The notes under the pieces were generated by a model. It was not told where the DNA came from, did not search any database, and saw nothing but the letters and a program-made list of their open reading frames with translations. A DNA stretch of 64,000 nucleotides, from positions 124,001 through 188,000 of the forward strand of contig NZ_KB900368.1 in NCBI RefSeq assembly GCF_000378725.1, written 5' to 3'. Made by a program: the position numbers and the translations under genes. The stretch's first letter is position 1. Every line of letters begins with the position of its first letter. Shown piece after piece: positions 1 through 64,000 of the stretch. The DNA comes from Peptoniphilus lacrimalis DSM 7455. Its GTDB lineage: Bacteria; Bacillota; Clostridia; Tissierellales; Peptoniphilaceae.

Positions 1-228
1 TTTTCAAGAGGCAGAGAAGATATTGCAAAAAATTCTGAGATAAAAGTATTAAATGCTCAAAATATTGAACTTGATAATGAAAGAATCGGTCAAGCTGGTT
101 CACACACAATTGTAAAAGAAGTTTTCCCTCCCAAAAAAGAAGAAGTTGGAAGAAAGATAGAAGGAGATATCAATCAACAAGTAGATGAACTTATTTCTAT
201 TCTTAAAGATAAGGGGGTTTTAAACTGA
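1..228 (+). CDS. etfB: Electron transfer flavoprotein beta subunit, 3' end (partial)
   Basis: The reading frame is open from base 1 and ends in TGA at 226-228, so only the last 75 codons are present. The visible part carries IGQAGSHTIVKEVFPP, which matches the C-terminal G-x-x-GSPT-x-V and AMP-binding tail region of EtfB. EtfB pairs with EtfA to pass electrons from acyl-CoA dehydrogenases, and in anaerobic Firmicutes often works with butyryl-CoA dehydrogenase. Its stop overlaps the etfA start by one base (TGATG), so the two are translationally coupled. The upstream gene, probably an acyl-CoA dehydrogenase, lies outside the window. Confidence 0.93.
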   Translation, partial: FSRGREDIAKNSEIKVLNAQNIELDNERIGQAGSHTIVKEVFPPKKEEVGRKIEGDINQQVDELISILKDKGVLN

Positions 229-1226
229 TGAGTAATAATATTTGGGTTGTTATTGAAAATGCTGAAAATGACCTTACTGAACTTAGTAAGGAAATGATGA
301 ATAAGGCTAAAGCAATTGCCAAAACTCTAAACAAAAAATTAGTAGCAGTTATCAGTGGTTACAATGAAGAAGAAATTTGTAAAAAATCAATAGCTTACGG
401 AGCTGATTTAGTCTTAAACTGTAATCATAAACTTTTAAAGGATTACACAACCCTTCCATACACAAAAGTTTTCAACGAAATAATTGATAAATATAATCCA
501 TACTTGGTAATATTCCCAGCTTCTGTAAATGGACGTGATCTTGCAGGAAGATTATGTGCTAAGAAAAATTTAGGTCTTGTAGCTGAATGCAGCGACCTAA
601 AGTTAGATGGAGAAGATATTAAATTTATAAGGCCCACTTTTGATGGAAAATTATTTTCTGATATAAGAGTTACAACAAAGCCTATGTTTGCAACAATTGG
701 ACATGGTGCCTTTTCTCCTGCAAAATATGACAATGAGAATAAGGGCGAAATTATAGAAGAAAAAGTTGAAATGACAGATGCAGACATCTTAACAGAAATT
801 CTATCAAAAATACCAAGTCAAGTTAAAGAATCTGAATTGATTTTTGAAAATGCTAAAATAATAGTTTCTGGTGGAATGGGTCTTGTAGAATCTAAAAATT
901 GGCACTTAATAGAAGAATTTGCCGATGCATTAGGTGCTAGTGTTGGAGCATCAAAACCTATTTGTGATCTTGGAATTTGCTCAAGCGATTTTCAAGTGGG
1001 AGTAACAGGAAAAAAAGTAAGTCCTGATATTTATATTGCAGTAGGTATTTCTGGAGCTATTCAACATATAAATGGTATTAAAAAGTCAAAACTTATTATA
1101 GCAATAAATAGTGACCCCAATGCACCAATATTTCAAATCGCTCACTATGGAATAGTTGCAGATTTATTTGATATTCTTCCAAAATTAACTGAAAAAATAA
1201 ATAAAGAAAAATTGCTTGACTTATGA
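228..1226 (+). CDS. etfA: Electron transfer flavoprotein alpha subunit
   Basis: This 332-residue protein has the N-terminal ETF domain (about 1-190) and the C-terminal FAD-binding domain (about 205-325). Visible FAD motifs are SGGMG (214-218), QVGVTGKKV (near 256-264), AVGISGAIQH (271-280) and DPNAPIF (from 296). The usual Ser-Arg of the FAD loop reads Ser-Lys here, a conservative change. It forms a heterodimer with EtfB and carries the electron-transferring FAD in the cytoplasm. The start overlaps the etfB stop. A hairpin terminator follows 17 bases after the stop. Confidence 0.96.
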   Translation: MSNNIWVVIENAENDLTELSKEMMNKAKAIAKTLNKKLVAVISGYNEEEICKKSIAYGADLVLNCNHKLLKDYTTLPYTKVFNEIIDKYNPYLVIFPASVNGRDLAGRLCAKKNLGLVAECSDLKLDGEDIKFIRPTFDGKLFSDIRVTTKPMFATIGHGAFSPAKYDNENKGEIIEEKVEMTDADILTEILSKIPSQVKESELIFENAKIIVSGGMGLVESKNWHLIEEFADALGASVGASKPICDLGICSSDFQVGVTGKKVSPDIYIAVGISGAIQHINGIKKSKLIIAINSDPNAPIFQIAHYGIVADLFDILPKLTEKINKEKLLDL

Positions 1227-1242
1227 TTAATTTAAAGCAAGA

Positions 1243-1270
1243 AAAAAAGGACCTCAAATGGTCCTTTTTG
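1243..1270. terminator. Bidirectional terminator between etfA and rplL
   Basis: AAAAAGGACC pairs with GGTCCTTTTT around a six-base loop. The stem is flanked by A and T runs on both sides, so it can end both the etfBA transcript (+) and the convergent rplJ-rplL transcript (-). Confidence 0.85.
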
Positions 1271-1286
1271 TATGCAAAAAATTAAA

Positions 1287-1667
1287 TTACTTAACTTCTA
1301 CAGTTGCTCCGGCTTCTTCAAGTTTTGCTTTGATGTCGTTAGCTTCGTCTTGAGAAACGCCTTCTTTAACTGGCTTTGGTGCTCCGTCTACTAGAGCTTT
1401 TGCATCTTTAAGTCCAAGTCCAGTAATATCTTTAACAACTTTAATTACTTTAACTTTTTCTTGTCCAGCTTCTGTAATTACTACATCAAACTCAGTTTTT
1501 TCTTCAGCTGCTGCTGGAGCTGCTCCACCTGCAACTGGTGCTGCTGCTGCAACTGGTGCTGCTGCAGAAACGCCAAATTCTTCTTCTAATGCTTTAACTA
1601 CTTCTGATAATTCTAATACTGTAAGTTCTTTAATTTCTTCAATAAGTTTTTGAGTTTTTTCTGACAT
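1287..1667 (-). CDS. rplL: Ribosomal protein L7/L12
   Basis: The 126-residue protein starts [15 protein letters not shown]. It has an N-terminal dimerisation helix, an Ala/Pro/Gly-rich hinge (about 47-70) and the C-terminal factor-binding domain with [21 protein letters not shown]. It forms the L12 stalk that recruits elongation factors to the 50S subunit. The frame is open further upstream, but the ATG at 1665-1667 is chosen because GGAGGAAAATT precedes it and it gives the family-typical N-terminus. It lies 31 bases after rplJ. rpoB and rpoC, which often follow, are not here; a convergent etfBA operon takes their place. Confidence 0.97.
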
Positions 1668-1698
1668 TTTAATTTTCCTCCTAATTTTTATGCAAGCC

Positions 1699-2232
1699 TT
1701 AAGCTGCATCTCCTTGTTTTTCTGCTATAGCGTTTAATACTATTGCAAGTGATCTGATTGTTCCGTTTAAAACATTTGCCAATCCTTGTATTGGTGCATT
1801 TAATCCACCTAAAACTTGGGCAATCAACACTTCCTTAGATGGTAATTTAGCTAATGCATCTACTTCAGCTAATGATAAAACTTTTCCATCAACGATACCT
1901 GTTTTAATCTCAAGTGCTTCATGATCTTTTGCAAAATCAGATGAAATTTTAGCTGCACTTGCAGGATCTGCCATACCCAATGCTATGGCTGAAGGTCCTT
2001 TAAGAAATTCATCAAGGTCTTCATAACCAAGTTCCTTAAAAGCACGTTTCATCATAGTATTCTTATATACTTTATATTCAACTTGAGCTTCTCTATATTT
2101 ATTTCTAAGTTCAGTTACTTCTTCAACATTAAGTCCCCTGTAATTTAGAAGAACTATAGATTGTGCCTTATCAATTTTTTCTTTGATTTCAGAAACTACG
2201 GCTTGTTTAGCTTGTAATTTTTCTTCTTTCAC
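1699..2232 (-). CDS. rplJ: Ribosomal protein L10
   Basis: This 177-residue L10 has the usual [19 protein letters not shown] start, the [15 protein letters not shown] motif and a C-terminal helix that anchors L12 dimers. The start is a GTG at 2230-2232, seven bases after a perfect GGAGG; a longer frame begins ten codons earlier but would place the Shine-Dalgarno sequence inside the gene. L10-L12 also represses its own mRNA through the leader found just upstream. The gene is separated from rplA-rplK by the biotin operon, whereas in most Firmicutes rplKAJL are contiguous. Confidence 0.96.
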
Positions 2233-2235
2233 CTT

Positions 2236-2362
2236 CTCACCTCCATAAATAAAAAATCTCACACCGCTTGTGAGACTTGAAAATCAAAATATTATCCTTG
2301 AAATTTCAAACCTCGGTAGGAAATTAAGAATACTCACCTACTGTCTGCGGTCGTTAACTTGT
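2236..2362 (-). promoter_or_regulatory. L10 leader (autoregulatory 5' UTR of rplJ-rplL)
   Basis: On the minus strand the leader contains CCGCAGACAGTAGGTG and TTCCTACCGAGG, the conserved elements of the Firmicutes L10 leader that binds the L10-(L12)4 complex. It ends in a CTCACA/TGTGAG hairpin followed by a U run (terminator-like, 2250-2277) just before the rplJ Shine-Dalgarno sequence, which suits transcription attenuation when free L10 is in excess. Confidence 0.88.
2250..2277 (-). terminator. Attenuator hairpin of the L10 leader
   Basis: CTCACA pairs with TGTGAG around an AGCGG-type loop and is followed by ATTTTTTATT on the minus strand. It lies between the L10 leader core and the rplJ ribosome-binding site. 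Confidence 0.75.
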
Positions 2363-2365
2363 AGT

Positions 2366-2394
2366 ATTATATACTTTTTATTTTTATTTGTCAA
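2366..2394 (-). promoter_or_regulatory. rplJ-rplL promoter
   Basis: On the minus strand a perfect TTGACA (2389-2394) and a perfect TATAAT (2366-2371) are separated by 17 bases, a consensus sigma-A promoter. It feeds the L10 leader. Confidence 0.92.
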
Positions 2395-2423
2395 CACAAA
2401 AATAAATTTTAATTCATATTTAT

Positions 2424-2454
2424 TTGTTATCCTATAAAATTTTTATGTTGACAT
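2424..2454 (+). promoter_or_regulatory. Candidate BirA (biotin repressor) operator
   Basis: TTGTTATCC (2424-2432) and TGTTGACAT (2446-2454) are imperfect inverted half-sites separated by 13 bases. They resemble the Firmicutes BirA operator type, TTGTTAACC-spacer-GGTTAACAA. The right half-site covers the -35 box of the bioY promoter, so binding would block transcription. The match is imperfect, so this is an inference. Confidence 0.5.
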
Positions 2455-2476
2455 TATTTTTTTAAAATGTTATCTT
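2448..2476 (+). promoter_or_regulatory. bioYDA promoter
   Basis: A perfect TTGACA (2448-2453) is followed after 17 bases by TATCTT (2471-2476). It predicts a very short leader of about 15 bases before the bioY start. Confidence 0.65.
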
Positions 2477-2497
2477 AATTTTTGTTAGGAGGAATTT

Positions 2498-3070
2498 ATG
2501 AAAAATAAGAATGTTAGAGATTTAGTTTTATGCTCGCTATTTGTGGCGCTGATTGCTATAGGTGCATTTATAAAAATACCTATTCCTGTTGTACCCTTTA
2601 CATTGCAATTATTGTTCACCATGCTTGCAGGTTTACTATTAGGACCTAGTCTAGGTTTTTTATCAGTCCTTGTATATATAATCTTAGGGCTGATTGGACT
2701 TCCAATATTTACTGAAGGTGGAGGAATTTTTTATATTTTTAAACCTAGCTTCGGTTACATATTAGGATTTGCTTTTGGTGCATATTTGACAGGATATTTA
2801 GCCCATAAAGATAATAACCCTAGTATAAAAAGACTTTTATTTGCAAATTTTTCAGGTTTAATTGTAGTTTATTCATTTGGAATGATTTATTATTACTTTA
2901 TAAGTAATTATTATTTGAATAATCCCATTGGTGTTTGGACTTTAATTTTATACTGTTTTATATTGGCTGTGCCTGGAGATATTTTCCTTTGCCTTATTGG
3001 TGGCTTATTGGCAAAGAGGCTTATTCCAATTTTGAGTAAAAATTTTAACTACAGGAGGCAATATGAGTAA
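2498..3070 (+). CDS. bioY: BioY biotin transporter substrate-binding subunit
   Basis: This 190-residue protein has about six hydrophobic segments. It carries the BioY family features VALIAIGAFIKIPIPVVPFT (12-31) and FTEGGG, with a Gly-rich loop near GYILGFAFGAYLTG. BioY is the S-component of ECF-type biotin uptake; the energising EcfAA'T module is not in the window. It starts after TTAGGAGG. It overlaps bioD by eight bases, so uptake and late synthesis genes are co-transcribed. A possible BirA operator precedes it. Confidence 0.93.
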   Translation: MKNKNVRDLVLCSLFVALIAIGAFIKIPIPVVPFTLQLLFTMLAGLLLGPSLGFLSVLVYIILGLIGLPIFTEGGGIFYIFKPSFGYILGFAFGAYLTGYLAHKDNNPSIKRLLFANFSGLIVVYSFGMIYYYFISNYYLNNPIGVWTLILYCFILAVPGDIFLCLIGGLLAKRLIPILSKNFNYRRQYE

Positions 3071-3749
3071 TAGTATATTTATAACCGGAACTGGAACAGA
3101 TATTGGCAAAACTTATGTTAGTGGATTAATTGTGAAAAAATTAAAGGACTATGGTTTTAAATCTTCTTATTACAAGGCAGCTATGAGTGGTAACCTTAGA
3201 GATGAAAAGTCTAATTTGATACCGGGTGATGCTAAATTCGTAAAAGATATTTCTGGAATTGACCAACCATTAAATGAAATGTGTAATTATGTGTATGAAA
3301 ATGCAGTTTCACCCCATCTTGCTGCAAAAATTGAAGGTAATCCTGTAGACTTAGATGTAGCCGTTGAAAGATTTAATGAAGTTAAAGAAAAAAGTGACTT
3401 TGTAACCGTTGAAGGATCAGGTGGAATTTTATGCCCCCTTCGTTTTGACCATGAATATAAATTTTCATTAGAAGATTTTATAAAAAAATGCAATTTATCT
3501 TGTATTTTAGTTGCAGATGCCGGACTTGGAACTATTAATAATGTAGTTCTTACTCATTATTATATGAAAAATAATGGGTTAAAATTAAAGGGAATAATTT
3601 TTAATAACTATATTCCTGAAGATATAATGCAAGAAGATAATATTAAAATGTGTAAATATTTAACAGGTCTTAATGTTCTTGCCTGTGTAAAAAAAGATGA
3701 TAAAGATATAGATATTAAAAAAGAAGATTTTGAAAAAATTTACGAATAG
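3063..3749 (+). CDS. bioD: Dethiobiotin synthetase
   Basis: This 228-residue P-loop enzyme has GTGTDIGKT at 9-17, the BioD Walker A, followed by the substrate motif VEGSGGILCPL near 116-126. It carboxylates and cyclises 7,8-diaminopelargonate to dethiobiotin using ATP and CO2. The Shine-Dalgarno sequence AGGAGG lies inside the end of bioY. Length is normal for the family. In this window it is accompanied only by bioY and bioA; bioB and bioF are not seen. Confidence 0.93.
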   Translation: MSNSIFITGTGTDIGKTYVSGLIVKKLKDYGFKSSYYKAAMSGNLRDEKSNLIPGDAKFVKDISGIDQPLNEMCNYVYENAVSPHLAAKIEGNPVDLDVAVERFNEVKEKSDFVTVEGSGGILCPLRFDHEYKFSLEDFIKKCNLSCILVADAGLGTINNVVLTHYYMKNNGLKLKGIIFNNYIPEDIMQEDNIKMCKYLTGLNVLACVKKDDKDIDIKKEDFEKIYE

Positions 3750-3758
3750 GAGGTCGCT

Positions 3759-4958
3759 ATGATTTGGTATCCCTATGAACAAATGAAAACAATGAAAAAA
3801 CCGATCAAAGTCATTGATGCTAAAGGAGTCTACTTATATACACAAGATACAAAATTAATTGACTCTGTTTCATCTTGGTGGTCAGTTATGTTTGGTTATA
3901 AGAACAAAGAGCTTAATCAAGCTATTAAAGATCAAGTAGATAAATTTTCCCATATCATGCTTGGTGGTCTAACTCATGAACCAGTAGAAAAACTTTCAAA
4001 TAAATTAAAAGAATATCTTCCAGGCGACTTGGATTATCCATTCTTCTCAGACTCAGGTTCTGTTGCAGTGGAAGTAGCTTTAAAAATGGCTTTGCAATAT
4101 TATATAAATCAAGGACGCACAGAAAAAAGAATGGTTATGTCCCTAACTAACTCATACCATGGAGATACATTTAAAACCATGGAAGTAGGTGACGATGAAG
4201 ATTATCACTTTATCTTAAAGGCTTATGGTAAAAGCCCTTATGTAGTCCATGTTGATACACAAATACCAGCACTTGAAGAAGCCTTTAAAAAATATGGTGA
4301 AAAGTTAAACTCTTTTATTGTTGAACCTCTATTACAAGGTGCCGGAGGAATGAAAATGTATGATATATCATTCTTAAAAAGAGCAAGAGAACTATGCGAC
4401 CAATATGATGTAGTTTTGATATTTGATGAAGTTGCCACAGGATTTGGTAAAACTGGCAATAGGTTTGTATCAGATCTTGTCCTTCCAGATATTTTAGTTC
4501 TTGGTAAGGCATTAACCGCTGGATACATGGGTCACGCTGTAACTGTAGCAAATAAAAAAATTTATTATGGATTTTATGATGATGACCCTAGCCATGCCCT
4601 AATGCATGGACCAACTTTTATGGCTAATCCTCTAGCCTGTTGTGTAGCCTTAAAAGCAATAGAAATATTTGAAAGAGATAAGTACATGGAAAAGGTAAAA
4701 CACTTAGAAGAAGTTGCAAAAGAAGAGATGAAAGGCTTTTGTGATGATAGGATAAAGGAAGTAAGAATTATGGGAGATGTGGTTTGCATTGAAGTTAAAG
4801 ATGCAAAAACTCTTGATGGTTACCAAGACTTCGCATACAAAAAAGGAGTTTTTGCAAGACCATTTTTAAACTGCTTATACTCAATGCCACCCATGATCAT
4901 TAAAGACGATGAACTTAAAAAAATACTTAAAACCATGAAAGAATGGTTTGAAAAATGA
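3759..4958 (+). CDS. bioA: Adenosylmethionine-8-amino-7-oxononanoate aminotransferase
   Basis: This 399-residue class-III PLP aminotransferase starts with the BioA-typical WYPYEQM and has SSWW near 38-41. The DEVATGFG motif (about 223-230) supplies the Asp that contacts the PLP ring. The PLP lysine is K250 in LVLGKALTAGYMG. It makes 7,8-diaminopelargonate from KAPA, the substrate of BioD. It follows bioD by nine bases with its own GGAGG. Family length is typically 420-450, so this is a slightly compact form. A strong terminator follows. Confidence 0.92.
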   Translation: MIWYPYEQMKTMKKPIKVIDAKGVYLYTQDTKLIDSVSSWWSVMFGYKNKELNQAIKDQVDKFSHIMLGGLTHEPVEKLSNKLKEYLPGDLDYPFFSDSGSVAVEVALKMALQYYINQGRTEKRMVMSLTNSYHGDTFKTMEVGDDEDYHFILKAYGKSPYVVHVDTQIPALEEAFKKYGEKLNSFIVEPLLQGAGGMKMYDISFLKRARELCDQYDVVLIFDEVATGFGKTGNRFVSDLVLPDILVLGKALTAGYMGHAVTVANKKIYYGFYDDDPSHALMHGPTFMANPLACCVALKAIEIFERDKYMEKVKHLEEVAKEEMKGFCDDRIKEVRIMGDVVCIEVKDAKTLDGYQDFAYKKGVFARPFLNCLYSMPPMIIKDDELKKILKTMKEWFEK

Positions 4959-4968
4959 CAGAAAATTA

Positions 4969-4998
4969 TCAGCTAGTTTTTACTAGCTGATTTTTATT
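4969..4998 (+). terminator. Terminator of the bioYDA operon
   Basis: TCAGCTAG pairs with CTAGCTGA around a short loop and is followed by TTTTTATT, ten bases after the bioA stop. Confidence 0.9.
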
Positions 4999-5081
4999 AA
5001 TTATTAATATTAATTCATCTTTAAAATTATTGGTATTTTTAAGAAAACTTTACTTACAATTTCATTTCCCTAATTATATGT

Positions 5082-5112
5082 AAAAAAACCACAGATATAA
5101 ATCTGTGGTTTA
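5082..5112 (-). terminator. Terminator after rplA
   Basis: On the minus strand AAACCACAGAT pairs with ATCTGTGGTTT around a four-base loop and is followed by a T run. It ends the rpmG-secE-nusG-rplK-rplA transcript before the bio genes. Confidence 0.9.
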
Positions 5113-5120
5113 TAGGTGTT

Positions 5121-5822
5121 TTATCTAGCCATTAATTTTTCACCGTTTAATCTGATGCCAGGTCCCATTGTTGTAGAAACTGTAACTGATTTTAAATATT
5201 TACCTTTTGCAGAAGCTGGTTTAGCTTTTATTACTGCTTCAGAAATTGTTTTAAAGTTTTCAGCTAACTTTTCTTGACCAAAAGAAACCTTACCGATTGG
5301 TACATTAATTATTGCTGCTTTGTCTACTCTATATTCAACTTTACCAGCTTTTGTATCTTTTATAGCATTTGCTAATTCAAAAGTTACTGTACCTGATTTT
5401 GGATTTGGCATTAATCCCTTAGGTCCTAGGATTCTACCAATTTTACCAACAACCCCCATCATATCTGGAGTTGCAATAACTACATCAAAATCAAACCAAT
5501 TTTCATTTTTAATTTTTTCAACATATTCATCGCCACCAGCGTAATCAGCACCGGCTTCTAGAGCTTCTTTAACTTTATCACCCTTAGCGAGAACTAAAAC
5601 TTTTACGGACTTTCCAGTTCCGTTTGGAAGTACAACAGTACCTCTAACTTGTTGGTCAGCGTGTCTTGGGTCTACACCAAGTCTCATAGCTAATTCAACA
5701 GTTTCATCAAATTTAGCTGAAGCTGTTTTTAATACTAGGCTTAGTGCTTCATCTACATCATAAAGCTTTTCTTTATCAATTAACTTTAAAGCTTCTAAAT
5801 ATTTTTTTCCTCTTTTTGGCAT
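5121..5822 (-). CDS. rplA: Ribosomal protein L1
   Basis: The 233-residue L1 starts [16 protein letters not shown] and contains the conserved [19 protein letters not shown] and PNPKSGTVT motifs and the TMGPGIRL C-terminus. It binds 23S rRNA at the L1 stalk. The ATG at 5820-5822 is preferred over a start ten codons upstream because GGAGG lies properly before it. It ends the secE-nusG-rplK-rplA operon; a terminator follows directly. Confidence 0.97.
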
Positions 5823-5861
5823 TATTAACCTCCTTGTGGTACTTACGACCAAAGTCTCCCA

Positions 5862-6287
5862 CTAATCTTCTACTTCAATACCCATACTTCTTGCAGTACC
5901 TTTAATCATTGACATTGCTGCTTCTAATGATGCTGCATTAAGATCTGGCATTTTTGTTTTTGCAATTTCTTCAACTTGAGCTTTTTTAAGTTTACCAACC
6001 TTTTTCTTGTTTGGTTCTCCACTTGCACTCTTAAGTCCTAAAGCTTTTTTAATTAGAACAGGTGCTGGTGGAGTTTTTGTAATAAATGTAAATGATCTAT
6101 CTTGATATACAGTTAGTACAACAGGAATAATCATCCCAGCTTGATCAGCTGTTTTTGCGTTAAACTCTTTTGTAAATTGCATAATATTAACACCGTGAGG
6201 TCCAAGTGCTGTACCTACTGGTGGTGCAGGTGTTGCTTTTCCTGCAGGAATTTGTAATTTTACTAATGCTATGACTTTTTTTGCCAT
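5862..6287 (-). CDS. rplK: Ribosomal protein L11
   Basis: The 141-residue L11 has the N-terminal domain motifs [20 protein letters not shown] (11-30) and [12 protein letters not shown], and a C-terminal RNA-binding domain ending [12 protein letters not shown]. It forms the GTPase-associated centre with 23S rRNA and is needed for the stringent response. It is preceded by GGAGG and sits between nusG and rplA, the usual order. Confidence 0.97.
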
Positions 6288-6329
6288 TATATCCTCCTTG
6301 TGGTCTTTCGGGTTTACCCTCCCACTAAA

Positions 6330-6869
6330 TTAAGCTTTTATAATTTGATTGAAATCCAATTCTACCAAAGTATCTCTACCAAACATAGAAATACTTACCT
6401 TGACCTTGCCCTTTTCATAATTGAAGGAATCAATAATTCCTACAAGTTCATTGAAAGGACCACTGATTACTCTTACAGTTTCACCTATTTCATAGTTACC
6501 AAACAATTCTTTGTTATCAGTAACACCAAGTAATAATACTTCTTCTTCAGATAAAGGAACAGGTTTAGATGCCGGACCTACAAATCCAGTAACTCCCCTT
6601 GTATTTCTAACGAGATACCAAGTTTCATCATTCATGATCATCTTAACCAGTACATAGGAAGGAAACATTTTTCTCTCTTTAGCCTTAGAAAGTCCGTCTT
6701 TTGTTTCAACGTAGTTTTCCATAGGAACTCTAATATCAAGAATTAAATCTTCCATTTTCCTATTAGCAACCATGGCTTCCATAGTATCCTTCACTTTATT
6801 TTCATAACCTGAATAAGTATGGATTACATACCACTTAGCTGCGTCCTTTGTTATATCTTTTTCATCCAC
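6330..6869 (-). CDS. nusG: Transcription termination/antitermination factor NusG
   Basis: The protein is 179 residues from a GTG start (6867-6869). It has the NGN domain (AAKWYVIHTYSGYENKVKD and GVTGFVGP) and a C-terminal KOW domain (GETVRVISGPFNELVGIIDS). It binds RNA polymerase and couples it to ribosomes or Rho. The frame is open to a TTG six codons upstream, but GAGGG lies seven bases before the GTG. It starts just after the secE stop. Confidence 0.95.
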   Translation of the reverse strand: MDEKDITKDAAKWYVIHTYSGYENKVKDTMEAMVANRKMEDLILDIRVPMENYVETKDGLSKAKERKMFPSYVLVKMIMNDETWYLVRNTRGVTGFVGPASKPVPLSEEEVLLLGVTDNKELFGNYEIGETVRVISGPFNELVGIIDSFNYEKGKVKVSISMFGRDTLVELDFNQIIKA

Positions 6870-6883
6870 TGTATTACCCTCTA

Positions 6884-7099
6884 TCAATATATTGGTTTTA
6901 GTAAAAATACTATAAACCTGTCATATAGTGAAAGTAAAAGTGCACATGCGATTGAAACTCCTATAACTATTAAAGAATATTGTACTATTTGTTTCTTGGA
7001 AGGCCATACAACTTTTTTGAATTCAGATTTCACACCTCTAAAATATTTACCAAGACCGCCTTTTTTTTCGTCAGTCTTTGCTACTTTATTAGTTGCCAT
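6884..7099 (-). CDS. secE: Preprotein translocase subunit SecE
   Basis: This short 71-residue protein has a cytoplasmic basic helix with EFKKVVWPSKKQIVQYS, the SecE signature, and one transmembrane segment near 45-65. It forms the SecYEG channel with SecY and SecG. Position between rpmG and nusG is the normal Firmicutes order. A GGAGG lies eight bases upstream of the ATG. Confidence 0.96.
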   Translation of the reverse strand: MATNKVAKTDEKKGGLGKYFRGVKSEFKKVVWPSKKQIVQYSLIVIGVSIACALLLSLYDRFIVFLLKPIY

Positions 7100-7108
7100 A
7101 AATCCTCC

Positions 7109-7258
7109 TTACTTAGTTTCCTTGTGAAGAGTATGCTTCTTACAAAACTTGCAATATTTTTTCAATTCCAATCTTTGTGTAGTATTTTTTTTGTTTTTGT
7201 ATGTCACATAATTTCTATTTTTACAATCTGGACATTCAAGAACTACTCTATCGGCCAT
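7109..7258 (-). CDS. rpmG: Ribosomal protein L33
   Basis: The 49-residue protein starts [20 protein letters not shown]. It has two Cys pairs, CPDC (9-12) and CKFC (36-39), the zinc-ribbon form of L33. The ATG at 7256-7258 follows AGGAGGTG. It is the first gene of the rpmG-secE-nusG-rplK-rplA operon. It is short enough to be missed by size filters. Confidence 0.94.
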
Positions 7259-7277
7259 TAAAACACCTCCTGATGTC

Positions 7278-7303
7278 AAAAAAAAGAGCCGCCTTCAGGC
7301 TCC
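7278..7303 (-). terminator. Hairpin with U-run in the rpmG operon leader
   Basis: On the minus strand GGAGCC-TGAAGGC-GGCTC is followed by eight T, ending only a few bases before the rpmG ribosome-binding site. The likely rpmG promoter lies upstream of this hairpin (7322-7350), so it would act inside the operon's own leader as an attenuator, or also serve as the terminator of the gene at 7358-8389. Confidence 0.75.
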
Positions 7304-7321
7304 TTAAATTTTTACTAATAT

Positions 7322-7350
7322 AATCTACCATAAAATCGGCTATTTGTAAA
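7322..7350 (-). promoter_or_regulatory. Likely rpmG-secE-nusG-rplKA promoter
   Basis: On the minus strand TTTACA (7345-7350) and TAGATT (7322-7327) are 17 bases apart. There is no room for a promoter between the terminator-like hairpin at 7278-7303 and the rpmG start. Confidence 0.6.
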
Positions 7351-7357
7351 GATTTTT

Positions 7358-8389
7358 TTAAATTTTTATAATCCCTTTCACATAATCAAGAAAAAATTTA
7401 ATAAAAGGAGAATTTCCATGATTTCTTTCTACTGTCTTTAATTTATAGGTAAAAGCATCTTCTTCCTTGACTTTATTTATCACCTTTTCAACCAAAGAAT
7501 ACAAGTAGTCACTTATATATGAAAATTGCCATGGATAAAGCTCATTAATATCATCAACAAAAAAATTTGTACTTATGCCTAAATTTTCAAAATATTCATA
7601 ATTAAAAAATAACAATGCGTTTTCTGAAAAGCTAAAATCTCCCCTTCTTCTTTTGTTGTACTGTTCTTTATTTATTATGAAAGGATTTTGTAATTCATAA
7701 TCTCTATAAATATTAAAAAGTTCCAATAAATAAATATCTTCTTTTAAATGGATCAAAATTTTTAAAGCTGGCATGACTCTGTCAATTAAAGTATCGTAAT
7801 CAACTTCAGGAAATCCCAAATCTTTAATATCAGTCTTACCAAACATTACATCATAAAATCTATCTCTTTCAGATAAAAGTTCATAAAGATTCATTGACTC
7901 ATAGGCTTTTATTTTTAAAAATAGTATATATTCCTTAAGTATGGGTTCAATCCCATAATCCTCACATAAAATATCTGTTTCTAAAGCTCTTCTTACTATT
8001 TCTTTAAAGCTTTTTAAATCAGTTTTTAAGCCCTTATTTGTGTAATTATAAACTAGATTTTTAAGAGATTCCACCAACTTTTGTCTAAAGCTTTCAGCTT
8101 TTGTGGAAGAATTTTTATAAATTGCCCTATAAATATTTAAAATTTCTATAAAACTTAATTTATCAATTTTACAATTACAAAAATCTAAATAAGAGTAGTC
8201 TTCCATAGTGATTTGATCTTCATCAAAATCACTACAAAAACTTAGCAGACTTTTGTAGTCAGCAATTGATAATTGGTTTGAATTTAATATTAAATTTTTA
8301 TCATCAACATAAAGTAAAAACTCTAGAGGTTTTATTTCTATAATAGAGCTTGCCTTTAAGATTTCATTTTTATAAGTAAAGAAAAACAT
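7358..8389 (-). CDS. Uncharacterised protein, 343 residues
   Basis: I do not recognise this family. The predicted protein is 343 residues, acidic and rich in Leu, Tyr, Phe and Ile, with no signal peptide, no clear transmembrane segment and no evident nucleotide-binding motif. Its first 40 residues look like short beta strands; the rest looks mainly helical (for example residues 95-190). GGAGG lies just before the ATG, so it is very likely translated. It is transcribed alone between the helicase gene and rpmG. Base composition matches its neighbours. Confidence 0.75.
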   Translation of the reverse strand: MFFFTYKNEILKASSIIEIKPLEFLLYVDDKNLILNSNQLSIADYKSLLSFCSDFDEDQITMEDYSYLDFCNCKIDKLSFIEILNIYRAIYKNSSTKAESFRQKLVESLKNLVYNYTNKGLKTDLKSFKEIVRRALETDILCEDYGIEPILKEYILFLKIKAYESMNLYELLSERDRFYDVMFGKTDIKDLGFPEVDYDTLIDRVMPALKILIHLKEDIYLLELFNIYRDYELQNPFIINKEQYNKRRRGDFSFSENALLFFNYEYFENLGISTNFFVDDINELYPWQFSYISDYLYSLVEKVINKVKEEDAFTYKLKTVERNHGNSPFIKFFLDYVKGIIKI

Positions 8390-8598
8390 ATTGCCTCCAA
8401 ATTTATTATACTATTTTTGCAGGCAAATTTTTTAATAAATTACAGAAATAAGATAAAAAGCTTAACTTATCCTTTTTTATCTTATTTCTGAATAATAAGA
8501 ATGTTTTTATATCCCTTATATATAATTTAATAATGAACTATATTAAATATTACTGGTAAAAATTATATAGAAAATTTAAAACGAATGAATTTGATGTA
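8390..8598. other. Intergenic stretch with one long inverted repeat
   Basis: Between the DinG-like gene and the uncharacterised gene there is no coding frame. The only structure is an inverted repeat at 8443-8490 in which CAGAAATAAGATAAAAAG faces CTTTTTTATCTTATTTCTG, possibly a bidirectional terminator of the helicase gene. The region is otherwise very AT-rich. Confidence 0.6.
8443..8490. repeat. Long inverted repeat, possible terminator
   Basis: CAGAAATAAGATAAAAAG and its near-perfect inverted copy are separated by about ten bases. The stem is AT-rich and lacks a clean U-run after it, so termination is possible but unproven. Confidence 0.55.
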
Positions 8599-10896
8599 TT
8601 ATTCTTCCCAAAATTCACCTAATCTTTTTTTAATATCTTTATCACTATAAAAATCTTCAACTATCCAATGGCTGGGAAGCAATTTTGAGTATGGCTCTAT
8701 GGAAAATCTCTTATCTATCAGTAGAACTACTCCCTTATCATCTTCACTTCTGATAACTCTTCCACCAGACTGATTCACCTTTACCATACCGGGATAGATA
8801 TAGGCATAATCGTAACCCTTTTTCAGCTTTTTTTGGAAATGATTTTTTAATATATTTCTTTCAAAAGATATTTGAGGTATGCCTACACTAATTATAGCAA
8901 CTCCTATAAGTCTTTTACCAAGTAAATCTATGCCCTCACTAAAGGCTCCTCCCATTACTGCAAAAGCTCGCAAATCCTCTTGAAATTTAAATTTTAAAAG
9001 AAATTCTGACCTATCTGTTTCGGTCATTCGTCTACTTTGAATTATTACTTTCTCGTCAATTTTTTTATACTCTTCATAAACCATCTCCATATAGGCATAA
9101 GATGGGAAGAAGAAAATGTAATTTCCCTTTTTTTCTGTGAATAATTTTAATAGCCTCACTATATCAGCAACAAAATTTTTTCTATACTTATATGTGGTTA
9201 AAATTTTTTTATCTCTCAAAACCAATAGTTTATTGGTATCGAAGGGTGATTTAATTTTATAATAATAGGTGTTTTCATCTGCACCTAAAAGATTTCCATA
9301 ATATTTTAAAGGCTCCAAGGTTGCAGAAAAAAATACACTCGCCCTTGCATTTTTTAAAATATCTTTAAAAATATCTCCGCTATCAAGGCACAAAATTTTT
9401 ATTGTGTTTTCTTCCTTAAGTGAAACAAAGTCTTTGTTATAATACTGATAAATTTTATTATAAGAGAAAAGATTAAAATAAATATTTAAAATTTCATCAT
9501 AATGCTCATCTTCCTTATATTTTATAAGGTAATCATTTAAGGAATACATAAGTTTTTCCAAGGCTTCATTTAAATTTGCAAAGGCTTGATAAGAAAAAAA
9601 TCTAGTCTTTGCCAAAAGATTAAATTCACTTATCGCCTTCAAATTATTAGCCCTATTAATCTTTAAAGACTTTGGCAAATATTCATCTAAAAGCATTAAA
9701 TCATTTAATTTAAATTCAGCCGAATACATTTCCCTAGCCCTATCAACAAGGTTATGAGCCTCATCAACTAAAAATACATATGACTCCAAGGAGCCTTCAA
9801 AAAATCTTTTCAAATAGACTATTGGATCAAAGGCATAATTGTAATCACCAATAATAAAATCGGAAAAATTAGCTAAATCAAGTTGAAATTCAAAGGGACA
9901 AACAAGATGCAGTCTTGAATATTTTTCTATATTAGATCTTTTAAATTCATCTACAGAATCAAAAATATCTATAATGGCATCATTGACCCTGTCAAAATGT
10001 CCCTTAGCAAAGGGGCAGTCTTTTGGATTGCACTTGACTTCATCATTAATGCAAATTTTTTCTTTGGCAGTTAATGTTAGGTATTTGATTCTTAAACCCC
10101 TATCCATCAATTTGAACAAAGAATCTTGAGCAGTAATCTTTCCTGTAGAGCGTGAAACAAGATAAAAAATTTTATCTAACTTATCCTCTCCTATTGCCTT
10201 GATTGATGGAAAAATAACTGACATAGATTTGCCAATACCAGTGGGTGCTTGAACAAATAGTTTATTTTTATTACTAATAGTATTATAAACAGCAACAGCC
10301 ATCTCTCTTTGACCTGCCCTATAATTTTTAAAGGGAAATCTGCAAGTTTTTATAGATTCATTTCTGATTTCTTTCCATTCTGTCAGTCTTTTTGAAAATT
10401 CTAAATAGCTAACTATAAGCTCATTAAAAAAATCTGATAATTCTTCAAAAGAAAATTCATGGTCAATTTTTTTTATTTGAGAAGTTGGAAGATGAAAATA
10501 GCTCAACCTTACATTTATCCTATCTAAATTCTTATTTTTAGCATATATATAAGCATAAGTTTTTGCCTGTGCCCAATGCAAAATATTAGAATCATAATCA
10601 AGCTCATCTAAATCACGACTCGTAGATTTTATTTCATCAATTACATATAGGCAAGTTTTCTCTTCATAACCAATTCCATCAGCCCTTCCTTCCACAGTCA
10701 AATTAAAATCAGAAATACTAATGCTTGTAGAAAGAAAAACTTCTTTTTTGTATGAAGAAGAGTATAATGCTTGAAGTTTTTGATGAGCATAAATACCTGC
10801 CATTGCTCTAGAGTTTGAATAAAATCCCCTATCAATATCTCCTGATCTTTTGACAAACTCTATTAAATTTCTGACAGAAATTCTAAGTTCTTTCAT
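8599..10896 (-). CDS. DinG/XPD-family ATP-dependent helicase with N-terminal RecB-like domain
   Basis: The 765-residue protein begins with a PD-(D/E)XK-type (Cas4/RecB-like) region, seen as VEGRADGI and YVIDEIKST (about 68-95). A superfamily-2 Rad3/XPD helicase follows, with Walker A QAPTGIGKS, the DEAHN box, and motif VI QSGGRVIRSEDD. Four cysteines between Walker A and DEAH (KICIND, VKCNP, DCPF, LVCPF) fit the XPD iron-sulphur cluster. It probably unwinds DNA during repair. It follows trmL by ten bases. Confidence 0.88.
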   Translation of the reverse strand: MKELRISVRNLIEFVKRSGDIDRGFYSNSRAMAGIYAHQKLQALYSSSYKKEVFLSTSISISDFNLTVEGRADGIGYEEKTCLYVIDEIKSTSRDLDELDYDSNILHWAQAKTYAYIYAKNKNLDRINVRLSYFHLPTSQIKKIDHEFSFEELSDFFNELIVSYLEFSKRLTEWKEIRNESIKTCRFPFKNYRAGQREMAVAVYNTISNKNKLFVQAPTGIGKSMSVIFPSIKAIGEDKLDKIFYLVSRSTGKITAQDSLFKLMDRGLRIKYLTLTAKEKICINDEVKCNPKDCPFAKGHFDRVNDAIIDIFDSVDEFKRSNIEKYSRLHLVCPFEFQLDLANFSDFIIGDYNYAFDPIVYLKRFFEGSLESYVFLVDEAHNLVDRAREMYSAEFKLNDLMLLDEYLPKSLKINRANNLKAISEFNLLAKTRFFSYQAFANLNEALEKLMYSLNDYLIKYKEDEHYDEILNIYFNLFSYNKIYQYYNKDFVSLKEENTIKILCLDSGDIFKDILKNARASVFFSATLEPLKYYGNLLGADENTYYYKIKSPFDTNKLLVLRDKKILTTYKYRKNFVADIVRLLKLFTEKKGNYIFFFPSYAYMEMVYEEYKKIDEKVIIQSRRMTETDRSEFLLKFKFQEDLRAFAVMGGAFSEGIDLLGKRLIGVAIISVGIPQISFERNILKNHFQKKLKKGYDYAYIYPGMVKVNQSGGRVIRSEDDKGVVLLIDKRFSIEPYSKLLPSHWIVEDFYSDKDIKKRLGEFWEE

Positions 10897-10906
10897 AAAA
10901 ATTTGA

Positions 10907-11371
10907 TTAAATTAAATCAAAAAAATTATTTTGCCTTAAAGCTTCAAATAAAATTATGTTAGCAGAATTTGAAAGATTTAAACTCCTACCATAATTTTTC
11001 AACATAGGAATCTTAATAGCATCATCGTAATTAGAAAAAATTAAATCTTCAGGTAAACCCCTAGTTTCCGGTCCGAAAACAATAACATCTTCATCTTTAT
11101 ATTTAACATCAGTATAAAGCTTACCAGCTTTTGTAGTGGCAAGGTAAAATCTTGAATTTGGAAATCTCTTCAATAAATCATCATAGGAGTCATAAATACT
11201 AATATCAACTAGATGCCAATAATCAAGCCCTGCTCTTTTTACATGCTTATCATCAATTTCAAAACCAAGCGGCTTTATCAGATGAAGCCTTGTATTTGTT
11301 AATCCACATGTTCTTGCTATTGCTCCTGTATTAAAAGGAATTTCCGGTTCATAAAAACAAATATTTAACAT
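10907..11371 (-). CDS. trmL: tRNA (cytidine/uridine(34)-2'-O)-methyltransferase
   Basis: This 154-residue SPOUT methylase has the TrmL pattern: PEIPFNTGAIARTC near 9-22, FGPETRGLP (about 109-117) and the knot motif IPMLKNYGRSLNLSNSANI. It methylates the wobble ribose of tRNA-Leu isoacceptors. The FAD oxidoreductase gene lies immediately upstream (one base between stop and start), so both are likely in one transcript with the downstream helicase. Confidence 0.93.
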   Translation of the reverse strand: MLNICFYEPEIPFNTGAIARTCGLTNTRLHLIKPLGFEIDDKHVKRAGLDYWHLVDISIYDSYDDLLKRFPNSRFYLATTKAGKLYTDVKYKDEDVIVFGPETRGLPEDLIFSNYDDAIKIPMLKNYGRSLNLSNSANIILFEALRQNNFFDLI

Positions 11372-11372
11372 A

Positions 11373-12941
11373 TTAACCCTCCAAAATTTCTATTGCACAT
11401 TTAAGACCATCAAGAGCAGATGAAACTATGCCACCAGCAAAGCCTGCACCTTCACCAATAGGTCTTAAATTATTATATTCTAATGTGTGGTAATCTTTTC
11501 TTAAAATCCTTACAGGTGATGAAGTTCTTGTTTCAACTCCTGTTAAAATTGCATCATTATTTGCAAAACCATGTAATTTTTTATCCATAGATAAAATTGC
11601 CTCTTTTAGAACCTTATTAATAGATGGCGAATAAATATCATTTAAACTTGTTAATTTATATCCAGGTTTATAGGTAGGTATTATTTTACCTAGACTTGTG
11701 CTTTCTTTGTCGGCTAAAAAATCACAAACTTTTTGAACTGGTGCAAAATATTTGCCTCCACCCAAAATAAAAGCCCTTTCTTCGATCTTTCTTTGAAAAT
11801 CAATACCCCCAAGGGGTGAATTGCCATAAAAATCAGGCGAAACAGTGCAAACTAAGGCAGAATTTGCATTTATACCATTTCTTTTATGCTCACTCATTCC
11901 ATTAACACATAGCCTATTTTTTTCCGTTGACGATGGCACAACATAACCGCCAGGGCACATGCAAAAAGTATATGCACTGTGCGGATTTTCTTTTTTTGAA
12001 TAAGTTAAAGCATAAGAGGCTTGAGGTAAACTTTCATTTTTAATTTTATATTGGGAAAAATTAATATCACTTTGCAAATGCTCTATCCTAAAACCAAGGG
12101 CAAAAGGCTTAGCCTCAAGAGATATATACTTATTTAAAAAGCTAAAAGTATCACGAGAAGAGTTCCCCAAGGCTAAAATATATTGGCAAGCTTCAAATTC
12201 TCCCTTATCTGTAATTAAAGACTTAACTTTTCCATCCTCAAATTTCAAGTCAATAAATTTAGTTCTGAAATAAAATTCTCCACCCATTTTAAGTATAGAT
12301 TTCCTAATATTTTTTATGACATTTCTTAAAACATCAGTACCAATATGGGGCATAGCGTCATATAAAATATCTGATGGAGCACCATGGTCAACTAAAATTT
12401 CAAATATTTTTCTTGACCTCTTGTCCTTAGAACGAGAAGTCAACTTCCCATCAGAAAAAGTTCCAGCTCCACCCTCTCCAAAAGAAATATTTGAATTTTC
12501 ATCAAGAATGGAGTTTTCCATTAAATTTTTTATTTTTTCCATTCTTGTATCAATATCATCCCCACGCTCAATAATTTTTACCTCTACACCTGCCTTTAAA
12601 AGAGTATAGGCACAAAATAAACCTGCAGGACCAGCTCCCACAACAAGAGCAGATTTGACCTTATTTTTATTATTTAAAATTAATTTTTCTTCATTATAAT
12701 AGCTAATATTATTTTTAAGTTTATTAAAAATTTGCGGACTCACATCTGTATCCACAAGAACTTGATAAACATAAAAAATTCCATCTCTTGCATCCAAAGA
12801 CCTCTTATAGATAGAATAAGAAAAATCATCTTTTTTTATTAAATTTTTTACTTTCTTAAATAAATCTTCTTTTGAAGCATCAAAAGGAAGCTTGATATTT
12901 CTCAATATAATCAAATTATCACCATTAATATTGTAATTCAT
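11373..12941 (-). CDS. FAD-dependent dehydrogenase (COG2509-like)
   Basis: The 522-residue protein has an N-terminal domain of about 95 residues. The FAD Rossmann motif VVGAGPAGLFCAYTLL follows, with IIERG at the end of the second strand. Later motifs include SFGEGGAGTFSDGKL, CMCPGGYVVPS and a C-terminal GEGAGFAGGIVSSALDG. This set is typical of an uncharacterised NAD(P)/FAD-dependent oxidoreductase family common in Firmicutes. Substrate is unknown. No strong Shine-Dalgarno sequence precedes the ATG. It is the first gene of a unit with trmL and the helicase. Confidence 0.86.
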   Translation of the reverse strand: MNYNINGDNLIILRNIKLPFDASKEDLFKKVKNLIKKDDFSYSIYKRSLDARDGIFYVYQVLVDTDVSPQIFNKLKNNISYYNEEKLILNNKNKVKSALVVGAGPAGLFCAYTLLKAGVEVKIIERGDDIDTRMEKIKNLMENSILDENSNISFGEGGAGTFSDGKLTSRSKDKRSRKIFEILVDHGAPSDILYDAMPHIGTDVLRNVIKNIRKSILKMGGEFYFRTKFIDLKFEDGKVKSLITDKGEFEACQYILALGNSSRDTFSFLNKYISLEAKPFALGFRIEHLQSDINFSQYKIKNESLPQASYALTYSKKENPHSAYTFCMCPGGYVVPSSTEKNRLCVNGMSEHKRNGINANSALVCTVSPDFYGNSPLGGIDFQRKIEERAFILGGGKYFAPVQKVCDFLADKESTSLGKIIPTYKPGYKLTSLNDIYSPSINKVLKEAILSMDKKLHGFANNDAILTGVETRTSSPVRILRKDYHTLEYNNLRPIGEGAGFAGGIVSSALDGLKCAIEILEG

Positions 12942-12970
12942 ATATAAAAATTTTTAAAGTTTTAAATAAT

Positions 12971-13000
12971 TAAAAAAATGCCAGTAAAATACCAGCATTA
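12971..13000 (-). terminator. Terminator of the small membrane protein gene
   Basis: On the minus strand ATGCTGGTA pairs with TACTGGCAT (two G-U wobbles) around a three-base loop and is followed by seven T. Confidence 0.75.
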
Positions 13001-13018
13001 ATTATTTTTTTATATCTA

Positions 13019-13243
13019 TTATTTAGAATTTTTAACATATATACTCGTAGGTCCATCGGCTCCACCAATGATCTCAACTTGACCATCTTTTGTAATTTCT
13101 TCCCATTCTTCTTTTGAAATTTCTCTACCTGTCATCTTTTCATATTGGGTTTTTGTAACTTTCTTATCATGATAATTATTAAAATAAAAACCTGCTACTA
13201 ATAAGAATATAATAAAAATAGAAACTAAGGATTTCTTATACAT
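13019..13243 (-). CDS. Small membrane-anchored protein with GGADGPTSIYV motif
   Basis: The protein is 74 residues, with one N-terminal transmembrane segment (about 5-22) and a short exported or periplasm-facing domain. Its tail reads EIIGGADGPTSIYVKN. This motif is known from the beta subunit of sodium-pumping decarboxylases (OadB/GcdB), where it lies in a membrane-embedded region, and it also recurs in small proteins often mis-annotated as that subunit. Here no decarboxylase genes are near. Function is unknown. A GGAGG lies before the ATG, and a terminator follows, so it is probably monocistronic. Confidence 0.78.
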   Translation of the reverse strand: MYKKSLVSIFIIFLLVAGFYFNNYHDKKVTKTQYEKMTGREISKEEWEEITKDGQVEIIGGADGPTSIYVKNSK

Positions 13244-13364
13244 TTTATGTAACCTCCCAAATTTACAATAATTATATCACACTCAAGTTTTAAAACCAAT
13301 ATGTTAATAAAAAATTTCATATAGCATTATAAGAATGATTGAATGAATTAATAATAAAAATAAA

Positions 13365-13406
13365 ATATAAAAAAGTGGTATCTGAGAATAAATTCTAAAT
13401 ACCACC
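13365..13406 (-). terminator. Terminator of brnQ
   Basis: On the minus strand GTGGTAT and ATACCAC form a stem around a 17-base loop and are followed by six T, about ten bases after the brnQ stop. Confidence 0.75.
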
Positions 13407-13414
13407 ATAATATT

Positions 13415-14758
13415 TTATGCTCTTTCTTTAACTTGTCCGTATGTTTTATTAGCAAGAAAAACTTTTTCTAATAATGATACTACCAATACTCCTACAAAAG
13501 TTGGTACTAACCAAGAAAGCCCTGATTCTGCAAAGGGTAGATTATTTTCTAATTCAGTTAAGACTGGTAGAGAAACTGAAAAAGTAGTTCTCAACATTTG
13601 TACAAAAGGTAGACCTACTGAAAAGAATGCAGCAGTTAGATAGGAGAATTTTCCATATCTTACAAAATCATGACTAGCTCCCATAACTATTAATACTAAA
13701 GCTACTGGATATATCAAAGTTAAAACTGGTACAGAAAAAGCCAGAAGATTATTTAAACCAAAGTTTGCTACCACGAAAGAAAAGAAAGTCCATATATAGA
13801 CCCAAGTTCTGTATGATAATTTTTCTTTAAATAATGTAGCAAAATATTCTCCACCACTTGATATTAAGCCGACACAAGTTGTTAAACAAGCTAGGGTAAA
13901 TATTGCTGCAAGAAGGAAAAATCCAAAATTACCAAAGGCATATTGGCAAGTTTTCGTTAAGATTTCAGCACCATTTTCTGCACCTGCTAATAATACTGAT
14001 GAATTCATTCCTATGGATGAAAGCATTGCATAAACTACAAATAATACCAAACCAGCAAAAACTCCCGCTTTTATTGTATATTTTGTAACTTCTTTTTTAT
14101 CAGTAACACCAAATCTTCTTATTGCTAAAGCTATAACAAAACCAAAATTTAGTGCAGCAACGGCATCCATTGTGTCATAACCTGATAAAAATCCTTTAAG
14201 AACAGGTGATTTTCCATAATCTCCAACTGGAGCTGCAACATTTTTATCTAAAAACATTAATCTGACAAACATAAAAAGTATCATTAAAAGTAATGCTGGA
14301 GTTAAATATTTTCCAACTCTTTTTACAAGTTTATTGGGTTTTAAGCATACCCATAAAGCTACAGCAAAGAAAACAAAAGTATATACTAATCTTGCTAAAT
14401 TCATATTAAAACTTTGTGGCAATAAAGGAGCTATTGCCATTTCAAAAGGTACACTTCCTGCTCTTGGTATTCCAAGTCCAGGTCCTATTGAAAGATATAT
14501 TGCAGTTGTAAAAACTAAAGAAAATTTTGGACCAACTCTTTGTGCTAAATTAGAAAGACCATCAGTCTTACCAACAACTATTGCTCCTATAACAGGAAAT
14601 ACTACTGCTGTTATTGAAAAAGATAAAAGTGCAAGAAAAGTAGCACTACCTGCCTGATTTCCCAAAAGTGGCGGAAATATTAAGTTTCCAGCCCCAAAAA
14701 ATAGTCCAAATAACATTATACTTACTTGTACAAATTGACTTCTTGTTAATTTTTTCAT
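13415..14758 (-). CDS. brnQ: Branched-chain amino acid:cation symporter BrnQ
   Basis: The 447-residue membrane protein starts MKKLTRSQFVQVSIMLFGLF and has about 12 hydrophobic segments. The family signature FGAGNLIFPPLLG lies near 18-30. It imports Leu, Ile and Val with Na+ or H+. The ATG at 14756-14758 is chosen over an upstream start because GAGGAG precedes it and it gives the standard BrnQ N-terminus. A T-box leader lies upstream, so expression should rise when the matching tRNA is uncharged. Confidence 0.94.
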   Translation of the reverse strand: MKKLTRSQFVQVSIMLFGLFFGAGNLIFPPLLGNQAGSATFLALLSFSITAVVFPVIGAIVVGKTDGLSNLAQRVGPKFSLVFTTAIYLSIGPGLGIPRAGSVPFEMAIAPLLPQSFNMNLARLVYTFVFFAVALWVCLKPNKLVKRVGKYLTPALLLMILFMFVRLMFLDKNVAAPVGDYGKSPVLKGFLSGYDTMDAVAALNFGFVIALAIRRFGVTDKKEVTKYTIKAGVFAGLVLFVVYAMLSSIGMNSSVLLAGAENGAEILTKTCQYAFGNFGFFLLAAIFTLACLTTCVGLISSGGEYFATLFKEKLSYRTWVYIWTFFSFVVANFGLNNLLAFSVPVLTLIYPVALVLIVMGASHDFVRYGKFSYLTAAFFSVGLPFVQMLRTTFSVSLPVLTELENNLPFAESGLSWLVPTFVGVLVVSLLEKVFLANKTYGQVKERA

Positions 14759-14873
14759 AATGAAATTATCTCCTCTTTTTTTATTTTTCAAATTTAATTT
14801 TGATAAATATGAACCCACTCTATCACTTAGCTTGATTCAAGTGGGTTTTAGGAAACTACTTTTCCAAAATAAA

Positions 14874-15120
14874 AAAAGTCCTTTGTCTTTAATTAGACAA
14901 AGGACGAAAATTCCGCGTTACCACCTTTTATTCTTATATAAAAATAAGCTCTCAAGCATCTATCAATGCCGGGTTTTTGTAACGCCTACCAAAGCGACAA
15001 ATCTTACTATAATTTCAGACTTGCAATATAGAAAAATGATTTTCATCTTACTTCCGATATAGGCTTTCACCAAACGCCTACTCTCTAAAATCTTTCATAA
15101 AACTACTCTTTTTTTCTTAA
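14874..15120 (-). promoter_or_regulatory. T-box leader of brnQ, probable leucine (UUA) specifier
   Basis: On the minus strand the leader has AGAGAG and GGTGAAAGCC in stem I, the T-box sequence AAGGTGGTAACGCG, and a terminator in which GTCCTTTGTC pairs with GACAAAGGAC before seven T. The specifier region reads GAA-A-TTA-TAG; using the GAA-N-codon spacing seen in the other two T-boxes here, the codon is UUA (Leu, bases 15010-15012). A one-base shift would give AUU (Ile). Both fit a branched-chain transporter. Confidence 0.9.
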
Positions 15121-15153
15121 TTTTTATCATAAAAGTTAAATTTGATTTATTAG

Positions 15154-15182
15154 ATAGTACTAAAATAAATTAACTTTGTCAA
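15154..15182 (-). promoter_or_regulatory. brnQ promoter
   Basis: On the minus strand TTGACA (15177-15182) and TACTAT (15154-15159) are separated by 17 bases, about 35 bases upstream of the T-box leader. Confidence 0.8.
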
Positions 15183-15191
15183 TAATTTTTT

Positions 15192-15236
15192 TAAAATAAA
15201 AAAAAAAAAATTGGGACTGTCCTTAAGGACTGTCCC
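15192..15236 (-). terminator. metQ terminator built from a GGGACAGTCC palindrome
   Basis: On the minus strand GGGACAGTCC-TTAA-GGACAGTCCC forms a strong hairpin with one central mismatch and is followed by more than ten T. It ends the metNIQ transcript. The sequence is a member of the GGGACTGTCCC family that is abundant at 51.5-59.5 kb. Confidence 0.85.
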
Positions 15237-15273
15237 ATAATATTTTAGTATTTTCTGATTAGCAAAAATTATT

Positions 15274-16173
15274 TTACTTGTTTTTAACTTGGATAATAGC
15301 ACCTTGATACTTTTCATCAATAAATTTCTTAGCATCTTCTGATTGTAAGATTTCTATAAATTTTTGGAATTTTTCTTTATTTGTATCTTCTTTTCTGATA
15401 GCTACTAAGTTAGCATAAGGTGAATCTTTTGATTCAAGGAAAAGTGAATCACTTGTTGGTTTTAATCCTGCTGTTAGGGCAAAATTAGAATTAATAACTC
15501 CTGCTCCTGCATCCTTATAAACTTGAGCAACACTTGGAGCTTCAACGGCTGTAAACTTAAAATTATGTGGATTTTCTGTAATATCTTTTTCAGTTGTGTT
15601 TAAATTTGTCCTGTCTTTAATTTTAATTAGTCCTGCATCTTCAAGTAATATTAATGCTCTTGCTCCATTTGTTGGGTCGTTAGGAAGTATTATATCAGAA
15701 CCATCTGGTATTTCACTTATTGACTTATATTTTGCTGAATATAAAGCCATTGGTTCTAAGTGAACAAATCCTAATGTTGTTATATTATCAATTTTTCTAT
15801 CCTTTACAAATTCATCTAAATAAGGTTCGTGTTGGAAATAATTTGCGTTAATATCTCCTGATGATAATTGTAAGTTTGGTTGAATATAATCATCAAATAC
15901 TACAGTTTTTACATCTAGTCCAGCTTCTTTGAACTTATCTTGTAAAGCATCAACTATTTCTCCATGTGGTGTTGCTGAAACTCCAATAACAATCTTGTTG
16001 TCTTCAGAAATTGGCACTAAATCTTTCTTTTGACCATCAGCTGTTTGTTCAGCTTGGTTTGTTGCATTTGCCCCATTTGCTTTTTCTTCTGTTTTTGCAT
16101 CATTTTTGCCACAAGCTGATAATAAAAGTGTTAGTGACAATGCTGCTACTCCTAAAATTTTTAAATTCTTCAT
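15274..16173 (-). CDS. metQ: Methionine ABC transporter substrate-binding lipoprotein
   Basis: The 299-residue protein has a lipoprotein signal peptide with lipobox LLSAC (about 17-21) and an acidic linker. The NlpA/MetQ domain follows, with VIGVSATPHGEIVDAL, FQHEPYLDEF and NGARALILLEDAGLI. It delivers methionine to MetNI at the cell surface. It is the last gene of metN-metI-metQ, behind a T-box, and ends at a palindrome-type terminator. Confidence 0.94.
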   Translation of the reverse strand: MKNLKILGVAALSLTLLLSACGKNDAKTEEKANGANATNQAEQTADGQKKDLVPISEDNKIVIGVSATPHGEIVDALQDKFKEAGLDVKTVVFDDYIQPNLQLSSGDINANYFQHEPYLDEFVKDRKIDNITTLGFVHLEPMALYSAKYKSISEIPDGSDIILPNDPTNGARALILLEDAGLIKIKDRTNLNTTEKDITENPHNFKFTAVEAPSVAQVYKDAGAGVINSNFALTAGLKPTSDSLFLESKDSPYANLVAIRKEDTNKEKFQKFIEILQSEDAKKFIDEKYQGAIIQVKNK

Positions 16174-16214
16174 TTTCTTTCCTCCTAAAATTTTTTATTT
16201 ATTTTAATTTTAAA

Positions 16215-16868
16215 TTAAAATCTTCTATCAATTTTCTTTTCTATTCTATTACCTATTACTTGCACAATTTGTACAATTAAAATTATTAAAACTACTGTTG
16301 ACCATAAAATTACTTCATCTCTCATTTGATAGCCATATCTAATAGCTATATCTCCAAGGCCTCCGCCTCCAATTGCTCCAGCCATTGCAGAATAACCAAC
16401 AACATTAATTAATGTCATTGTTATTCCATTTACAATCATTGGCATTGCTTCAGGAATTAAAACCCTTGTTATTATTTGCATATTTGTTGAGCCAACAGAT
16501 TTTGCCGCTTCAATTATCCCTTTATCAATTTGATTGAAATATCCTTCCATAAGTCTTGCAACAAAAGGTGCTGCTGAGATTGAAAGTGGTATAATCATTG
16601 CTGCTGTACCATAAGCCTTTCCAACTAAAATCCTAGATAGTGGAAATACCACAATAACAAGGATAATAAAAGGAAATGACCTCAATATATTTATTATTTT
16701 ATCTAGTACAGAATAAATCTTTAAATTTTGGCAAAGTCCATCTTTTCTCGTAATTGTTAATATAACTCCAAGAGGTAAACCCAAAACTATAGCTATAAAA
16801 GTTGAAGCAAAAACCATTATTAAAGTTTGAGGAATTGCTGGGCCAATTATTGAAATTAATCTATCCAT
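16215..16868 (-). CDS. metI: Methionine ABC transporter permease
   Basis: The 217-residue permease has about five transmembrane segments, and its EAA loop reads EAAKSVGSTNMQIITRVLIPEAMPMI with its conserved Gly. This matches MetI. The ATG abuts the metN stop codon with no gap, and its GGAGG lies inside metN, so the two are translationally coupled. Confidence 0.94.
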   Translation of the reverse strand: MDRLISIIGPAIPQTLIMVFASTFIAIVLGLPLGVILTITRKDGLCQNLKIYSVLDKIINILRSFPFIILVIVVFPLSRILVGKAYGTAAMIIPLSISAAPFVARLMEGYFNQIDKGIIEAAKSVGSTNMQIITRVLIPEAMPMIVNGITMTLINVVGYSAMAGAIGGGGLGDIAIRYGYQMRDEVILWSTVVLIILIVQIVQVIGNRIEKKIDRRF

Positions 16869-17873
16869 CTATAGCACCTCCACATTGACTTGGTTTTCAA
16901 CGAGAAAATCAAGAGCTTTTTTTCTTTCTTCTTTTGAACCTTGAATCTCAACTGTCAAATATCCTACGCTATCTACATTCAATTTGTTAATATTTCCTGA
17001 AAGAATATTTATAAAAACATCAAACTTCTTCATACAAATTGAAAGTATGGGTTTGTCATAATTATTGTTTGCATAAGTTATTCTATAAACATCACCCTTG
17101 AAATCTTCAGCATTAATAACTTCTTCTTCCACCTCATCTTTTAAGTTTTTGATGAAAGATTTTGTTATCTTAGTTTTTGGATTTCTGAAAAGTTCCTTAG
17201 TAGCATTTTCTTCAATTATCTTTCCACTTTCCATAACAGCGATTCTATCGCAAATATCTTTTGCAACTTCCATTTGATGAGTAATCATAATAATTGTTGT
17301 CTTATATTCTTTAACAATTTTTTTCAAAAGATTTAAAATAGCTTGAGTATTTGCCGGATCAAGAGCAGAAGTCCCTTCATCAGATAATAATATCCTTGGA
17401 TTTGTTGCTATGGCTCTTGCTATTGCAACTCTTTGCTTTTGCCCTCCTGAAAGTTCAGAGGGATAAGCATTTTTCTTATCCTCCAAATCAATAAACTTTA
17501 GCAATTCATTAACTCTTTTTTCAATTTCATCTTTATTAACATCAGATATCTCCAAAGGATAAGCAATATTATCATAAACAGTCTTTTGCATAAAAAGATT
17601 AAAAGATTGAAAAATCATTCCTATATCTTTTCTTTCTTTACGAAGCTCTTCAGGTGAAAGTGATAAGATTTTTATACCATCAATAATAATTTGTCCAGAG
17701 TCTGGTTCTTCAAGTCTATTGATACATCTTACAAGAGTTGACTTTCCAGCACCAGAAAGTCCAATCACTCCAAAAATCTCCCCATCATTCACTTTGAAAG
17801 AAACATCATCAAGAGCTTTAAATTCTTTTCCATCTACCTGGAAGGCCTTTACTAAATTTTTTACCTCTATCAT
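16869..17873 (-). CDS. metN: Methionine ABC transporter ATP-binding protein
   Basis: The 334-residue ATPase starts MIEVKNLVKAFQ. It has Walker A GLSGAGKST, a Q-loop, signature LSGGQKQR and Walker B ILLSDEGTSALDP. The C-terminal 80 residues form a NIL domain that binds methionine and gives trans-inhibition. Note DEGTSALDP where most ABC proteins have DEATSALDP. The ATG at 17871-17873 is preceded by GGAGG; a longer frame exists but has no suitable site. A methionine T-box lies upstream. Confidence 0.94.
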   Translation of the reverse strand: MIEVKNLVKAFQVDGKEFKALDDVSFKVNDGEIFGVIGLSGAGKSTLVRCINRLEEPDSGQIIIDGIKILSLSPEELRKERKDIGMIFQSFNLFMQKTVYDNIAYPLEISDVNKDEIEKRVNELLKFIDLEDKKNAYPSELSGGQKQRVAIARAIATNPRILLSDEGTSALDPANTQAILNLLKKIVKEYKTTIIMITHQMEVAKDICDRIAVMESGKIIEENATKELFRNPKTKITKSFIKNLKDEVEEEVINAEDFKGDVYRITYANNNYDKPILSICMKKFDVFINILSGNINKLNVDSVGYLTVEIQGSKEERKKALDFLVENQVNVEVL

Positions 17874-17889
17874 TTTTTTCCTCCATGAA

Positions 17890-18140
17890 TAAAAAAAGAG
17901 CTTCCATCCTAAAAGGACGAAAGCTCGTGTTACCACCTTTATTTAATATATGCTCACGCATATAAACTCACTAGGTACAATCATACCCTGACTCTATAAC
18001 GGGAGTTCCCGTCAGGCTCTAATTATCGAACCTTCCTTCAAAGAGGCCATGTTCATTAAGTTTTGTTTATCTTCTTTCACCAAAACGAAGCTCTCTTTAA
18101 TCCCAAACACTTAACTACTCTTCTCTTTATCAAGTTTATC
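17890..18140 (-). promoter_or_regulatory. T-box leader of metNIQ, methionine (AUG) specifier
   Basis: On the minus strand the leader contains AAAGAGAGC, GGTGAAAG, the T-box AAGGTGGTAACACG, and a terminator pairing GAGCTTTCGTCC with GGATGGAAGCTC before seven T. The specifier reads GAA-C-ATG-GCC, so the codon is AUG at 18048-18050, matching a methionine transporter. Confidence 0.92.
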
Positions 18141-18151
18141 AATATAAATTT

Positions 18152-18180
18152 ATTCTACACTACAAAAAATAATTTGTCAA
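18152..18180 (-). promoter_or_regulatory. metNIQ promoter
   Basis: On the minus strand TTGACA (18175-18180) and TAGAAT (18152-18157) are 17 bases apart, just upstream of the T-box leader. Confidence 0.88.
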
Positions 18181-18249
18181 CAACTTTTTTAAATATTTTT
18201 CATCAGATGTAAAACTTTTTTAATATTTTGTTATTATACAGTATCATTT

Positions 18250-19155
18250 TTATTTTTGCAAGTCTAAATTATTAATAATTTTATATTTTTCAAAAACCAA
18301 ATCTTTAATTATATTAAATAAATTTTTTTTGAGTTTTAAAGAATAAGCCCTTCCGTCTTCCTCGTTTATAAATTCATAATAGTAAAAACCGTCCGAATTA
18401 GGTTTTGGGTCAAAAACATGAAGATATGAATTGCCTTTTTTCCCATAAAAAATTAAATCATAAGATCCATCTTCAGGAGCTAGGGCGTATATTTGATCTT
18501 CTCCCAAAAGCTCTCCACCTTCTAAAGCTTCTGAGATTTTTTGTAAATCTTTACTTTCCATTTCTATAGGATAAGACTTTAAATTACCATCATATTTAAA
18601 AACATCAAGGTCTATAAATTCAAAAGTTTTTCCATCTTTAAATGAAATTTTGGATGCATTCGGATATTCTCCCTTATTTACAATTTCAAGAAAAAGATTT
18701 TCTAAATAATAATTTTCATGAAGATTTGTAAGGACTATAAAGAATTCTCCTTGCGGGGCAGACTTTATTGTTTGTGAATCAATATAAAATTCTCCCTCCG
18801 GTTTTTTCTCCTCGCGAAAATTTTCTTTTTTTGAAAAATTTATTAATAAATCTTTTTCTTTTTTATTTTCATAAGATTCTCTTTTTCTTAAAGGATAACC
18901 ATGAATTTTTAAAATTATTTCTTTGTCCTTGCCAAAGGAAAATTTTTCTCCCTCTGATGTCAAAAGAATTGACTGATCTTTATTTAAGACAAGGTCCTTG
19001 TAAAAATATTTACTATCCTTCTTTTCCAAATAGACTTTTTTATCAATGTTATAAGCTTCAGGAATAGATTTGTTCTTAAAAAAATCTGTCTTAATAAATA
19101 ATATGGAGAAGATTATTATTAGAATTCCTATAAATATAAATATTTTATTTTTCAT
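18250..19155 (-). CDS. Membrane-anchored protein of unknown function
   Basis: The 301-residue protein has one N-terminal transmembrane segment (about 4-24) with no lipobox Cys, then a charged extracytoplasmic domain rich in Lys, Glu, Tyr and Phe. I recognise no domain. Its likely ribosome-binding site is weak (AAGGTC) and lies only about 20 bases after the T run of the thrS terminator, so expression may depend on read-through or an unseen promoter. It may be an orphan surface protein. Confidence 0.72.
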   Translation of the reverse strand: MKNKIFIFIGILIIIFSILFIKTDFFKNKSIPEAYNIDKKVYLEKKDSKYFYKDLVLNKDQSILLTSEGEKFSFGKDKEIILKIHGYPLRKRESYENKKEKDLLINFSKKENFREEKKPEGEFYIDSQTIKSAPQGEFFIVLTNLHENYYLENLFLEIVNKGEYPNASKISFKDGKTFEFIDLDVFKYDGNLKSYPIEMESKDLQKISEALEGGELLGEDQIYALAPEDGSYDLIFYGKKGNSYLHVFDPKPNSDGFYYYEFINEEDGRAYSLKLKKNLFNIIKDLVFEKYKIINNLDLQK

Positions 19156-19167
19156 GCTTGACCTTTT

Positions 19168-19204
19168 TTAAAAAAAAAGCTGAACTTTTATAAAAGTCCA
19201 GCTT
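19168..19204 (-). terminator. thrS terminator
   Basis: On the minus strand AAGCTGGACTTTTA pairs with TAAAAGTTCAGCTT (one wobble) and is followed by a run of T, ten bases after the thrS stop. Confidence 0.88.
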
Positions 19205-19214
19205 AAAATTCATA

Positions 19215-21125
19215 TTAAAGCACAATAGCTTTTGTTTTAATTTCTTCTTTAAGATCTTCTATAAATTTAGAAACATCAACGTCTTTAACTTCTTCTCCAC
19301 TTCTCTTTCTTACTGAAAGTTTGTGGCTTGCTGTTTCCTTTTCTCCAATTACAAGCATATAATTTACTTTTTTAAGTTGAGCTTCTCTTATCTTGTAACC
19401 GACTTTTTCAGCTCTTTCATCAATCTTAACTCTTATGCCGGCTTTTTTAAGTTGATCAAAAACTTCTCCAGCATAAGGCTTAAATTTTTCAGATACAGGA
19501 ATAATTTCTACTTGAACTGGGCTTAACCATAGTGGGAATTTACCTGCAAAGTGTTCGATTAAAATTCCCATAAATCTTTCAACGGAGCCAAATAAAGCTC
19601 TGTGAAGCATTACAGGTCTTTTCTTTGATCCGTCTTCAGCTACATATGTTAATTCGAAATTTTGTGGTAATTGGAAGTCAAGTTGAATTGTTCCGCATTG
19701 CCATGTTCTTCCTATTGCATCTTCTAAATGGTAGTCAATCTTTGGTCCATAAAATGCTCCATCGCCTTCATTTATTGTATAAGGCATACCTTTTTCTTCA
19801 AGAGCTTCTTTTAAAGCTTTTTCTGCTTCATTCCAAGATTCTAAATCTCCCATATAATCATCAGGTCTTGTAGAAAGTTCTACAGAGTATTTAAAACCGA
19901 AAGTATCATATAAAAGATTAGCTAAATCAATTATTTCAAATACTTCTGATTTTATTTGATTTGGCAAGCAATATATGTGAGCATCATCTTGTGTGAAGGA
20001 TCTTACTCTAAATAGACCGTGTAAAGCTCCTGATAATTCGTGTCTGTGAACTAGACCAAATTCTGCATATCTTAAAGGTAAATCTCTATAAGAATGTGGA
20101 GTTGTTGAATAAATTAATGTTGAGCCTGGGCAGTTCATGGGTTTAACTGCGTAACCTTCTTCATCAATTTCTGTAAAATACATATTTTCTTTATAGTGAT
20201 CCCAGTGTCCAGATCTGTGCCACAAATCTTCATTCAAGATTACGGGAGTTAATATTTCTCCGTATCCTCTTTCTTGTAAAACATTCTTCCACCAGCTCAA
20301 TAAATTATTTCTTATAATCATGCCATTTGGATGGAAGAAAGGAAATCCTGGTCCTTCTTCGTGCATAGAGAATAAATCAAGTTCACGTCCAAGCTTTCTG
20401 TGATCTCTTTTTTCCGCTTCTTCACGTTTTTCTATATATTCGTCTAATTTTTTCTTTTTATCAAAAGCAATCCCATAAATTCTTTGAAGCATCTTGTTAT
20501 TGGAATCTCCTCTCCAATATGCACCGGCTATAGATAAAAGTTTTACTGCTTTTATCTTTTTAGTGGATTCAAGATGAGGTCCCCTGCAAAGATCCGTAAA
20601 TTCTCCCATTTGATATAGGGTAATAGGTTCATCTTCAGCTAAATCTTCTATGAGTTCTACCTTATAGTCTTGACCTTTTTCTTTGAAATATTTTATGGCG
20701 GCATCTCTTGTAATATCAACTCTTACAATTTTCAAATCTTCTCTTGCAAGTTCAATCATTTTCTTTTCAATTGCTTGAAAATCTTCTTCAACAAATCTGT
20801 GGTCTAAGTCCATATCATAATAAAAACCACTGTCAATGGCTGGTCCAATTGCAAATTTTGTATTGGGATATAAAGTTTCAATAGCATATGCCATTAAATG
20901 ACTAGCTGAATGCCAAAGAATTTTTTGACCTTCCAAATCATCAAGTTTCAAAACTTTAAATGTTGAATCTTCATTAATCTTATCAGCATTTCCCAAAACT
21001 TTATCATTAACTTTTGCACCAACGCTATCCCTGTAAAGACCTTCAGAAATAGATTTTGTAACTTCTCCTACACTTATACCTTTTTCAAATTCTTTCTTTT
21101 CCCCATCGGGTAATGTTATAAACAT
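19215..21125 (-). CDS. thrS: Threonyl-tRNA synthetase
   Basis: This 636-residue class-II synthetase has the N-terminal TGS domain (1-60) and the editing domain with HSASHLMAYA (about 72-81). The catalytic core has motif 2 FRVRSFTQDDAHIYC and motif 3 PVMLHRALFGSVERFMG. The C-terminal anticodon-binding domain follows. The zinc ligands of the core are recognisable (MNCPGS, RPVMLHR). It charges tRNA-Thr. A threonine T-box leader precedes it. Confidence 0.97.
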   Translation of the reverse strand: MFITLPDGEKKEFEKGISVGEVTKSISEGLYRDSVGAKVNDKVLGNADKINEDSTFKVLKLDDLEGQKILWHSASHLMAYAIETLYPNTKFAIGPAIDSGFYYDMDLDHRFVEEDFQAIEKKMIELAREDLKIVRVDITRDAAIKYFKEKGQDYKVELIEDLAEDEPITLYQMGEFTDLCRGPHLESTKKIKAVKLLSIAGAYWRGDSNNKMLQRIYGIAFDKKKKLDEYIEKREEAEKRDHRKLGRELDLFSMHEEGPGFPFFHPNGMIIRNNLLSWWKNVLQERGYGEILTPVILNEDLWHRSGHWDHYKENMYFTEIDEEGYAVKPMNCPGSTLIYSTTPHSYRDLPLRYAEFGLVHRHELSGALHGLFRVRSFTQDDAHIYCLPNQIKSEVFEIIDLANLLYDTFGFKYSVELSTRPDDYMGDLESWNEAEKALKEALEEKGMPYTINEGDGAFYGPKIDYHLEDAIGRTWQCGTIQLDFQLPQNFELTYVAEDGSKKRPVMLHRALFGSVERFMGILIEHFAGKFPLWLSPVQVEIIPVSEKFKPYAGEVFDQLKKAGIRVKIDERAEKVGYKIREAQLKKVNYMLVIGEKETASHKLSVRKRSGEEVKDVDVSKFIEDLKEEIKTKAIVL

Positions 21126-21142
21126 ACTTCCTCCTTTTAATA

Positions 21143-21339
21143 TAAAAAAGGCCTATCATCCAAAGGACGATAGACCGTGGTTCCACCTTAATTAAACTCA
21201 AAAGATTTAACGCATCTTACGCTGTAGTTTGCTACAGAACTCCAAGTTAGTTTTCAAATAAATAAAAATCAAGCCTTCCCACCAACAAGCTCTCTCTAAA
21301 GACCTTATTTATTCTAATTTTCTCTTCATCGTTAAAAAA
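21143..21339 (-). promoter_or_regulatory. T-box leader of thrS, threonine (ACU) specifier
   Basis: On the minus strand AGAGAGAGC, TTGGTGGGAAGGC, and the T-box AAGGTGGAACCACG are present. The terminator pairs GGTCTATCGTCC with GGATGATAGGCC before six T. The specifier reads GAA-A-ACT-AAC, giving ACU at 21249-21251, which suits thrS. Confidence 0.93.
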
Positions 21340-21368
21340 ATTCTATCACAAATAATAAAAAAAGACAA
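21340..21368 (-). promoter_or_regulatory. thrS promoter
   Basis: On the minus strand TTGTCT (21363-21368) and TAGAAT (21340-21345) are separated by 17 bases. Confidence 0.75.
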
Positions 21369-21388
21369 GTCAGATAAAAAGTCTATTT

Positions 21389-22078
21389 CTAAACAAATAA
21401 TATGGAGCCAAAATCTTCAAGCATATTTTCGGATAAGTTTATGATTTCAATATTATATCTCCTGCAAGCATCAATTATTTCTTGCCCACTTGAATGAAGG
21501 CTAATATCACCTGTTAATATTAATTTATTATCAATATAACCACTGCAACCCCCAATAAATCCATAGTTAAAACCATTAAGTTTTATCTCTTTGTGGTTAA
21601 TTTTTATAAACTCAAAAATATCCTTGCAAGCCTTATAAATAGACATATCAGAACTTACAAGAAAATTATCAGTTACTAGGGTATTGCACTTGGTGTAAGC
21701 TTGTCTAACATCAATAAGGCTTACTTTATTTTCTTGATAAAAATTTAAAATATTTTTATCTATAAATTTCAAATTCCCAATAAAGTAACCCTTGTAATAA
21801 AAACCGTTTAAGCCAACATGGTCTTTATATAAATATCCTAAACTTTTATCAGTTTTTATAACTTTTCTATCGGTAAATATATCCTTATAATACTTATAAT
21901 TATCCCTATCTACAATAATATCCCCATTTTCAAGACCATAAATAAGCATATCTGGATGAGTATTAATTCCCTTGGGCATATTTTTATTTTCAATTGTTTT
22001 TACAATCTCATAGGGGAAAACTTTAAGTTTATCTACCATGTAATCAGGCATATTTTTATCTACAATTATATATTTCAT
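21389..22078 (-). CDS. Uncharacterised protein (possible DUF6873/GME-fold)
   Basis: The 229-residue cytoplasmic protein has no signal peptide. Notable features are GFIGGCSGYI, ILTGDISLHSSGQEIIDACR and a C-terminal SENMLEDFGSILFV. The Gly-rich cysteine loop and strand pattern recall small arginine-deiminase-superfamily (guanidine-modifying fold) proteins annotated as DUF6873, but I am not certain. It overlaps the upstream RNA methylase gene by four bases (ATGA), so they are co-translated. Confidence 0.72.
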   Translation of the reverse strand: MKYIIVDKNMPDYMVDKLKVFPYEIVKTIENKNMPKGINTHPDMLIYGLENGDIIVDRDNYKYYKDIFTDRKVIKTDKSLGYLYKDHVGLNGFYYKGYFIGNLKFIDKNILNFYQENKVSLIDVRQAYTKCNTLVTDNFLVSSDMSIYKACKDIFEFIKINHKEIKLNGFNYGFIGGCSGYIDNKLILTGDISLHSSGQEIIDACRRYNIEIINLSENMLEDFGSILFV

Positions 22079-22818
22079 TTGCTCATCTCGTAGGCAAAAA
22101 TCCCTGCTGCTACACCAGCATTTAAAGAATCTACACTATCTCTAATGGGAATTTTAACTTTTAAATTTGCCCTTTCTAGAATTTTTTGACTAACTCCATG
22201 GGCCTCGTTTCCAATTACTAAAATCAAATCTCCACTTAAATCGCACTCTTTGATAGGCTTTGAATCCTCTAAGGCTGATACTATTATTTTAAAATTATTT
22301 TTAATCAGTTCATCTTCCTTTAAAAAATATATAGGAACTCTAAAAATAGATGCCATTGTAGCTCTTATTGTTTTGGGATTATATATATCACAAGAATCTT
22401 CAGAAATAATAACCCCCGAAAGATTAAAGGCATCTGCTGTTCTTATTATAGTACCCATATTCCCAGCATCAGATATTTTATCTAAATATAAGAATTTACC
22501 ACTTTTTTCTTGGAATTTTTTATGAACCATGGGAAAATAAGAAATTATACCCTGTGGACTTTGTGAGTCGGAAATTTTATTAAATAGGTGACTTGGAAAA
22601 ATAAAATAATCCCTATCTCCTAAAAGGTCTTTATATTGCTCTTCTTTATCATCTCTTATAGCAATATAAGAAGGAGCCATATATTTTATGGCTTCTTTAA
22701 ATACTATAGGACCTTCCACTAAAAATAAATTTTCCTCATAGCGATATTTTTTTTGTAAAAATTTTTTTAAGTATTTATAATATTTGTTATCTTTTGATTG
22801 TATGAACATTTTTTCCAT
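22075..22818 (-). CDS. TrmH-family RNA 2'-O-methyltransferase
   Basis: The protein is about 247 residues. It has the N-terminal substrate-binding domain IQSKDNKYYKYLKKFLQKKY, with LFLVEGPIVFKEAI, then a SpoU/SPOUT knot with DAGNMGTIIRTADAF, VIGNEAHGVS and IPIRDSVDSLNAGVAAGIF. It probably methylates rRNA. The start is uncertain: the frame opens at a GTG at 22842, an ATG lies at 22818, and another at 22809; none has a strong Shine-Dalgarno sequence. The ATG at 22818 gives MEKMFIQSKDN, closest to the family. Confidence 0.87.
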   Translation of the reverse strand: MEKMFIQSKDNKYYKYLKKFLQKKYRYEENLFLVEGPIVFKEAIKYMAPSYIAIRDDKEEQYKDLLGDRDYFIFPSHLFNKISDSQSPQGIISYFPMVHKKFQEKSGKFLYLDKISDAGNMGTIIRTADAFNLSGVIISEDSCDIYNPKTIRATMASIFRVPIYFLKEDELIKNNFKIIVSALEDSKPIKECDLSGDLILVIGNEAHGVSQKILERANLKVKIPIRDSVDSLNAGVAAGIFAYEMSK

Positions 22819-22851
22819 ATGTAATAAGGGAGGAAAATCCACCCTTATAAA

Positions 22852-23337
22852 TTATTTACTCTTATTTTTGATATATTCACGAACATCAATTATCTTGCCG
22901 TCTGCCATGATAATTTTAAAATCATAGTCAGTAATGTAAGCAACTGTTAGACCTAAAATTGAAGCGATAGGTGCAATAATAGCTCCAAAAGTAGAAGCTG
23001 TTAATGACAAAGATAATACTGTTTCATTATCCTTTTCTACAATAAGTCTTGAAGCGTTACCCTTTCTCCAAATTTCCTTAATTCCTTGGATAATTTCATC
23101 AAGGGTGTCTGTTACTCCTCCAAAAATATCTTTTTTAGATTCATTTTCTTCAATAACTTCAGCTTCAGCTTCAATTCTTTCGTCTTTTTTATTTTGACTT
23201 ACCTTAAATTTTTTTGCTTCAATATATCCAATAGCCCTATCAACATCTCCATCAGAATTTAAAAGAGCCTCTCTAACTAACTCATAACCTGCTCCAGTAG
23301 TATTAATTACATAGTCAATTTTTTCAAGATTAATCAT
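22852..23337 (-). CDS. UBA-like and DUF4342 protein
   Basis: The 161-residue protein has an N-terminal UBA/NAC-like domain (about 1-45) with TGAGYELVREALLNSDGDVDRAI-type spacing. An acidic linker follows, then a DUF4342 domain containing GNASRLIVEKD and a hydrophobic stretch (about 112-135) that may touch the membrane. Role unknown; in other Firmicutes the family is conserved but not studied. Its gene lies ten bases before the TrmH-like frame. Confidence 0.8.
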   Translation of the reverse strand: MINLEKIDYVINTTGAGYELVREALLNSDGDVDRAIGYIEAKKFKVSQNKKDERIEAEAEVIEENESKKDIFGGVTDTLDEIIQGIKEIWRKGNASRLIVEKDNETVLSLSLTASTFGAIIAPIASILGLTVAYITDYDFKIIMADGKIIDVREYIKNKSK

Positions 23338-23407
23338 CTTATCACCTCTGTTATTATTTTACCCAATAAATATTATTAAAATCTAAAGGAATTGTTAAAG
23401 TTTAATT

Positions 23408-23435
23408 AAAAAAAATAAGCGGAAAAATCCGCTCA
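23408..23435 (-). terminator. Terminator of infC-rpmI-rplT
   Basis: On the minus strand AGCGGA-TTTT-TCCGCT is followed by TATTTTTTTT directly after the rplT stop. Confidence 0.88.
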
Positions 23436-23786
23436 TTATTCAGCCTTAGCTATATCTACAAGTTCTTTAAAACCTTGTGGATCGTTTATTGCCATTTCAG
23501 AAAGCATTTTTCTATTGATATTCACTCCAGCTTTCTTAAGACCTGAAATAAATTTAGAATAGCTCATTCCATGAAGTCTTGTAGCTGCATTGATTCTTGT
23601 AATCCATAGTTTTCTGAAATCTCTTTTTCTTTGTTTTCTACCAATATAAGCATAGCTTAAAGATTTCATTACAGCTTGGTTAGCTGGTCTAAATAATTTA
23701 GATTTAGCTCCGAAATAACCCTTAGCTTGTTTTAATATATTTTTATGTCTTTTTTTAGCATTTACTGCTCTTTTTACTCTAGCCAT
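23436..23786 (-). CDS. rplT: Ribosomal protein L20
   Basis: The 116-residue L20 starts [15 protein letters not shown] and has [15 protein letters not shown] and [18 protein letters not shown]. It is essential for early 50S assembly and represses its own operon in Firmicutes through the L20 leader. It is the last gene of infC-rpmI-rplT. Confidence 0.98.
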
Positions 23787-23798
23787 CTTTTAACCCCC

Positions 23799-23990
23799 TT
23801 ATGGAATCATGTGATCAATTCTCTTTTGATCACCCTTGCTAACAAGAGAAGATTTTCTAAGTTTTCTTAATCTCTTTGCAGTTTTCTTTCCAGTTAAATG
23901 TCCTTTATAAGCAAAAAATCTCTTAATTTTGCCACTGCCAGTTCTTTTAAACCTTTTAGCAGAAGCTCTGTGAGTCTTCATCTTTCCCAT
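23799..23990 (-). CDS. rpmI: Ribosomal protein L35
   Basis: The 63-residue L35 reads [20 protein letters not shown] at its start and contains the [17 protein letters not shown] segment. It lies between infC and rplT with 12-base gaps and a GGAGG site. Confidence 0.97.
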
Positions 23991-24002
23991 AAAATCCTCC
24001 TT

Positions 24003-24512
24003 TTATTCATCCTTGGCAGACAAAAACATAATCATATTTTTGCCTTCCATTTTAGGTTTTTTGTCCACAACTCCATACTCAGAAACCAATTCCACGAATT
24101 TATCAAGAACTTCTCTACCGATATCAGTATGACCCATTTCTCTACCTCTAAACCTTACGGCAACCTTAACTCTGTCGCCAGATTTCAAGAAGTCAATAGC
24201 TCTGTTGGCTTTTGTGTTTAAATCATGAGTTTCAATATTTGGAGTAAGTCTTAACTCCTTAATATTTATGACTTTTTGTTTCTTCTTTGCCTCTTTTTCT
24301 TTTTTAATTAGCTCATACCTATATTTGCCATAGTCCATAATTTTACAAACTGGTGGCTTGGCATTAGGAGCAACATTTACAAGGTCAAGTTTACTTGCCT
24401 CTGCCATGTCTAAAGCACGATCAACATTAACCACTCCAACTTGATTTCCTTTTTCATCAACTAATCGCACTTCTTTATCTCTGATTTCTTCATTAATTTG
24501 AAGTTCTTTAAT
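24003..24512 (-). CDS. infC: Translation initiation factor IF-3, AUU start
   Basis: IF-3 is about 169 residues and starts with an ATT codon at 24510-24512. The reading frame extends to an ATG 12 codons upstream, but GGAGGTG lies inside that extension, nine bases before the ATT. The mature start IKELQINEEIRDKEVRL then matches IF-3. Both domains are visible: N-terminal INEEIRDKEVRLVDEKGNQ and C-terminal KVAVRFRGREMGHTDIG. IF-3 discriminates against rare start codons, so an AUU start is a known autoregulatory device. Confidence 0.95.
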   Translation of the reverse strand: MKELQINEEIRDKEVRLVDEKGNQVGVVNVDRALDMAEASKLDLVNVAPNAKPPVCKIMDYGKYRYELIKKEKEAKKKQKVINIKELRLTPNIETHDLNTKANRAIDFLKSGDRVKVAVRFRGREMGHTDIGREVLDKFVELVSEYGVVDKKPKMEGKNMIMFLSAKDE

Positions 24513-24523
24513 TTCTAAGCACC

Positions 24524-24630
24524 TCCATAAAAAAATGCGGACACGCAAAAGGTCCGCAAATAAATTACTAATTTACAAATAACCTTAAACCTTTGGCGTA
24601 AGGTGAGAAGCGGACTTCTTCTTAAATTCT
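24524..24630 (-). promoter_or_regulatory. L20 leader (infC operon 5' UTR) with attenuator
   Basis: On the minus strand the leader contains AGTCCGCTTCTCACCTTACG, the conserved core of the Firmicutes L20 leader. It ends with TGCGGAC pairing with GTCCGCA before seven T, a transcription attenuator. It lies between the infC promoter and the AUU start. Confidence 0.88.
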
Positions 24631-24635
24631 TTTCT

Positions 24636-24664
24636 ATTATAATATATACTTTTTAATCTGTCAA
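24636..24664 (-). promoter_or_regulatory. infC-rpmI-rplT promoter
   Basis: On the minus strand TTGACA (24659-24664) and TATAAT (24636-24641) are 17 bases apart, both perfect. The -35 box ends two bases from the stop codon of the upstream permease gene. Confidence 0.93.
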
Positions 24665-24665
24665 G

Positions 24666-25901
24666 TTATTTACTTACATGTTCTTCATATTTTACAAGTA
24701 TAATATTTAATAAAATACCAACTAAGGCAGCAAGGGATAATCCACTTAAAGAAACTTGGTTTGTAATTTTTATCTGTAAATTTAAGCCAAGATGAGAGCC
24801 TAAACCTATAATCAAGATACTTGCAATAATTATAATATTTTTTAAATTCATTTGTGTGTGAGAATTTTTTAATGTCTTAAATCCAACAAGGGCTATCATT
24901 GAAAATAATACAACAGAAATTCCACCCATAACCGCTTGAGGAATAGAAGATAAAAATCCTCCAATTTTTCCTACAAAGGAAAGTATCATTGCAAATATAG
25001 CTGCAAGCCTCAAAATTGATGGATCATAATTTTTTGTAATTGCTAAAACTCCTGTATTTTCTCCATAAGTGGTGTTAGCTGGACCTCCGATAAATCCTGC
25101 AAACATTGTTGCAAGTCCATCTCCTAAAAGTGTTCTGTTAAGACCAGGGTCTTTAATAAAATTCTTTCCTACAACTTGAGAATTTGTTGTTATATCTCCT
25201 AAGTGTTCCATAAATACTGCCATGACAACAGGACAAATTGTTATTATAGCAGAAATAGAAAATGCTGGTAGTTGAAATTTAGGAACTGCTACTATTGAAG
25301 CTTGACTTATAAGGCTAGTATCAACAACATTTAAACACAAGGATAATATATAACCAATTATTACTGAAATTATAATGGAAAGTTGTTTAATAAATCCTTT
25401 GGCAAAGTTTGAAAGAATCAAGCAGGTTGAAAAAGTTACTGCTGATAAAATAATATTTGTTTTTGCCATATTTAAGGCTGTCGGCAAGAGATTTAATCCT
25501 ATAACTATAATCATTGGACCGACAATTTGTGGAGGGAAAAATTTTAAAATCTTTCCTACACCAATTCTATTAATTATAAATGAAATGAAAACATATATAA
25601 GACCTGCACAAATTATGCCACCTTGAGCATACTCTAAACCCTCTGTTTTTCCTATCAACTGAATTACCGGTATGAAAGCAAAAGATGAGCCTAAAAAAAC
25701 AGGTACCTTATTTTTTGTACAAAAGTGAAAAATAAGAGTACCTGCTCCTGCAGCAAATATTGCAGTTGAAACATCAAAACCGGTAAGAATAGGAACTAAA
25801 ACTGTTGCCCCAAACATGGCTATTAAATGTTGAAGACCTAAAACAATTTTTTTCATTGCTTGTAAAACTTTTCTATCGTCTTTAACAATCACTTTATCCA
25901 T
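24666..25901 (-). CDS. uraA: Uracil/xanthine permease (NCS2 family)
   Basis: The 411-residue membrane protein has about 12-14 hydrophobic segments. UraA/PyrP motifs are [20 protein letters not shown] (22-41), LGSSFAFI, and the signature [12 protein letters not shown], with [13 protein letters not shown] further on. It imports uracil with protons. The gene has a GGAGG before the ATG and no pyrimidine genes nearby. Purine specificity cannot be excluded from sequence, but the motif set favours uracil. Confidence 0.9.
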
Positions 25902-25978
25902 AATTCCTCCTTAAAATTAATAAAATACATCAAGACATTTTTATTAATTTTACTCTTGTGTTTTTAAAATGTCAATCT

Positions 25979-27115
25979 TTATTTTATTAACTTAAGTTCA
26001 AGACCTATGGTAGTTTTATCTTTGTTAGAATCTTTTACAAAAACTTTACCATTGTGAAGGTTAATAACTTTATCAACTAAACATAATCCCAGCCCAGAAC
26101 CTGACACAGATGAAGATTTATTGACTCTAAAAAATGCTTTGAAAATTTTATCTCTAAATTCTTTAGGAATTTCTATGCCGTTATCACTTATTTCAATATT
26201 AATTTTATCTTTATCCCTCTTAAGTTTAATTTTTATATAACCATTCTCTCTATTATATTTTATTGCATTTTCTATAAGATTAAAAAATACCCTATAAATT
26301 AATATATCGCTTCCTAAAATTATTCCCCCATCACCTTCAATTTCCATTGAAATATTTTTTTCATCTGCTAGATAAGATAAATCTTCCATTACTTCTTCAA
26401 TTAAAGGATATAAATCAATTTTTTCATTTCTTTTTATTGTAGAAATTTCACTCATTTGTAATAAAATTTTAGTCAGCTTGCTAAGTCTATCTAACTGATT
26501 TTCAAAAGTTTTGGAATTTTTTTCAAATTCCATAAAAGTCATATCTTTATTTTTTTTAATTAGGTCTAGTTGTGTTTGCATTAATGCCAAAGGGGTCCTT
26601 AGTTCATGAGCCGCATTAGCTGTAAACTGCCCTTGCTCTTCAAAAGAATCTTCTAACCTTTTTAACATATTATTAAAAGAATGGCTTAGATTTCTAAACT
26701 CTAAAACCTCATCCTCGCTAACTAAGGAATCTGTTATATTTGACATTTCTATTTCCTCAATTTTTTTAGAAAATTCCTTCAAAGGCTTTAGGGATTTTCC
26801 TGAAACATAGTAGGCAACAAATCCTGATATACAGGTCACAATAAAGGTTGCAATCCATCCCCTATAAGAAAAAGATACTTTTCTTTTGTCTATTTCATGA
26901 TTAATTTCATCGGAAAAATCATCAAGCTTATCAGATGGAATCGAAATATATAATTTTTCTTCATTATATTTAGAAAAATCACTCACAAAACCTCCTATAG
27001 AATCCATATATAAAATACCTTGAAAATAAGACATTAAATTTATACATATACATGAAAATGCTATTAATATAGAAGTCATAATGGTAATTCTCCATTGTAA
27101 AGATAATTTTTTCAT
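25979..27115 (-). CDS. Sensor histidine kinase
   Basis: The 378-residue kinase has two transmembrane segments (about 10-30 and 86-107) around a 55-residue sensor region. A HAMP segment, HisKA with AAHELRTPLALM (H near 171) and an HATPase domain with NLIENAIKYN, SDNGIEIP and GSGLGLCLV follow. It is related to OmpR-partner kinases such as CusS or ArlS by layout. It lies three bases after its response regulator gene. The divergent redox operon is a plausible target. Confidence 0.93.
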   Translation of the reverse strand: MKKLSLQWRITIMTSILIAFSCICINLMSYFQGILYMDSIGGFVSDFSKYNEEKLYISIPSDKLDDFSDEINHEIDKRKVSFSYRGWIATFIVTCISGFVAYYVSGKSLKPLKEFSKKIEEIEMSNITDSLVSEDEVLEFRNLSHSFNNMLKRLEDSFEEQGQFTANAAHELRTPLALMQTQLDLIKKNKDMTFMEFEKNSKTFENQLDRLSKLTKILLQMSEISTIKRNEKIDLYPLIEEVMEDLSYLADEKNISMEIEGDGGIILGSDILIYRVFFNLIENAIKYNRENGYIKIKLKRDKDKINIEISDNGIEIPKEFRDKIFKAFFRVNKSSSVSGSGLGLCLVDKVINLHNGKVFVKDSNKDKTTIGLELKLIK

Positions 27116-27118
27116 TTA

Positions 27119-27790
27119 TTATTCTTCCTCCAACTGATAACCCAAACCAACTCTATTTATTATGGGGTCATATTTAAGTGCTTTTTTTAATTTTTTTCTA
27201 AGAGCTGAAATATGAACCCTTATGGAATTAGAAAATAGATCAACACTAGAATCCCAAACATGATCTATTAATTCCTCTTGACTGATAGGGCGTCCCCTGT
27301 TTAATAAAAGATATTCCAAAATTCCCAACTCTTTTCTTGTTAATGAAATTTCCCTATCATCAATTTTAACAATCCTTTTTTTGCTATCAAAACTTAGATT
27401 TTTATAGCTTAGCATCTGATTATTGGTGATAAAATTTCTCCTTGTAAGACTCCTAATTCTTGCCTCTAGCTCATCTAAATGAAAAGGTTTAGAAAGATAG
27501 TCGTTAGCTCCCTTGTCAAGCCCTTCAACCTTATCTTTAATCTGACTTCTTGCCGACAAAATAATAATTTTTGTATCTTGGTTAAAAGTTCTAAATTCCT
27601 CAAGAATTTCCATACCATCAATTTCTGGTAAATTAAGATCAAGGACAATTAAATCATAATTTTCTACATCTAAAAGCTCCATGGCTTCATTTCCATTGTA
27701 AGCAATATCCACTTCATATCCAGATTCTTTCAAGCTCTTTGCTATCATTTGACATAAATCTTTTTCATCTTCAACTATTAATATGCGCAT
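27119..27790 (-). CDS. OmpR-family response regulator
   Basis: The 223-residue regulator starts MRILIVEDEKDLC. The phospho-acceptor is D51 (LDLNLPE), with K101-type lysine in KPFHLDELEARIR. A winged-helix DNA-binding domain ends in VDLFSNSIRVHISALRKKL. The ATG at 27788-27790 follows GGAGG; a TTG start four codons earlier is less likely. Together with the downstream kinase it forms a two-component system. It is transcribed away from the CXXC/4Fe-4S/TlpA operon that begins 97 bases away. Confidence 0.94.
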   Translation of the reverse strand: MRILIVEDEKDLCQMIAKSLKESGYEVDIAYNGNEAMELLDVENYDLIVLDLNLPEIDGMEILEEFRTFNQDTKIIILSARSQIKDKVEGLDKGANDYLSKPFHLDELEARIRSLTRRNFITNNQMLSYKNLSFDSKKRIVKIDDREISLTRKELGILEYLLLNRGRPISQEELIDHVWDSSVDLFSNSIRVHISALRKKLKKALKYDPIINRVGLGYQLEEE

Positions 27791-27887
27791 ATTCGCCTCC
27801 AATATATAAATAATTAAAAAAAAATTAATTTCTTAACACAAATTTTATATAGGATATTGTAACATATACATATGATTTACAGAAAGG
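27791..27887. promoter_or_regulatory. Divergent promoter region, two-component system and redox operon
   Basis: This 97-base AT-rich gap separates the regulator gene (-) from the small CXXC protein gene (+). A possible plus-strand promoter is TTAACA near 27832 with TATTGT about 16 bases downstream. No clear direct repeat for the OmpR-type regulator is visible by eye. Confidence 0.4.
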
Positions 27888-28043
27888 GTGATAAAAATAA
27901 AGAACAAATTAAAAAGTAAGCTACAGTTTATATTTCTAATAATTTCTGTACTTATGATTACGACTGGTGTATATAGAAATGAAGTACAAACTGTTCTTTC
28001 AAAAGCAATAAGAATATGTTTGGAATGTGTGGGTATAGGTTAA
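27888..28043 (+). CDS. CD1871A-family small CXXC membrane protein
   Basis: The frame encodes 51 residues ending SKAIRICLECVGIG. It has a basic N-terminus, a transmembrane segment (about 13-30) and a C-terminal CLEC motif. The tail ICLEC-GIG is the hallmark of the CD1871A-type CXXC micro-proteins found beside polyferredoxin genes. The start is unsure: a GTG at 27888 has AGAAAGG directly before it, too close for normal spacing, and an ATA six bases downstream would be better spaced. The stop overlaps the next ATG (TAATG), which supports its reality. Confidence 0.82.
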   Translation: MIKIKNKLKSKLQFIFLIISVLMITTGVYRNEVQTVLSKAIRICLECVGIG

Positions 28044-28948
28044 TGAAAGTTTCAAAAATTTTCTCAAAATTTAGAACATATTGGCAATTTCTTGCCAGCA
28101 TCCTAACAAATATACATTTACCTAATTTTATTAAGGGAGATATTTATAAAGGTAAGGGAAAAATGGCATGCGTTCCAGGACTTAACTGCTATTCATGCCC
28201 AGGAGCTAGTGGATCATGTCCAATAGGTTCTTTTCAAGCTGTCATAGGCTCTTCAAAATTTAAATTTACTTATTATATAAGTGGATTTCTAATTTTAATG
28301 GGAGTTTTGTTTGGTAGATTTATTTGTGGTTTTATGTGTCCTTTTGGTTTTTTCCAAGACCTGCTATATAAAATTCCAAGCAAAAAATTTTCCACTAAAA
28401 AATTAAAGCCCCTAAAATACTTAAAATATCTTATCTTTTTATTTATGGTATTTCTCCTACCTCTTTTAATAACAAATGAGATAGGTATGGGTAATCCATT
28501 TTTTTGCAAATATCTCTGCCCTCAAGGAGTTTTAGAAGGTGCGATTCCACTTTCTATTGTAAATCCAAGTATAAGAGCAGCTCTTGGTAAATTATTTACA
28601 TGGAAATTATTTTTACTAATAACCTTTACACTTTCAAGTATATTTGTTTATAGACCTTTTTGTAAATTTATATGCCCACTTGGTGCTTTTTATGGTCTAT
28701 TTAATAAGCTTTCTTTCTTGCAAATGAAAGTAAACTTTGATAAATGTATAGGATGTAAAAAATGCTACAAAGCGTGTAAAATGGATGTAGATGTATGTAA
28801 AGATCCAAACCATAACGAATGTATCAGATGTGGTCTATGTATAAATGTCTGTCCCGTAGAAGCTATTGAATTTAGATATGGTTTTGGCAATGGAAAAGAA
28901 TATTTAAAAGACAAAAATAATAACAAAGGAGTAAATTATGAAAATTAA
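28043..28948 (+). CDS. 4Fe-4S polyferredoxin membrane protein (NapH/YccM-like)
   Basis: The protein is 301 residues and starts MKVSKIFSKFRTYWQ, after a TAATG overlap with the small CXXC gene. It contains CYSCPGASGSCPIG, two CGFMCPFG/CKFICPLG-type motifs in membrane-adjacent loops, about five transmembrane segments, and a C-terminal pair of 4Fe-4S motifs (CIGCKKCYKAC and CIRCGLCINVCP). It likely passes electrons across the membrane. The TlpA-like lipoprotein gene overlaps its end by 11 bases, so the three form one operon. Confidence 0.9.
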   Translation: MKVSKIFSKFRTYWQFLASILTNIHLPNFIKGDIYKGKGKMACVPGLNCYSCPGASGSCPIGSFQAVIGSSKFKFTYYISGFLILMGVLFGRFICGFMCPFGFFQDLLYKIPSKKFSTKKLKPLKYLKYLIFLFMVFLLPLLITNEIGMGNPFFCKYLCPQGVLEGAIPLSIVNPSIRAALGKLFTWKLFLLITFTLSSIFVYRPFCKFICPLGAFYGLFNKLSFLQMKVNFDKCIGCKKCYKACKMDVDVCKDPNHNECIRCGLCINVCPVEAIEFRYGFGNGKEYLKDKNNNKGVNYEN

Positions 28949-29864
28949 AAAAATAGTTAGTTTTGCACTTTTATCCATGATGGTTTTTTTCATGGTAGCT
29001 TGTAACAAAGATAATTCAAATAATAATGAAGCAAATGTGCAAACTAAAGAAGAAACAAGACTTGATAAAGATCAAGAAAAAAATATGCAAGAAAAGAAAA
29101 AAGAGCTTGACGCTAAAATGGAAGAACAAAATAAAATTTTTGAAAAAGATAAAGAACTTTGGGACAAGTTATTCCTCAAAGCTGATAAGTCTAAAGTTGG
29201 CGAAAATAAAGATATGCCTTATGAGGACTTTTTAACTCAATTGTTAGAAGAAAATAAGAGTGATTTTACAGATCAAGAAGTAAAAACATTAGAAGAAGGA
29301 ATAAGTAAAATCAAAGTATTAGCAAAAGATATTCAAAGATTAAATAATGAATATCAAAGCCTTCAATCAAAGAAAATGCCTGATAGAAATGCTGAAACTT
29401 TCCCAAGCTTTACTGGAAAAGATTTTGACGGAAATGATGTAGATTCTACACTTATAGAAAATTCTAAATTTACAGTAATGAACTTCTGGTTCAATGGATG
29501 TGCTCCATGCGTTGGAGAAATCGGCGATTTAAACAAATTAAATGATAAGCTAAAAGAAAAGGGCGGTCAAGTTATAGGTGTAAACACTGAAGCCCTTGAT
29601 GGCAATAAAACTGCTATTGAGGAAGCAAAAAAAATATTAGAAACTAAAGGTGGAAAATATAAAAATATTTACTTTGACTCCTCATCAGAAGCTGGTAAAT
29701 ATGCACTTACAGTTACAGGCTTTCCTACAACAATCGTTCTTGATCCTTATGGAAAAATAATGGGAAATCCAATATTAGGACCAATAACTGCTAATGATAA
29801 TGAAAAACTATTGATGGAACAAATAAATAAAGTATTAGATGCTGATTCCAGCACTCCTATATAA
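28938..29864 (+). CDS. TlpA-like thioredoxin-fold lipoprotein
   Basis: The 308-residue protein has a lipoprotein signal peptide (lipobox MVAC near 19-22) and a long charged coiled-coil linker (about 25-145). A TlpA/ResA domain follows with FWFNGCAPCVGEIG, a CAPC active site, and the cis-Pro loop GFPTTIVLDPYG. It probably performs surface thiol-disulphide exchange, receiving electrons from the polyferredoxin encoded just upstream. It is the last gene of the operon. Confidence 0.9.
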   Translation: MKIKKIVSFALLSMMVFFMVACNKDNSNNNEANVQTKEETRLDKDQEKNMQEKKKELDAKMEEQNKIFEKDKELWDKLFLKADKSKVGENKDMPYEDFLTQLLEENKSDFTDQEVKTLEEGISKIKVLAKDIQRLNNEYQSLQSKKMPDRNAETFPSFTGKDFDGNDVDSTLIENSKFTVMNFWFNGCAPCVGEIGDLNKLNDKLKEKGGQVIGVNTEALDGNKTAIEEAKKILETKGGKYKNIYFDSSSEAGKYALTVTGFPTTIVLDPYGKIMGNPILGPITANDNEKLLMEQINKVLDADSSTPI

Positions 29865-29870
29865 TAATTA

Positions 29871-29900
29871 GGGAGCTATATAATATAGCTCCCACTTTTA
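29871..29900 (+). terminator. Terminator of the redox operon
   Basis: GGGAGCTATA-TAA-TATAGCTCCC is followed by ACTTTTATT, seven bases after the stop codon. Confidence 0.82.
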
Positions 29901-29930
29901 TTGTCTTATTTTAAAAAAAGTATTTTAATC

Positions 29931-30992
29931 TTACTTAATTACAGTAAGATCCTTATCATAAGAATTTAAAACCTTACAACCATCTTCAGTTACAAGAACT
30001 AAATCTTCAATTCTAACTCCAATTTCTCCAGGAAGATATATGCCAGGTTCTACAGAAAAAATATTTCCCACTTCCATTAGCCTATCATTAGTAAAAGAAA
30101 CATCACCTTTTTCATGAGTTTCAAGTCCTATAAAGTGTCCTGTTCTATGAGTAAAATATTTTCCATATCCAGCTTTTTCTATTACATCTCTTGCAGCCTT
30201 GTCTACATCAGAAACAGGTCTTCCAGCTTTAACTGCAGCAATTCCTGCTAAATTTGCAGCTAAGACTGTATTATATACTTCTTTTGCCTTAGGGCTTACT
30301 GACTTATAAAAAAATGTTCTTGTCATATCTGAACAATAATCATCTAAAATACATCCCATATCAACAACTATAGAATCACCATCTTTAGGTAAAGATTCAT
30401 CAGTAGTGTGGTGAGGATCAGCTCCATTCGCTCCGTAAGCAACTATTGGGTCAAAAGAAAATTCAGATGAACCTAAAGCTTTATAAGATTCCTTTAAAAA
30501 TAAAGCCATATCTTTTTCGCTTATTCCTTCTTTTAGCTTATCCTTCATCATTTTCATTGCCATATCATTTACTTGAGATGACTTAATCATCTTGTTGATT
30601 TCTTCTTCATCTTTAATTGCCCTTAAATCATCTATAAGATCAGATGCTAGAATAAATTTGCAATCACTTCTTTCCATTAGAGGTAACAAGAATTTAGCAC
30701 ATAAATTTTTATCCACTCCAACATTTCCCTTTATATCTTCTAAAACAAGAGAAAGTGGATCATCTGTATCTTGATACCATTTCAATATTGGTCCAAATTC
30801 TTCAGTTGGGAATAATTTATTTACATATAAAATCACCCTACCATCAGAAGATACGTTAAGCATAACAAGTCTTTCTTCTGGATGGTACCATTTTTTACAA
30901 AAATAATAAATTGCATAAGTATCCGTTATAAGGATATTATTGATATTATTTTCTTTAAGCTTATTAATTAATCTTTCAATTCTATTATTCAT
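29931..30992 (-). CDS. M24 family Xaa-Pro peptidase
   Basis: The 353-residue protein has an N-terminal creatinase-like domain (about 1-125) and the pita-bread metallopeptidase domain. Metal ligands appear in VVDMGCILDDYCSDMTR (two Asp), TGHFIGLETHE (His), SVEPGIYLPG (Glu) and GVRIEDLVLV (Glu). It probably cleaves X-Pro peptides in the cytoplasm (PepP or PepQ type). It starts after GGAGG and is alone between the redox operon and the nucleoside transporter genes. Confidence 0.92.
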   Translation of the reverse strand: MNNRIERLINKLKENNINNILITDTYAIYYFCKKWYHPEERLVMLNVSSDGRVILYVNKLFPTEEFGPILKWYQDTDDPLSLVLEDIKGNVGVDKNLCAKFLLPLMERSDCKFILASDLIDDLRAIKDEEEINKMIKSSQVNDMAMKMMKDKLKEGISEKDMALFLKESYKALGSSEFSFDPIVAYGANGADPHHTTDESLPKDGDSIVVDMGCILDDYCSDMTRTFFYKSVSPKAKEVYNTVLAANLAGIAAVKAGRPVSDVDKAARDVIEKAGYGKYFTHRTGHFIGLETHEKGDVSFTNDRLMEVGNIFSVEPGIYLPGEIGVRIEDLVLVTEDGCKVLNSYDKDLTVIK

Positions 30993-31004
30993 AATAACCT
31001 CCTT

Positions 31005-31964
31005 TTAATTTCTTTCATAGGGCTTGCCATCAGCAGATGGTGCTTTTGAACCTTTAACAAATAATACAAGAACCACAAGAGTTAAGATGTAGGGAATCAT
31101 TGAAAGTAAATTAGTATCTATCTGAATTCCTATAGATCCTAAGAAAATTGAAAGTCCTTGTGCAGCTCCAAATAATAGACAAGCAAGTAGAGCCCCTTGT
31201 GGTCTCCAACCTCCAAAAATTACGGCTGCAAGAGCAATAAAACCTTGACCTGAAATTAAGGTTTCTCTGAAGTTTGATACAACAGCCAAAGACATTGCTC
31301 CACCTCCAAGTCCAGCCAAAAATCCTGAAGTTAAAACAGCTATATATTTAATAAGATAAGCATTAACACCCAAAGTTTCTGCTGCTCTTGGATGTTCTCC
31401 AACAGCTCTTATCCTAAGCCCTAGTTTTGTTTTATATAAAACGAACCAACTTATAAAAACTAAGGCAAATGCAATATAAACTATAACGTATTGAGAAAAA
31501 ATAATATCTAAATATTTTAATATTGGATAGCGCCCTATCCTTTCTGAAGTAAAAATGCCTTTAAAAACCATAGGTAATTTATTTTGATAGGGTATAGCCT
31601 TACTCATGGCAGCTCCATCAAAAAATAATCTGCATAGATATAAAGCAAGTCCTGGTCCCAAAAGATTTATAGCTATACCTGAAACCACATGGTCGGCTGC
31701 TAAATTTACAGTAGCAACTGCATGAATTAAACTTAGTGCCATGCCTCCAAGTCCTGCACACAAAAATGCAAGCCAGGGATTTCCACTATAAAAACCAACT
31801 GTAGCCCCAACAATAGCCCCAATAGACATCATACCTTCAAGGCCAATGTTTACTACCCCTCCATTTTCACTGATAACTCCACCTAAGGCTGTATAGATTA
31901 AAGGTGCAGAATATAAAAGTGTAATAGATAAAATATTTGCTAAATTAAGTAAAAAATCATTCAT
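31005..31964 (-). CDS. Nucleoside ABC transporter permease (NupQ/YufQ-type)
   Basis: The 319-residue permease has about eight hydrophobic segments and the family motif NIGLEGMMSIGA near 36-47, with the loop LGLRIRAVGEHPRAAETLGV. This is the BmpA-linked nucleoside/simple sugar transporter type. Its start lies eight bases inside the preceding permease gene, so the two permeases are coupled. Confidence 0.9.
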   Translation of the reverse strand: MNDFLLNLANILSITLLYSAPLIYTALGGVISENGGVVNIGLEGMMSIGAIVGATVGFYSGNPWLAFLCAGLGGMALSLIHAVATVNLAADHVVSGIAINLLGPGLALYLCRLFFDGAAMSKAIPYQNKLPMVFKGIFTSERIGRYPILKYLDIIFSQYVIVYIAFALVFISWFVLYKTKLGLRIRAVGEHPRAAETLGVNAYLIKYIAVLTSGFLAGLGGGAMSLAVVSNFRETLISGQGFIALAAVIFGGWRPQGALLACLLFGAAQGLSIFLGSIGIQIDTNLLSMIPYILTLVVLVLFVKGSKAPSADGKPYERN

Positions 31965-33087
31965 TTTTTTCTACCTCCTTTTGAGGTTTATTCATAACTT
32001 TGGAATTATTTTTAAATTTTTGTTTTAAAATATCAAAAAGTTTAGGCATTGAAATAAATATAATAATAATTCCTATGACAATCTTTACTACTTCTGAATA
32101 AGTTCCAATAGTTGTAAGCTTTGCTCCACCATAATTAAGTCCAGAAAAAAGTAGGGCTGCTGGAATTACCCCCAAGGGAGCATTACCGGCAATAAGTGCA
32201 ACAGCCATTCCGTCAAAACCATAATTTTCCATAGAAGCAAGCTTTCCAATGTGATGATTAACACCTAATACCATAATAGCACCCGCAAGACCAGCTAAAG
32301 CTCCTGAAATTGCCATTGATTTTATAATAGATGATTTAATATTTATACCTGCATACTCAGCAGCATCAGCATTGAAACCAACACTTTTAAGCTCATAGCC
32401 CAGAGTAGTTTTCTTTAAAATATACCAAATAATTAAGGCACAAATTATAGCTATAATAATTCCCCAGTTAACAGGAGGATTTAATACATCCCTTAAAATT
32501 TTATTATGTGATAAAAATGCACGTCCAGCTTGAGATTTTTTCCATTCGCCCAAAAACCTAATACTAGCACTAGCTTTAATAGTATATGAATTATCAGATT
32601 CTATACTTCTTAAAGACGGAAAAGTTAAAGAATAATTCAAAAGATAAAATCCAATCCAGTTAAGCATAATAGATGAAATAACTTCATTTACATTGTGGTT
32701 AGATTTTAAATATCCAACAATTGCTCCCCACAAGCTTCCGCAAAGTGTTCCCACAATAAGGGCAACTATTGCATGAAGAACAGGTGGAAGATTTAACAAA
32801 AGCCCGCTAACTAAGGCTCCTATCGAACCAACAATAAATTGACCTTCAGCCCCAATATTAAATAGACCCGTTTGAAAAGCAAAGGCAACTGAAAGACCTG
32901 TTAAAATATAAGGTACAGACCTTACAATAACCCAAGAAACATATTTAGGTTTGCCAAAAGCTCCCAAAAAAATTACCTTATAAGCTTTTATAGGATTAAT
33001 ATTATTAATAAGAAGAATTAAAGAACCTATAAGGACACCAAAAATTATTGCAATAATAGTATAAGTAAATCTTTTATTGATTTTCAT
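31957..33087 (-). CDS. Nucleoside ABC transporter permease (NupP/YufP-type)
   Basis: The 376-residue permease has about nine hydrophobic segments, FNIGAEGQFIVGSIGAL (about 74-90) and TTLGYELKSVGFNADAAEYAGI, which mark the first permease of the BmpA-type transporter. It overlaps the ATPase gene by 14 bases and the second permease by eight. Confidence 0.9.
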   Translation of the reverse strand: MKINKRFTYTIIAIIFGVLIGSLILLINNINPIKAYKVIFLGAFGKPKYVSWVIVRSVPYILTGLSVAFAFQTGLFNIGAEGQFIVGSIGALVSGLLLNLPPVLHAIVALIVGTLCGSLWGAIVGYLKSNHNVNEVISSIMLNWIGFYLLNYSLTFPSLRSIESDNSYTIKASASIRFLGEWKKSQAGRAFLSHNKILRDVLNPPVNWGIIIAIICALIIWYILKKTTLGYELKSVGFNADAAEYAGINIKSSIIKSMAISGALAGLAGAIMVLGVNHHIGKLASMENYGFDGMAVALIAGNAPLGVIPAALLFSGLNYGGAKLTTIGTYSEVVKIVIGIIIIFISMPKLFDILKQKFKNNSKVMNKPQKEVEKNE

Positions 33088-34606
33088 TTTTACCCCCAGC
33101 CATATAAAGTCCTAATTCTTTCTCATCAGTATCTTCTCTATTGAAAGTTCCAACAATTTTTCCACCATAAATAACAGAAATCTTATCAGATAATGCCAAA
33201 ATTTCATCAAGTTCAAAAGAAACAAGTAAAACAGCCTTACCCTTATCTCTTTGTTCCACCAAAAACTTTCTAATAAACTCTATAGCCCCAACATCAAGAC
33301 CTCTGGTTGGTTGTGCTGCGATAAGTACACTCGGATCATTTGATATTTCACGGGCAAGAATAACTTTTTGTTGATTACCCCCTGATAGATCTCCAACTGC
33401 ATAATTAATATCTCTAGGTCTTACATCAAACTTTTCCGACAAATTATTTGCATATTCTTTGATTTTTTTAAAATTCAAAATACCTTTATTTGAAAATTCA
33501 TCCTTGTAATAATTTTCCAAAACATAATTTTCTGCTACGGAAAAATCAAGGACAAGCCCCCTTCTATGCCTATCTTCAGGAATATTATTTAAACCATGTT
33601 CTTGAATTTCTCTTGGCTTTTTATTAGTTATATCCTTCTTATCTAAAATAATTTTTCCTTTTTCTACTTTTCTAAGACCAGTTAAAGCTTCCAAAAATTC
33701 GCTCTGTCCATTTCCATCAACACCAGCAATTCCAAGAATCTCTCCATAGTGAAGGGATAAATTAAGACCATTAACCTTATAAACACCACGAGCATCTTTA
33801 ACGTGCAAGTCTTCAATTTTTAAAACTTCTGAACCGGGCAATTGGGGTGATTTTTCAACATCTAAGACCACAGCCCTACCGACCATCATATCGGCAAGTT
33901 CTTCTTCACTGACATCACAAACATCAACGGTTTTAATTTTTTTGCCACGTCTAATGATTGTACATCTGTCAGCCATCTCCTTAATTTCCTTAAGTTTGTG
34001 AGTTATAAGTATAATAGATTTTCCAGAATTTTTAAGATTATTAATAATTCCAACAAGTTCTTCAATTTCCTGTGGAGTCAAAACTGCAGTAGGTTCGTCA
34101 AAAATTAATATGTCTGCTCCCCTGTAAAGAACCTTCAAAATTTCCACTCTCTGTTGAGTACCAACAGTTACATCCTGAATTTTTGCATCAGGATCAATTG
34201 AAAACCCATATTTTTCTGAAAGATTAACAACATCTTTGCGAGCCTTTTTCATATCCAAGCATATACCTTTAGAAGGCTCCATTCCCAAAACAATATTTTC
34301 CACAATATTGAAAGGCTGAATCAGCATAAAATGTTGGTGAACCATTCCAAGTCCTTTTTTTATTGCATCATTAGGGTCTTTAAATTTTACCTCTTCACCG
34401 TTAATAAAAATTTGTCCATCTGTAGGCTGAAAAAGACCGTAGAGCATATTCATAAGGGTCGACTTTCCGGCACCATTTTCGCCTAAAAGTGCGTGGACTT
34501 CTCCTTTTCTTATATCTAAATTAATCCCATCATTAGCAGTAAAATCACCAAATTTTTTTGTGATATTACGCATCTCAACAACAAGATTTTGCCCTTTATT
34601 ATCCAA
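33074..34606 (-). CDS. Nucleoside ABC transporter ATPase, tandem domains (NupO/YufO-type)
   Basis: The 510-residue protein holds two ABC domains. The first has GENGAGKST and FDEPTAVLTPQE; the second has GVDGNGQSE in the Walker A position, LSGGNQQKV and AQPTRGLDVGA. This degenerate second site is typical of sugar/nucleoside ATPases. The start is a TTG at 34604-34606 with AGGAG eight bases upstream. Usually a BmpA lipoprotein gene comes first; none is present here. Confidence 0.91.
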   Translation of the reverse strand: MDNKGQNLVVEMRNITKKFGDFTANDGINLDIRKGEVHALLGENGAGKSTLMNMLYGLFQPTDGQIFINGEEVKFKDPNDAIKKGLGMVHQHFMLIQPFNIVENIVLGMEPSKGICLDMKKARKDVVNLSEKYGFSIDPDAKIQDVTVGTQQRVEILKVLYRGADILIFDEPTAVLTPQEIEELVGIINNLKNSGKSIILITHKLKEIKEMADRCTIIRRGKKIKTVDVCDVSEEELADMMVGRAVVLDVEKSPQLPGSEVLKIEDLHVKDARGVYKVNGLNLSLHYGEILGIAGVDGNGQSEFLEALTGLRKVEKGKIILDKKDITNKKPREIQEHGLNNIPEDRHRRGLVLDFSVAENYVLENYYKDEFSNKGILNFKKIKEYANNLSEKFDVRPRDINYAVGDLSGGNQQKVILAREISNDPSVLIAAQPTRGLDVGAIEFIRKFLVEQRDKGKAVLLVSFELDEILALSDKISVIYGGKIVGTFNREDTDEKELGLYMAGGKNENQ

Positions 34607-34635
34607 AATAAATTCTCCTTTACTATAATACCTAA

Positions 34636-34663
34636 ATTATATCAAAAAAAATTAAATAGTAAA
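34636..34663 (-). promoter_or_regulatory. Promoter of the nucleoside transporter operon
   Basis: On the minus strand TTTACT (34658-34663) and TATAAT (34636-34641) are 16 bases apart, about 30 bases upstream of the TTG start. Confidence 0.6.
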
Positions 34664-34715
34664 ACTTTAAAGCAAAAATTACTAAATTATAATAAAAACT
34701 CTTTTATTAAAAAAC

Positions 34716-34750
34716 ATAAAAAAAATCGTCAGGAAAAAATCCCAACGATT
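34716..34750 (-). terminator. Terminator of the NlpC/P60 gene
   Basis: On the minus strand AATCGT pairs with ACGATT, with an inner GGGA/TCC stem, and is followed by a long T run, about 16 bases after the stop. Confidence 0.8.
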
Positions 34751-34765
34751 AATAATAATATTCAA

Positions 34766-35914
34766 TTAAAATACCCTTGTTGCATTTACATATCTGCTAG
34801 AATAATAATCTTCAGACAGTGAACTTTCAATAACTTTTCCAGCACCTGAAGATGCGTGAATAAATTTTCCACCGCCTATGTATATACCAACATGGCTTAC
34901 ACCTGAACCGGTAGTGTTAAAGAAAATCAAATCTCCTTCAATCAAATCGCTTCTATCAACTTGCTTACCAAAGCCAGACTGCTCACTTGATGATCTTGGA
35001 AGTTTTATTCCTAACTCATCCTTATAAATAGCATATACTAAACCTGAACAATCAAATCCACCATCTCCAGTAGAACCGTAAACATAAGTTGAACCCATCT
35101 TATCATATGCAGAAGCTATGACCTTACTTGCAGTAGGTGAAATATTTTCTGAACTCTTGTATTTAAAGTCATTAAAATCTTGACTGTTGTCTTTATAGGC
35201 TTGTTTTGCAATCTTTTCAATTTCTTTAGAATCATTGTCCATAGCAAGCATAATATTTTTTGCTTCATCTTTTGCTTGGACACTGTTACTCTTCTTGCCA
35301 CTTTCAAGTGAAAGTTTTTCAGCTTCTAAAGTATATTTCTTTCCATTATCATCTTTAATAATGAAATCTCCATCGTTATAGTCAACAACACTAACACTTT
35401 CGCCAGCTTTAAGTTTTAACTTACCATTATTACTCTTTGCAACAGCGTTACTTTTGACCTTAACTTCAGTTTTATTTTCTCTCTTATTTGCTACTTTTTC
35501 AACAACAGATTTAGAAACATCGCCTACAGTACCATCATTTAATTTTATTGTAACTGTATCTTTATTGTTTTTAACTTCTATAGCATATTCCCCAATAAAT
35601 AAGTTTCTTACAACTTTACCATCTTTTTTGATCGGTGAGCTCTTAACAACTTTATATGTAGGAATATTAACTTCCTTTACTAAAATCTTATCTTCAGGGA
35701 TAGTAACTTTAGCCTTTCCCTTCTTAACAATATAAGAATTCCCTGTCTTTTCTACTATATTAACTTGTTCACCTATAGCAAAAGAAATTTCATTTCCACT
35801 GTATGTTCTTTGAACATGTTCATTTATGAAAACTCCTGTATCTTTTAAACCTACTATAGATACTGCACAAAGAGCAACTAAGCCCATTGGCAACTTATTC
35901 TTAATAGACCACAA
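34766..35914 (-). CDS. Secreted NlpC/P60 cell-wall endopeptidase
   Basis: The protein is about 382 residues from a TTG start (35912-35914) that lies ten bases after AGGAG; upstream start codons lack a site. It has a hydrophobic N-terminal segment (LPMGLVALCAVSIVGL), about three short SH3-like repeats (residues 35-230), a charged linker, and an NlpC/P60 domain with GGFDCSGL (catalytic Cys), SHVGIYIGGGKF (His) and IHASS (third residue). It hydrolyses peptidoglycan stem peptides outside the cell. It is monocistronic, next to rnpB. Confidence 0.9.
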   Translation of the reverse strand: MWSIKNKLPMGLVALCAVSIVGLKDTGVFINEHVQRTYSGNEISFAIGEQVNIVEKTGNSYIVKKGKAKVTIPEDKILVKEVNIPTYKVVKSSPIKKDGKVVRNLFIGEYAIEVKNNKDTVTIKLNDGTVGDVSKSVVEKVANKRENKTEVKVKSNAVAKSNNGKLKLKAGESVSVVDYNDGDFIIKDDNGKKYTLEAEKLSLESGKKSNSVQAKDEAKNIMLAMDNDSKEIEKIAKQAYKDNSQDFNDFKYKSSENISPTASKVIASAYDKMGSTYVYGSTGDGGFDCSGLVYAIYKDELGIKLPRSSSEQSGFGKQVDRSDLIEGDLIFFNTTGSGVSHVGIYIGGGKFIHASSGAGKVIESSLSEDYYSSRYVNATRVF

Positions 35915-35952
35915 AATTAAACAACTCCTATACCTAAGATTAATATAATTAG

Positions 35953-35981
35953 AGTATAGCAAACAAGTTACAAAAAAGCAA
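35953..35981 (-). promoter_or_regulatory. Promoter of the NlpC/P60 gene
   Basis: On the minus strand TTGCTT (35976-35981) and TATACT (35953-35958) are 17 bases apart. Several TTGTAAC words lie around it; cell-wall regulators of the WalR type bind related words, but the spacing is not the canonical one. Confidence 0.55.
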
Positions 35982-36031
35982 CAAAAAGTTACAAAATTGT
36001 TAAGAAATTTTTAACATTTTTGTAACTTTAT

Positions 36032-36356
36032 TACAAGCAAGTCTATAAGCTGCGTTCTGTTTTGTCAACTATCTATCTTATTCCACTGTTGCCAGAGGAC
36101 TTTAGCGACCTACCTTACGGCAGATACGAGCAGCATCTGTTATTCCTATTTGGTCTTGCTCCAGATGGGGTTTACATGGCATTATTATCACTAATAATCC
36201 GGTGAGCTCTTACCTCGCCTTTCCACCCTTACCAATAATGGCGGTATATTTCTGTTGCACTAGCCTTGGGGTCGCCCCCACTTGTCGTTAACAAGCATCT
36301 TTGCTCTGTGGAGCGCAGACTTTCCTCACATTTTGTGCAGTTGACCAACTTACTTA
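36032..36356 (-). ncRNA. rnpB: RNase P RNA (M1 RNA)
   Basis: On the minus strand the RNA shows the universal blocks GAGGAAAGTC and AGAGCAAAGATG-like P4 region, then AAGGGTGGAAAGGCGAGGTA, GAGCTCACCGG and the 3' end GAACGCAGCTTATAGAC. The ends AAGTAAGT and ACTTGCTT pair to form P1. Layout fits bacterial type A. It is the catalytic RNA that matures tRNA 5' ends with RnpA. Ends are approximate. Confidence 0.95.
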
Positions 36357-36361
36357 CATCC

Positions 36362-36390
36362 ATTTTAACAAAATTTTTTTATAAATTCAA
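36362..36390 (-). promoter_or_regulatory. rnpB promoter
   Basis: On the minus strand TTGAAT (36385-36390) and TAAAAT (36362-36367) are 17 bases apart. The -35 begins right after the stop codon of the Nif3-like gene. Confidence 0.65.
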
Positions 36391-36392
36391 CA

Positions 36393-37163
36393 TCAAAACA
36401 TCTCATAGGAAGAATCTTCTTTTATATAAATATTAAGTTCAGAAAATTTTTCTAAAAGCTTCTCTTTTATTCTTGGAAGAATTAATTTTTCACTGTGAAA
36501 ATGCCCTATATCCATAGCTATAATATTATTTTCATAGGCATATTGACCATCATGATATTTGATATCTCCTGAAATGAAAAGCTGACTGCCGTTTTTTATT
36601 GCCTCATCCATATAGGAAGACCCAGCACCGCCGCATAGAGAAACTCTTTTTATCTTTTTATCTTTACCATAAGTCCTGATATTTTTAATATTTAACTTAT
36701 CCCTAAAGTCTTTTAAGATTTCTTCAAGACTTTTTTCCTCTTTTAGTTCACCCACAATCCCAATAGGTAAACCATCATCAAGGGCTAGACTTTCTTGGTT
36801 CTTTAAATCTAAAAATCTAGCCAAAGAAAAGTTTACCCCATCACTAACCACATCAAGGGTTGTATGACCACTGTAAACAGAAATTTTATTATTAATTAAA
36901 GATAAAATTAAATCTCCCCTGTAGCTTCCTTCGATTATATTTTTTTCACCACCAAAAAATAAGGGGTGGTGACTTATTATAGCTTGGCAATTATTATTTT
37001 TTGCCATTTCTAAACTCTTATCATCAACATCAAGGCACAAAAGTATATTAGAAATATATGTATCAAAATATATTTGCATACCTGAATTATCCCAACCCAT
37101 CATATACTCTTTCTTTGCCCACATATCCATAAAATCAAAAATCTCTTTACTTTTGTACTTCAT
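36393..37163 (-). CDS. Nif3-like dinuclear metal-centre protein (DUF34)
   Basis: The 256-residue protein has AIISHHPLFFGG (about 60-71), YSGHTTLDVV and, near the C-terminus, ISGDIKYHDGQYA and MDIGHFHSEK. These His, Asp and Glu residues make the binuclear metal site of the Nif3/YqfO family. Its partner trmK overlaps by 17 bases, as in many Firmicutes. Nif3 proteins are linked to GTP cyclohydrolase or metal insertion, but the role is not settled. Confidence 0.92.
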   Translation of the reverse strand: MKYKSKEIFDFMDMWAKKEYMMGWDNSGMQIYFDTYISNILLCLDVDDKSLEMAKNNNCQAIISHHPLFFGGEKNIIEGSYRGDLILSLINNKISVYSGHTTLDVVSDGVNFSLARFLDLKNQESLALDDGLPIGIVGELKEEKSLEEILKDFRDKLNIKNIRTYGKDKKIKRVSLCGGAGSSYMDEAIKNGSQLFISGDIKYHDGQYAYENNIIAMDIGHFHSEKLILPRIKEKLLEKFSELNIYIKEDSSYEMF

Positions 37164-37839
37164 CTAATATCTCCTTTAACTCAATATTTTCCTCTCTGAG
37201 TTTATCCTTTTTATAAATGCTTCTTGTGCTTGATCCTTCAATATTTTCAATAATAAAAATATTATAATTTATCAGATATTTTAAAAATTCAATAAGGTCC
37301 TTATCTTTTCTATTCCTCAAAAGCTTTGAAACCTTCAAATCAATATCTCTATATTCTTCTTTGATTGCCTTATAATTTGCCACTATTATATGGAAAAATT
37401 TATTATCTTCAAAAACAATTTTTTCATCAAGTATTTTAAAACCCTTATCATATAAAAACTTTCTGAGATAATCCACCTGTTGCATAGGTTGTAAAATCAG
37501 TTTTTCTGCTTGCCTTGCCTTTTCAAAATCCCTATCTAAAATTTTAGAGATTAAAATTCCTCCCATACCTGCAATGATTATCTGATCAACTGGTGGAATT
37601 TTTTCAAGACCGTTGCAAACAATATGTTCGATTTTCCCCTTATTTCCCCTAAGCTCTGAAAATTCTATGGCTTTATTTAATGAATTTAAGGAAATGTCAG
37701 TTGCTATTATTTTTCTATTATAATCTTCCTCATATAGAAAATTTGGCACAAATCCATGATCTGTGCCTATATCTGCAATTATTTTATTTTTATCACAAAA
37801 ATTTACAATTGCTCTTAATCGCTTTGATAACTTAATCAT
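37147..37839 (-). CDS. trmK: tRNA (adenine(22)-N1)-methyltransferase
   Basis: The 230-residue protein has the SAM motif [16 protein letters not shown] near 19-34 and the catalytic [14 protein letters not shown] near 108-121. This matches TrmK, which methylates A22 of tRNAs such as tRNA-Ser and tRNA-Tyr. The start overlaps the rpoD stop by four bases. The rpoD-trmK-nif3 order is standard in Firmicutes. Confidence 0.93.
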
Positions 37840-38921
37840 TCTAAGAAGTCCTTTAATTTCTTGCTTCTTGATGGATGACGAAGCTTTCTAATAGCCTTAG
37901 CTTCAATTTGTCTTATTCTTTCACGAGTAACTGCAAACTCTTTACCAACTTCCTCTAAAGTTCTCGCTCTTCCGTCATCTAAACCGAATCTCAAAGTTAA
38001 AACTTTCTTTTCTCTATCAGTTAATGTTTCCAAAACCGTAGAAAGTTGTTCCCTTAGTAGGGTAAAAGTTGCCGCATCTTGTGGAGATAAAATTTCTTCA
38101 TCAGGAATAAAATCGCCTAAGTGAGAATCTTCTTCTTCTCCTATTGGTGTTTCTAAAGAAACGGGTTCCTGAGCAATTTTTTGAATTTCTCTAACCTTTT
38201 CAACATCAATACTCATTTCTTTGGCAATTTCTTCAGGAAGTGGATCTCTTCCTAATTCTTGAACCAATTGTCTCTGAACTCTTACAAGTTTATTAATTGT
38301 TTCAACCATATGAACAGGAATTCTTATTGTTCTAGCTTGGTCAGCTATAGCTCTTGTTATAGCTTGTCTTATCCACCATGTTGCATAAGTTGAAAATTTA
38401 AATCCCTTAGTGTAGTCAAACTTATCGACAGCTTTCATTAGGCCTAGATTTCCTTCTTGAATTAAATCAAGAAAACTCATTCCCCTACCCACATATCTTT
38501 TGGCAATAGAAACTACTAAACGAAGATTAGCTTCTGCAAGTTCTTTCTTTGCAGAGTTATCACCATTTTCCATTCTCTTGGCAATTTCCACTTCCTCATC
38601 TCCAGTTAAAAGAGGAATTTTTCCAATTTCTTTCAGATACATTCTGACAGGATCATCAACACTTATTCCCTTGGGAACAGATAAGTCTTCTTTTTCTACA
38701 TCAATTTCTTCCTTAAAATCCTTATCTCTTTCATCATTTAGTAATTCAATTCCATCATTTTCAAAATCCTTATAGATAGAGTCAATTTCTTGTGAATCCA
38801 TAGGAATATCTTCTAAGGCAAAGGATATTTCGTCATAAGTGAGATGCCCCTTTTCCTTACCTTCTTTTTTTAAGTTATTAATAGTGGTATCTTTATTACC
38901 TGTTTGTTTTTTCTCACTCAT
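37836..38921 (-). CDS. rpoD: Primary RNA polymerase sigma factor (SigA)
   Basis: The 361-residue sigma factor has an acidic N-terminus, region 1.2 ([19 protein letters not shown]), region 2 with [19 protein letters not shown] and [20 protein letters not shown], region 3, and region 4 with [20 protein letters not shown] and [20 protein letters not shown]. It recognises the TTGACA/TATAAT promoters seen throughout the window. It overlaps dnaG by eight bases. Confidence 0.98.
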
Positions 38922-40716
38922 CTTTTACACCCTCATTTATATCATTTAATTCTAAATTTATTGTTCGCAAATCATTTATCACTTTTTCAAAAATCTCCTT
39001 ATCTTTTGAATTTGACTTAGCTATTGAATCAAGTTGATTCAAAAGATTTTCTTTTTCTTGCAAAAGCCAAGACCTTTTTAAAGTTAATAAATAATCAGAA
39101 ATTATTTTATTCCCTTCCGGTTCATCAACAATCAAAGATATTATTTCCTTATATGTTTCAGAACTTACAAGACCCTTATTTATTAAATCTTTAAAAAAAT
39201 CATCTTTTTCTATTTTTTTGTCATAATAATTTTCCAATTCTTCAAAAATTATTCTAATTTCTACTGAAGAAAATAAAGTAAGTTCAACTTTTGATTTAAT
39301 ATAATCGTAAAAATCATGACCAGCTAAACAATAGGCTATAAGACCCTTTTGAGCCTTTATGTTACCCGATTGAAGCTTTCCTTTAGGCTTTATTATTTTT
39401 TTGGGTTTATCAAATTTCTTTTTAGGTCTGTTTTTATTTATAAGGCTTATATAAGAATTTAAAGATATGGTAGAAATACCATAAGTCTTACAAAAATTCT
39501 TCATATACACATCTCTTTCAATTGGATTTTTGATTGAAGATAAAATTTTTCCTGCCTCCATAGTAAATTTAGATAAACCATCTGAGCTTGACAGATTAAA
39601 TTTTCCCTTTAAATTGTCAATTTTAAAATCCAAAAAAGATTTACCATTAGCCACTTGACCTTCAAAGCTAATTTTGCCATATTTTTTTATATATTCATCA
39701 GGATCAAGACCCTCAGCAAGAGAAATAATCTTTGGGCTTATCCCCTCAGAAAGCATAATATCAATGGCACGAACTGTTGCGTTTATTCCTGCACTGTCAC
39801 CATCATAGCAGATATAAATATCCTTGGCATACCTTTTTATAAGCCCTGCCTGAGCTTGAGTTAGAGATGTCCCAAGACTTGCTACGCTATAATTTATACC
39901 ACTATTATATAATGAAATAACATCCATGTATCCTTCAACTAAAATAATTTTATCTCGAGAAGCTTCCTTAGAAATAAGGTTTAAATTAAATAAATTGCTC
40001 CCCTTATGAAAAATTAAATTCTCGGAAGAATTTAGGTATTTTGGTTTCTCATCTCCTAAAACTCTTCCACCAAAAGCAATAACACGACCCTTGGTATCTA
40101 TAATTGGAAACATTATTCTATTTCTAAATCTGTCATAAGTTTTACCCTTGGAAGATGAAAGTAAATTAATCTCTACAAGTTCTTCCTCCTTGTATCCCAA
40201 AGATAAAAGATGATTTTTTAAATTATCCCAACTATCATTTGCAAAGCCTAGACCATATTTATTGATAACAGCAGGTGAAATTTCTCTCTTTCTCAGGTAA
40301 TTCATACCCAATTTTGAATTTTTTAAATTATTATAAAAAAATAAGGCAGCTTGTCTATTGATTTCGTAAAATCTCTGAGCTTTGTCCTTTAATTCCTTAT
40401 CTTTTTTAGAATAATGCGCCTGCCTAAGTTCAATATTATATTTGTCTGCTAAAAACTTAATAGCCTCACGAAAGCCAAGCCCTTCCCTTTTCATAACAAA
40501 ACTTATTACATCTCCGCCTTCACCACAACCGAAACACTTAAAAATTCCCTTTGATGGTGAAAGGCTAAAAGATGGAGTTTTCTCATTATGAAAAGGACAA
40601 AGTCCAATATAATTGGCTCCGCTTCTTTTCAAATTAACATATTGAGATATAAGTTCATAAATATCAACCTTATCCCTAATTTCTTCCAATAAGTTATCAT
40701 CAATTATAAAACTCAT
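38914..40716 (-). CDS. dnaG: DNA primase
   Basis: The 600-residue primase has a CHC2 zinc finger with C40, H43, C61 and C64 ([28 protein letters not shown]). The Toprim core has [16 protein letters not shown] and YDGDSAG. The C-terminal region (from about 430) is the helicase-binding domain. It makes RNA primers for replication. Gene order dgt-dnaG-rpoD is kept. It overlaps dgt by 17 bases. Confidence 0.97.
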
Positions 40717-41728
40717 TTCTACTCCAATTTTTAGGTAAAAATAAATTTTTCCATTCCCTCACTGCAAAAGTATCAGTCATTCCAGCAATATAATCTGTAA
40801 TAATATCTTCCTTACTATGGTCAATGCTCTCATATAATGCCAAATGTTTTTTATCTAGTATATCAAAATTATTCATATAATAATCAAATAAATCTGTCAG
40901 AAGTCTTGTAATCTTCTTATCTTCACTTTTTACAGTTGGGTTAAAATATACCTTATCAAACATGAATTTTCTCAAATCCATGGTAGCTCTATAAATTTCT
41001 TCTTCCATTTCTACAATTGGTTTGCCAAAAGACTTTTTAATAATTGAAGAAATCATTGTATTTATTCTCTTTGAGTGGCTGTATCCCAAAATATCAAGTA
41101 TATCCTTGGGTAAATCTTCTTTTTTAATTATTCCAGCCCTAATAGCATCATCAATATCGTGATTAATATAGGCAATTCTGTCAGCAAATTTAATAATAGT
41201 GCCTTCAAGAGTCGAAGCCTTGTTATCGCCTTGATGATTTAAAATACCATCACGAACTTCAAAGGTCAAATTAAGACCTATCCTTTTTTCAGAAGATTCT
41301 AAAAAATCAACAACTCTTAGAGATTGCTTATAATGTTTAAAACCCTTTGGATTTAATTTATCTAAAATTTCTTCGCCGAAATGTCCAAAAGGCGTATGTC
41401 CAAGGTCATGACCAAGACCTATAGCTTCAACTAAATCTTCATTTAATCCCAAAGCCCTTGCAATAGTTCTACCTATCTGAGCAACTTCAAGAGTATGGGT
41501 TAACCTTGTTCTGTAATGATCACCTTCAGGAGTTATGAATACTTGAGTTTTGTGTTTTAATCTTCTAAAAGATTTTGAATGAATAATTCTATCTCTATCC
41601 CTTTGAAAATCTGTCCTTATATTACATTTTTCTTCAAAAACTTGCCTACCCTTAGAGTCCTTAGCCAAAGTAGCGTAAGGTTTTAAAATTTTTTCTTCAA
41701 GTTCTTCATATACTTCTCTAGTGTTCAT
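40700..41728 (-). CDS. dgt: dGTPase-like HD-domain phosphohydrolase
   Basis: The 342-residue protein has the HD-domain pattern RLTHTLEVAQIGRTIARALG, GLGHDLGHTPFGHFGE, GILNHQG and KFADRIAYINHDIDDA. It is the type-2 deoxyguanosinetriphosphate triphosphohydrolase-like family that often precedes dnaG. It probably degrades dNTPs. It ends inside dnaG. Confidence 0.94.
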   Translation of the reverse strand: MNTREVYEELEEKILKPYATLAKDSKGRQVFEEKCNIRTDFQRDRDRIIHSKSFRRLKHKTQVFITPEGDHYRTRLTHTLEVAQIGRTIARALGLNEDLVEAIGLGHDLGHTPFGHFGEEILDKLNPKGFKHYKQSLRVVDFLESSEKRIGLNLTFEVRDGILNHQGDNKASTLEGTIIKFADRIAYINHDIDDAIRAGIIKKEDLPKDILDILGYSHSKRINTMISSIIKKSFGKPIVEMEEEIYRATMDLRKFMFDKVYFNPTVKSEDKKITRLLTDLFDYYMNNFDILDKKHLALYESIDHSKEDIITDYIAGMTDTFAVREWKNLFLPKNWSRNEFYN

Positions 41729-41730
41729 TT

Positions 41731-42558
41731 TTACCTCAATTCAAGTTTTTTAAGCCTTTCAATAATAATTTCTGCTGTTTCTTCTATAGCCTTATGGGAA
41801 ACATCAATCACAAAACATCCCAATTCGTCCATAACCTGTTTAGAATAATCAATTTCATCTTTAATTCTATCAATATTTGCATACTTTGCACCACTAGCAA
41901 GACCTAAACTTTTTAATCTTTCTTCTCTTATAGAAATTAGTTTGTTTGGATTAGCAATAAGACCTATAACTCTATTTACATCTTTTTCATAAACTTCCTT
42001 AGGAACAGGAACTTCAGGCACCAAAGGCACATTTGCAACCTTATATAATTTGTTAGCAAGATACATAGAAAGTGGTGTCTTAGAAGTTCTAGAAATTCCA
42101 ACAAGACAAATATCAGCTTTTCTTACTCCTCTTGGGTCTTTGCCATCATCATATTTAACAGCAAACTCAATAGCTTCAACTTTTTTAAAATAATTTTGGT
42201 CAAGCCTTCTTATAAGACCAGGTTCACGAAGTGGAGGATATCCTAAAATATTTTCTAACTGATTCATAGGTTGACCCATAACATCAACAGTATAAAGACC
42301 AAGTTCCTTAGATTTTTCCTCAATAAAATTACGAGTTTCTAAAACCACGTTGGTATATACAATCAGTGAATTTTTTATTTTTGCAGCTTCCTCTAAAAGA
42401 GGTTTTATTTGCTCGATGGAGTTGTGGTATGGATATCTCCTAATTTGATAATTTTCAGATTCAAATTGACGTACACTTGATGTGGCAATAAGTTCACCTG
42501 TTTCACCAATAGAATCTGAAATAACATATATGACTAAAGTATTCTCTAAATCTTTCAT
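41731..42558 (-). CDS. ppsR: Pyruvate, phosphate dikinase regulatory protein
   Basis: The 275-residue protein starts with VIYVISDSIGETGELIATS, has the P-loop-like VGISRTSKTPLSMYLAN near 152-168, and FVIDVSHKAIEETA at the C-terminus. This is the DUF299 family, bifunctional kinase and pyrophosphorylase acting on PPDK (or PEP synthase). It is next to the CcpN-like gene, an association also seen in Bacillus (yqfL-ccpN). AAGGAG precedes the ATG. Confidence 0.95.
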   Translation of the reverse strand: MKDLENTLVIYVISDSIGETGELIATSSVRQFESENYQIRRYPYHNSIEQIKPLLEEAAKIKNSLIVYTNVVLETRNFIEEKSKELGLYTVDVMGQPMNQLENILGYPPLREPGLIRRLDQNYFKKVEAIEFAVKYDDGKDPRGVRKADICLVGISRTSKTPLSMYLANKLYKVANVPLVPEVPVPKEVYEKDVNRVIGLIANPNKLISIREERLKSLGLASGAKYANIDRIKDEIDYSKQVMDELGCFVIDVSHKAIEETAEIIIERLKKLELR

Positions 42559-42566
42559 AAATCTCC

Positions 42567-43193
42567 TTAAATTATTTCGCCCTTACACATTTCCACAAAC
42601 ATTCTGTTAACATTAGTTTTTGTGAATCTTCCAACAACTGTTAAAATTCCATTTTCCTCTTCAACAACAGGAAGGGAATCTACCCCTCTCTCATCAATAA
42701 GTCTTGCTCCCTCAAATGCAGTATCCAAAGGCCCTATAGTAACCAAATTAGGCATCCTCGTCATAACAAGACTTATAGGAGTATTGTGAATATCCATGCC
42801 GCCTATAGTAGTTCTGATCAAATCTTTTCTTGAAACAACACCTGTTAAATTTCTATTGTTTGTGATAAAAACTGAAGAAACATCTTCCAAGAAAAGTCCA
42901 ACAATAACATCATAAACACTCGCCGTTTCTTCCATAACAAAGGGAACAGACATATAATCTTCTATTTTAAGTTCCTTAATATGGTCTACCACAAGAGATA
43001 ACTCAGAGCGACCCGTATAAAAATAGCCAACATTTGGTCTTGCTCCCAAAATATTTATCATAGTTAAAACTGCTAAATCAGGTCTGATAGTAGCCCTAGA
43101 AACCCCGAGGCTTGTGGCTATTTCATCTCCAGTAATGGGAGCTTTCTCTTTAACTATTTGAATTATTTTAAGTTGTCTCTTACTTAAATCCAA
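42567..43193 (-). CDS. ccpN: CcpN-like HTH-CBS transcriptional repressor
   Basis: The 208-residue protein has an N-terminal HTH (KAPITGDEIATSLGVSRATI, about 14-33). Two CBS domains follow (SVPFVMEETASVYDVIVG and PISLVMTRMPNLVTI). CcpN represses gluconeogenesis genes and senses ATP/ADP. The start is a TTG at 43191-43193 behind AGGGGTG; no better start exists. It lies between glyS and ppsR. Confidence 0.9.
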   Translation of the reverse strand: MDLSKRQLKIIQIVKEKAPITGDEIATSLGVSRATIRPDLAVLTMINILGARPNVGYFYTGRSELSLVVDHIKELKIEDYMSVPFVMEETASVYDVIVGLFLEDVSSVFITNNRNLTGVVSRKDLIRTTIGGMDIHNTPISLVMTRMPNLVTIGPLDTAFEGARLIDERGVDSLPVVEEENGILTVVGRFTKTNVNRMFVEMCKGEII

Positions 43194-43205
43194 ATCATCA
43201 CACCC

Positions 43206-45284
43206 CTAATCGAGGACAATTTTTTCTATTGCAAAAATTCTTGAAACAACATTTTCTACCCTATTGATAAGGGCAAGTCTGTTATCTCTAATAGAAGTAT
43301 CCTTATCCATTACCATAACCTTGTCAAAAAATTCATCAATATATGGAGTCAATGAATCACAAAGGTTCAAATAATCATAAAATTTATTAGCGTTGTTATA
43401 GGCTTCAAGTTCAGCCTTGATATTTTCTATTTGACTAAATAATTTCTTTTCAGCATCTTCCTTGAAAAGCTCAGCATCAACTTCTTTAAATTCAGAAACT
43501 TTAGAAGTCAAGTTGTAAATTCTCTCAAAAGAATCAACAAACTTGGACCTGTCATTTTCCTTAAACCACTTATCAACTTGAGGTGCCTTTTTAAAGATAA
43601 TATGAATTTTATCTTCACTTTCTAAAATTGCATCAATAACATCATATCTATAATCTAAATCTTCAAGCATAACCTTAATTCTTTGCTTGAAAAATTCCTT
43701 AAGATTTTTCATAACAGCTTCATAATTTAAGGTAAGTCCCATTTTATTAACATACTCATAAAGAGCTTGAGATAAAATAGAATCAAGATTAAGTTCCCAG
43801 TTGTTATTTCTAATTATATTAATAAGACCAATTGCACTACGTCTTAATCCAAAGGGGTCAAGAGATCCAGTTGGAACTTTGTCAATAGCAAAAAGTCCTG
43901 AAATTGTATCTATCTTATCGGCAATAGAATAAATAGAACCTACAGTAGTTTTTGGAAGATCATCCCCCTTAAACCTCGGTAAATATTGCTCATAAATTGC
44001 AGAATTTACAATATCTTTTTCACCGGAAAGTTTTGCATAAATAGATCCCATAATTCCTTGAAGTTCTGTAAATTCAACAACCATATGAGTAGTCAAATCA
44101 GCCTTAGAAAGATATGCAGTTCTTTTTAAGGACTCAAGTGTTTCATCAGCAACTTCCAAATTCTTTCCTATTTCTAATGCAATAGCTTCATTACGTTCTT
44201 CTTTTTCTCTCATGTTGCCAAGCTTATCTAAGAAATTTACACCACTTAGGGCATCAACATAATCTTCAAGAGGTTTAGAAATATCTTCTTCATAGAAGAA
44301 CTTAGCATCAGAAAGTCTAGCTCCTAAGACCTTTTCATTTCCCTTTATTACAATATCTTCATAATCATGATTTCCATTTCTTATAGTAATAAAATATGGA
44401 AGAAGTTCACCCTTATCATCATAAATAGGAGTGTAACGCAGATGGTCAATCATAGTAGTTGTGATAACTTCCTTAGGTAAAATTAAAAATTCTTTTTTTA
44501 TAGTTCCCTTTATAGGAGTTGGATATTCAACTATATAAACAAGTTCCTCTAAAAGATCTTTATTTTCTTTTATTTCTCCACCAAGGGATCTGGCAATTTT
44601 TTTAGATTCAAACCTTATAATTTCTTCTCTTCTATTTTGGTCTAAAATTACAAAATTTTCTTCTAAAAGTTTTGCATAGTTATCAACATTATCAATAACA
44701 ATATTATCAGACCCTAAAAATCTGTGTCCACGAGTAATATTTGAAACCGGAATACCTTCAAAAGGAAATTCTACAACTTCATCATTAAGAATAGAAACAA
44801 TCCATCTTATAGGTCTTGGAAATTTAATATTTTTTCCACCCCATTTCATGTTACGAGGTAGATTAATATGATAAATCATATCAGGAATAATATTTTTTAA
44901 AACTTCTTTAGCATCAAGACCCCTCTTTTTAATGATGGCAAAAACATATTTGTTGCCCTTAACTTCCCTTTGTTCTAGATCCTTTAGGCTTATATTTTGA
45001 GATTTCATAAAGCCTTCTAGTGGTTTTGTGGGATTACCATCTTCATCAAAAGAAATTTTTACAGAAGGACCTTTAACTTCCTTATTAATATCATCTTGCC
45101 TATCAAAAATTCCATTTATATATAGAGAAAGCCTTCTAGGAGTAGCATAAACTTCTAATGAATCATACTTGAGGTCATTTTCACTAAGTGATTTTTCAAT
45201 TTTTTCTCTAATTTGTTCCATGGCAAGATTTACAAATCTTGATGGTAATTCTTCTACTCCTATTTCTAAAAGATACCTATTCAT
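43206..45284 (-). CDS. glyS: Glycyl-tRNA synthetase beta subunit
   Basis: The 692-residue beta subunit starts [20 protein letters not shown] and has NLPRNMKWG and [13 protein letters not shown] in the B-domain region, HD-like [18 protein letters not shown] and a C-terminal anticodon-binding DALR-type domain. It forms the alpha2-beta2 enzyme with GlyQ. Its start overlaps glyQ by eight bases. No T-box is seen upstream, unlike the Bacillus-type leader. Confidence 0.97.
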
Positions 45285-46158
45285 TAGAAACTCCTTTCAA
45301 AAGCGGATAACCCATTTCTTTTCTTTGTATTAAATATGCTTCAGCTACAAGTTTTGCTAAATTACGCACCCTTCCAATATAAGTAGTTCTTTCAGAAACA
45401 GAAATTGCTCCTCTTGCATCTAATAAATTAAAAGTATGTGAGCATTTTAAAGTATAGTCATAGGCATCAAGCACAATTCCCTCATCAATAACTCTCATGG
45501 CTTCTTTTTCATAAACATCAAATAAATTTCTTAGAAGTTTGACATCACTTACCTCAAAAGCATATTTGGAATGTTCATATTCAGCAACTTTAAAAACATC
45601 TCCATAAGTTATTTTATCGTTATACTTTATATCATAAACAGAATCCACATCTTGTAAATACATGGCAATTCTTTCAAGACCATAAGTAAGCTCTGCACTT
45701 TCAAGATCGAGATTAACTCCTCCCACTTGTTGAAAATAAGTAAATTGAGTTATTTCCATCCCGTCAAGCCAAACTTCCCAACCAAGACCCCAAGCTCCAA
45801 GAGTTGGAGATTCCCAGTTATCTTCCACAAATCTTATATCATGTTTTTTTGGATCAATACCAATAGTAACAAGCGAATCAAGATAAAGCTCTTGAACATT
45901 TGCAGGAGATGGCTTTAAAATAACTTGCATTTGATGGTGTTGATATAATCTGTTAGGATTTTCACCATAACGTCCATCAGCAGGTCTTCTTGAAGGCTCA
46001 ACATAACAAACCTTCCATTCTTCAGGGCCTAAAGCGCGAAGAAAAGTTTGAGGATTCATAGTACCTGCTCCCTTTTCAATATCGTAAGGCTGCATGATAA
46101 TACAACCCTTGTCACTCCAATATTTTTGTAAATTAATAATTAATTCCTGGAAATTCAT
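45277..46158 (-). CDS. glyQ: Glycyl-tRNA synthetase alpha subunit
   Basis: The 293-residue alpha subunit carries the class-II core: [45 protein letters not shown] and [20 protein letters not shown]. It pairs with GlyS. The gene lies 12 bases after recO in the macro-operon, with GGAGG before the ATG. Confidence 0.97.
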
Positions 46159-46170
46159 ATATTCCTCCTA

Positions 46171-46863
46171 TTATAAGAATTTAAGTGAGTTAAAATCACC
46201 AATTTCCAAATTATATTTTAAATATTTAGTCAAAATAAAAAATAAATACTTTTTTCTTCCTTCATCATAGATAAAGTCCTTATCTAATGAAGTATATAAT
46301 AAATTGCGTAAGTAGTAAATATCTTCCTTAAAAATACTGTAAGAAGTGTAGGAATTTTTCGTAACAACACCACTTTCAAGGGAGAAAAAATTATTTTCAA
46401 AAACACTAAGAATCGGTCTGTATCCCATAAAAGACATAAACTTTAAAATAAAAGCCATGGTTTTAGCTAAGGGATCTTTGCTAGAGCATAAAATTCTTAA
46501 AATCTTTGACAAAAGGCGGTAAATATTATTTAAGCTAGAAGATTGCAAAGTTGATTTCTCTACAATTTCTAAAATAAGAGAGGCATAGCAAAGATTGGTA
46601 AAATTATTTCTCAGTTCATAGTTTGAATTTATAAGCCTACCACTTTTTATATAGTAAAAATTTCTGCCAGGTCTAAACAAATATAGACCCTCCACAAAAA
46701 CCTGACTTAAACTCAAAATCGAAGACTTAGGACTGCATGAGCCCTTAGCCATTATAGAAATATTACCAAGCTCTTTAGTAAAAATTTTTAAAATCTTAGA
46801 GCTTTCACCATGTTTTCTTTCATAAATAACAATACCTTCAATAAAATCACTATTTATAGCCAA
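46171..46863 (-). CDS. recO: DNA repair protein RecO
   Basis: The 230-residue protein has an N-terminal OB-fold (EGIVIYERKHGESSKILKIF and GNISIMAKGS) and helical C-terminus. Its length fits RecO, which loads RecA with RecR and RecF. The zinc-binding Cys residues of some RecO proteins are not evident here. The start is a TTG at 46861-46863 inside the end of era, behind AAGG. Sequence divergence is high, so confidence rests partly on the era-recO-glyQ order. Confidence 0.88.
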   Translation of the reverse strand: MAINSDFIEGIVIYERKHGESSKILKIFTKELGNISIMAKGSCSPKSSILSLSQVFVEGLYLFRPGRNFYYIKSGRLINSNYELRNNFTNLCYASLILEIVEKSTLQSSSLNNIYRLLSKILRILCSSKDPLAKTMAFILKFMSFMGYRPILSVFENNFFSLESGVVTKNSYTSYSIFKEDIYYLRNLLYTSLDKDFIYDEGRKKYLFFILTKYLKYNLEIGDFNSLKFL

Positions 46864-47743
46864 AACCCCTTACCTTATTATCATTATCTCGCCAATTTTT
46901 AGAAACCTTGACCCAAAGCTTTAAATTAACCTTAGAATCAAGCATATTTTCAAGTTCACGTCTTGCAGAAGTGCCTATTTTTTTAAGCATAGACCCGCCC
47001 TTGCCAATTACAATAGCCTTGTGGGAATCTCTTTCCACATAAATTACTGCATCTATATCATAAATCTCTTTATCTGATCTCATTTTAAATTTTTCAATAC
47101 CAACGGCAAGACCGTGAGGAACTTCCTCCTGCAAAAATCTTAAACCTTTTTCTCTTATAATCTCTTCTGCTAAAAATTTCTCGCTCTTATCTGTAACATA
47201 GTCTTCTGGATAAAACATAGGTCCTGGACTTAAATTTTCTTTAATAACCTCAATGTATTCATCCACACCATCATTTTTCATGGCAGAAATAGGAATAATA
47301 TGAGAAAAAATACCAATTTTATCATAAACTTCAATTATAGGAAAAAGCTCCTCTTTTGCAATTAAATCAATCTTATTTATTAATAAAATAATTTTTTTAT
47401 CCTTTAATTTTTTAAGAGTATCAATAATACTTGAATCAAGCTTACCAATTTTTTTTGAAGTATCTACAATATAAGTAATTATATCGGCTTCAGACAAGGA
47501 ACTTAAAGATTCATTAAGCATGAAATTCCCAAGCTTATTTTTAGGTTTTTGAATGCCCGGCGTATCTAAAAAAACTATCTGGCAATCCTTATCTGTATAT
47601 ATAAAAGAAATCTTTTCCCTTGTAGTCTGAGCCTTATTGGAAATAGCAGAAATTTTTTGCCCTATAAGGGAATTTAACATAGTAGACTTGCCTACATTAG
47701 CCCTACCAACAATAGAAACATAACCTGATTTAAATTCTTTCAT
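46850..47743 (-). CDS. era: GTPase Era
   Basis: The 297-residue protein has G1 GRANVGKST (12-20), G3 DTPG, G4 NKID and a C-terminal KH domain with VIGKGGSMLKKIG. It binds the 3' end of 16S rRNA and assists 30S maturation. It starts four bases inside cdd. The Era gene between cdd and recO is the usual order. Confidence 0.97.
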   Translation of the reverse strand: MKEFKSGYVSIVGRANVGKSTMLNSLIGQKISAISNKAQTTREKISFIYTDKDCQIVFLDTPGIQKPKNKLGNFMLNESLSSLSEADIITYIVDTSKKIGKLDSSIIDTLKKLKDKKIILLINKIDLIAKEELFPIIEVYDKIGIFSHIIPISAMKNDGVDEYIEVIKENLSPGPMFYPEDYVTDKSEKFLAEEIIREKGLRFLQEEVPHGLAVGIEKFKMRSDKEIYDIDAVIYVERDSHKAIVIGKGGSMLKKIGTSARRELENMLDSKVNLKLWVKVSKNWRDNDNKVRGFGYK

Positions 47744-48138
47744 TTGTCCTCCAAGTCCTCTGGTCCAAAAGCAAAAGGTAAAATCTCATCCATTGTGTGA
47801 ACCCTATAATCTGTTAGGGAATTTGCAACAATAATCCTCGGATTTTTAGAAAATTCTTTTATAACCTGTCTGCAAACCCCACAAGGATAAGTATAGTGTG
47901 AATCTCCAACAACAGCAATTTTTTTAATCTCTCTTTTTCCATCGCTTACTGCCTTGAAAATAGCAGTCCTTTCCGCACAGTTAGTAGGAGTTAAAGACGC
48001 ATTTTCAATATTTCCTCCACAATAAACGCTCCCATCTTCCATTTCAACAGCAGCTCCCACATTATAATGAGAATAGGGAGTATAAGTCATAGTATCCCTT
48101 GCCTTAATAGCAAGTTCAATTAATTTTTTATCATCCAT
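47740..48138 (-). CDS. cdd: Cytidine deaminase
   Basis: The 132-residue enzyme has YSHYNVGAAVEMEDG, the catalytic NCAERTAI (zinc Cys and proton-shuttling Glu) and PCGVCRQVIKEF (two zinc Cys). It deaminates cytidine and deoxycytidine. It is a homotetramer in Firmicutes. It overlaps both its neighbours, the kinase/phosphatase gene by one base and era by four. Confidence 0.96.
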   Translation of the reverse strand: MDDKKLIELAIKARDTMTYTPYSHYNVGAAVEMEDGSVYCGGNIENASLTPTNCAERTAIFKAVSDGKREIKKIAVVGDSHYTYPCGVCRQVIKEFSKNPRIIVANSLTDYRVHTMDEILPFAFGPEDLEDK

Positions 48139-48845
48139 TATCCAATCACCTTAAAAATAAAAATAGCCACACAAATTCCCAAAATCGACCCACTAATTAC
48201 TTGACCCATTGTGTGAATCTTTCCTTCAACCCTAGACTCACCAACAAGAAAAGCCAAACCGAAAGAAGCAGTAGTAACAAGAGAATTTTCAGCTACCATA
48301 GAAATAATAGTTGCAGCACAAAAAGCAATTGCACAATGACCGCTCACTGCCCCACCTTGAAAATATGTGCCGCCATTTTTTTTAGCTAAAAGAAATTTGC
48401 CACCAATGGTGAGAGCGACAACCAAAAATAAACAGACAAAAGCCAAATGATTGTCAGAATTTTTTATTTTAAAAAGAAATAAATCGCCAACAGAAGCAAA
48501 CTTTTCATAAAAAATAAGATATGCACAAACAATAGCATTAATAGCCGTAATAAGAACTGCACCAGCAGAAACATCCTTAACATATTTTGCTATAGGATTG
48601 TAGTCTTGAACCACAAGATCGACAGTCCTTTCAATAGCAGTGTTGACCATCTCTGCAAAAACCACAAGAATTATAGAAAAAAGAATAATCATAAATTCAA
48701 TAGAAGAAATATTAAAAAACAAGGAAAAAATCACCACTAAAAGAGCCGTCAAATAGTGGAACTTCATATTTTTTTCAGTTTTAAGAACAGAAACAATACC
48801 TTGGATGGCATAGTTAAATGAAGAAATAAAATTAAAATTTTTCAA
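48138..48845 (-). CDS. DgkA-like lipid kinase fused to PAP2-type phosphatase
   Basis: Residues 1-120 are a DgkA/UndK-type kinase with FNYAIQGIVSVLKTEKNMKFH and FAEMVNTAIERTVDL. Residues 120-235 add a PAP2-like membrane domain with QGGAVSGHCAIAF and GESRVEGKIHTMGQVISG, the SGH and SR-xxx-K-x-H pattern of phosphatidic acid phosphatase family 2. Such a fusion could phosphorylate and dephosphorylate undecaprenol. About seven transmembrane segments are expected. A TTG start is used (SD AGGTGAT). Confidence 0.88.
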   Translation of the reverse strand: MKNFNFISSFNYAIQGIVSVLKTEKNMKFHYLTALLVVIFSLFFNISSIEFMIILFSIILVVFAEMVNTAIERTVDLVVQDYNPIAKYVKDVSAGAVLITAINAIVCAYLIFYEKFASVGDLFLFKIKNSDNHLAFVCLFLVVALTIGGKFLLAKKNGGTYFQGGAVSGHCAIAFCAATIISMVAENSLVTTASFGLAFLVGESRVEGKIHTMGQVISGSILGICVAIFIFKVIG

Positions 48846-48849
48846 AATA

Positions 48850-49290
48850 TCACCTATAGATTTTAAGTTTATCCATAATTTCCTTCTCTTTAGCCCTCAT
48901 GATAATCCTATCTTCCTCTTCAATATGATCATAACCCAAAAGATGAAGGGTTGAGTGAACGCAAAGATATGAAAGCTCACGTCTGTTGGAATGACCAAAC
49001 TCTTTTGCCTGTGACAAAACCCTAGCCATATTAATTACAATATCACCAAGAATAATTTTATCCTCATACTCCTCATCCATAGGAAAAGAAAGTACATCAG
49101 TAACCTTGTCAACATTTCTGTAATCTTTATTTAGATTTTTAATCTCATTGTCATCAACAAAAGAAACACTAACATAATATTCTTTATCAATATTACAAAG
49201 TTCAAGACTAGCTTCAACGGACATCTTAATAATATCTAAATCCTCATCGGAAATAGGAAGTACATCCTGTCTATTTTCAAAATCAATCAT
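48850..49290 (-). CDS. ybeY: Endoribonuclease YbeY
   Basis: The 146-residue enzyme has the zinc site HSTLHLLGYDHIEE and the family motif YRNVDKVTDVLSFPM. YbeY matures 16S rRNA 3' ends and takes part in ribosome quality control. It directly follows phoH (stop and start are adjacent), as in most bacteria. Confidence 0.96.
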   Translation of the reverse strand: MIDFENRQDVLPISDEDLDIIKMSVEASLELCNIDKEYYVSVSFVDDNEIKNLNKDYRNVDKVTDVLSFPMDEEYEDKIILGDIVINMARVLSQAKEFGHSNRRELSYLCVHSTLHLLGYDHIEEEDRIIMRAKEKEIMDKLKIYR

Positions 49291-50259
49291 CTATTTTTTT
49301 CTTTCCTTATCAAATTTATCATAAGCTGCAATAATTCGAGCCACAAGAGGATGACGAACAATATCATTCTTGGTCAAATAAGTGATGCCTATCCCCTTAA
49401 CACCATCAAGAATCTTAAGAACAGTTTTAAGCCCTGAAGATTTGCCACGAGGAAGGTCAATTTGAGTAATATCACCAGTAATAATAGCCCTAGAACCAAA
49501 ACCAAGTCTTGTTAAAAACATCTTCATCTGCTCGTTAGTAGTGTTTTGCGCCTCATCAAGAATAACAAAAGCATTATCCAAAGTCCTACCTCTCATGTAA
49601 GCAAGAGGAGCAACTTCAATCAGACCCTTTTCCACATATGATTGGTAAGTATCGCCACCCAAAATATCAAAAAGAGCGTCATAAAGAGGTCTTAAATAAG
49701 GATCAACTTTATTTTGTAAATCTCCAGGCAAAAAGCCCAAATTTTCGCCAGCTTCAACAGCAGGTCTTGTCAAAATAATCCTATTAATTTCCTTAGCCTT
49801 AAAAGCACGAACGGCAAAAGCCATAGCAAGATAAGTCTTGCCAGTACCGGCAGGTCCTATGCCAAAAGTAATATCATTAGAAAAAATAGTTTCAATGTAT
49901 CTTTTTTGACCCAAAGTTTTAGCCTTGATGGGCTTACCCATAGACGTATAAACCAAAGTATCATTTAAAAGCTCGGAAATAGATCTGGATTCATTTTTTT
50001 TAATAAGCTCAATAGAATAACGAACATCACTAAGAGTTAAACTATCCTGTTTTTTTAAAATTTCCAATAAATTATAAATTAAAAGTTCAGCATTCTCAAC
50101 GCACTCTTGACTTCCGCTAATCTCAATCTTGCCAAGTCTGTCACGAACTTTAACATCAAAAGACTCCTCAATAAGTTTAATATTTTCATCTAATTTGCCA
50201 AAAAGAAGAGCCTCAGAATTAGAATTATTAATTTCAATAGACCTTATAATATTTCCCAA
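49291..50259 (-). CDS. phoH: PhoH-like ATPase
   Basis: The 322-residue protein has an N-terminal KH-like part and a P-loop ATPase with GPAGTGKTYLAMAFAV and DEAQNTT, ending with SR-x-x-ITGDITQIDLPRG. PhoH is an RNA-binding ATPase linked to YbeY. The start is a TTG at 50257-50259, six bases after GGGAGG. It is the first gene of the 14-kb macro-operon that runs to the Nif3-like gene. Confidence 0.95.
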   Translation of the reverse strand: MGNIIRSIEINNSNSEALLFGKLDENIKLIEESFDVKVRDRLGKIEISGSQECVENAELLIYNLLEILKKQDSLTLSDVRYSIELIKKNESRSISELLNDTLVYTSMGKPIKAKTLGQKRYIETIFSNDITFGIGPAGTGKTYLAMAFAVRAFKAKEINRIILTRPAVEAGENLGFLPGDLQNKVDPYLRPLYDALFDILGGDTYQSYVEKGLIEVAPLAYMRGRTLDNAFVILDEAQNTTNEQMKMFLTRLGFGSRAIITGDITQIDLPRGKSSGLKTVLKILDGVKGIGITYLTKNDIVRHPLVARIIAAYDKFDKERKK

Positions 50260-50282
50260 AAAATACCTCCCAAATTACTTAA

Positions 50283-50311
50283 ATAATACCATAAATGAGG
50301 ATTTTTTTCCA
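50283..50311 (-). promoter_or_regulatory. Promoter of the phoH macro-operon
   Basis: On the minus strand TGGAAA (50306-50311) and TATTAT (50283-50288) are 17 bases apart, about 25 bases upstream of the phoH start. It is diverging from the sigma-factor gene promoter at 50366-50394. Confidence 0.55.
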
Positions 50312-50365
50312 TATATATGATTTAGGGTAAAATTAAACTCATATTCTAAATAAAATAAATTTTTG

Positions 50366-50394
50366 TTGACATAAATAAACACTTGTTCTATAAT
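50366..50394 (+). promoter_or_regulatory. Strong promoter of the sigma/amidase operon
   Basis: A perfect TTGACA (50366-50371) and a perfect TATAAT (50389-50394) are separated by 17 bases, with the predicted start near 50401, exactly at a palindrome. Confidence 0.92.
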
Positions 50395-50400
50395 TCTACA

Positions 50401-50410
50401 TGAGGCCTCA
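50401..50410. promoter_or_regulatory. Palindrome at the predicted transcription start
   Basis: TGAGGCCTCA is a perfect 10-base palindrome at the predicted start site of the sigma-factor operon. It could be an operator or a 5' RNA hairpin end. Confidence 0.5.
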
Positions 50411-50425
50411 ATAAAAAGGAGGAAA

Positions 50426-50437
50426 TTATCGCGATAA
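50426..50437. promoter_or_regulatory. Palindrome between Shine-Dalgarno site and start codon
   Basis: TTATCGCGATAA is a perfect 12-base palindrome lying just after the strong AAGGAGG (50417-50423) and 10 bases before the sigma-gene ATG at 50448. The AAGGAGG is about 25 bases from this ATG, much farther than normal, so the start context is unusual. Confidence 0.55.
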
Positions 50438-50447
50438 ATTTTTAAAT

Positions 50448-51068
50448 ATGAAATTAGAAAGGAAAACAAAAGAAAAAGACAAAGAAAAACAAATACAAGA
50501 AGAAAAAGAGGACTACGAAAAATTAAACGAACAGGTTAAACTAGCAATACTCGGAGATGGAAAAGCAAAATTAAAAGTAGTAGAAATGCTAAATCCCCTA
50601 ATAGAATATTCAATAAAAAGGTACTGCCCCATCTATAAAGAATACCAAGACCTTTATCAAGATTCAGTTTTAATAGTCCTAAACTGTTTAGAAAACTTCG
50701 ACCAAAAAAGGTCCTTCCCCAAATATGTCAAGTCATATTTGAAATATTTCCTACTAGATACCTTCAGATATTTGTCACAAAAACCCGACATGGACTCAAA
50801 AGACAAAGAAGGAGAAGATATATTAGAAAAAATAGAAGATAATATAAACATCGAAAAAGAATATGAAAGAAAATTAGAAAACATTGCTCTTACAAAAGCC
50901 ATAAAAGAATTGCCACCAAGGCAAAGACAAATAATAGTCCTATACTATTTAGAAAATATGAGTATAAAAGAAATAGGTCTAAAAATGGCAATATCAAAAT
51001 GGACAGTAGTATCAGCCAAGAAAAAAGCATTAAAGAAACTAAGGAGTAAAATAAATGATAATAGATAA
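50448..51068 (+). CDS. Sigma-70 family factor, small alternative sigma
   Basis: The 206-residue protein has a charged N-terminus, a region 2 with NPLIEYSIKRYCPIYKEYQD-like start and LYQDSVLIVLNCLENFD, and a region 4 with LPPRQRQIIVLYYLENMSIKEIG and KWTVVSAKKKALKKL. Regions 1 and 3 are absent, so it is a compact alternative factor of the type linked to phage-like or toxin-release genes (SigO, UviA, TcdR). It overlaps the amidase gene by 14 bases. The Shine-Dalgarno site is abnormally far upstream. The target promoters are unknown. Confidence 0.85.
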   Translation: MKLERKTKEKDKEKQIQEEKEDYEKLNEQVKLAILGDGKAKLKVVEMLNPLIEYSIKRYCPIYKEYQDLYQDSVLIVLNCLENFDQKRSFPKYVKSYLKYFLLDTFRYLSQKPDMDSKDKEGEDILEKIEDNINIEKEYERKLENIALTKAIKELPPRQRQIIVLYYLENMSIKEIGLKMAISKWTVVSAKKKALKKLRSKINDNR

Positions 51069-51528
51069 AAGACTAATAAAATATAACTACCAAAACAGAC
51101 AAGGAAATCTCATAAAATATATAGTGGTTCATGACACAGCAAACACAAACATATCAGCCGATGCCATAAACCATTACAGATACTTTGCAGGAGGCAACAG
51201 AAAAGCATCAGCCCATTATTTTGTAGACGATAAAAGAATAGTAGAAATAATAGAAGACGCCTACGCATCATGGCACTGTGGAGATGGAAGAGGTAAATAT
51301 GGAATAACAAACAATAACTCAATAGGAGTAGAAATCTGCGTAAATTCAGACGGAAATTACAAAAAAGCCGTAGAAAATACCCTATCACTGGTAAGAGAAC
51401 TTATGAAAACATACAAGGTCCCCATAAAAAATGTAGTCAGACACTTTGACGCATCAAGAAAAATCTGCCCACGCTCCATGTCAGAAAATAATTGGGCAAA
51501 ATGGTGGGAATTTAAGGCAAAACTATAA
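51055..51528 (+). CDS. N-acetylmuramoyl-L-alanine amidase (amidase_2)
   Basis: The 157-residue protein has no signal peptide. It has IVVHDTANTNI (zinc His, about 23-33), SAHYFVDD, SWHCGDGRGKYG, NSIGVEICV, NVVRHFDASRKICP (second zinc His and Cys). It is a bare catalytic domain of the T7 lysozyme/PGRP type, like phage endolysins, without a cell-wall binding domain. Because it lacks an export signal it would need a holin-like exit or cell lysis. It is co-translated with the sigma-factor gene. Confidence 0.92.
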   Translation: MIIDKRLIKYNYQNRQGNLIKYIVVHDTANTNISADAINHYRYFAGGNRKASAHYFVDDKRIVEIIEDAYASWHCGDGRGKYGITNNNSIGVEICVNSDGNYKKAVENTLSLVRELMKTYKVPIKNVVRHFDASRKICPRSMSENNWAKWWEFKAKL

Positions 51529-51550
51529 AACCTTAAATACATATAAAACT

Positions 51551-51580
51551 GGGACTAAACAATAGTCCTTATTTTTTTTA
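51551..51580 (+). terminator. Terminator of the sigma/amidase operon
   Basis: GGACTA-AACAA-TAGTCC is followed by TTATTTTTTTTA, 23 bases after the amidase stop. Confidence 0.8.
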
Positions 51581-51588
51581 TTTTTTAA

Positions 51589-52109
51589 GGGACTGTCCCT
51601 TTCTTCCTTGACTTATTTTTTGTTTGGATTTTATTTTTTTAAGGGACTGTCCCTTTTTCTTCTCTTGATTTTGTTTTTCTTTATTTCGGGGGACTGTCCC
51701 TATTGGAACTGTCCCTTTTCTTCTCTTGATTTTGTTTTTCTTTAATTATTCCAGGGGAGTGTCCCTGTTAGGACTGTCCCTTTCTTCCTTGATTTTGTTT
51801 TTTTCTTCAATTTTTTCGGGGGACTGTCCCTGTTGGGACTGTCCCTTTTCTTCTCTTGATTTTGTTTTTCTTTATTTCGGGGGACTGTCCCTGCTGGGAC
51901 TGTCCCTTTTTCTTCTCTTGATTTTGTTTTTTCTTTAATTATTTCGGGGGAGTGTCCCTGTTGGGACTGTCCCTTTTCTTCTCCTGATTTTGTTTTTTTC
52001 TTTAATTATTCCGGGGGAGTGTCCCTGTTGGGACTGTCCCCTTTTCTTCTCTTGATTTTGTTTTTTTCTTTAATTATTCCGGGGGACTGTCCCTGTTGGG
52101 ACTGTCCCC
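51589..52109 (+). repeat. Tandem array of GGGACTGTCCC-containing units (REP-like)
   Basis: Units of 61-68 bases are repeated about seven times. Each unit has GGGGGACTGTCCCTGTTGG, a second GGGACTGTCCC, then TTTTCTTCTCTTGATTTTG and a T-rich spacer. Unit anchors (GGACTGTCCCT or GGAGTGTCCCT) lie at 51691, 51756, 51821, 51882, 51949, 52016 and 52084; single palindromes precede at 51589 and 51643. Neighbouring units differ by point changes and short T-run differences. The array lies directly downstream of the RAYT gene, whose product is expected to act on such palindromes. Confidence 0.9.
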
Positions 52110-52142
52110 CTCTTCGGGCTTGGCTTAAAAGGACAGATTCCC

Positions 52143-52724
52143 TTAGTGTTTTACACCATCACAATAAATATCCTTAGCCGAACAATTAAAGGGCAAGTTC
52201 AAATAATCTAAATACATAATTCTAGCCTTAGAAATATCAGCACTAAAAAAATTTAAAATATAATTAACATCAACAAAAGAATCACAATCACTAATATAAA
52301 ACCTATGAGAAGTAAACATATTCATATATAAATCAGAAAGACCAGCTTTTTTGGGATTCAGATGAATATACTTAACAAGTTCAGTAAGATAAATGTCATC
52401 ATTATATCCCTTAGATTTAAATCGTGATCCAAATACTCTGCCACTATGCTTGTATTTTTTATTGAAATAAAATGTATAAGATTGTTGAATAAACTTCATA
52501 ATTTTGCTGAGATCTTCCCTCTTTGCTTTCAATAAAATATGTATATGATTATCCATAATAGCAAAAGCAAACACCCTAATATTTAACTCATCCCTAGATA
52601 ATTTAATAAGATTAATATAATAATCCTTATCGCTTTTATCCAAAAAAATTTTTTCACGATTATTAGCCCTTGCAAAAACATGATAAATGTCTGTTTCAGA
52701 ATACTCTATAGCACTTGTTGGCAT
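52143..52724 (-). CDS. REP-associated tyrosine transposase (RAYT, Y1 family)
   Basis: The 193-residue protein has the HUH motif MDNHIHILL (H60 and H62), and IQQSYTFYFNKKY (probable nucleophile Y83), followed by GRVFGSRFKS and YIHLNPKKAGL. This is the TnpA_REP/RAYT branch of IS200/IS605-type Y1 transposases, which cleave and join single-stranded palindromic DNA. The ATG at 52722-52724 follows GAGGTG. Palindromes of one family flank it on both sides (52081-52109 and 52795-52822). A TATAAT at 52742-52747 may drive it, with a very short leader. Confidence 0.92.
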   Translation of the reverse strand: MPTSAIEYSETDIYHVFARANNREKIFLDKSDKDYYINLIKLSRDELNIRVFAFAIMDNHIHILLKAKREDLSKIMKFIQQSYTFYFNKKYKHSGRVFGSRFKSKGYNDDIYLTELVKYIHLNPKKAGLSDLYMNMFTSHRFYISDCDSFVDVNYILNFFSADISKARIMYLDYLNLPFNCSAKDIYCDGVKH

Positions 52725-52794
52725 CACATCACCTCTTTTAAATTATAACATAATAAAACTTTTCTTAATTTAATAATTTTTTTTTTAATTATTC

Positions 52795-52925
52795 GGGGGA
52801 CAGTCCTAAAGGACAGACCCCCTTTATTTATTTTTTGAAAAGTTATAAGGGACTGTCCCTGTTGGGACTGTCCCTTCTTCCTTGATTTTATTTTTTTAAA
52901 GGACTGTCCCTATTGGGACTGACCC
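52795..52925 (+). repeat. GGGACAGTCC palindromes upstream of the RAYT gene
   Basis: GGGGGACAGTCC-TAAA-GGACAGACCCCC (52795-52822) is a paired element facing the RAYT 5' side; GGGACTGTCCCTGTTGGGACTGTCCC follows at 52848-52874 and GGACTGTCCCTATTGGGACTG at 52900-52920. They match the array downstream of the RAYT gene. Confidence 0.85.
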
Positions 52926-52970
52926 TTTTCTTATAATTCCCTTTTGTTCCCAATATATAATGACAACATA

Positions 52971-52999
52971 TTGACAATACACGAATAAAACCCTATAAT
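52971..52999 (+). promoter_or_regulatory. Promoter of the toxin-antitoxin pair
   Basis: TTGACA (52971-52976) and TATAAT (52994-52999) are 17 bases apart. TGACAA words occur twice, 11 bases apart, around the -35 box and could be antitoxin-binding half-sites. Confidence 0.85.
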
Positions 53000-53020
53000 C
53001 AAAACAAAGGAGATGAGCCT

Positions 53021-53293
53021 ATGACAAGCACAAATTTGAACATAAGAACAGATAAAGAAATAAAAGAAAAAGCTGAAAAAATTTACTCAAGCCTCGGTTT
53101 AAATATGACAACTGCAATTAATATTTTTTTAAGAGCAAGTATCAGAAAAAACGGAATCCCCTTTGATTTAAAACTCAATGTCCCAAATGACGAAACTTTA
53201 AAAGCAATAAAAGAAGCAAGAAAAATTGCAAAAGATAAAAATGTTCAATCCTATGACAGTATAGAAGAATTGAGAAAAGCCCTTGAAATATAA
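53021..53293 (+). CDS. RelB/DinJ-family antitoxin
   Basis: The 90-residue protein starts with a ribbon-helix-helix segment LNIRTDKEIKEKAEKIYSSL and LNMTTAINIFLRASIR, typical of DinJ/RelB antitoxins, and ends with an acidic helix that wraps the toxin. It follows a good promoter and AAAGGAG. It overlaps the toxin gene by 11 bases, the usual layout. Confidence 0.92.
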   Translation: MTSTNLNIRTDKEIKEKAEKIYSSLGLNMTTAINIFLRASIRKNGIPFDLKLNVPNDETLKAIKEARKIAKDKNVQSYDSIEELRKALEI

Positions 53294-53561
53294 AATAAAA
53301 TACACTAATAGATTTAAAAAAGATTTAAAACTTCTCAAAAAGCAAGGAAAAGATATAAATAAACTATTTTATATAATTGAGAAAATTGCAAAGGGAGAAA
53401 CTCTTGAAGATAAATACAAAGACCATCTATTAAACGGAAACTATAAAAAAACAAGAGAATGTCATGTTGAATCAGATTTATTACTAATCTATGAAAAATA
53501 TGAAGATATTTTAGTTTTAACCTTGGTTAGAACTGGTTCACACTCAGATTTATTTAAATAA
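53283..53561 (+). CDS. YafQ-family mRNA interferase toxin
   Basis: The 92-residue protein has the RelE/YafQ fold and the YafQ active-site residues in DHLLNGNYKKTRECHVESDL (two His, Asp) and LVRTGSHSDLF (His, Phe). It cleaves mRNA on the ribosome. The start is a TTG at 53283 inside the antitoxin gene. A terminator follows. Confidence 0.92.
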   Translation: MKYKIKYTNRFKKDLKLLKKQGKDINKLFYIIEKIAKGETLEDKYKDHLLNGNYKKTRECHVESDLLLIYEKYEDILVLTLVRTGSHSDLFK

Positions 53562-53578
53562 ATATAATAAGTAAAAAA

Positions 53579-53612
53579 TTAAGCGTCTAAACCACTAGAT
53601 GCTTAATTTTTT
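53579..53612 (+). terminator. Terminator of the toxin-antitoxin operon
   Basis: TAAGCGTCTA pairs with TAGATGCTTA (one wobble) and is followed by ATTTTTTTG. Confidence 0.85.
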
Positions 53613-53629
53613 TGTTTCTTCTATTTAAT

Positions 53630-53680
53630 CGGGGGACAGTCCGAGTCGTAAAATTCAACAAACAGTCAGGGACTGTCCCT
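53630..53680 (+). repeat. Deleted copy of the palindrome-bounded element
   Basis: GGGGGACAGTCCGAGTCGTAAAATTCAACAA joins directly to GTCAGGGACTGTCCC. The left end matches the two full elements at 54518 and 59395; the middle is missing. Confidence 0.75.
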
Positions 53681-53775
53681 TTTCTTACCTTAGTCTTAAT
53701 TCCCTTAAATTTTTTCAAAAATTGAGTAACAACTTTTTCTTATTTTTCATATATATAATACAGGAGGTGAAAACA

Positions 53776-53997
53776 ATGGCAAAGGTCAATGTTTCAAGAA
53801 AATTAAAAACTAAGTTAAACGCAGGTTTGGGAAAGAATGGCAAAGAAAGCTATAAAACTATTTCCCTTGACAGACTAGAAGAAAATGTTTCAACAGAAAA
53901 TGCCTTAAAGGTTGGCGAGTTTATTGGTAAAATTGTCGACAAAAAGGTTAAGTCTGTAACTAAAGTTAGTGAAGAAGAAATCACAAGTGAACTATAA
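53776..53997 (+). CDS. DUF1659 protein
   Basis: The 73-residue protein starts MAKVNVSRKLKTKLNAGLGK and has YKTISLDRLEENVSTENALKVGEFIGK. This pattern is the DUF1659 family, small proteins of unknown role found near YvrJ and DUF2922 genes. The ATG at 53776 follows AGGAGGTG. It heads the DUF1659-DUF2922-YvrJ operon. No perfect sigma-A promoter is visible: a TATAAT near 53754 lies almost in the ribosome-binding site and lacks a -35 box. Confidence 0.87.
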   Translation: MAKVNVSRKLKTKLNAGLGKNGKESYKTISLDRLEENVSTENALKVGEFIGKIVDKKVKSVTKVSEEEITSEL

Positions 53998-54011
53998 GAA
54001 AGGAGAATTAA

Positions 54012-54224
54012 ATGAGTAAATCTTTAAGACTTGAATTTGAAGATCAAGAAGAAAACAAGGCGACTATAACCATAACTGACCCTAAAGATGGTTTAACTAA
54101 AGCGGATGCCAAAGAATTTGGAGATTTTTTAGTTAGCAATTCAATTGTTAGGGGCAAAAAAGCCAAATTAAATAAGTTTGATAAGGCTTTTATAGTCACT
54201 CGTACAGAAGTTGAATTAGTTTAA
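54012..54224 (+). CDS. DUF2922 protein
   Basis: The 70-residue protein contains LRLEFEDQEENKATITITDP and KDGLTKADAKEFGDF, as in DUF2922 proteins. Role is unknown. It lies 14 bases after the DUF1659 gene with an AGGAG site. It has no signal peptide. Its partners suggest it acts with the YvrJ membrane peptide. Confidence 0.87.
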   Translation: MSKSLRLEFEDQEENKATITITDPKDGLTKADAKEFGDFLVSNSIVRGKKAKLNKFDKAFIVTRTEVELV

Positions 54225-54234
54225 GGACTAAAAA

Positions 54235-54393
54235 ATGATGGATGAACTTTTACAAAATATTGCCAACATCGGTTTTCCAATAGCTTTGTCGGCATATCTT
54301 TTGGTAAGGCTTGAAAGCAGAATGGAGGAGCTTAAAACCTCCATAATTAATCTCACAAAAGCGGTGGAAGAATTTTCCATTAAAAGGGATTAA
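54235..54393 (+). CDS. YvrJ-family small membrane protein, holin-like
   Basis: The 52-residue frame reads MMDELLQNIANIGFPIALSA and continues with YLLVRLESRMEELKTSIINL. It has one transmembrane segment (about 10-25) and an amphipathic C-terminal helix. This is the YvrJ family; the RLESRMEEL-type helix after one membrane segment also recalls the BhlA/UviB holin-like proteins. In Bacillus subtilis yvrJ lies by the sigO-rsoA sigma genes. Weak AAGGA precedes it. A terminator ends the operon. It is too short for common gene-calling cut-offs. Confidence 0.88.
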   Translation: MMDELLQNIANIGFPIALSAYLLVRLESRMEELKTSIINLTKAVEEFSIKRD

Positions 54394-54410
54394 TTTTTTT
54401 ACATAATTTT

Positions 54411-54444
54411 GGACTGGCGAGGGTTTCTTTGCTAGTCTTTTTTT
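54411..54444 (+). terminator. Terminator of the DUF1659-DUF2922-YvrJ operon
   Basis: GACTGGC pairs with GCTAGTC (one wobble) and is followed by seven T. Confidence 0.85.
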
Positions 54445-54487
54445 GTTGCAGGAGAAAAGAAAAAAGGAAAGTAAAGAAAAAAGAAAA

Positions 54488-54753
54488 GGGACAGTCCCCG
54501 ATTGACTGTGTAATTTGAGGGGGCCTGTCCTTAGTCGTAAAATTCAACAATCAACCTTCGCTTCGCTTGGTTTCTTGTGAATTTCTGACATGAGACCTGC
54601 CACAAAATCAAAGATTTTGGGCTAGGGCTTCAAGGACTGTCCCCCGAATGTGAATGAATTAAAAAAGAAAAAAATTGAAAAAAAGGGAAAGTCTTTGATT
54701 AAAAAATTAAGAGATTAAGAAATTATTGGGACAGTCCCGACAGGGACAGTCCC
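54488..54753 (-). repeat. GGGACAGTCC repeats after YvrJ
   Basis: GGGACAGTCCCC occurs at 54488, GGGACAGTCCC at 54728 and 54743, and the ~128-bp palindrome-bounded element at 54518-54645 lies between. No gene is present between 54394 and 54796. The orientation is mainly the reverse of the array at 51.6-52.1 kb (A in the centre and not T). Confidence 0.85.
54518..54645 (-). mobile_element. Palindrome-bounded non-autonomous element, copy A
   Basis: The element runs from GGGGGCCTGTCC to GGACTGTCCCCC. Between them is TAGTCGTAAAATTCAACAA, then CTTCGCTTCGCTTGG, TGACATGAGACCTGCC, CAAAATCAAAGATTTTGG and GCTAGGGCTTCAA. The same order with very few changes is seen at 59395-59521. Its ends belong to the RAYT-associated palindrome family, so it is likely mobilised as a unit (MITE-like). 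Several internal inverted repeats would fold as single-stranded DNA. Confidence 0.82.
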
Positions 54754-54796
54754 AAGAGAAAAAAAGGTACAGTCAAAAGAAAAAGTCAAAAAGACA

Positions 54797-55642
54797 TTAA
54801 TCTGCTTCTTTCTTTATTTTTTCCCAAACACCTTTAAATAGTTTAGTGAAACTTATTTCAACTTCATTTCTTAATTTTACGTAATTTTTTATATATTCAT
54901 AATATGTATATTTCTTTACCTCATGAGTTTCTATTGACTCTATTTCAATTATCCCATCTTTTATAAGAATATCTTTATTTAATTCTTTTGAAAAAATATA
55001 TTCATTGTAGTTTTCTATTGCATCTAGTGCTTCTTTATCATCTTTATCATCTTTATCATCTTTATCATCTTTATCATCTTTATCATCTTTATCATCTTTA
55101 TCATCTTTATTATCTTTATCATATTCATGGTTAATGTTAAAAATAATCTTGTAATAAAGTTCTGTAACTTTATCCTTATCTTCTATATTTATTTTTCCAT
55201 TTCTTGTGAGCTTTAAGTATTCTGATAAATTATTTTGTAACCTATGTAGCCACTTTATTCTCTCTTTGGTGACAATTTCTTTAAAGGACTTTTTTCTGTT
55301 GATGTTAAAGCCTTCAAAAACTCCTGCTGCTGTTATAAGGGCAGGTAATATTATCTTAAGGTTAGAAAGAAAATAATAAGTCCTTGTGTCTTCTTTGCAA
55401 GAAAGGAAAAGATAAATAAGAAGCAAAAGGAGAACGAAAAAGCATAAAAAATGTCTTAGAATGAATAGGATGAATGAATATATTATGCAATTTTTGAATG
55501 AATTTTTTATCCAATTATTGACTTTTTCGGGGACAGTCCCAAAGGGACAGTCCCCTTTGTTTGGGTTGTCTTTGGTGTTTTCAGTGGGACAGTCCCCTTT
55601 GTTTGGGTTGTTTTTAGTGTTTTTAAAATTATCTTGACTCAT
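54797..55642 (-). CDS. Repeat-containing membrane protein of unknown function
   Basis: The 281-residue protein has two or three hydrophobic segments (about 50-80 and 95-115) and no signal peptide. Its first 35 residues contain NKGDCP twice, then GDCPFGTVPE, all encoded by GGGACAGTCC palindromes. Residues about 172-205 are a run of eight DDK units. The rest is soluble, acidic and helical. I recognise no domain. The ATG follows AGGAGATGC. The N-terminus has clearly been rewritten by repeat insertion, so the original start could be further downstream. Confidence 0.75.
   Translation of the reverse strand: MSQDNFKNTKNNPNKGDCPTENTKDNPNKGDCPFGTVPEKVNNWIKNSFKNCIIYSFILFILRHFLCFFVLLLLLIYLFLSCKEDTRTYYFLSNLKIILPALITAAGVFEGFNINRKKSFKEIVTKERIKWLHRLQNNLSEYLKLTRNGKINIEDKDKVTELYYKIIFNINHEYDKDNKDDKDDKDDKDDKDDKDDKDDKDDKEALDAIENYNEYIFSKELNKDILIKDGIIEIESIETHEVKKYTYYEYIKNYVKLRNEVEISFTKLFKGVWEKIKKEAD
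55032..55120 (-). repeat. 9-base tandem repeat coding for DDK units
   Basis: TCATCTTTA repeats about nine times on the plus strand, coding DDK on the minus strand. Unit length is a multiple of three, so copy changes would alter protein length without breaking the frame. Confidence 0.9.
55529..55615 (-). repeat. Palindromes inside a coding sequence
   Basis: GGGGACAGTCCCAAAGGGACAGTCCCC (55529-55555, paired) and GGGACAGTCCCC (55586-55597), each followed by TTTGTTTGGGTTGT, lie in the start of the preceding gene and are translated as GDCP-containing peptides. Confidence 0.88.
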
Positions 55643-55735
55643 GTTAGCATCTCCTTAAGCTAATTATAGCAAATAAAGTTTTTGTGAGAAAGAAAAAAGG
55701 GAAAAAGAAAAGTAAAGAAAAAAAAGTTAAAAAAA

Positions 55736-55880
55736 GGGACAGTCCAAAAAAATCAAAAGAAATGGGACAGTCCTCAATTGACTGCAAGAAGAAATCAAAG
55801 AAAAGGGACAGTCCCAAAAGGGACAGTCCCTGATAATAGTCCTCGTTTGATGTGGGCTAGGGCTTCAAGGGTCAGTCCCT
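55736..55880 (-). repeat. Dispersed GGGACAGTCC palindromes and element fragment
   Basis: Four palindrome copies and a right-end fragment (GGGCTAGGGCTTCAA, then GGGTCAGTCCCTG) lie here. The fragment matches the right end of the elements at 54518 and 59395. Confidence 0.8.
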
Positions 55881-55933
55881 GATACTATAATGCCAAAAAA
55901 CTTATATATGCAAAATACTTATATGTAAAAAGA

Positions 55934-55960
55934 AAAACTCAAGGTTTCCCTTGAGTTTTA
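55934..55960 (-). terminator. Terminator of the SLH-protein gene
   Basis: On the minus strand AAAACTCAAGG pairs with CCTTGAGTTTT and is followed by T-rich sequence, 20 bases after the stop. Confidence 0.87.
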
Positions 55961-55982
55961 TCTTTAAATTAGCTTGAACTAA

Positions 55983-58769
55983 TTATTTTAAAGTTACATT
56001 TACTACTTGAGTTTGTGGAGAAGTTACTCCAGAAACTGTAGTTTCAACAGTAACAGTTACTGGTACTGTTGTTCCTGCAACTGCTCCAATATCAGCAGTT
56101 GTTAATGCTTTGATTGTAACATTAGCTGGACGTGTTAAAGTAGCAAGCTTATCGTTTACTGCTTTAAGAATATTATCATTTTGATTACCTGAATTAACAT
56201 CTTTTTTAGCTTCAGGTTTTAAAGCTCCAATTTGAGTTAATAATGTTGCAATTTCTGCATTCTTATCTGCAGCAGCTTTTTCTGCTTTCTTATCAGCAAT
56301 AGCCTTTAGAGAATCTGTCTTATATTTACCATTAGCTAATTTAGCAACAGCTTCTTCAGCATCCTTAATTGCTTTTTCAGTAATAGCAGCACCTGATAGT
56401 GCATTTAATGTTGCTAATTTTGTAGAAGCATCAGTATAAAGAGCATTATAAGCATCTAATTCTTGAGTTAATGCATCTTTTTTAGCTAAATCTTCAACTT
56501 TATCAATTTCATCTTCAACTGATTTTTTAGTAGTTGCAGTAGGATCAGCTTTAAATTTGTTTAATTGATATCTAGCATTCTTTTCTGCTTGAGTCATATC
56601 AGAATTAACTTCAGCTACTTCAACTGGCTTATTAGTAGCATTATATCTGAAGTCATAAGCAGTTTGAACACCCTTATCAGTGTAAACATAATCTACTTTG
56701 AAAGCAAACATATCTGCTTTTCTAGCAAATGTAGCTAATTTTTCAGCAACAGCTTTATTTACTCTGAATAATGTTGGACCGCTCATAGCATCAGCATCTA
56801 ATAGATCTCTTTCAACGTCAATAACAACATTTGAATACAAACCGTCAACTGGTCTAACTTCAATAATTTTACCAACTCTTTGTTTTGCGTTAACCATTGG
56901 AAGAACGCCTTTGATAGATCCTTCAAGAGCTGTATCTTTTGGTAAGATAGAAATTATTTCAGCTACGTTATTAGCTTTATCTGTTTTGTGATTTTCAACT
57001 CTAAATTGAATTACAGAACCATTTTCTAACTTATTAAGTTTAGTGAAGATATCTGCATCTCTAATATCAAGAGTTGTATAGTCATTATATCTGTCAACGA
57101 TTCTTAATTCATCATCGTTTGCATATACAACTTTAACTACTGGATATTTTACAACATCTGAGTGGTCAATCTTGATAGTAGCTTCTTGATTTGATCTCCA
57201 ACCTAATACTTCGATTACATCATAAAGATCTCCATCATAATTGAATGGGAATCCGAATGTATTCATAGCATTATCTCTTTCAAATCTCTTACCATCAGTA
57301 TTTTCAACTGTAGTAATGTAATTTGATCTAGTAGTGTTTATTACTCTGTAAAGATCTCCACCTTGTTCTTTAGAAACAACGTTAAATACTATAACCTTAG
57401 CAGTGTGTTTTTCAGTTCCAACTCTAAGTTCTCCGTATGTTGGGTTAAGGCTTGAATTGTCATAACCTGCATATACGTTTGGAATTCTGTATCCATTGTA
57501 ATTTTGGAATCCGATTAAAGAAAGAGCTTCGTTAATTCCAGAAACCTTCTTCATAATATTGTTGTATGGGTTAGCTACATAAACTTCAGTGCTGTCTTTA
57601 ATAGCTAAATCAATACCAGTGTTATTTGAGAAGTGGAATTTAATAGTCTTTGCAGAAGTTTTGTCAGAATTGAAAGCAATTGTTACATAAGATTTTAAAT
57701 CCCTTGTATCTTTATCCTTTAGTGTGCCAATAGCTTTATAATTATAAGTTTCTGCAGTGTTTTCAGCAACACCCTTCCAAACATCGTTAGGTGCTTTTGT
57801 ACCTTCAAGAGAATTTACTGCCAATTGTTCTGGATCACCAAGTACAAGAATGTGAGTTACTTCGTTCTTGTCATTAACTAAAACTCTTACTAGAGAACCT
57901 AAATAATAGTTTTGGTTTTGCATTAATCTAACAAGTACAACATTGCTTCTCTTTTCAAGACTGTTTACAAATACTGTTTTTTCAGTAATTTTGTATTCTT
58001 TAGAAGTATCTTGGTTTAGTTGTAATTTGTTATTATTTAAATCAGAAAGGATTCCTCTAACTTCGTTATTTGGAACTTGTTTGAATTCTTTCATAGCAAA
58101 TAATGCATTATAAACCATTGTGAAAGCGTCAGCTCTTGTTGCGAATGCGTTAGAATCTTCGATTTTTACATCTTCTAAGATTCCAAGTTCTTTAGCCCAT
58201 AGTAACCAACTTGTTGCCCATTTAGCATTTTTAACCATATCTTCTGTTAAATCTTTTTTAACTAGAACAACTAACATTTTTGCAAGTTCTGCATATGTTA
58301 CGTTTTGATCTGGTTTGAAAGATTTGTCAGGATATCCTGCTAGCATAGCAATCTTGTTAGCATCTGATGGTCTAGTAGTACCAACAGAGATAACTCCGTT
58401 TGCCCAGTGTTTAGTGTCAACATCTGTGTAAAGTTTCATTGCACCTTGTAGTGAATTAGCTAATTCTTCATTACCGTTAGCTAATACTAAAAGTCTTGTG
58501 ATTTCAGCTCTAGTGATATTTTTGTCATATCCCATAGAACCATCTTCGTAACCTTTAACAAATTTCTTGTCAACGATGTATTGGATTTTGTTATCTTTTC
58601 CAACAATCTTTTCGACTTTTTCGCCAGCTTTTGGAGCTTCTTTTTTAGTTTCTTCAACTTTAGCATCCTTTTTTGCTGGTTCTTCTGTTTTTTCGGCTGC
58701 GAAGACACTTGTGAATGTTCCAAGTACCATAACTAGTGCTAGTACTAAGGAAATTACTTTTTTGTTCAT
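55983..58769 (-). CDS. S-layer (SLH-domain) surface protein
   Basis: The 928-residue protein has a signal peptide (cleavage near VFA-AEK, about 25) and an acidic/Lys-rich linker. Three SLH domains follow at about 70-115 (ITRAEITRLLVLA), 125-175 (HWANGVISVGTTRPSDANKI) and 180-235 (KELGILEDVKIEDSNAFATR). A long beta-rich central part (240-720) and a helical C-terminal tail come next. The SLH domains anchor it to pyruvylated cell-wall polymer. Its long structured leader, perfect -10 box and strong AAGGAGG suggest high expression. No sortase motif is present. Confidence 0.93.
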   Translation of the reverse strand: MNKKVISLVLALVMVLGTFTSVFAAEKTEEPAKKDAKVEETKKEAPKAGEKVEKIVGKDNKIQYIVDKKFVKGYEDGSMGYDKNITRAEITRLLVLANGNEELANSLQGAMKLYTDVDTKHWANGVISVGTTRPSDANKIAMLAGYPDKSFKPDQNVTYAELAKMLVVLVKKDLTEDMVKNAKWATSWLLWAKELGILEDVKIEDSNAFATRADAFTMVYNALFAMKEFKQVPNNEVRGILSDLNNNKLQLNQDTSKEYKITEKTVFVNSLEKRSNVVLVRLMQNQNYYLGSLVRVLVNDKNEVTHILVLGDPEQLAVNSLEGTKAPNDVWKGVAENTAETYNYKAIGTLKDKDTRDLKSYVTIAFNSDKTSAKTIKFHFSNNTGIDLAIKDSTEVYVANPYNNIMKKVSGINEALSLIGFQNYNGYRIPNVYAGYDNSSLNPTYGELRVGTEKHTAKVIVFNVVSKEQGGDLYRVINTTRSNYITTVENTDGKRFERDNAMNTFGFPFNYDGDLYDVIEVLGWRSNQEATIKIDHSDVVKYPVVKVVYANDDELRIVDRYNDYTTLDIRDADIFTKLNKLENGSVIQFRVENHKTDKANNVAEIISILPKDTALEGSIKGVLPMVNAKQRVGKIIEVRPVDGLYSNVVIDVERDLLDADAMSGPTLFRVNKAVAEKLATFARKADMFAFKVDYVYTDKGVQTAYDFRYNATNKPVEVAEVNSDMTQAEKNARYQLNKFKADPTATTKKSVEDEIDKVEDLAKKDALTQELDAYNALYTDASTKLATLNALSGAAITEKAIKDAEEAVAKLANGKYKTDSLKAIADKKAEKAAADKNAEIATLLTQIGALKPEAKKDVNSGNQNDNILKAVNDKLATLTRPANVTIKALTTADIGAVAGTTVPVTVTVETTVSGVTSPQTQVVNVTLK

Positions 58770-58895
58770 AGTCTTGCGACCTCCTTAAAAAAATTTTTGT
58801 AGACTCTACAAAAGTCTTGTTTCGGATAAACCGAACAGAGGTGCAATTAAACGTCCTTGCGAATATTTAATTGTCATTTTCCTCTTTACAAATAC
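58770..58895 (-). promoter_or_regulatory. Structured 5' leader of the SLH-protein gene
   Basis: The leader of about 120 bases holds three hairpins on the minus strand: AATTAAA/TTTAATT, GTTCGG/CCGAAC (58820-58836) and TTTTGTAGA/TCTACAAAA (58795-58813). The last is followed by a T run just before AAGGAGG, so it resembles an attenuator or a stability element. Confidence 0.7.
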
Positions 58896-58896
58896 T

Positions 58897-58902
58897 ATTA
58901 TA
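58897..58902 (-). promoter_or_regulatory. SLH-gene -10 box
   Basis: A perfect TATAAT (minus strand) lies about 128 bases upstream of the ATG; the -35 region (TTTACT/TTTACA words) is not consensus. TGTAAT-N5-CGTAAC upstream (58930-58950) is close to the WalR word pair TGTWAH-N5-TGTWAH. Confidence 0.6.
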
Positions 58903-59202
58903 CACTAAATTTTGTAAAGTAAAGTTACGTTTATATTACAAAAATTTGATGTATGAAACATTTAAGAAATATTTTTAATATTTATAAGTGCTTTTGTATT
59001 TGTTATATGAATTATAGCAGATTGAATTTATAAATGTCAATTTTTTATTAGCTATTGAACTTATTAGTAAAGTAAGTTGGGGTCCTTTGTATTTATTTTT
59101 TATATGATGTATGGGAGTTTTCTTAAAGTTTAGGGATTTTTTAAATTATATGGATTTTTTATTTTGATATTTTTTAATTCTTATAAATTTTATGTAAAGA
59201 AC

Positions 59203-59231
59203 TTGAAAATTATAATTTTTCATGATATAAT
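59203..59231 (+). promoter_or_regulatory. tRNA-Cys promoter
   Basis: TTGAAA (59203-59208) and TATAAT (59226-59231) are 17 bases apart, ending 12 bases before the tRNA. Confidence 0.85.
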
Positions 59232-59243
59232 AAATAAGGTCAT

Positions 59244-59317
59244 GGCGACATAGCCAAGTGGTAAGGCACGGGTCTGCAACACCCTTACCGCCGGTTCAAA
59301 TCCGGCTGTCGCCTCCA
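59244..59317 (+). tRNA. tRNA-Cys (anticodon GCA)
   Basis: The acceptor arm GGCGACA pairs with TGTCGCC, the anticodon loop is CTGCAAC (GCA), the T arm has GGTTCAAATCC, and the discriminator is U with an encoded CCA, as expected for tRNA-Cys. Confidence 0.97.
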
Positions 59318-59324
59318 TCTTTTT

Positions 59325-59352
59325 GCTTAGTTTTTACTAAGCTTTTTTTTTT
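59325..59352 (+). terminator. tRNA-Cys terminator
   Basis: GCTTAG-TTTTTA-CTAAGC is followed by ten T, eight bases after the tRNA. Confidence 0.92.
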
Positions 59353-59394
59353 GCTTTTTTTGACTTTTTCCTTATTTTTACTTTAATTTAATTC

Positions 59395-59521
59395 GGGGGA
59401 CAGTCCTAGTCGTAAAATTCAACAATCAGCCTTCGCTTCGCTTGGCTTCTTGTGAATTTCTGACATGAGACCTGCCACAAAATCAAAGATTTTGGGCTAG
59501 GGCTTCAAAGGACAGACCCCC
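59395..59521 (+). mobile_element. Palindrome-bounded non-autonomous element, copy B
   Basis: The element runs from GGGGGACAGTCC to GGACAGACCCCC and is nearly identical in its interior to copy A at 54518-54645: TAGTCGTAAAATTCAACAAT, CTTCGCTTCGCTTGGCTTCT, TGACATGAGACCTGCC, CAAAATCAAAGATTTTGGGC. It lies between the convergent tRNA-Cys and tRNA-Leu genes. Confidence 0.83.
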
Positions 59522-59563
59522 TTGTGATTATATGGATATATTTTCTTATAATTTTGATTATTT

Positions 59564-59648
59564 TGGTGCAGGAAAGGGGACTTGAACCCCCACGCAAAAT
59601 TGCACATGCTTCTGAGACATGCCTGTCTGCCAATTCCAGCATTCCTAC
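59564..59648 (-). tRNA. tRNA-Leu (anticodon CAG)
   Basis: On the minus strand GTAGGAA pairs with TTCCTGC, the D arm contains GGAATTGGCAGAC, the anticodon loop CTCAGAA carries CAG, a long variable arm follows, and the T arm reads GGGGGTTCAAGTCCCC with an encoded CCA. The 85-base length fits a class-II tRNA. Confidence 0.95.
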
Positions 59649-59663
59649 CCTTTTTCCATTAAA

Positions 59664-59692
59664 ATGATATGATAATTTTTTATTATTGTCAA
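59664..59692 (-). promoter_or_regulatory. tRNA-Leu promoter
   Basis: On the minus strand TTGACA (59687-59692) and TATCAT (59664-59669) are 17 bases apart. Confidence 0.82.
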
Positions 59693-59735
59693 ATTTTTAT
59701 AAGCTTTTTTATTTTTTATTTTAGTTTTTCAATAT

Positions 59736-59797
59736 AAAAAATTTACACTGTTAAAATCTCATCTTCAAATGAGCTTTGACATTGTAAATTTTTAAGG
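59736..59797 (-). terminator. Terminator of hslO
   Basis: On the minus strand AAATTTACA pairs with TGTAAATTT, enclosing a smaller CTCAT/ATGAG arm, and is followed by six T. Confidence 0.7.
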
Positions 59798-59801
59798 TTT
59801 T

Positions 59802-60701
59802 TTACTTTTCTTTAGTATTTATTTGTAGTGCTTTATCATATATTTCTTCTAGGTCTTTTAGGTCAAGCTTATAGTCTTTGTTGCAGAAGTAACAATTTAT
59901 GCTTGCTTTTTTGTCTTCTTCTATTATTTCTTTTATTTCTTTTGGACCTATTGATATAAGGGCATCTTTTACCTTTTCTAGGGAGCAATTGCATTTGTAG
60001 GATATTTCTTTTTTCTCCAATATTTTTACATCAAAACCTTGGCTTATTTTTTCTAAGAGATCGTAAGCGTCATAGCCTTGTGCCACCAGGTGGCTGATTG
60101 ATTTTAATGCTTTTAGGTTTTCTTCTAGTTTTCTTATCTCTTCCTCTCCTGCTCCTGGCATCATCTGAATTATAAAACCTGCTGATGCTTTTATTGTTAT
60201 ATCTTTATCGACTAAAACTCCAAGACCAACGGCTGATGGCACTTGGTCTGATTTTAAGAAATAATTGGCAAGGTCTTCTCCTATTTCTCCTGAAATCAGG
60301 GGAACTGTGCCGTGATAAGGTTCTTTTAATCCATTATCTATTGTTATTGTCAATAGACCCTTTCCCACTAATCCCCCTACGTCAAGTTTTCCTGTTTTTT
60401 TATTTAGGGGTAAATCTTCTTGGGGGTTTGCTATGAAGGCTTTGATATATCCGTCATTTTTTCCTGTTACTATGATATTTTTTGCTGGACCATCTGATTT
60501 TATATTAAAAGTTATGGTGTCTTTTGGATTTTTTAGCCACGATGCCATAATTGCTGTTGCTGTTAGGCTTCGTCCTAGTGCTGCTGATGCTGTGGGGCTG
60601 GTGTTGTGAATTTTTCTTGCCTCTTCCACTAGATCTGTTGTTATTGCCAGGGCAAATCTAACTTTTTCTTCTTTATCTATTGCCTTTAAAATGTATCCCA
60701 T
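59802..60701 (-). CDS. hslO: Redox-regulated chaperone Hsp33
   Basis: The 299-residue protein has the Hsp33 core and a C-terminal zinc-binding redox switch with CNC (about 242-244) and CYFC (about 275-278). Zn release and disulphide formation activate its holdase activity during oxidative stress. The start is directly adjacent to the stop of the upstream methyltransferase gene, so they are co-transcribed. Confidence 0.95.
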   Translation of the reverse strand: MGYILKAIDKEEKVRFALAITTDLVEEARKIHNTSPTASAALGRSLTATAIMASWLKNPKDTITFNIKSDGPAKNIIVTGKNDGYIKAFIANPQEDLPLNKKTGKLDVGGLVGKGLLTITIDNGLKEPYHGTVPLISGEIGEDLANYFLKSDQVPSAVGLGVLVDKDITIKASAGFIIQMMPGAGEEEIRKLEENLKALKSISHLVAQGYDAYDLLEKISQGFDVKILEKKEISYKCNCSLEKVKDALISIGPKEIKEIIEEDKKASINCYFCNKDYKLDLKDLEEIYDKALQINTKEK

Positions 60702-61418
60702 TTAACCTCTTTTCTTTACTACATAGACTAATCTGTCTGCTTTTTCTATTTGTTTTGAATTTTTATAGTCTTTATATATTTCTATTGATTTAAAACCGAC
60801 TTGTTCTAGTAATGATTTTACTTTTGGACTCGGATATGCTCTTTCTAAGTGTTCTTCATAAAATCTTCTGTATAAATCTTCTTTTTCTTCTACAAAAAAG
60901 TTGACACAGTAGTGGTTTATGCTCTTATTTTCATCGAAGTAATTTTCCCATGAGTAAAATATGTCATCTATCTCATCTACATATGCCCTATCCATGTTTA
61001 AAAATTTTTCTTTGGTGTTCATATCGAATATGAAAATTCCATTATCTTCAAGGGCTTGGTAAACACATTTAAATGATGAAAGTAAGTCTTCTTCTTTTAA
61101 TAGATAATTATATGAGTCGCACAGACAAAGAATTGCATCATATTTATTTAGGGTTTCAAAATTTACCATATCTGCCTTGAAGAAAAATACATTTTTTACC
61201 TTATTTTGAGCTATGCTTAACATATTTTCAGATATGTCAAAGGCGTGAAGGTGGTATTTTTCCCCTAAGATTTTTGTAAAATTACCAGTTCCTGCTGCCA
61301 TCTCCAATACTTTTATCTTCCTATCTCCTAAGATATTAAATAAAAATTCTGAATTTTCTTTGTAGGGAAAATCATACATTAATTTATCGTAGACTTGGGC
61401 AAATTCATTATAAATCAT
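60702..61418 (-). CDS. Class I SAM-dependent methyltransferase
   Basis: The protein is about 238 residues, starting MIYNEFAQVYDKLMYDFPY, with SAM motif I VLEMAAGTGNFTKIL (about 35-49), an acidic end of strand 2 (HAFDISENML) and CLCDSYNYLL. It resembles the YdhK/YqeM-type methylases; the substrate is unknown. The frame opens at TTG three codons earlier, but the ATG is more likely. It overlaps the sirtuin gene by 11 bases. Confidence 0.85.
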   Translation of the reverse strand: MIYNEFAQVYDKLMYDFPYKENSEFLFNILGDRKIKVLEMAAGTGNFTKILGEKYHLHAFDISENMLSIAQNKVKNVFFFKADMVNFETLNKYDAILCLCDSYNYLLKEEDLLSSFKCVYQALEDNGIFIFDMNTKEKFLNMDRAYVDEIDDIFYSWENYFDENKSINHYCVNFFVEEKEDLYRRFYEEHLERAYPSPKVKSLLEQVGFKSIEIYKDYKNSKQIEKADRLVYVVKKRG

Positions 61419-62145
61419 TTTTTTCAAGTTCTTCTAAGATTTTGCTCAAAACTTCTGATGAATTTTCATGAAATACAATATCTGCATGGTGATCATAGGG
61501 TGTTGGGCTTTGGTTTATTATGATTAAATTGTCTGCATATCTTGGGAGCATATTTACTGGTGATACTGTAAGGGATGTGCCGACTACTATTAGGGTATCT
61601 GTGTCTTCCATCTCATCTATTGCATCTTCAAAATCTTTGGGCATCATATCTCCAAACATTACAACATTTGGTCTTAAAGTTCCTCCGCAGGTGCATTTGG
61701 GAGGAATTTGACCCTGGTCTACTTTTTCTTTTAATAATTCAAAGGGATATGTTTTGCCACAGTCCATACAGTGGATGCCACGAGTTTCTCCATGAACTTC
61801 ATATATATTTGAGCTTTGTGCCTTGTAGTGAAGGTTATCTATATTTTGTGTTATTATTCCCTTTATCAGTCCCATTTTTTCCATCTTGGCAAGGGCTAGG
61901 TGACCTTTGTTTGGTTTCTTACTGTTTAGGTCGAGAAGAATTTTGTAACCTTCCTTATAAAATTTTTCAGGCTCATTTAATAGCCTATCTTTTGACAAGC
62001 TCCTTACGGGATCCATATCTTTATAATATCCGTTTTTTCCTCTGAAATCGGGTATGCCTGAATCGGTTGAGATTCCTGCCCCTGTTAGTGCCATAACTTT
62101 TGATGAATTTTTTATCAATTGGCACGCTTGTTTTATCTTATCCAT
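61408..62145 (-). CDS. cobB: Sir2 NAD-dependent protein deacylase
   Basis: The 245-residue sirtuin has GAGISTDSGIPDFRG (about 22-36), TQNIDNLHYKA, the catalytic VHGE and a zinc-binding CMDC/CTCGG (four Cys), then VGTSLTVSPVNMLP. It removes acetyl or other acyl groups from lysine using NAD. It is a short form, like CobB. It follows the CPBP gene by nine bases. Confidence 0.95.
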   Translation of the reverse strand: MDKIKQACQLIKNSSKVMALTGAGISTDSGIPDFRGKNGYYKDMDPVRSLSKDRLLNEPEKFYKEGYKILLDLNSKKPNKGHLALAKMEKMGLIKGIITQNIDNLHYKAQSSNIYEVHGETRGIHCMDCGKTYPFELLKEKVDQGQIPPKCTCGGTLRPNVVMFGDMMPKDFEDAIDEMEDTDTLIVVGTSLTVSPVNMLPRYADNLIIINQSPTPYDHHADIVFHENSSEVLSKILEELEKNDL

Positions 62146-62154
62146 TAGTCCTCC

Positions 62155-63081
62155 TTAAAAAACAATGTAATAGTATATTATATATAAAATTACAAGACCT
62201 AATATTGGTACAAAATTAAATAAATCTATGCCTTCAACTTGCCTGTAAACTAAACGGCCTTCTTTATTTTTCAAACTTTCTTTTTTGAAATGTTTAAACA
62301 AGAACTTAAGTAATATTGATGATATTATTGATATCAGAATTAAAAGAATGATGATAAATAGTTGCAGTGAGCCGATTTCCCTTGCGATTTTTGTCTGCCA
62401 TAGAAGTTTAAAAAAGTCATCTCCCACATATCTTGAAAATAAAACTGCTATAACATTATTTGTAAAATGGGCAATAATTGCTGCATATATAGAGTTTGTC
62501 AAATTCAAAATATTTGCAAAAAGTATGGCTAGCAAAAGTGGTGCCATAAAGTTTTGTATGTCGAAGTGGAAGAGGGCAAAAACAAGTGATGACATAAGGA
62601 TTGCAAATTTTGAGCCGAATATCTCATAGGCATTCATTACTGTTGCTCTGAAAAAGACTTCTTCACATATGGCTGGAACTATACAATAAAATACAAGGTA
62701 GTTATACATAGATGTGTCTAGGGTTATAAGCTGATGGGTGCTGTTTTTAAATTCCATTACACTAGAAAATAATGACATGAAAAGTCCATTTAGAAGTAAA
62801 ATAATGGGATAGGCTAGTATAACTATTGTTATTGTAAAGAAAATATCTTTGAGAGAAATTTTATTTAATCTCAAGATTGATCTTGTGTAACCTGTCCTTG
62901 CAATTAAAAGTGCTGGTAGGAGTACAATCAATAGTTCTGTAATAAGCTGACCAAAAAAGTCATATTTTTTCTGTATGTCGAAACCTATTGTCAGAAAAAC
63001 TATGGCTAGTATTAAAATTAGGGTGTTTACTGAAAGTACATTCAAATACTTTTTCTTATATTTTCTTATTTTTTCACTCAT
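62155..63081 (-). CDS. CPBP-family intramembrane metalloprotease
   Basis: The 308-residue membrane protein has about eight hydrophobic segments. The Abi/CPBP motifs are EEVFFRA (about 142-148, catalytic Glu pair), FALFHFDIQNF and FTNNVIAVL. Family members are putative prenyl-protein or bacteriocin-immunity proteases. Here it sits between hpt and the sirtuin gene, with an eight-base overlap to hpt. Role unknown. Confidence 0.9.
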   Translation of the reverse strand: MSEKIRKYKKKYLNVLSVNTLILILAIVFLTIGFDIQKKYDFFGQLITELLIVLLPALLIARTGYTRSILRLNKISLKDIFFTITIVILAYPIILLLNGLFMSLFSSVMEFKNSTHQLITLDTSMYNYLVFYCIVPAICEEVFFRATVMNAYEIFGSKFAILMSSLVFALFHFDIQNFMAPLLLAILFANILNLTNSIYAAIIAHFTNNVIAVLFSRYVGDDFFKLLWQTKIAREIGSLQLFIIILLILISIISSILLKFLFKHFKKESLKNKEGRLVYRQVEGIDLFNFVPILGLVILYIIYYYIVF

Positions 63082-63604
63082 AGCAATATATATATGGTAT
63101 GTTTCTGTAGTATTTGCCGTAATTTAATCCGTATCCAACTATAAATAAGTCATCTATTACAAAGCCGACATAATCTGATTTTATATCAACTTTTCTTCTT
63201 GATGGCTTGTCTAAAAGTGTAACTGTTTTTATTGATAGTGGATTCTTTTCTCTCAGATGGTTTTGGACATAATTCATTGTGTATCCCGAATCTAAAATAT
63301 CATCAATGATTAATATATTTCTGCCACGAACTTGGGAACGGACATCTGAAATTATATCTACAATACCTGCTGATTTTTCTTCATCTCCATAGGATGAAGT
63401 TGTGATAAAGTCTATCTCAATTTTTTTGTCTGTGTAGTTACTAATCTCTCTTATAAGGTCGGCTGCAAAAATAAATGAGCCTCTTAAAAGGGAAATTGCA
63501 AGCAAGTCCTCTCCTTCTATATCCTTGGCTATATCTTTGGCAAGGCTTTGGACTTTTTCTTTTATATCTTGTTGTGTAAAAAGAATTCTCGTGTTATTTT
63601 TCAT
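63074..63604 (-). CDS. hpt: Hypoxanthine phosphoribosyltransferase
   Basis: The 176-residue enzyme has the PRPP motif ILIIDDILDSGYTMNYV near 96-112 and the N-terminal LLRGSFIFAADLIR. It salvages hypoxanthine or guanine. A GGAGG precedes the ATG. It is the first gene of a minus-strand run with CPBP, cobB, methyltransferase and hslO. Confidence 0.95.
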   Translation of the reverse strand: MKNNTRILFTQQDIKEKVQSLAKDIAKDIEGEDLLAISLLRGSFIFAADLIREISNYTDKKIEIDFITTSSYGDEEKSAGIVDIISDVRSQVRGRNILIIDDILDSGYTMNYVQNHLREKNPLSIKTVTLLDKPSRRKVDIKSDYVGFVIDDLFIVGYGLNYGKYYRNIPYIYCYE

Positions 63605-63658
63605 ATATCCTCCATTTCTTATATTATAACAAATGAATAGATAATTTCCATTAACTAA

Positions 63659-63687
63659 TTGCCTTGGGTAGTTATTTTATATATAAT
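63659..63687 (+). promoter_or_regulatory. Promoter of the DUF4364 gene
   Basis: TTGCCT (63659-63664) and TATAAT (63682-63687) are 17 bases apart, 25 bases upstream of the GTG start. Confidence 0.75.
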
Positions 63688-63712
63688 TGAAATTAAGGGA
63701 AGGTGATGATGG

Positions 63713-64000
63713 GTGTTAGACAAAGATATTGCAAAAAATAAGCTTATTATTTTGTATATTATAAATAATTTTAATCATGAATTGGAAGAAAGTGAACTGA
63801 ATTTTTTGGTTCTCAATATGGAACTGTTCAACTATTTTTACTTTAAAGAATGTCTTTGTGATATGGAAACTTTTGGTCTTATTTTATTTGATGATAATAA
63901 AAAATATTATCTTTCAGAGATTGGTAAAAATACCCTTGATACCTTTATAAAGGAAATTCCTCAAGATTTCTTGGATAAGCTTAACGCTTACAGAGATGAT
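63713..64000 (+). CDS. DUF4364 protein, 5' end (partial)
   Basis: The frame starts at GTG 63713 behind AAGGTGAT and is open to the end of the window (96 codons). It reads LDKDIAKNKLIILYIINNFN, then a helical region and YYLSEIGKNTLDTFIKEIP, the winged-helix-like pattern of DUF4364 proteins, a family of unknown role that is widespread in Clostridia. Confidence 0.82.
   Translation, partial: MLDKDIAKNKLIILYIINNFNHELEESELNFLVLNMELFNYFYFKECLCDMETFGLILFDDNKKYYLSEIGKNTLDTFIKEIPQDFLDKLNAYRDD

Follow-up and report, generated by a model that had tools for sequence, protein, structure and literature searches.

Sigma factors, holins and amidases

UviA is linked to UV and the SOS response, and the SOS-induced PBSX element has a lysis module made up of XhlA, XhlB and XlyA. 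In UviA-UviB loci (Bcn5-type, Clostridium perfringens pIP404) a sigma factor, a holin-like protein and an amidase are found together, as set out in the accessible portion of PMC9527704. A sigma factor and a holin are also paired in the C. difficile pathogenicity locus (TcdR-TcdE), according to the excerpts of the literature available on it. TcdE belongs to the PF05105 family. In Bacillus subtilis, yvrJ is transcribed by SigO-RsoA, as stated in the available part of PMC8103513; elsewhere, in the excerpts returned, it is merely named, within a down-regulated operon. A full-text literature search on the names DUF1659, DUF2922 and YvrJ turned up no function for any of the three in the passages retrieved.

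Layout and conservation of the locus

The window (the whole 64,000-nucleotide stretch of Peptoniphilus lacrimalis DSM 7455 DNA that was analysed) contains a gene set that looks related to virus lysis genes, yet not part of a virus. An earlier note had described it as a sigma-controlled lysis or release cassette, a reading that is partly supported. The five genes it named are all present, all on the + strand and all backed by Pfam matches. The gene for a sigma factor of the sigma-70 family that has both region 2 and region 4 (206 aa, 50448..51068) overlaps by 14 nt that of an endolysin-type N-acetylmuramoyl-L-alanine amidase, which is a bare catalytic domain (157 aa, 51055..51528). In the same orientation, as the note had stated, and 2.3 kb away are the genes for a DUF1659 protein (73 aa, 53776..53997; PF07872, E 1.6e-11), a DUF2922 protein (70 aa, 54012..54224; PF11148, E 1.2e-15; phrog_21372, E 2.6e-6) and the holin-like YvrJ (52 aa, 54235..54393; PF12841, E 1.5e-15; phrog_4898 holin, E 1.6e-4).

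The two halves are separated by a GGGACTGTCCC repeat array (51589..52108, from the pattern count), a RAYT or Y1 transposase-like gene on the - strand (52146..52727; PF01797, Y1_Tnp, E 2.5e-13) and a RelB antitoxin and YafQ toxin pair on the + strand (53021..53561; PF04221, E 8.5e-15, and PF15738, E 2.3e-33). Across the whole window GGGACTGTCCC has 60 matches (at most 1 mismatch, both strands), compared to 0.11 expected. Just upstream of the locus are genes that by eye resemble Era, cytidine deaminase, YbeY and PhoH. The absence of phage structural genes reported in the earlier note holds for the nine window proteins scanned against Pfam, which include no phage structural or replication genes. 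No bacteriocin or toxin cargo gene was recognised among the neighbours scanned, and no Rfam family reached the gathering score over the sigma or DUF genes in the window and nine further loci.

The inserted elements, which the earlier note suspected of parting a once compact locus, are present in the window, and a compact sigma-amidase-DUF1659-DUF2922-YvrJ operon is found in 8 of the 10 cassette-bearing relatives in the genus (it is split in 2). The sigma-amidase pair and the DUF trio are apart in L095 and L097. The compact order also occurs in other genera of the family. Independence of the two halves in homologous loci, which the earlier note had named as refuting its reading, was checked, and the result favoured the note, this contiguity being matched by joint loss: sigma, amidase and YvrJ are all missing from the remaining 3 of 13 genus members. 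Sigma factor and YvrJ likewise co-occur over 42 genomes (both in 29, sigma only in 3, YvrJ only in 1, neither in 9; P 4.5e-6). In loci from outside the family the trio sometimes has just the sigma gene or just the amidase gene with it, or lacks both, the pair being variable there.

Promoters of the two halves

Ahead of the sigma gene, at 50366..50394 on the + strand, stands a sigma-A promoter of consensus sequence, TTGACA-17-TATAAT (-35 at 50366-50371, -10 at 50389-50394), with a LexA-type box, AAACACTTGTTC, inside the 17-bp spacer (50377-50388). Position 50366, at which the earlier note began the locus, is the first base of this -35 box. Of 26 loci whose sigma gene is linked to an amidase, 6 (window included) share this box-in-spacer geometry. 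Of the 25 amidase-linked sigma genes with enough DNA, 17 have the box RAACN4GTTY in the 220 bp that precede them, versus 18 of 282 control genes taken from the same loci (P 8.8e-13); it appears in 1.6% of shuffles. A LexA domain match was obtained in 36 of 36 genomes, and in 28 of 30 loci the lexA gene itself is preceded by a box of the same class. This resemblance, together with the presence of the box in the sigma-amidase promoter and the place where it sits, suggests that LexA represses that promoter, so that the sigma gene is probably under SOS control. Counting against this, the box is absent from 8 of the 25 amidase-linked sigma genes, including that of L098 in the same genus, and in the window alone such boxes occur at chance level (4 versus 5.1 expected). 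The window sigma gene also has an unusually long gap between GGAGG and ATG (25 nt), so the window copy may be weakened. A test for conserved RNA structure in the leader of the window copy gave no significant result (z 0.61).

The promoter search that had been proposed for the DUF operon gave a conserved promoter of its own, unlike sigma-A. GYAAC-N15-CTATRTA precedes DUF1659, is conserved in relatives and is nearly unique per genome. The motif is correctly placed in 24 of 61 loci, compared with 17 matches at other places over 1.24 Mb of strand, both the placement and the genome-wide counts being for a motif derived from the same loci on which it was tested. Perfect GYAACTTTN12CTATRTA occurs in 12 of 17 genomes, always at DUF1659 (one genome has one extra site), and has zero sites in 3 cassette-less genomes. 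At up to 1 mismatch there are 38 sites versus 22 for a reversed control, a background that counts against the motif. In the window, a degenerate copy of GYAACTTT-N12-CTATRTA (2 mismatches; 53729..53755, + strand) is the sole match, where 1.29 would be expected by chance, yet it stands at the orthologous place. In this organism's own genome no DUF1659 site lies within 1 mismatch, and the strict pattern has a one-mismatch site elsewhere only. A larger sigma regulon in that genome was considered and rejected, the loose pattern giving 5 matches versus 6 for the reversed control. Because the motif is conserved and nearly unique, it is likely the target of the cassette sigma factor, and the DUF1659-DUF2922-YvrJ promoter appears to be the only strong target of that factor in the genus.

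Proteins of the cassette

The sigma protein matches Sigma70_r4 (PF04545, E 5.9e-15) and Sigma70_r2 (PF04542, E 1.3e-5) in Pfam, and its best general model is TIGR02937 (E 5.8e-26). In a tree of 48 sigma proteins the amidase-linked rows, defined by an amidase match anywhere in the locus, are clustered, yet have more than one origin (the best tree needs 6 changes, of which no fewer than 3 are forced).

The amidase belongs to Amidase_2 (PF01510, E 1e-25) and matches the lysis family phrog_3088 (E 1.6e-47). Its closest solved chain is XlyA (3hmb, E 1.2e-27), and H26, H130 and C138 align with the H, H and C of XlyA. Its N-terminus is not hydrophobic (the highest Kyte-Doolittle mean over 19 residues is 0.38), and no further domain passes a Pfam cut-off. 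Hydropathy and the Pfam scan thus bear out the earlier picture of a catalytic domain lacking signal peptide and wall-binding domain; the protein is an endolysin-type enzyme without an export signal, as judged from hydropathy alone.

YvrJ, encoded by a single gene in the genome, has a single hydrophobic helix and, after it, a charged amphipathic stretch (hydropathy and moment). In Pfam it matches PF12841 alone, with no other family at E up to 1. The earlier note likened it to BhlA/UviB. Size and topology agree with this, but homology was not supported: a profile-profile comparison (hhalign) with PF10960 gave a probability of 8.8%. In three loci the YvrJ slot is filled by a recognised phage holin, namely L270 (PF05105, E 9e-40), L268 (PF05105, E 2.7e-10) and L222 (phrog_13712, E 1.6e-10). 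These replacements, and the lysins that follow YvrJ in other loci, speak for a putative holin-like role of the protein.

DUF1659 and DUF2922 are small, nearly always encoded together and placed in front of the holin gene. Single members of the two families cross-match weakly; as detectable paralogues they were rejected (profile probability 8.5%). Solved structures gave chance-level matches only for both.

Occurrence in the phylum

Many Clostridia carry relatives of DUF1659, DUF2922 and YvrJ, and DUF2922 is present in 194 of 398 sampled phylum genomes, about half. DUF1659 and DUF2922 are adjacent in 59 of 60 phylum-sample loci. A sigma gene is directly upstream in 32 of 60 loci of the order set, 40 of 80 of the named set and 4 of 60 of the phylum set. 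In 10 of 60 phylum loci an Amidase_2-type gene follows YvrJ at a distance of at most 500 bp. Other arrangements include an amidase gene adjoining the DUF1659-DUF2922 pair (L236), Amidase_3 after YvrJ (L251) and a peptidase M15 gene that begins 7 bp after YvrJ (L255). Counting against a lytic reading, 47 of the 60 phylum loci showed no lysin next to the trio, in a Pfam scan that covered part of the downstream genes. A ComK-like gene comes after the trio in 15 of the 60, in 5 of these after an amidase; the core as it occurs over the phylum is often accompanied by a ComK-like gene while lacking an amidase.

Plasmids also carry these genes. A Paenibacillus plasmid has the order sigma-YvrJ-lysozyme, and in two Paraclostridium plasmids an amidase lies 1.5-2 kb from DUF1659-DUF2922-YvrJ on the opposite strand. 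A clear lysis operon was missing in 3 of the 5 YvrJ plasmids inspected (83 records in all), and two of these three had no annotated lysin.

Proposed function and alternatives

The five genes probably work as a single unit, a release cassette induced by the SOS response that would open the cell on DNA damage. LexA, sitting in the spacer, would repress the sigma-amidase promoter until DNA damage releases it. Sigma factor and amidase would then be produced together, the amidase, which from its sequence lacks an export signal, staying inside. The sigma factor would switch on the GYAAC-N15-CTATRTA promoter, and DUF1659, DUF2922 and YvrJ would be made. YvrJ might build up in the membrane and permeabilise it as a small holin, so that the amidase could reach and cut the wall; all or some cells of the population would then open and release their contents. 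DUF1659 and DUF2922 probably act with the membrane step, in timing or assembly, though this is a guess. Such a two-stage order, with lysin and sigma factor early and holin late, would delay lysis.

A non-lytic use of these genes is unlikely, though the likeliest of the alternatives. YvrJ and the DUF proteins would form a membrane stress or protein-export device, with the amidase trimming the wall locally, as proposed for TcdE-type secretion. The many loci in which the trio has no lysin found beside it, together with the ComK-like gene, fit such a use, as does the transcription of yvrJ by SigO-RsoA; non-lytic holin-dependent release has also been described for holin and endolysin pairs (PMC9527704, accessible portion). 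It fits less well with the overlap of amidase and regulator genes in the window lineage, and true phage holins occupy the YvrJ slot elsewhere. It is still less probable that the cassette serves defence or altruistic death, lysing damaged or phage-infected cells before new phage are ready. The SOS-type control and the toxin-antitoxin pair within the window copy would suit that role, and RelB-type matches lie near the cassettes of L098, L100 and L101 too, but the position of RelB is not constant and YafQ is found in the window only.

A remnant of a prophage lysis module is disfavoured and would be a very improbable origin. The amidase is nearest XlyA of the PBSX element, phage-type holins take the place of YvrJ in some loci, and the preceding gene in L257 and L258 resembles, by eye, one for a mobile-element protein. 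Against this, the gene order is common to many families and the promoter is conserved. DUF2922 had no match in 50,697 phage records, and against phage records YvrJ gave two weak matches (E 0.2). A pattern scan of a 2.9-million collection of viral contigs found YvrJ relatives in 5, with no trio in their 4-kb flanks. Finally, the 2.3 kb between the halves in the window, and their separation in L095 and L097, could mean that they are unrelated neighbours; that reading is refuted by the conserved contiguity, the operon being compact in most genus relatives and lost as a whole in others.

If the release cassette does open cells on DNA damage, anaerobes of the human microbiota would have a phage-free, built-in release of DNA and proteins, which would follow antibiotic or oxidative stress. 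The reading also offers a testable job for three uncharacterised families, DUF1659, DUF2922 and YvrJ. Much more tentatively, DUF1659-DUF2922-holin may lie at the heart of a programmed-release system that Clostridia carry on the chromosome, separate from phage, and that is present in about half of the sampled phylum genomes. Controls (a dedicated sigma factor, LexA, a ComK-like regulator, possibly an anti-Shine-Dalgarno RNA switch) and lysins would be lineage-specific, and self-lysis would be coupled to DNA damage or to states resembling competence, and through these to the exchange of DNA among sister cells.

Comparison with known systems

By analogy, the cassette would most likely work like UviA-UviB. 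As far as the sources available describe that system, both group a small sigma factor, a one-helix holin-like protein and an N-acetylmuramoyl-L-alanine amidase. Unlike UviA-UviB, the cassette is chromosomal, conserved across the phylum and accompanied by DUF1659 and DUF2922; no bacteriocin gene was recognised beside it, and its YvrJ is not detectably homologous to BhlA. With TcdR-TcdE, in the excerpts available, it shares a sigma factor and a holin-like protein, and two relatives have a PF05105-type holin in the YvrJ slot. It differs in having an amidase, a LexA-type box and a second promoter of its own (hence two stages), and no toxin genes were recognised. A dedicated sigma factor for yvrJ is the feature in common with SigO-RsoA (PMC8103513, available part), but the cassette sigma has regions 2 and 4 on one polypeptide, and yvrJ is here linked to an amidase, DUF1659, DUF2922 and SOS-type control.

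The PBSX lysis module resembles the cassette in its amidase, whose catalytic domain is nearest XlyA among solved chains, whereas the cassette has no phage genes, no wall-binding domain and a different holin. Type 10 secretion, in the portion of PMC10847048 available, likewise uses the bacterium's own holin and lysin, while the cassette is Gram-positive and would be sigma-driven. If the proposed function is true, the sigma-holin logic of UviA-UviB and TcdR-TcdE would be one case of a wider chromosomal theme.

Organization and conservation of the cassette

All five genes of the cassette named in the earlier note are present on the + strand of the window with clear Pfam matches. The sigma gene (50448-51068) is followed by the amidase gene (51055-51528), and the trio consists of the DUF1659 gene (53776-53997), the DUF2922 gene (54012-54224) and the YvrJ gene (54235-54393), the only YvrJ gene in this strain's genome. 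The two halves are separated by GGGACTGTCCC repeats, a Y1 transposase gene of RAYT type on the opposite strand and a RelB-YafQ pair. At ≤1 mismatch GGGACTGTCCC has 60 hits in the window, both strands counted, vs 0.11 expected, and at 51589-55879 these palindromic repeats are dense around the RAYT gene. A 281-aa protein with an Asp-Asp-Lys repeat run is encoded at 54797-55642 (-); a Pfam scan of it gave nothing above cut-off.

Sixty neighborhoods were searched with profiles built on the proteins of the window. Of the 70 genomes that have a YvrJ match (this strain's included), 59 supplied one neighborhood each around that match; the sixtieth is the separate sigma-amidase place of genome G057. 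The cassette is carried by 10 of 13 genus relatives examined. In eight of these it is a compact sigma-amidase-DUF1659-DUF2922-YvrJ operon (loci L092, L093, L094, L096 and L098-L101), and in two (L095, L097) it is split. The remaining three (genomes G001, G010 and G013) have neither YvrJ nor sigma gene nor amidase. In the 42 of 101 genomes of the YvrJ survey covered by the sigma search, 29 have both sigma and YvrJ, three sigma alone, one YvrJ alone and nine neither (P 4.5e-6). The compact operon in relatives, the joint loss and this co-occurrence together establish that the window layout is the interrupted form of a conserved operon, as had been suggested when the halves were proposed to be parts of one locus. 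More widely, 194 genomes in a phylum-level sample of 398 have DUF2922, mostly in single copy; G280, G304, G353, G444 and G484 have 4 to 8 copies each.

YvrJ and the proposed holin position

YvrJ is 52 aa long. It contains a single hydrophobic segment, and its C-terminal part is charged and amphipathic, with a moment matched by 2.6% of shuffles. The four YvrJ proteins scanned match a PHROG family labeled holin (E 1.6e-4 to 5.5e-7). The likeness to BhlA/UviB noted earlier was unsupported as homology in a profile comparison with BhlA (PF10960), a family that is rare in the sample (7/149 genomes).

Gene context is stronger evidence on the role of YvrJ than these sequence matches. In a phylum sample of 60 loci from 57 genomes, hand-picked among the DUF2922 matches listed and mostly one per family, 59 have DUF1659 next to DUF2922, and in 43 the pair is followed by YvrJ. 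A phage-type holin was recognized in the YvrJ position in 3 of the 16 loci without a YvrJ match: L270 (PF05105, E 9e-40), L268 (PF05105, E 2.7e-10) and L222 (phrog_13712, E 1.6e-10). In two others, L250 and L239, the position holds short reading frames that appear by eye to be a coiled coil plus a membrane helix, with no family match; the rest have ComK-like genes or nothing clear by eye.

In a second arrangement, a ComK-like gene follows the trio: in 11/60 order-set loci, 15/60 phylum loci and 29/80 loci of the named scan (80 of 353 relatives kept). Among 18 aligned members, six match Pfam ComK at E ≤0.1, one of them above the cut-off (E 2.6e-5). The gene was detected in 9 of the 24 genomes given; this strain's genome lacks it, as do all six members of the genus that were tested. 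YvrJ, amidase and ComK-like genes are consecutive in some thermophiles, namely Thermovorax, Fervidicola and two uncultured relatives. Tandem ComK-like pairs occur 3' of YvrJ at L342:4322-5556 and L346:4320-5552.

Amidase and lysin neighbors

The window amidase matches phage lysis families. Its closest solved chain is XlyA (E 1.2e-27), the lysin of the PBSX element, and H26, H130 and C138 align with XlyA residues, presumably the zinc ligands. Hydropathy shows no export signal, in agreement with the initial description of an amidase lacking a signal peptide. Cassette amidases are mostly 156-159 aa, and most other copies, among the matches listed, lie within longer reading frames. An Amidase_2-type gene occurs ≤500 bp after YvrJ in 10/60 phylum loci; in the window's family the amidase precedes DUF1659 instead (17/60 order-set loci). 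In L236 amidase genes adjoin DUF pairs, and L251 and L255 have an Amidase_3 and a peptidase M15 gene, respectively.

YvrJ relatives have also been detected in 83 plasmid records, of which five were examined. Sigma, YvrJ and lysozyme genes are consecutive on a Paenibacillus xylanexedens plasmid, and on two Paraclostridium bifermentans plasmids an amidase gene lies 1.5-2 kb from the trio on the opposite strand. The remaining two regions, from B. subtilis and Priestia, have YvrJ but no annotated lysin. Resembling the Paenibacillus layout, L301, L312 and L351 have a sigma gene that directly overlaps YvrJ, with DUF1659 and DUF2922 undetected.

Control of the sigma gene

A TTGACA-17 bp-TATAAT promoter (50366-50394) lies immediately 5' of the sigma gene, with the end of its spacer occupied by AAACACTTGTTC. 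In B. subtilis the SOS box reads GAACN4GTTC, and work on C. difficile LexA relied on GAACN4GTTT and GTTC boxes (PMC4234289). The LexA search matched a LexA DNA-binding domain in each of the 36 genomes given, and RAACN4GTTY occurs ≤250 bp upstream in 28/30 of these LexA loci, this strain's (L164) included. Within 220 bp upstream of the start, the box is found in 17/25 amidase-linked sigma genes (P 8.8e-13 over controls), 8/20 other cassette-type sigma genes (P 6.4e-5) and 18/282 control genes of the same loci (an earlier tally gave 15/26, 8/22 and 16/280, vs 1.6% of shuffles); L094, whose locus ends at a contig end, is outside this count. The amidase-linked genes without it are L098 (same genus), L111, L113, L115, L118, L121, L122 and L123. 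The exact TTGACA-box-TATAAT geometry occurs in 6/26 amidase-linked loci; in L109, L119 and L131 the box was assigned by eye to a divergent promoter. The box count over the window alone is at chance (4 vs 5.1 expected); the argument rests on position and conservation, and SOS control of the cassette is probable.

In the window sigma leader (50400-50448), TGAGGCCTCA lies 5' of GGAGG and TTATCGCGATAA between GGAGG and ATG, an unusual gap of 25 nt; this leader folds no better than shuffles. Leaders outside Peptoniphilus have two short palindromes of varying sequence (L136, L132, L147, L330, L314, L315, L320 and others). Among 26 such leaders, which are no blind sample because they were chosen by eye for the palindrome pattern, 25 carry a palindrome of 6 nt close to where the transcript probably begins (vs 25% of shuffles) and 17 a hairpin whose 3' arm can also form pairs with the Shine-Dalgarno sequence (shuffles give 3.2, with a maximum of 9). 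This hairpin looks like a translational RNA switch.

The DUF1659 promoter as probable sigma target

Upstream of DUF1659, just 5' of the ribosome site, many loci share GYAAC-N15-CTATRTA. Its relaxed form is at the expected place in 24/61 loci, the window not among them, and elsewhere 17 times in 1.24 Mb of strand; the motif was derived from the same 61 loci, so what is tested is the comparison with other positions rather than the motif as such. L095 and L128, where the trio is not preceded by the sigma gene, retain it. The genome search for a shared promoter that had been suggested found GYAACTTTN12CTATRTA perfect in 12/17 genomes, each time in front of DUF1659, but not in this strain's genome, where the window copy (53729-53755) has two mismatches. 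The perfect form is also missing from G058 and the three cassette-less genomes. One extra perfect copy, in G003 (L217:3297-3323), lies 5' of a reading frame <70 aa; it follows a longer amidase gene at a distance of 1.2 kb. At ≤1 mismatch the pattern gives 38 sites and its reversed control 22, which leaves the perfect sites as the only ones to stand out. The cassette sigma is best described, from these motifs, as a putative dedicated factor with essentially one target.

Relation to phages and known systems

None of 50,697 phage records matches DUF2922, and YvrJ has two weak matches. A pattern scan of viral contigs gave five YvrJ relatives, with the trio absent from the flanks examined. A literature search on YvrJ, DUF2922 and DUF1659, judged by listing, found no study of function. 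The window locus is a real, conserved, little-studied cassette, predicted to be sigma-controlled and to encode a holin and an amidase.

Published work describes TcdR-type factors (PMC10467148, PMC4885068, PMC10223161), transcription of B. subtilis yvrJ by SigO-RsoA (PMC8103513), and Bcn5-type bacteriocin loci that combine an amidase with the sigma factor UviA and the BhlA holin UviB (PMC9527704). By analogy the cassette would work like UviA-UviB, but it is not classed with that system, because its putative holin belongs to another family and no adjacent bacteriocin gene was recognized.
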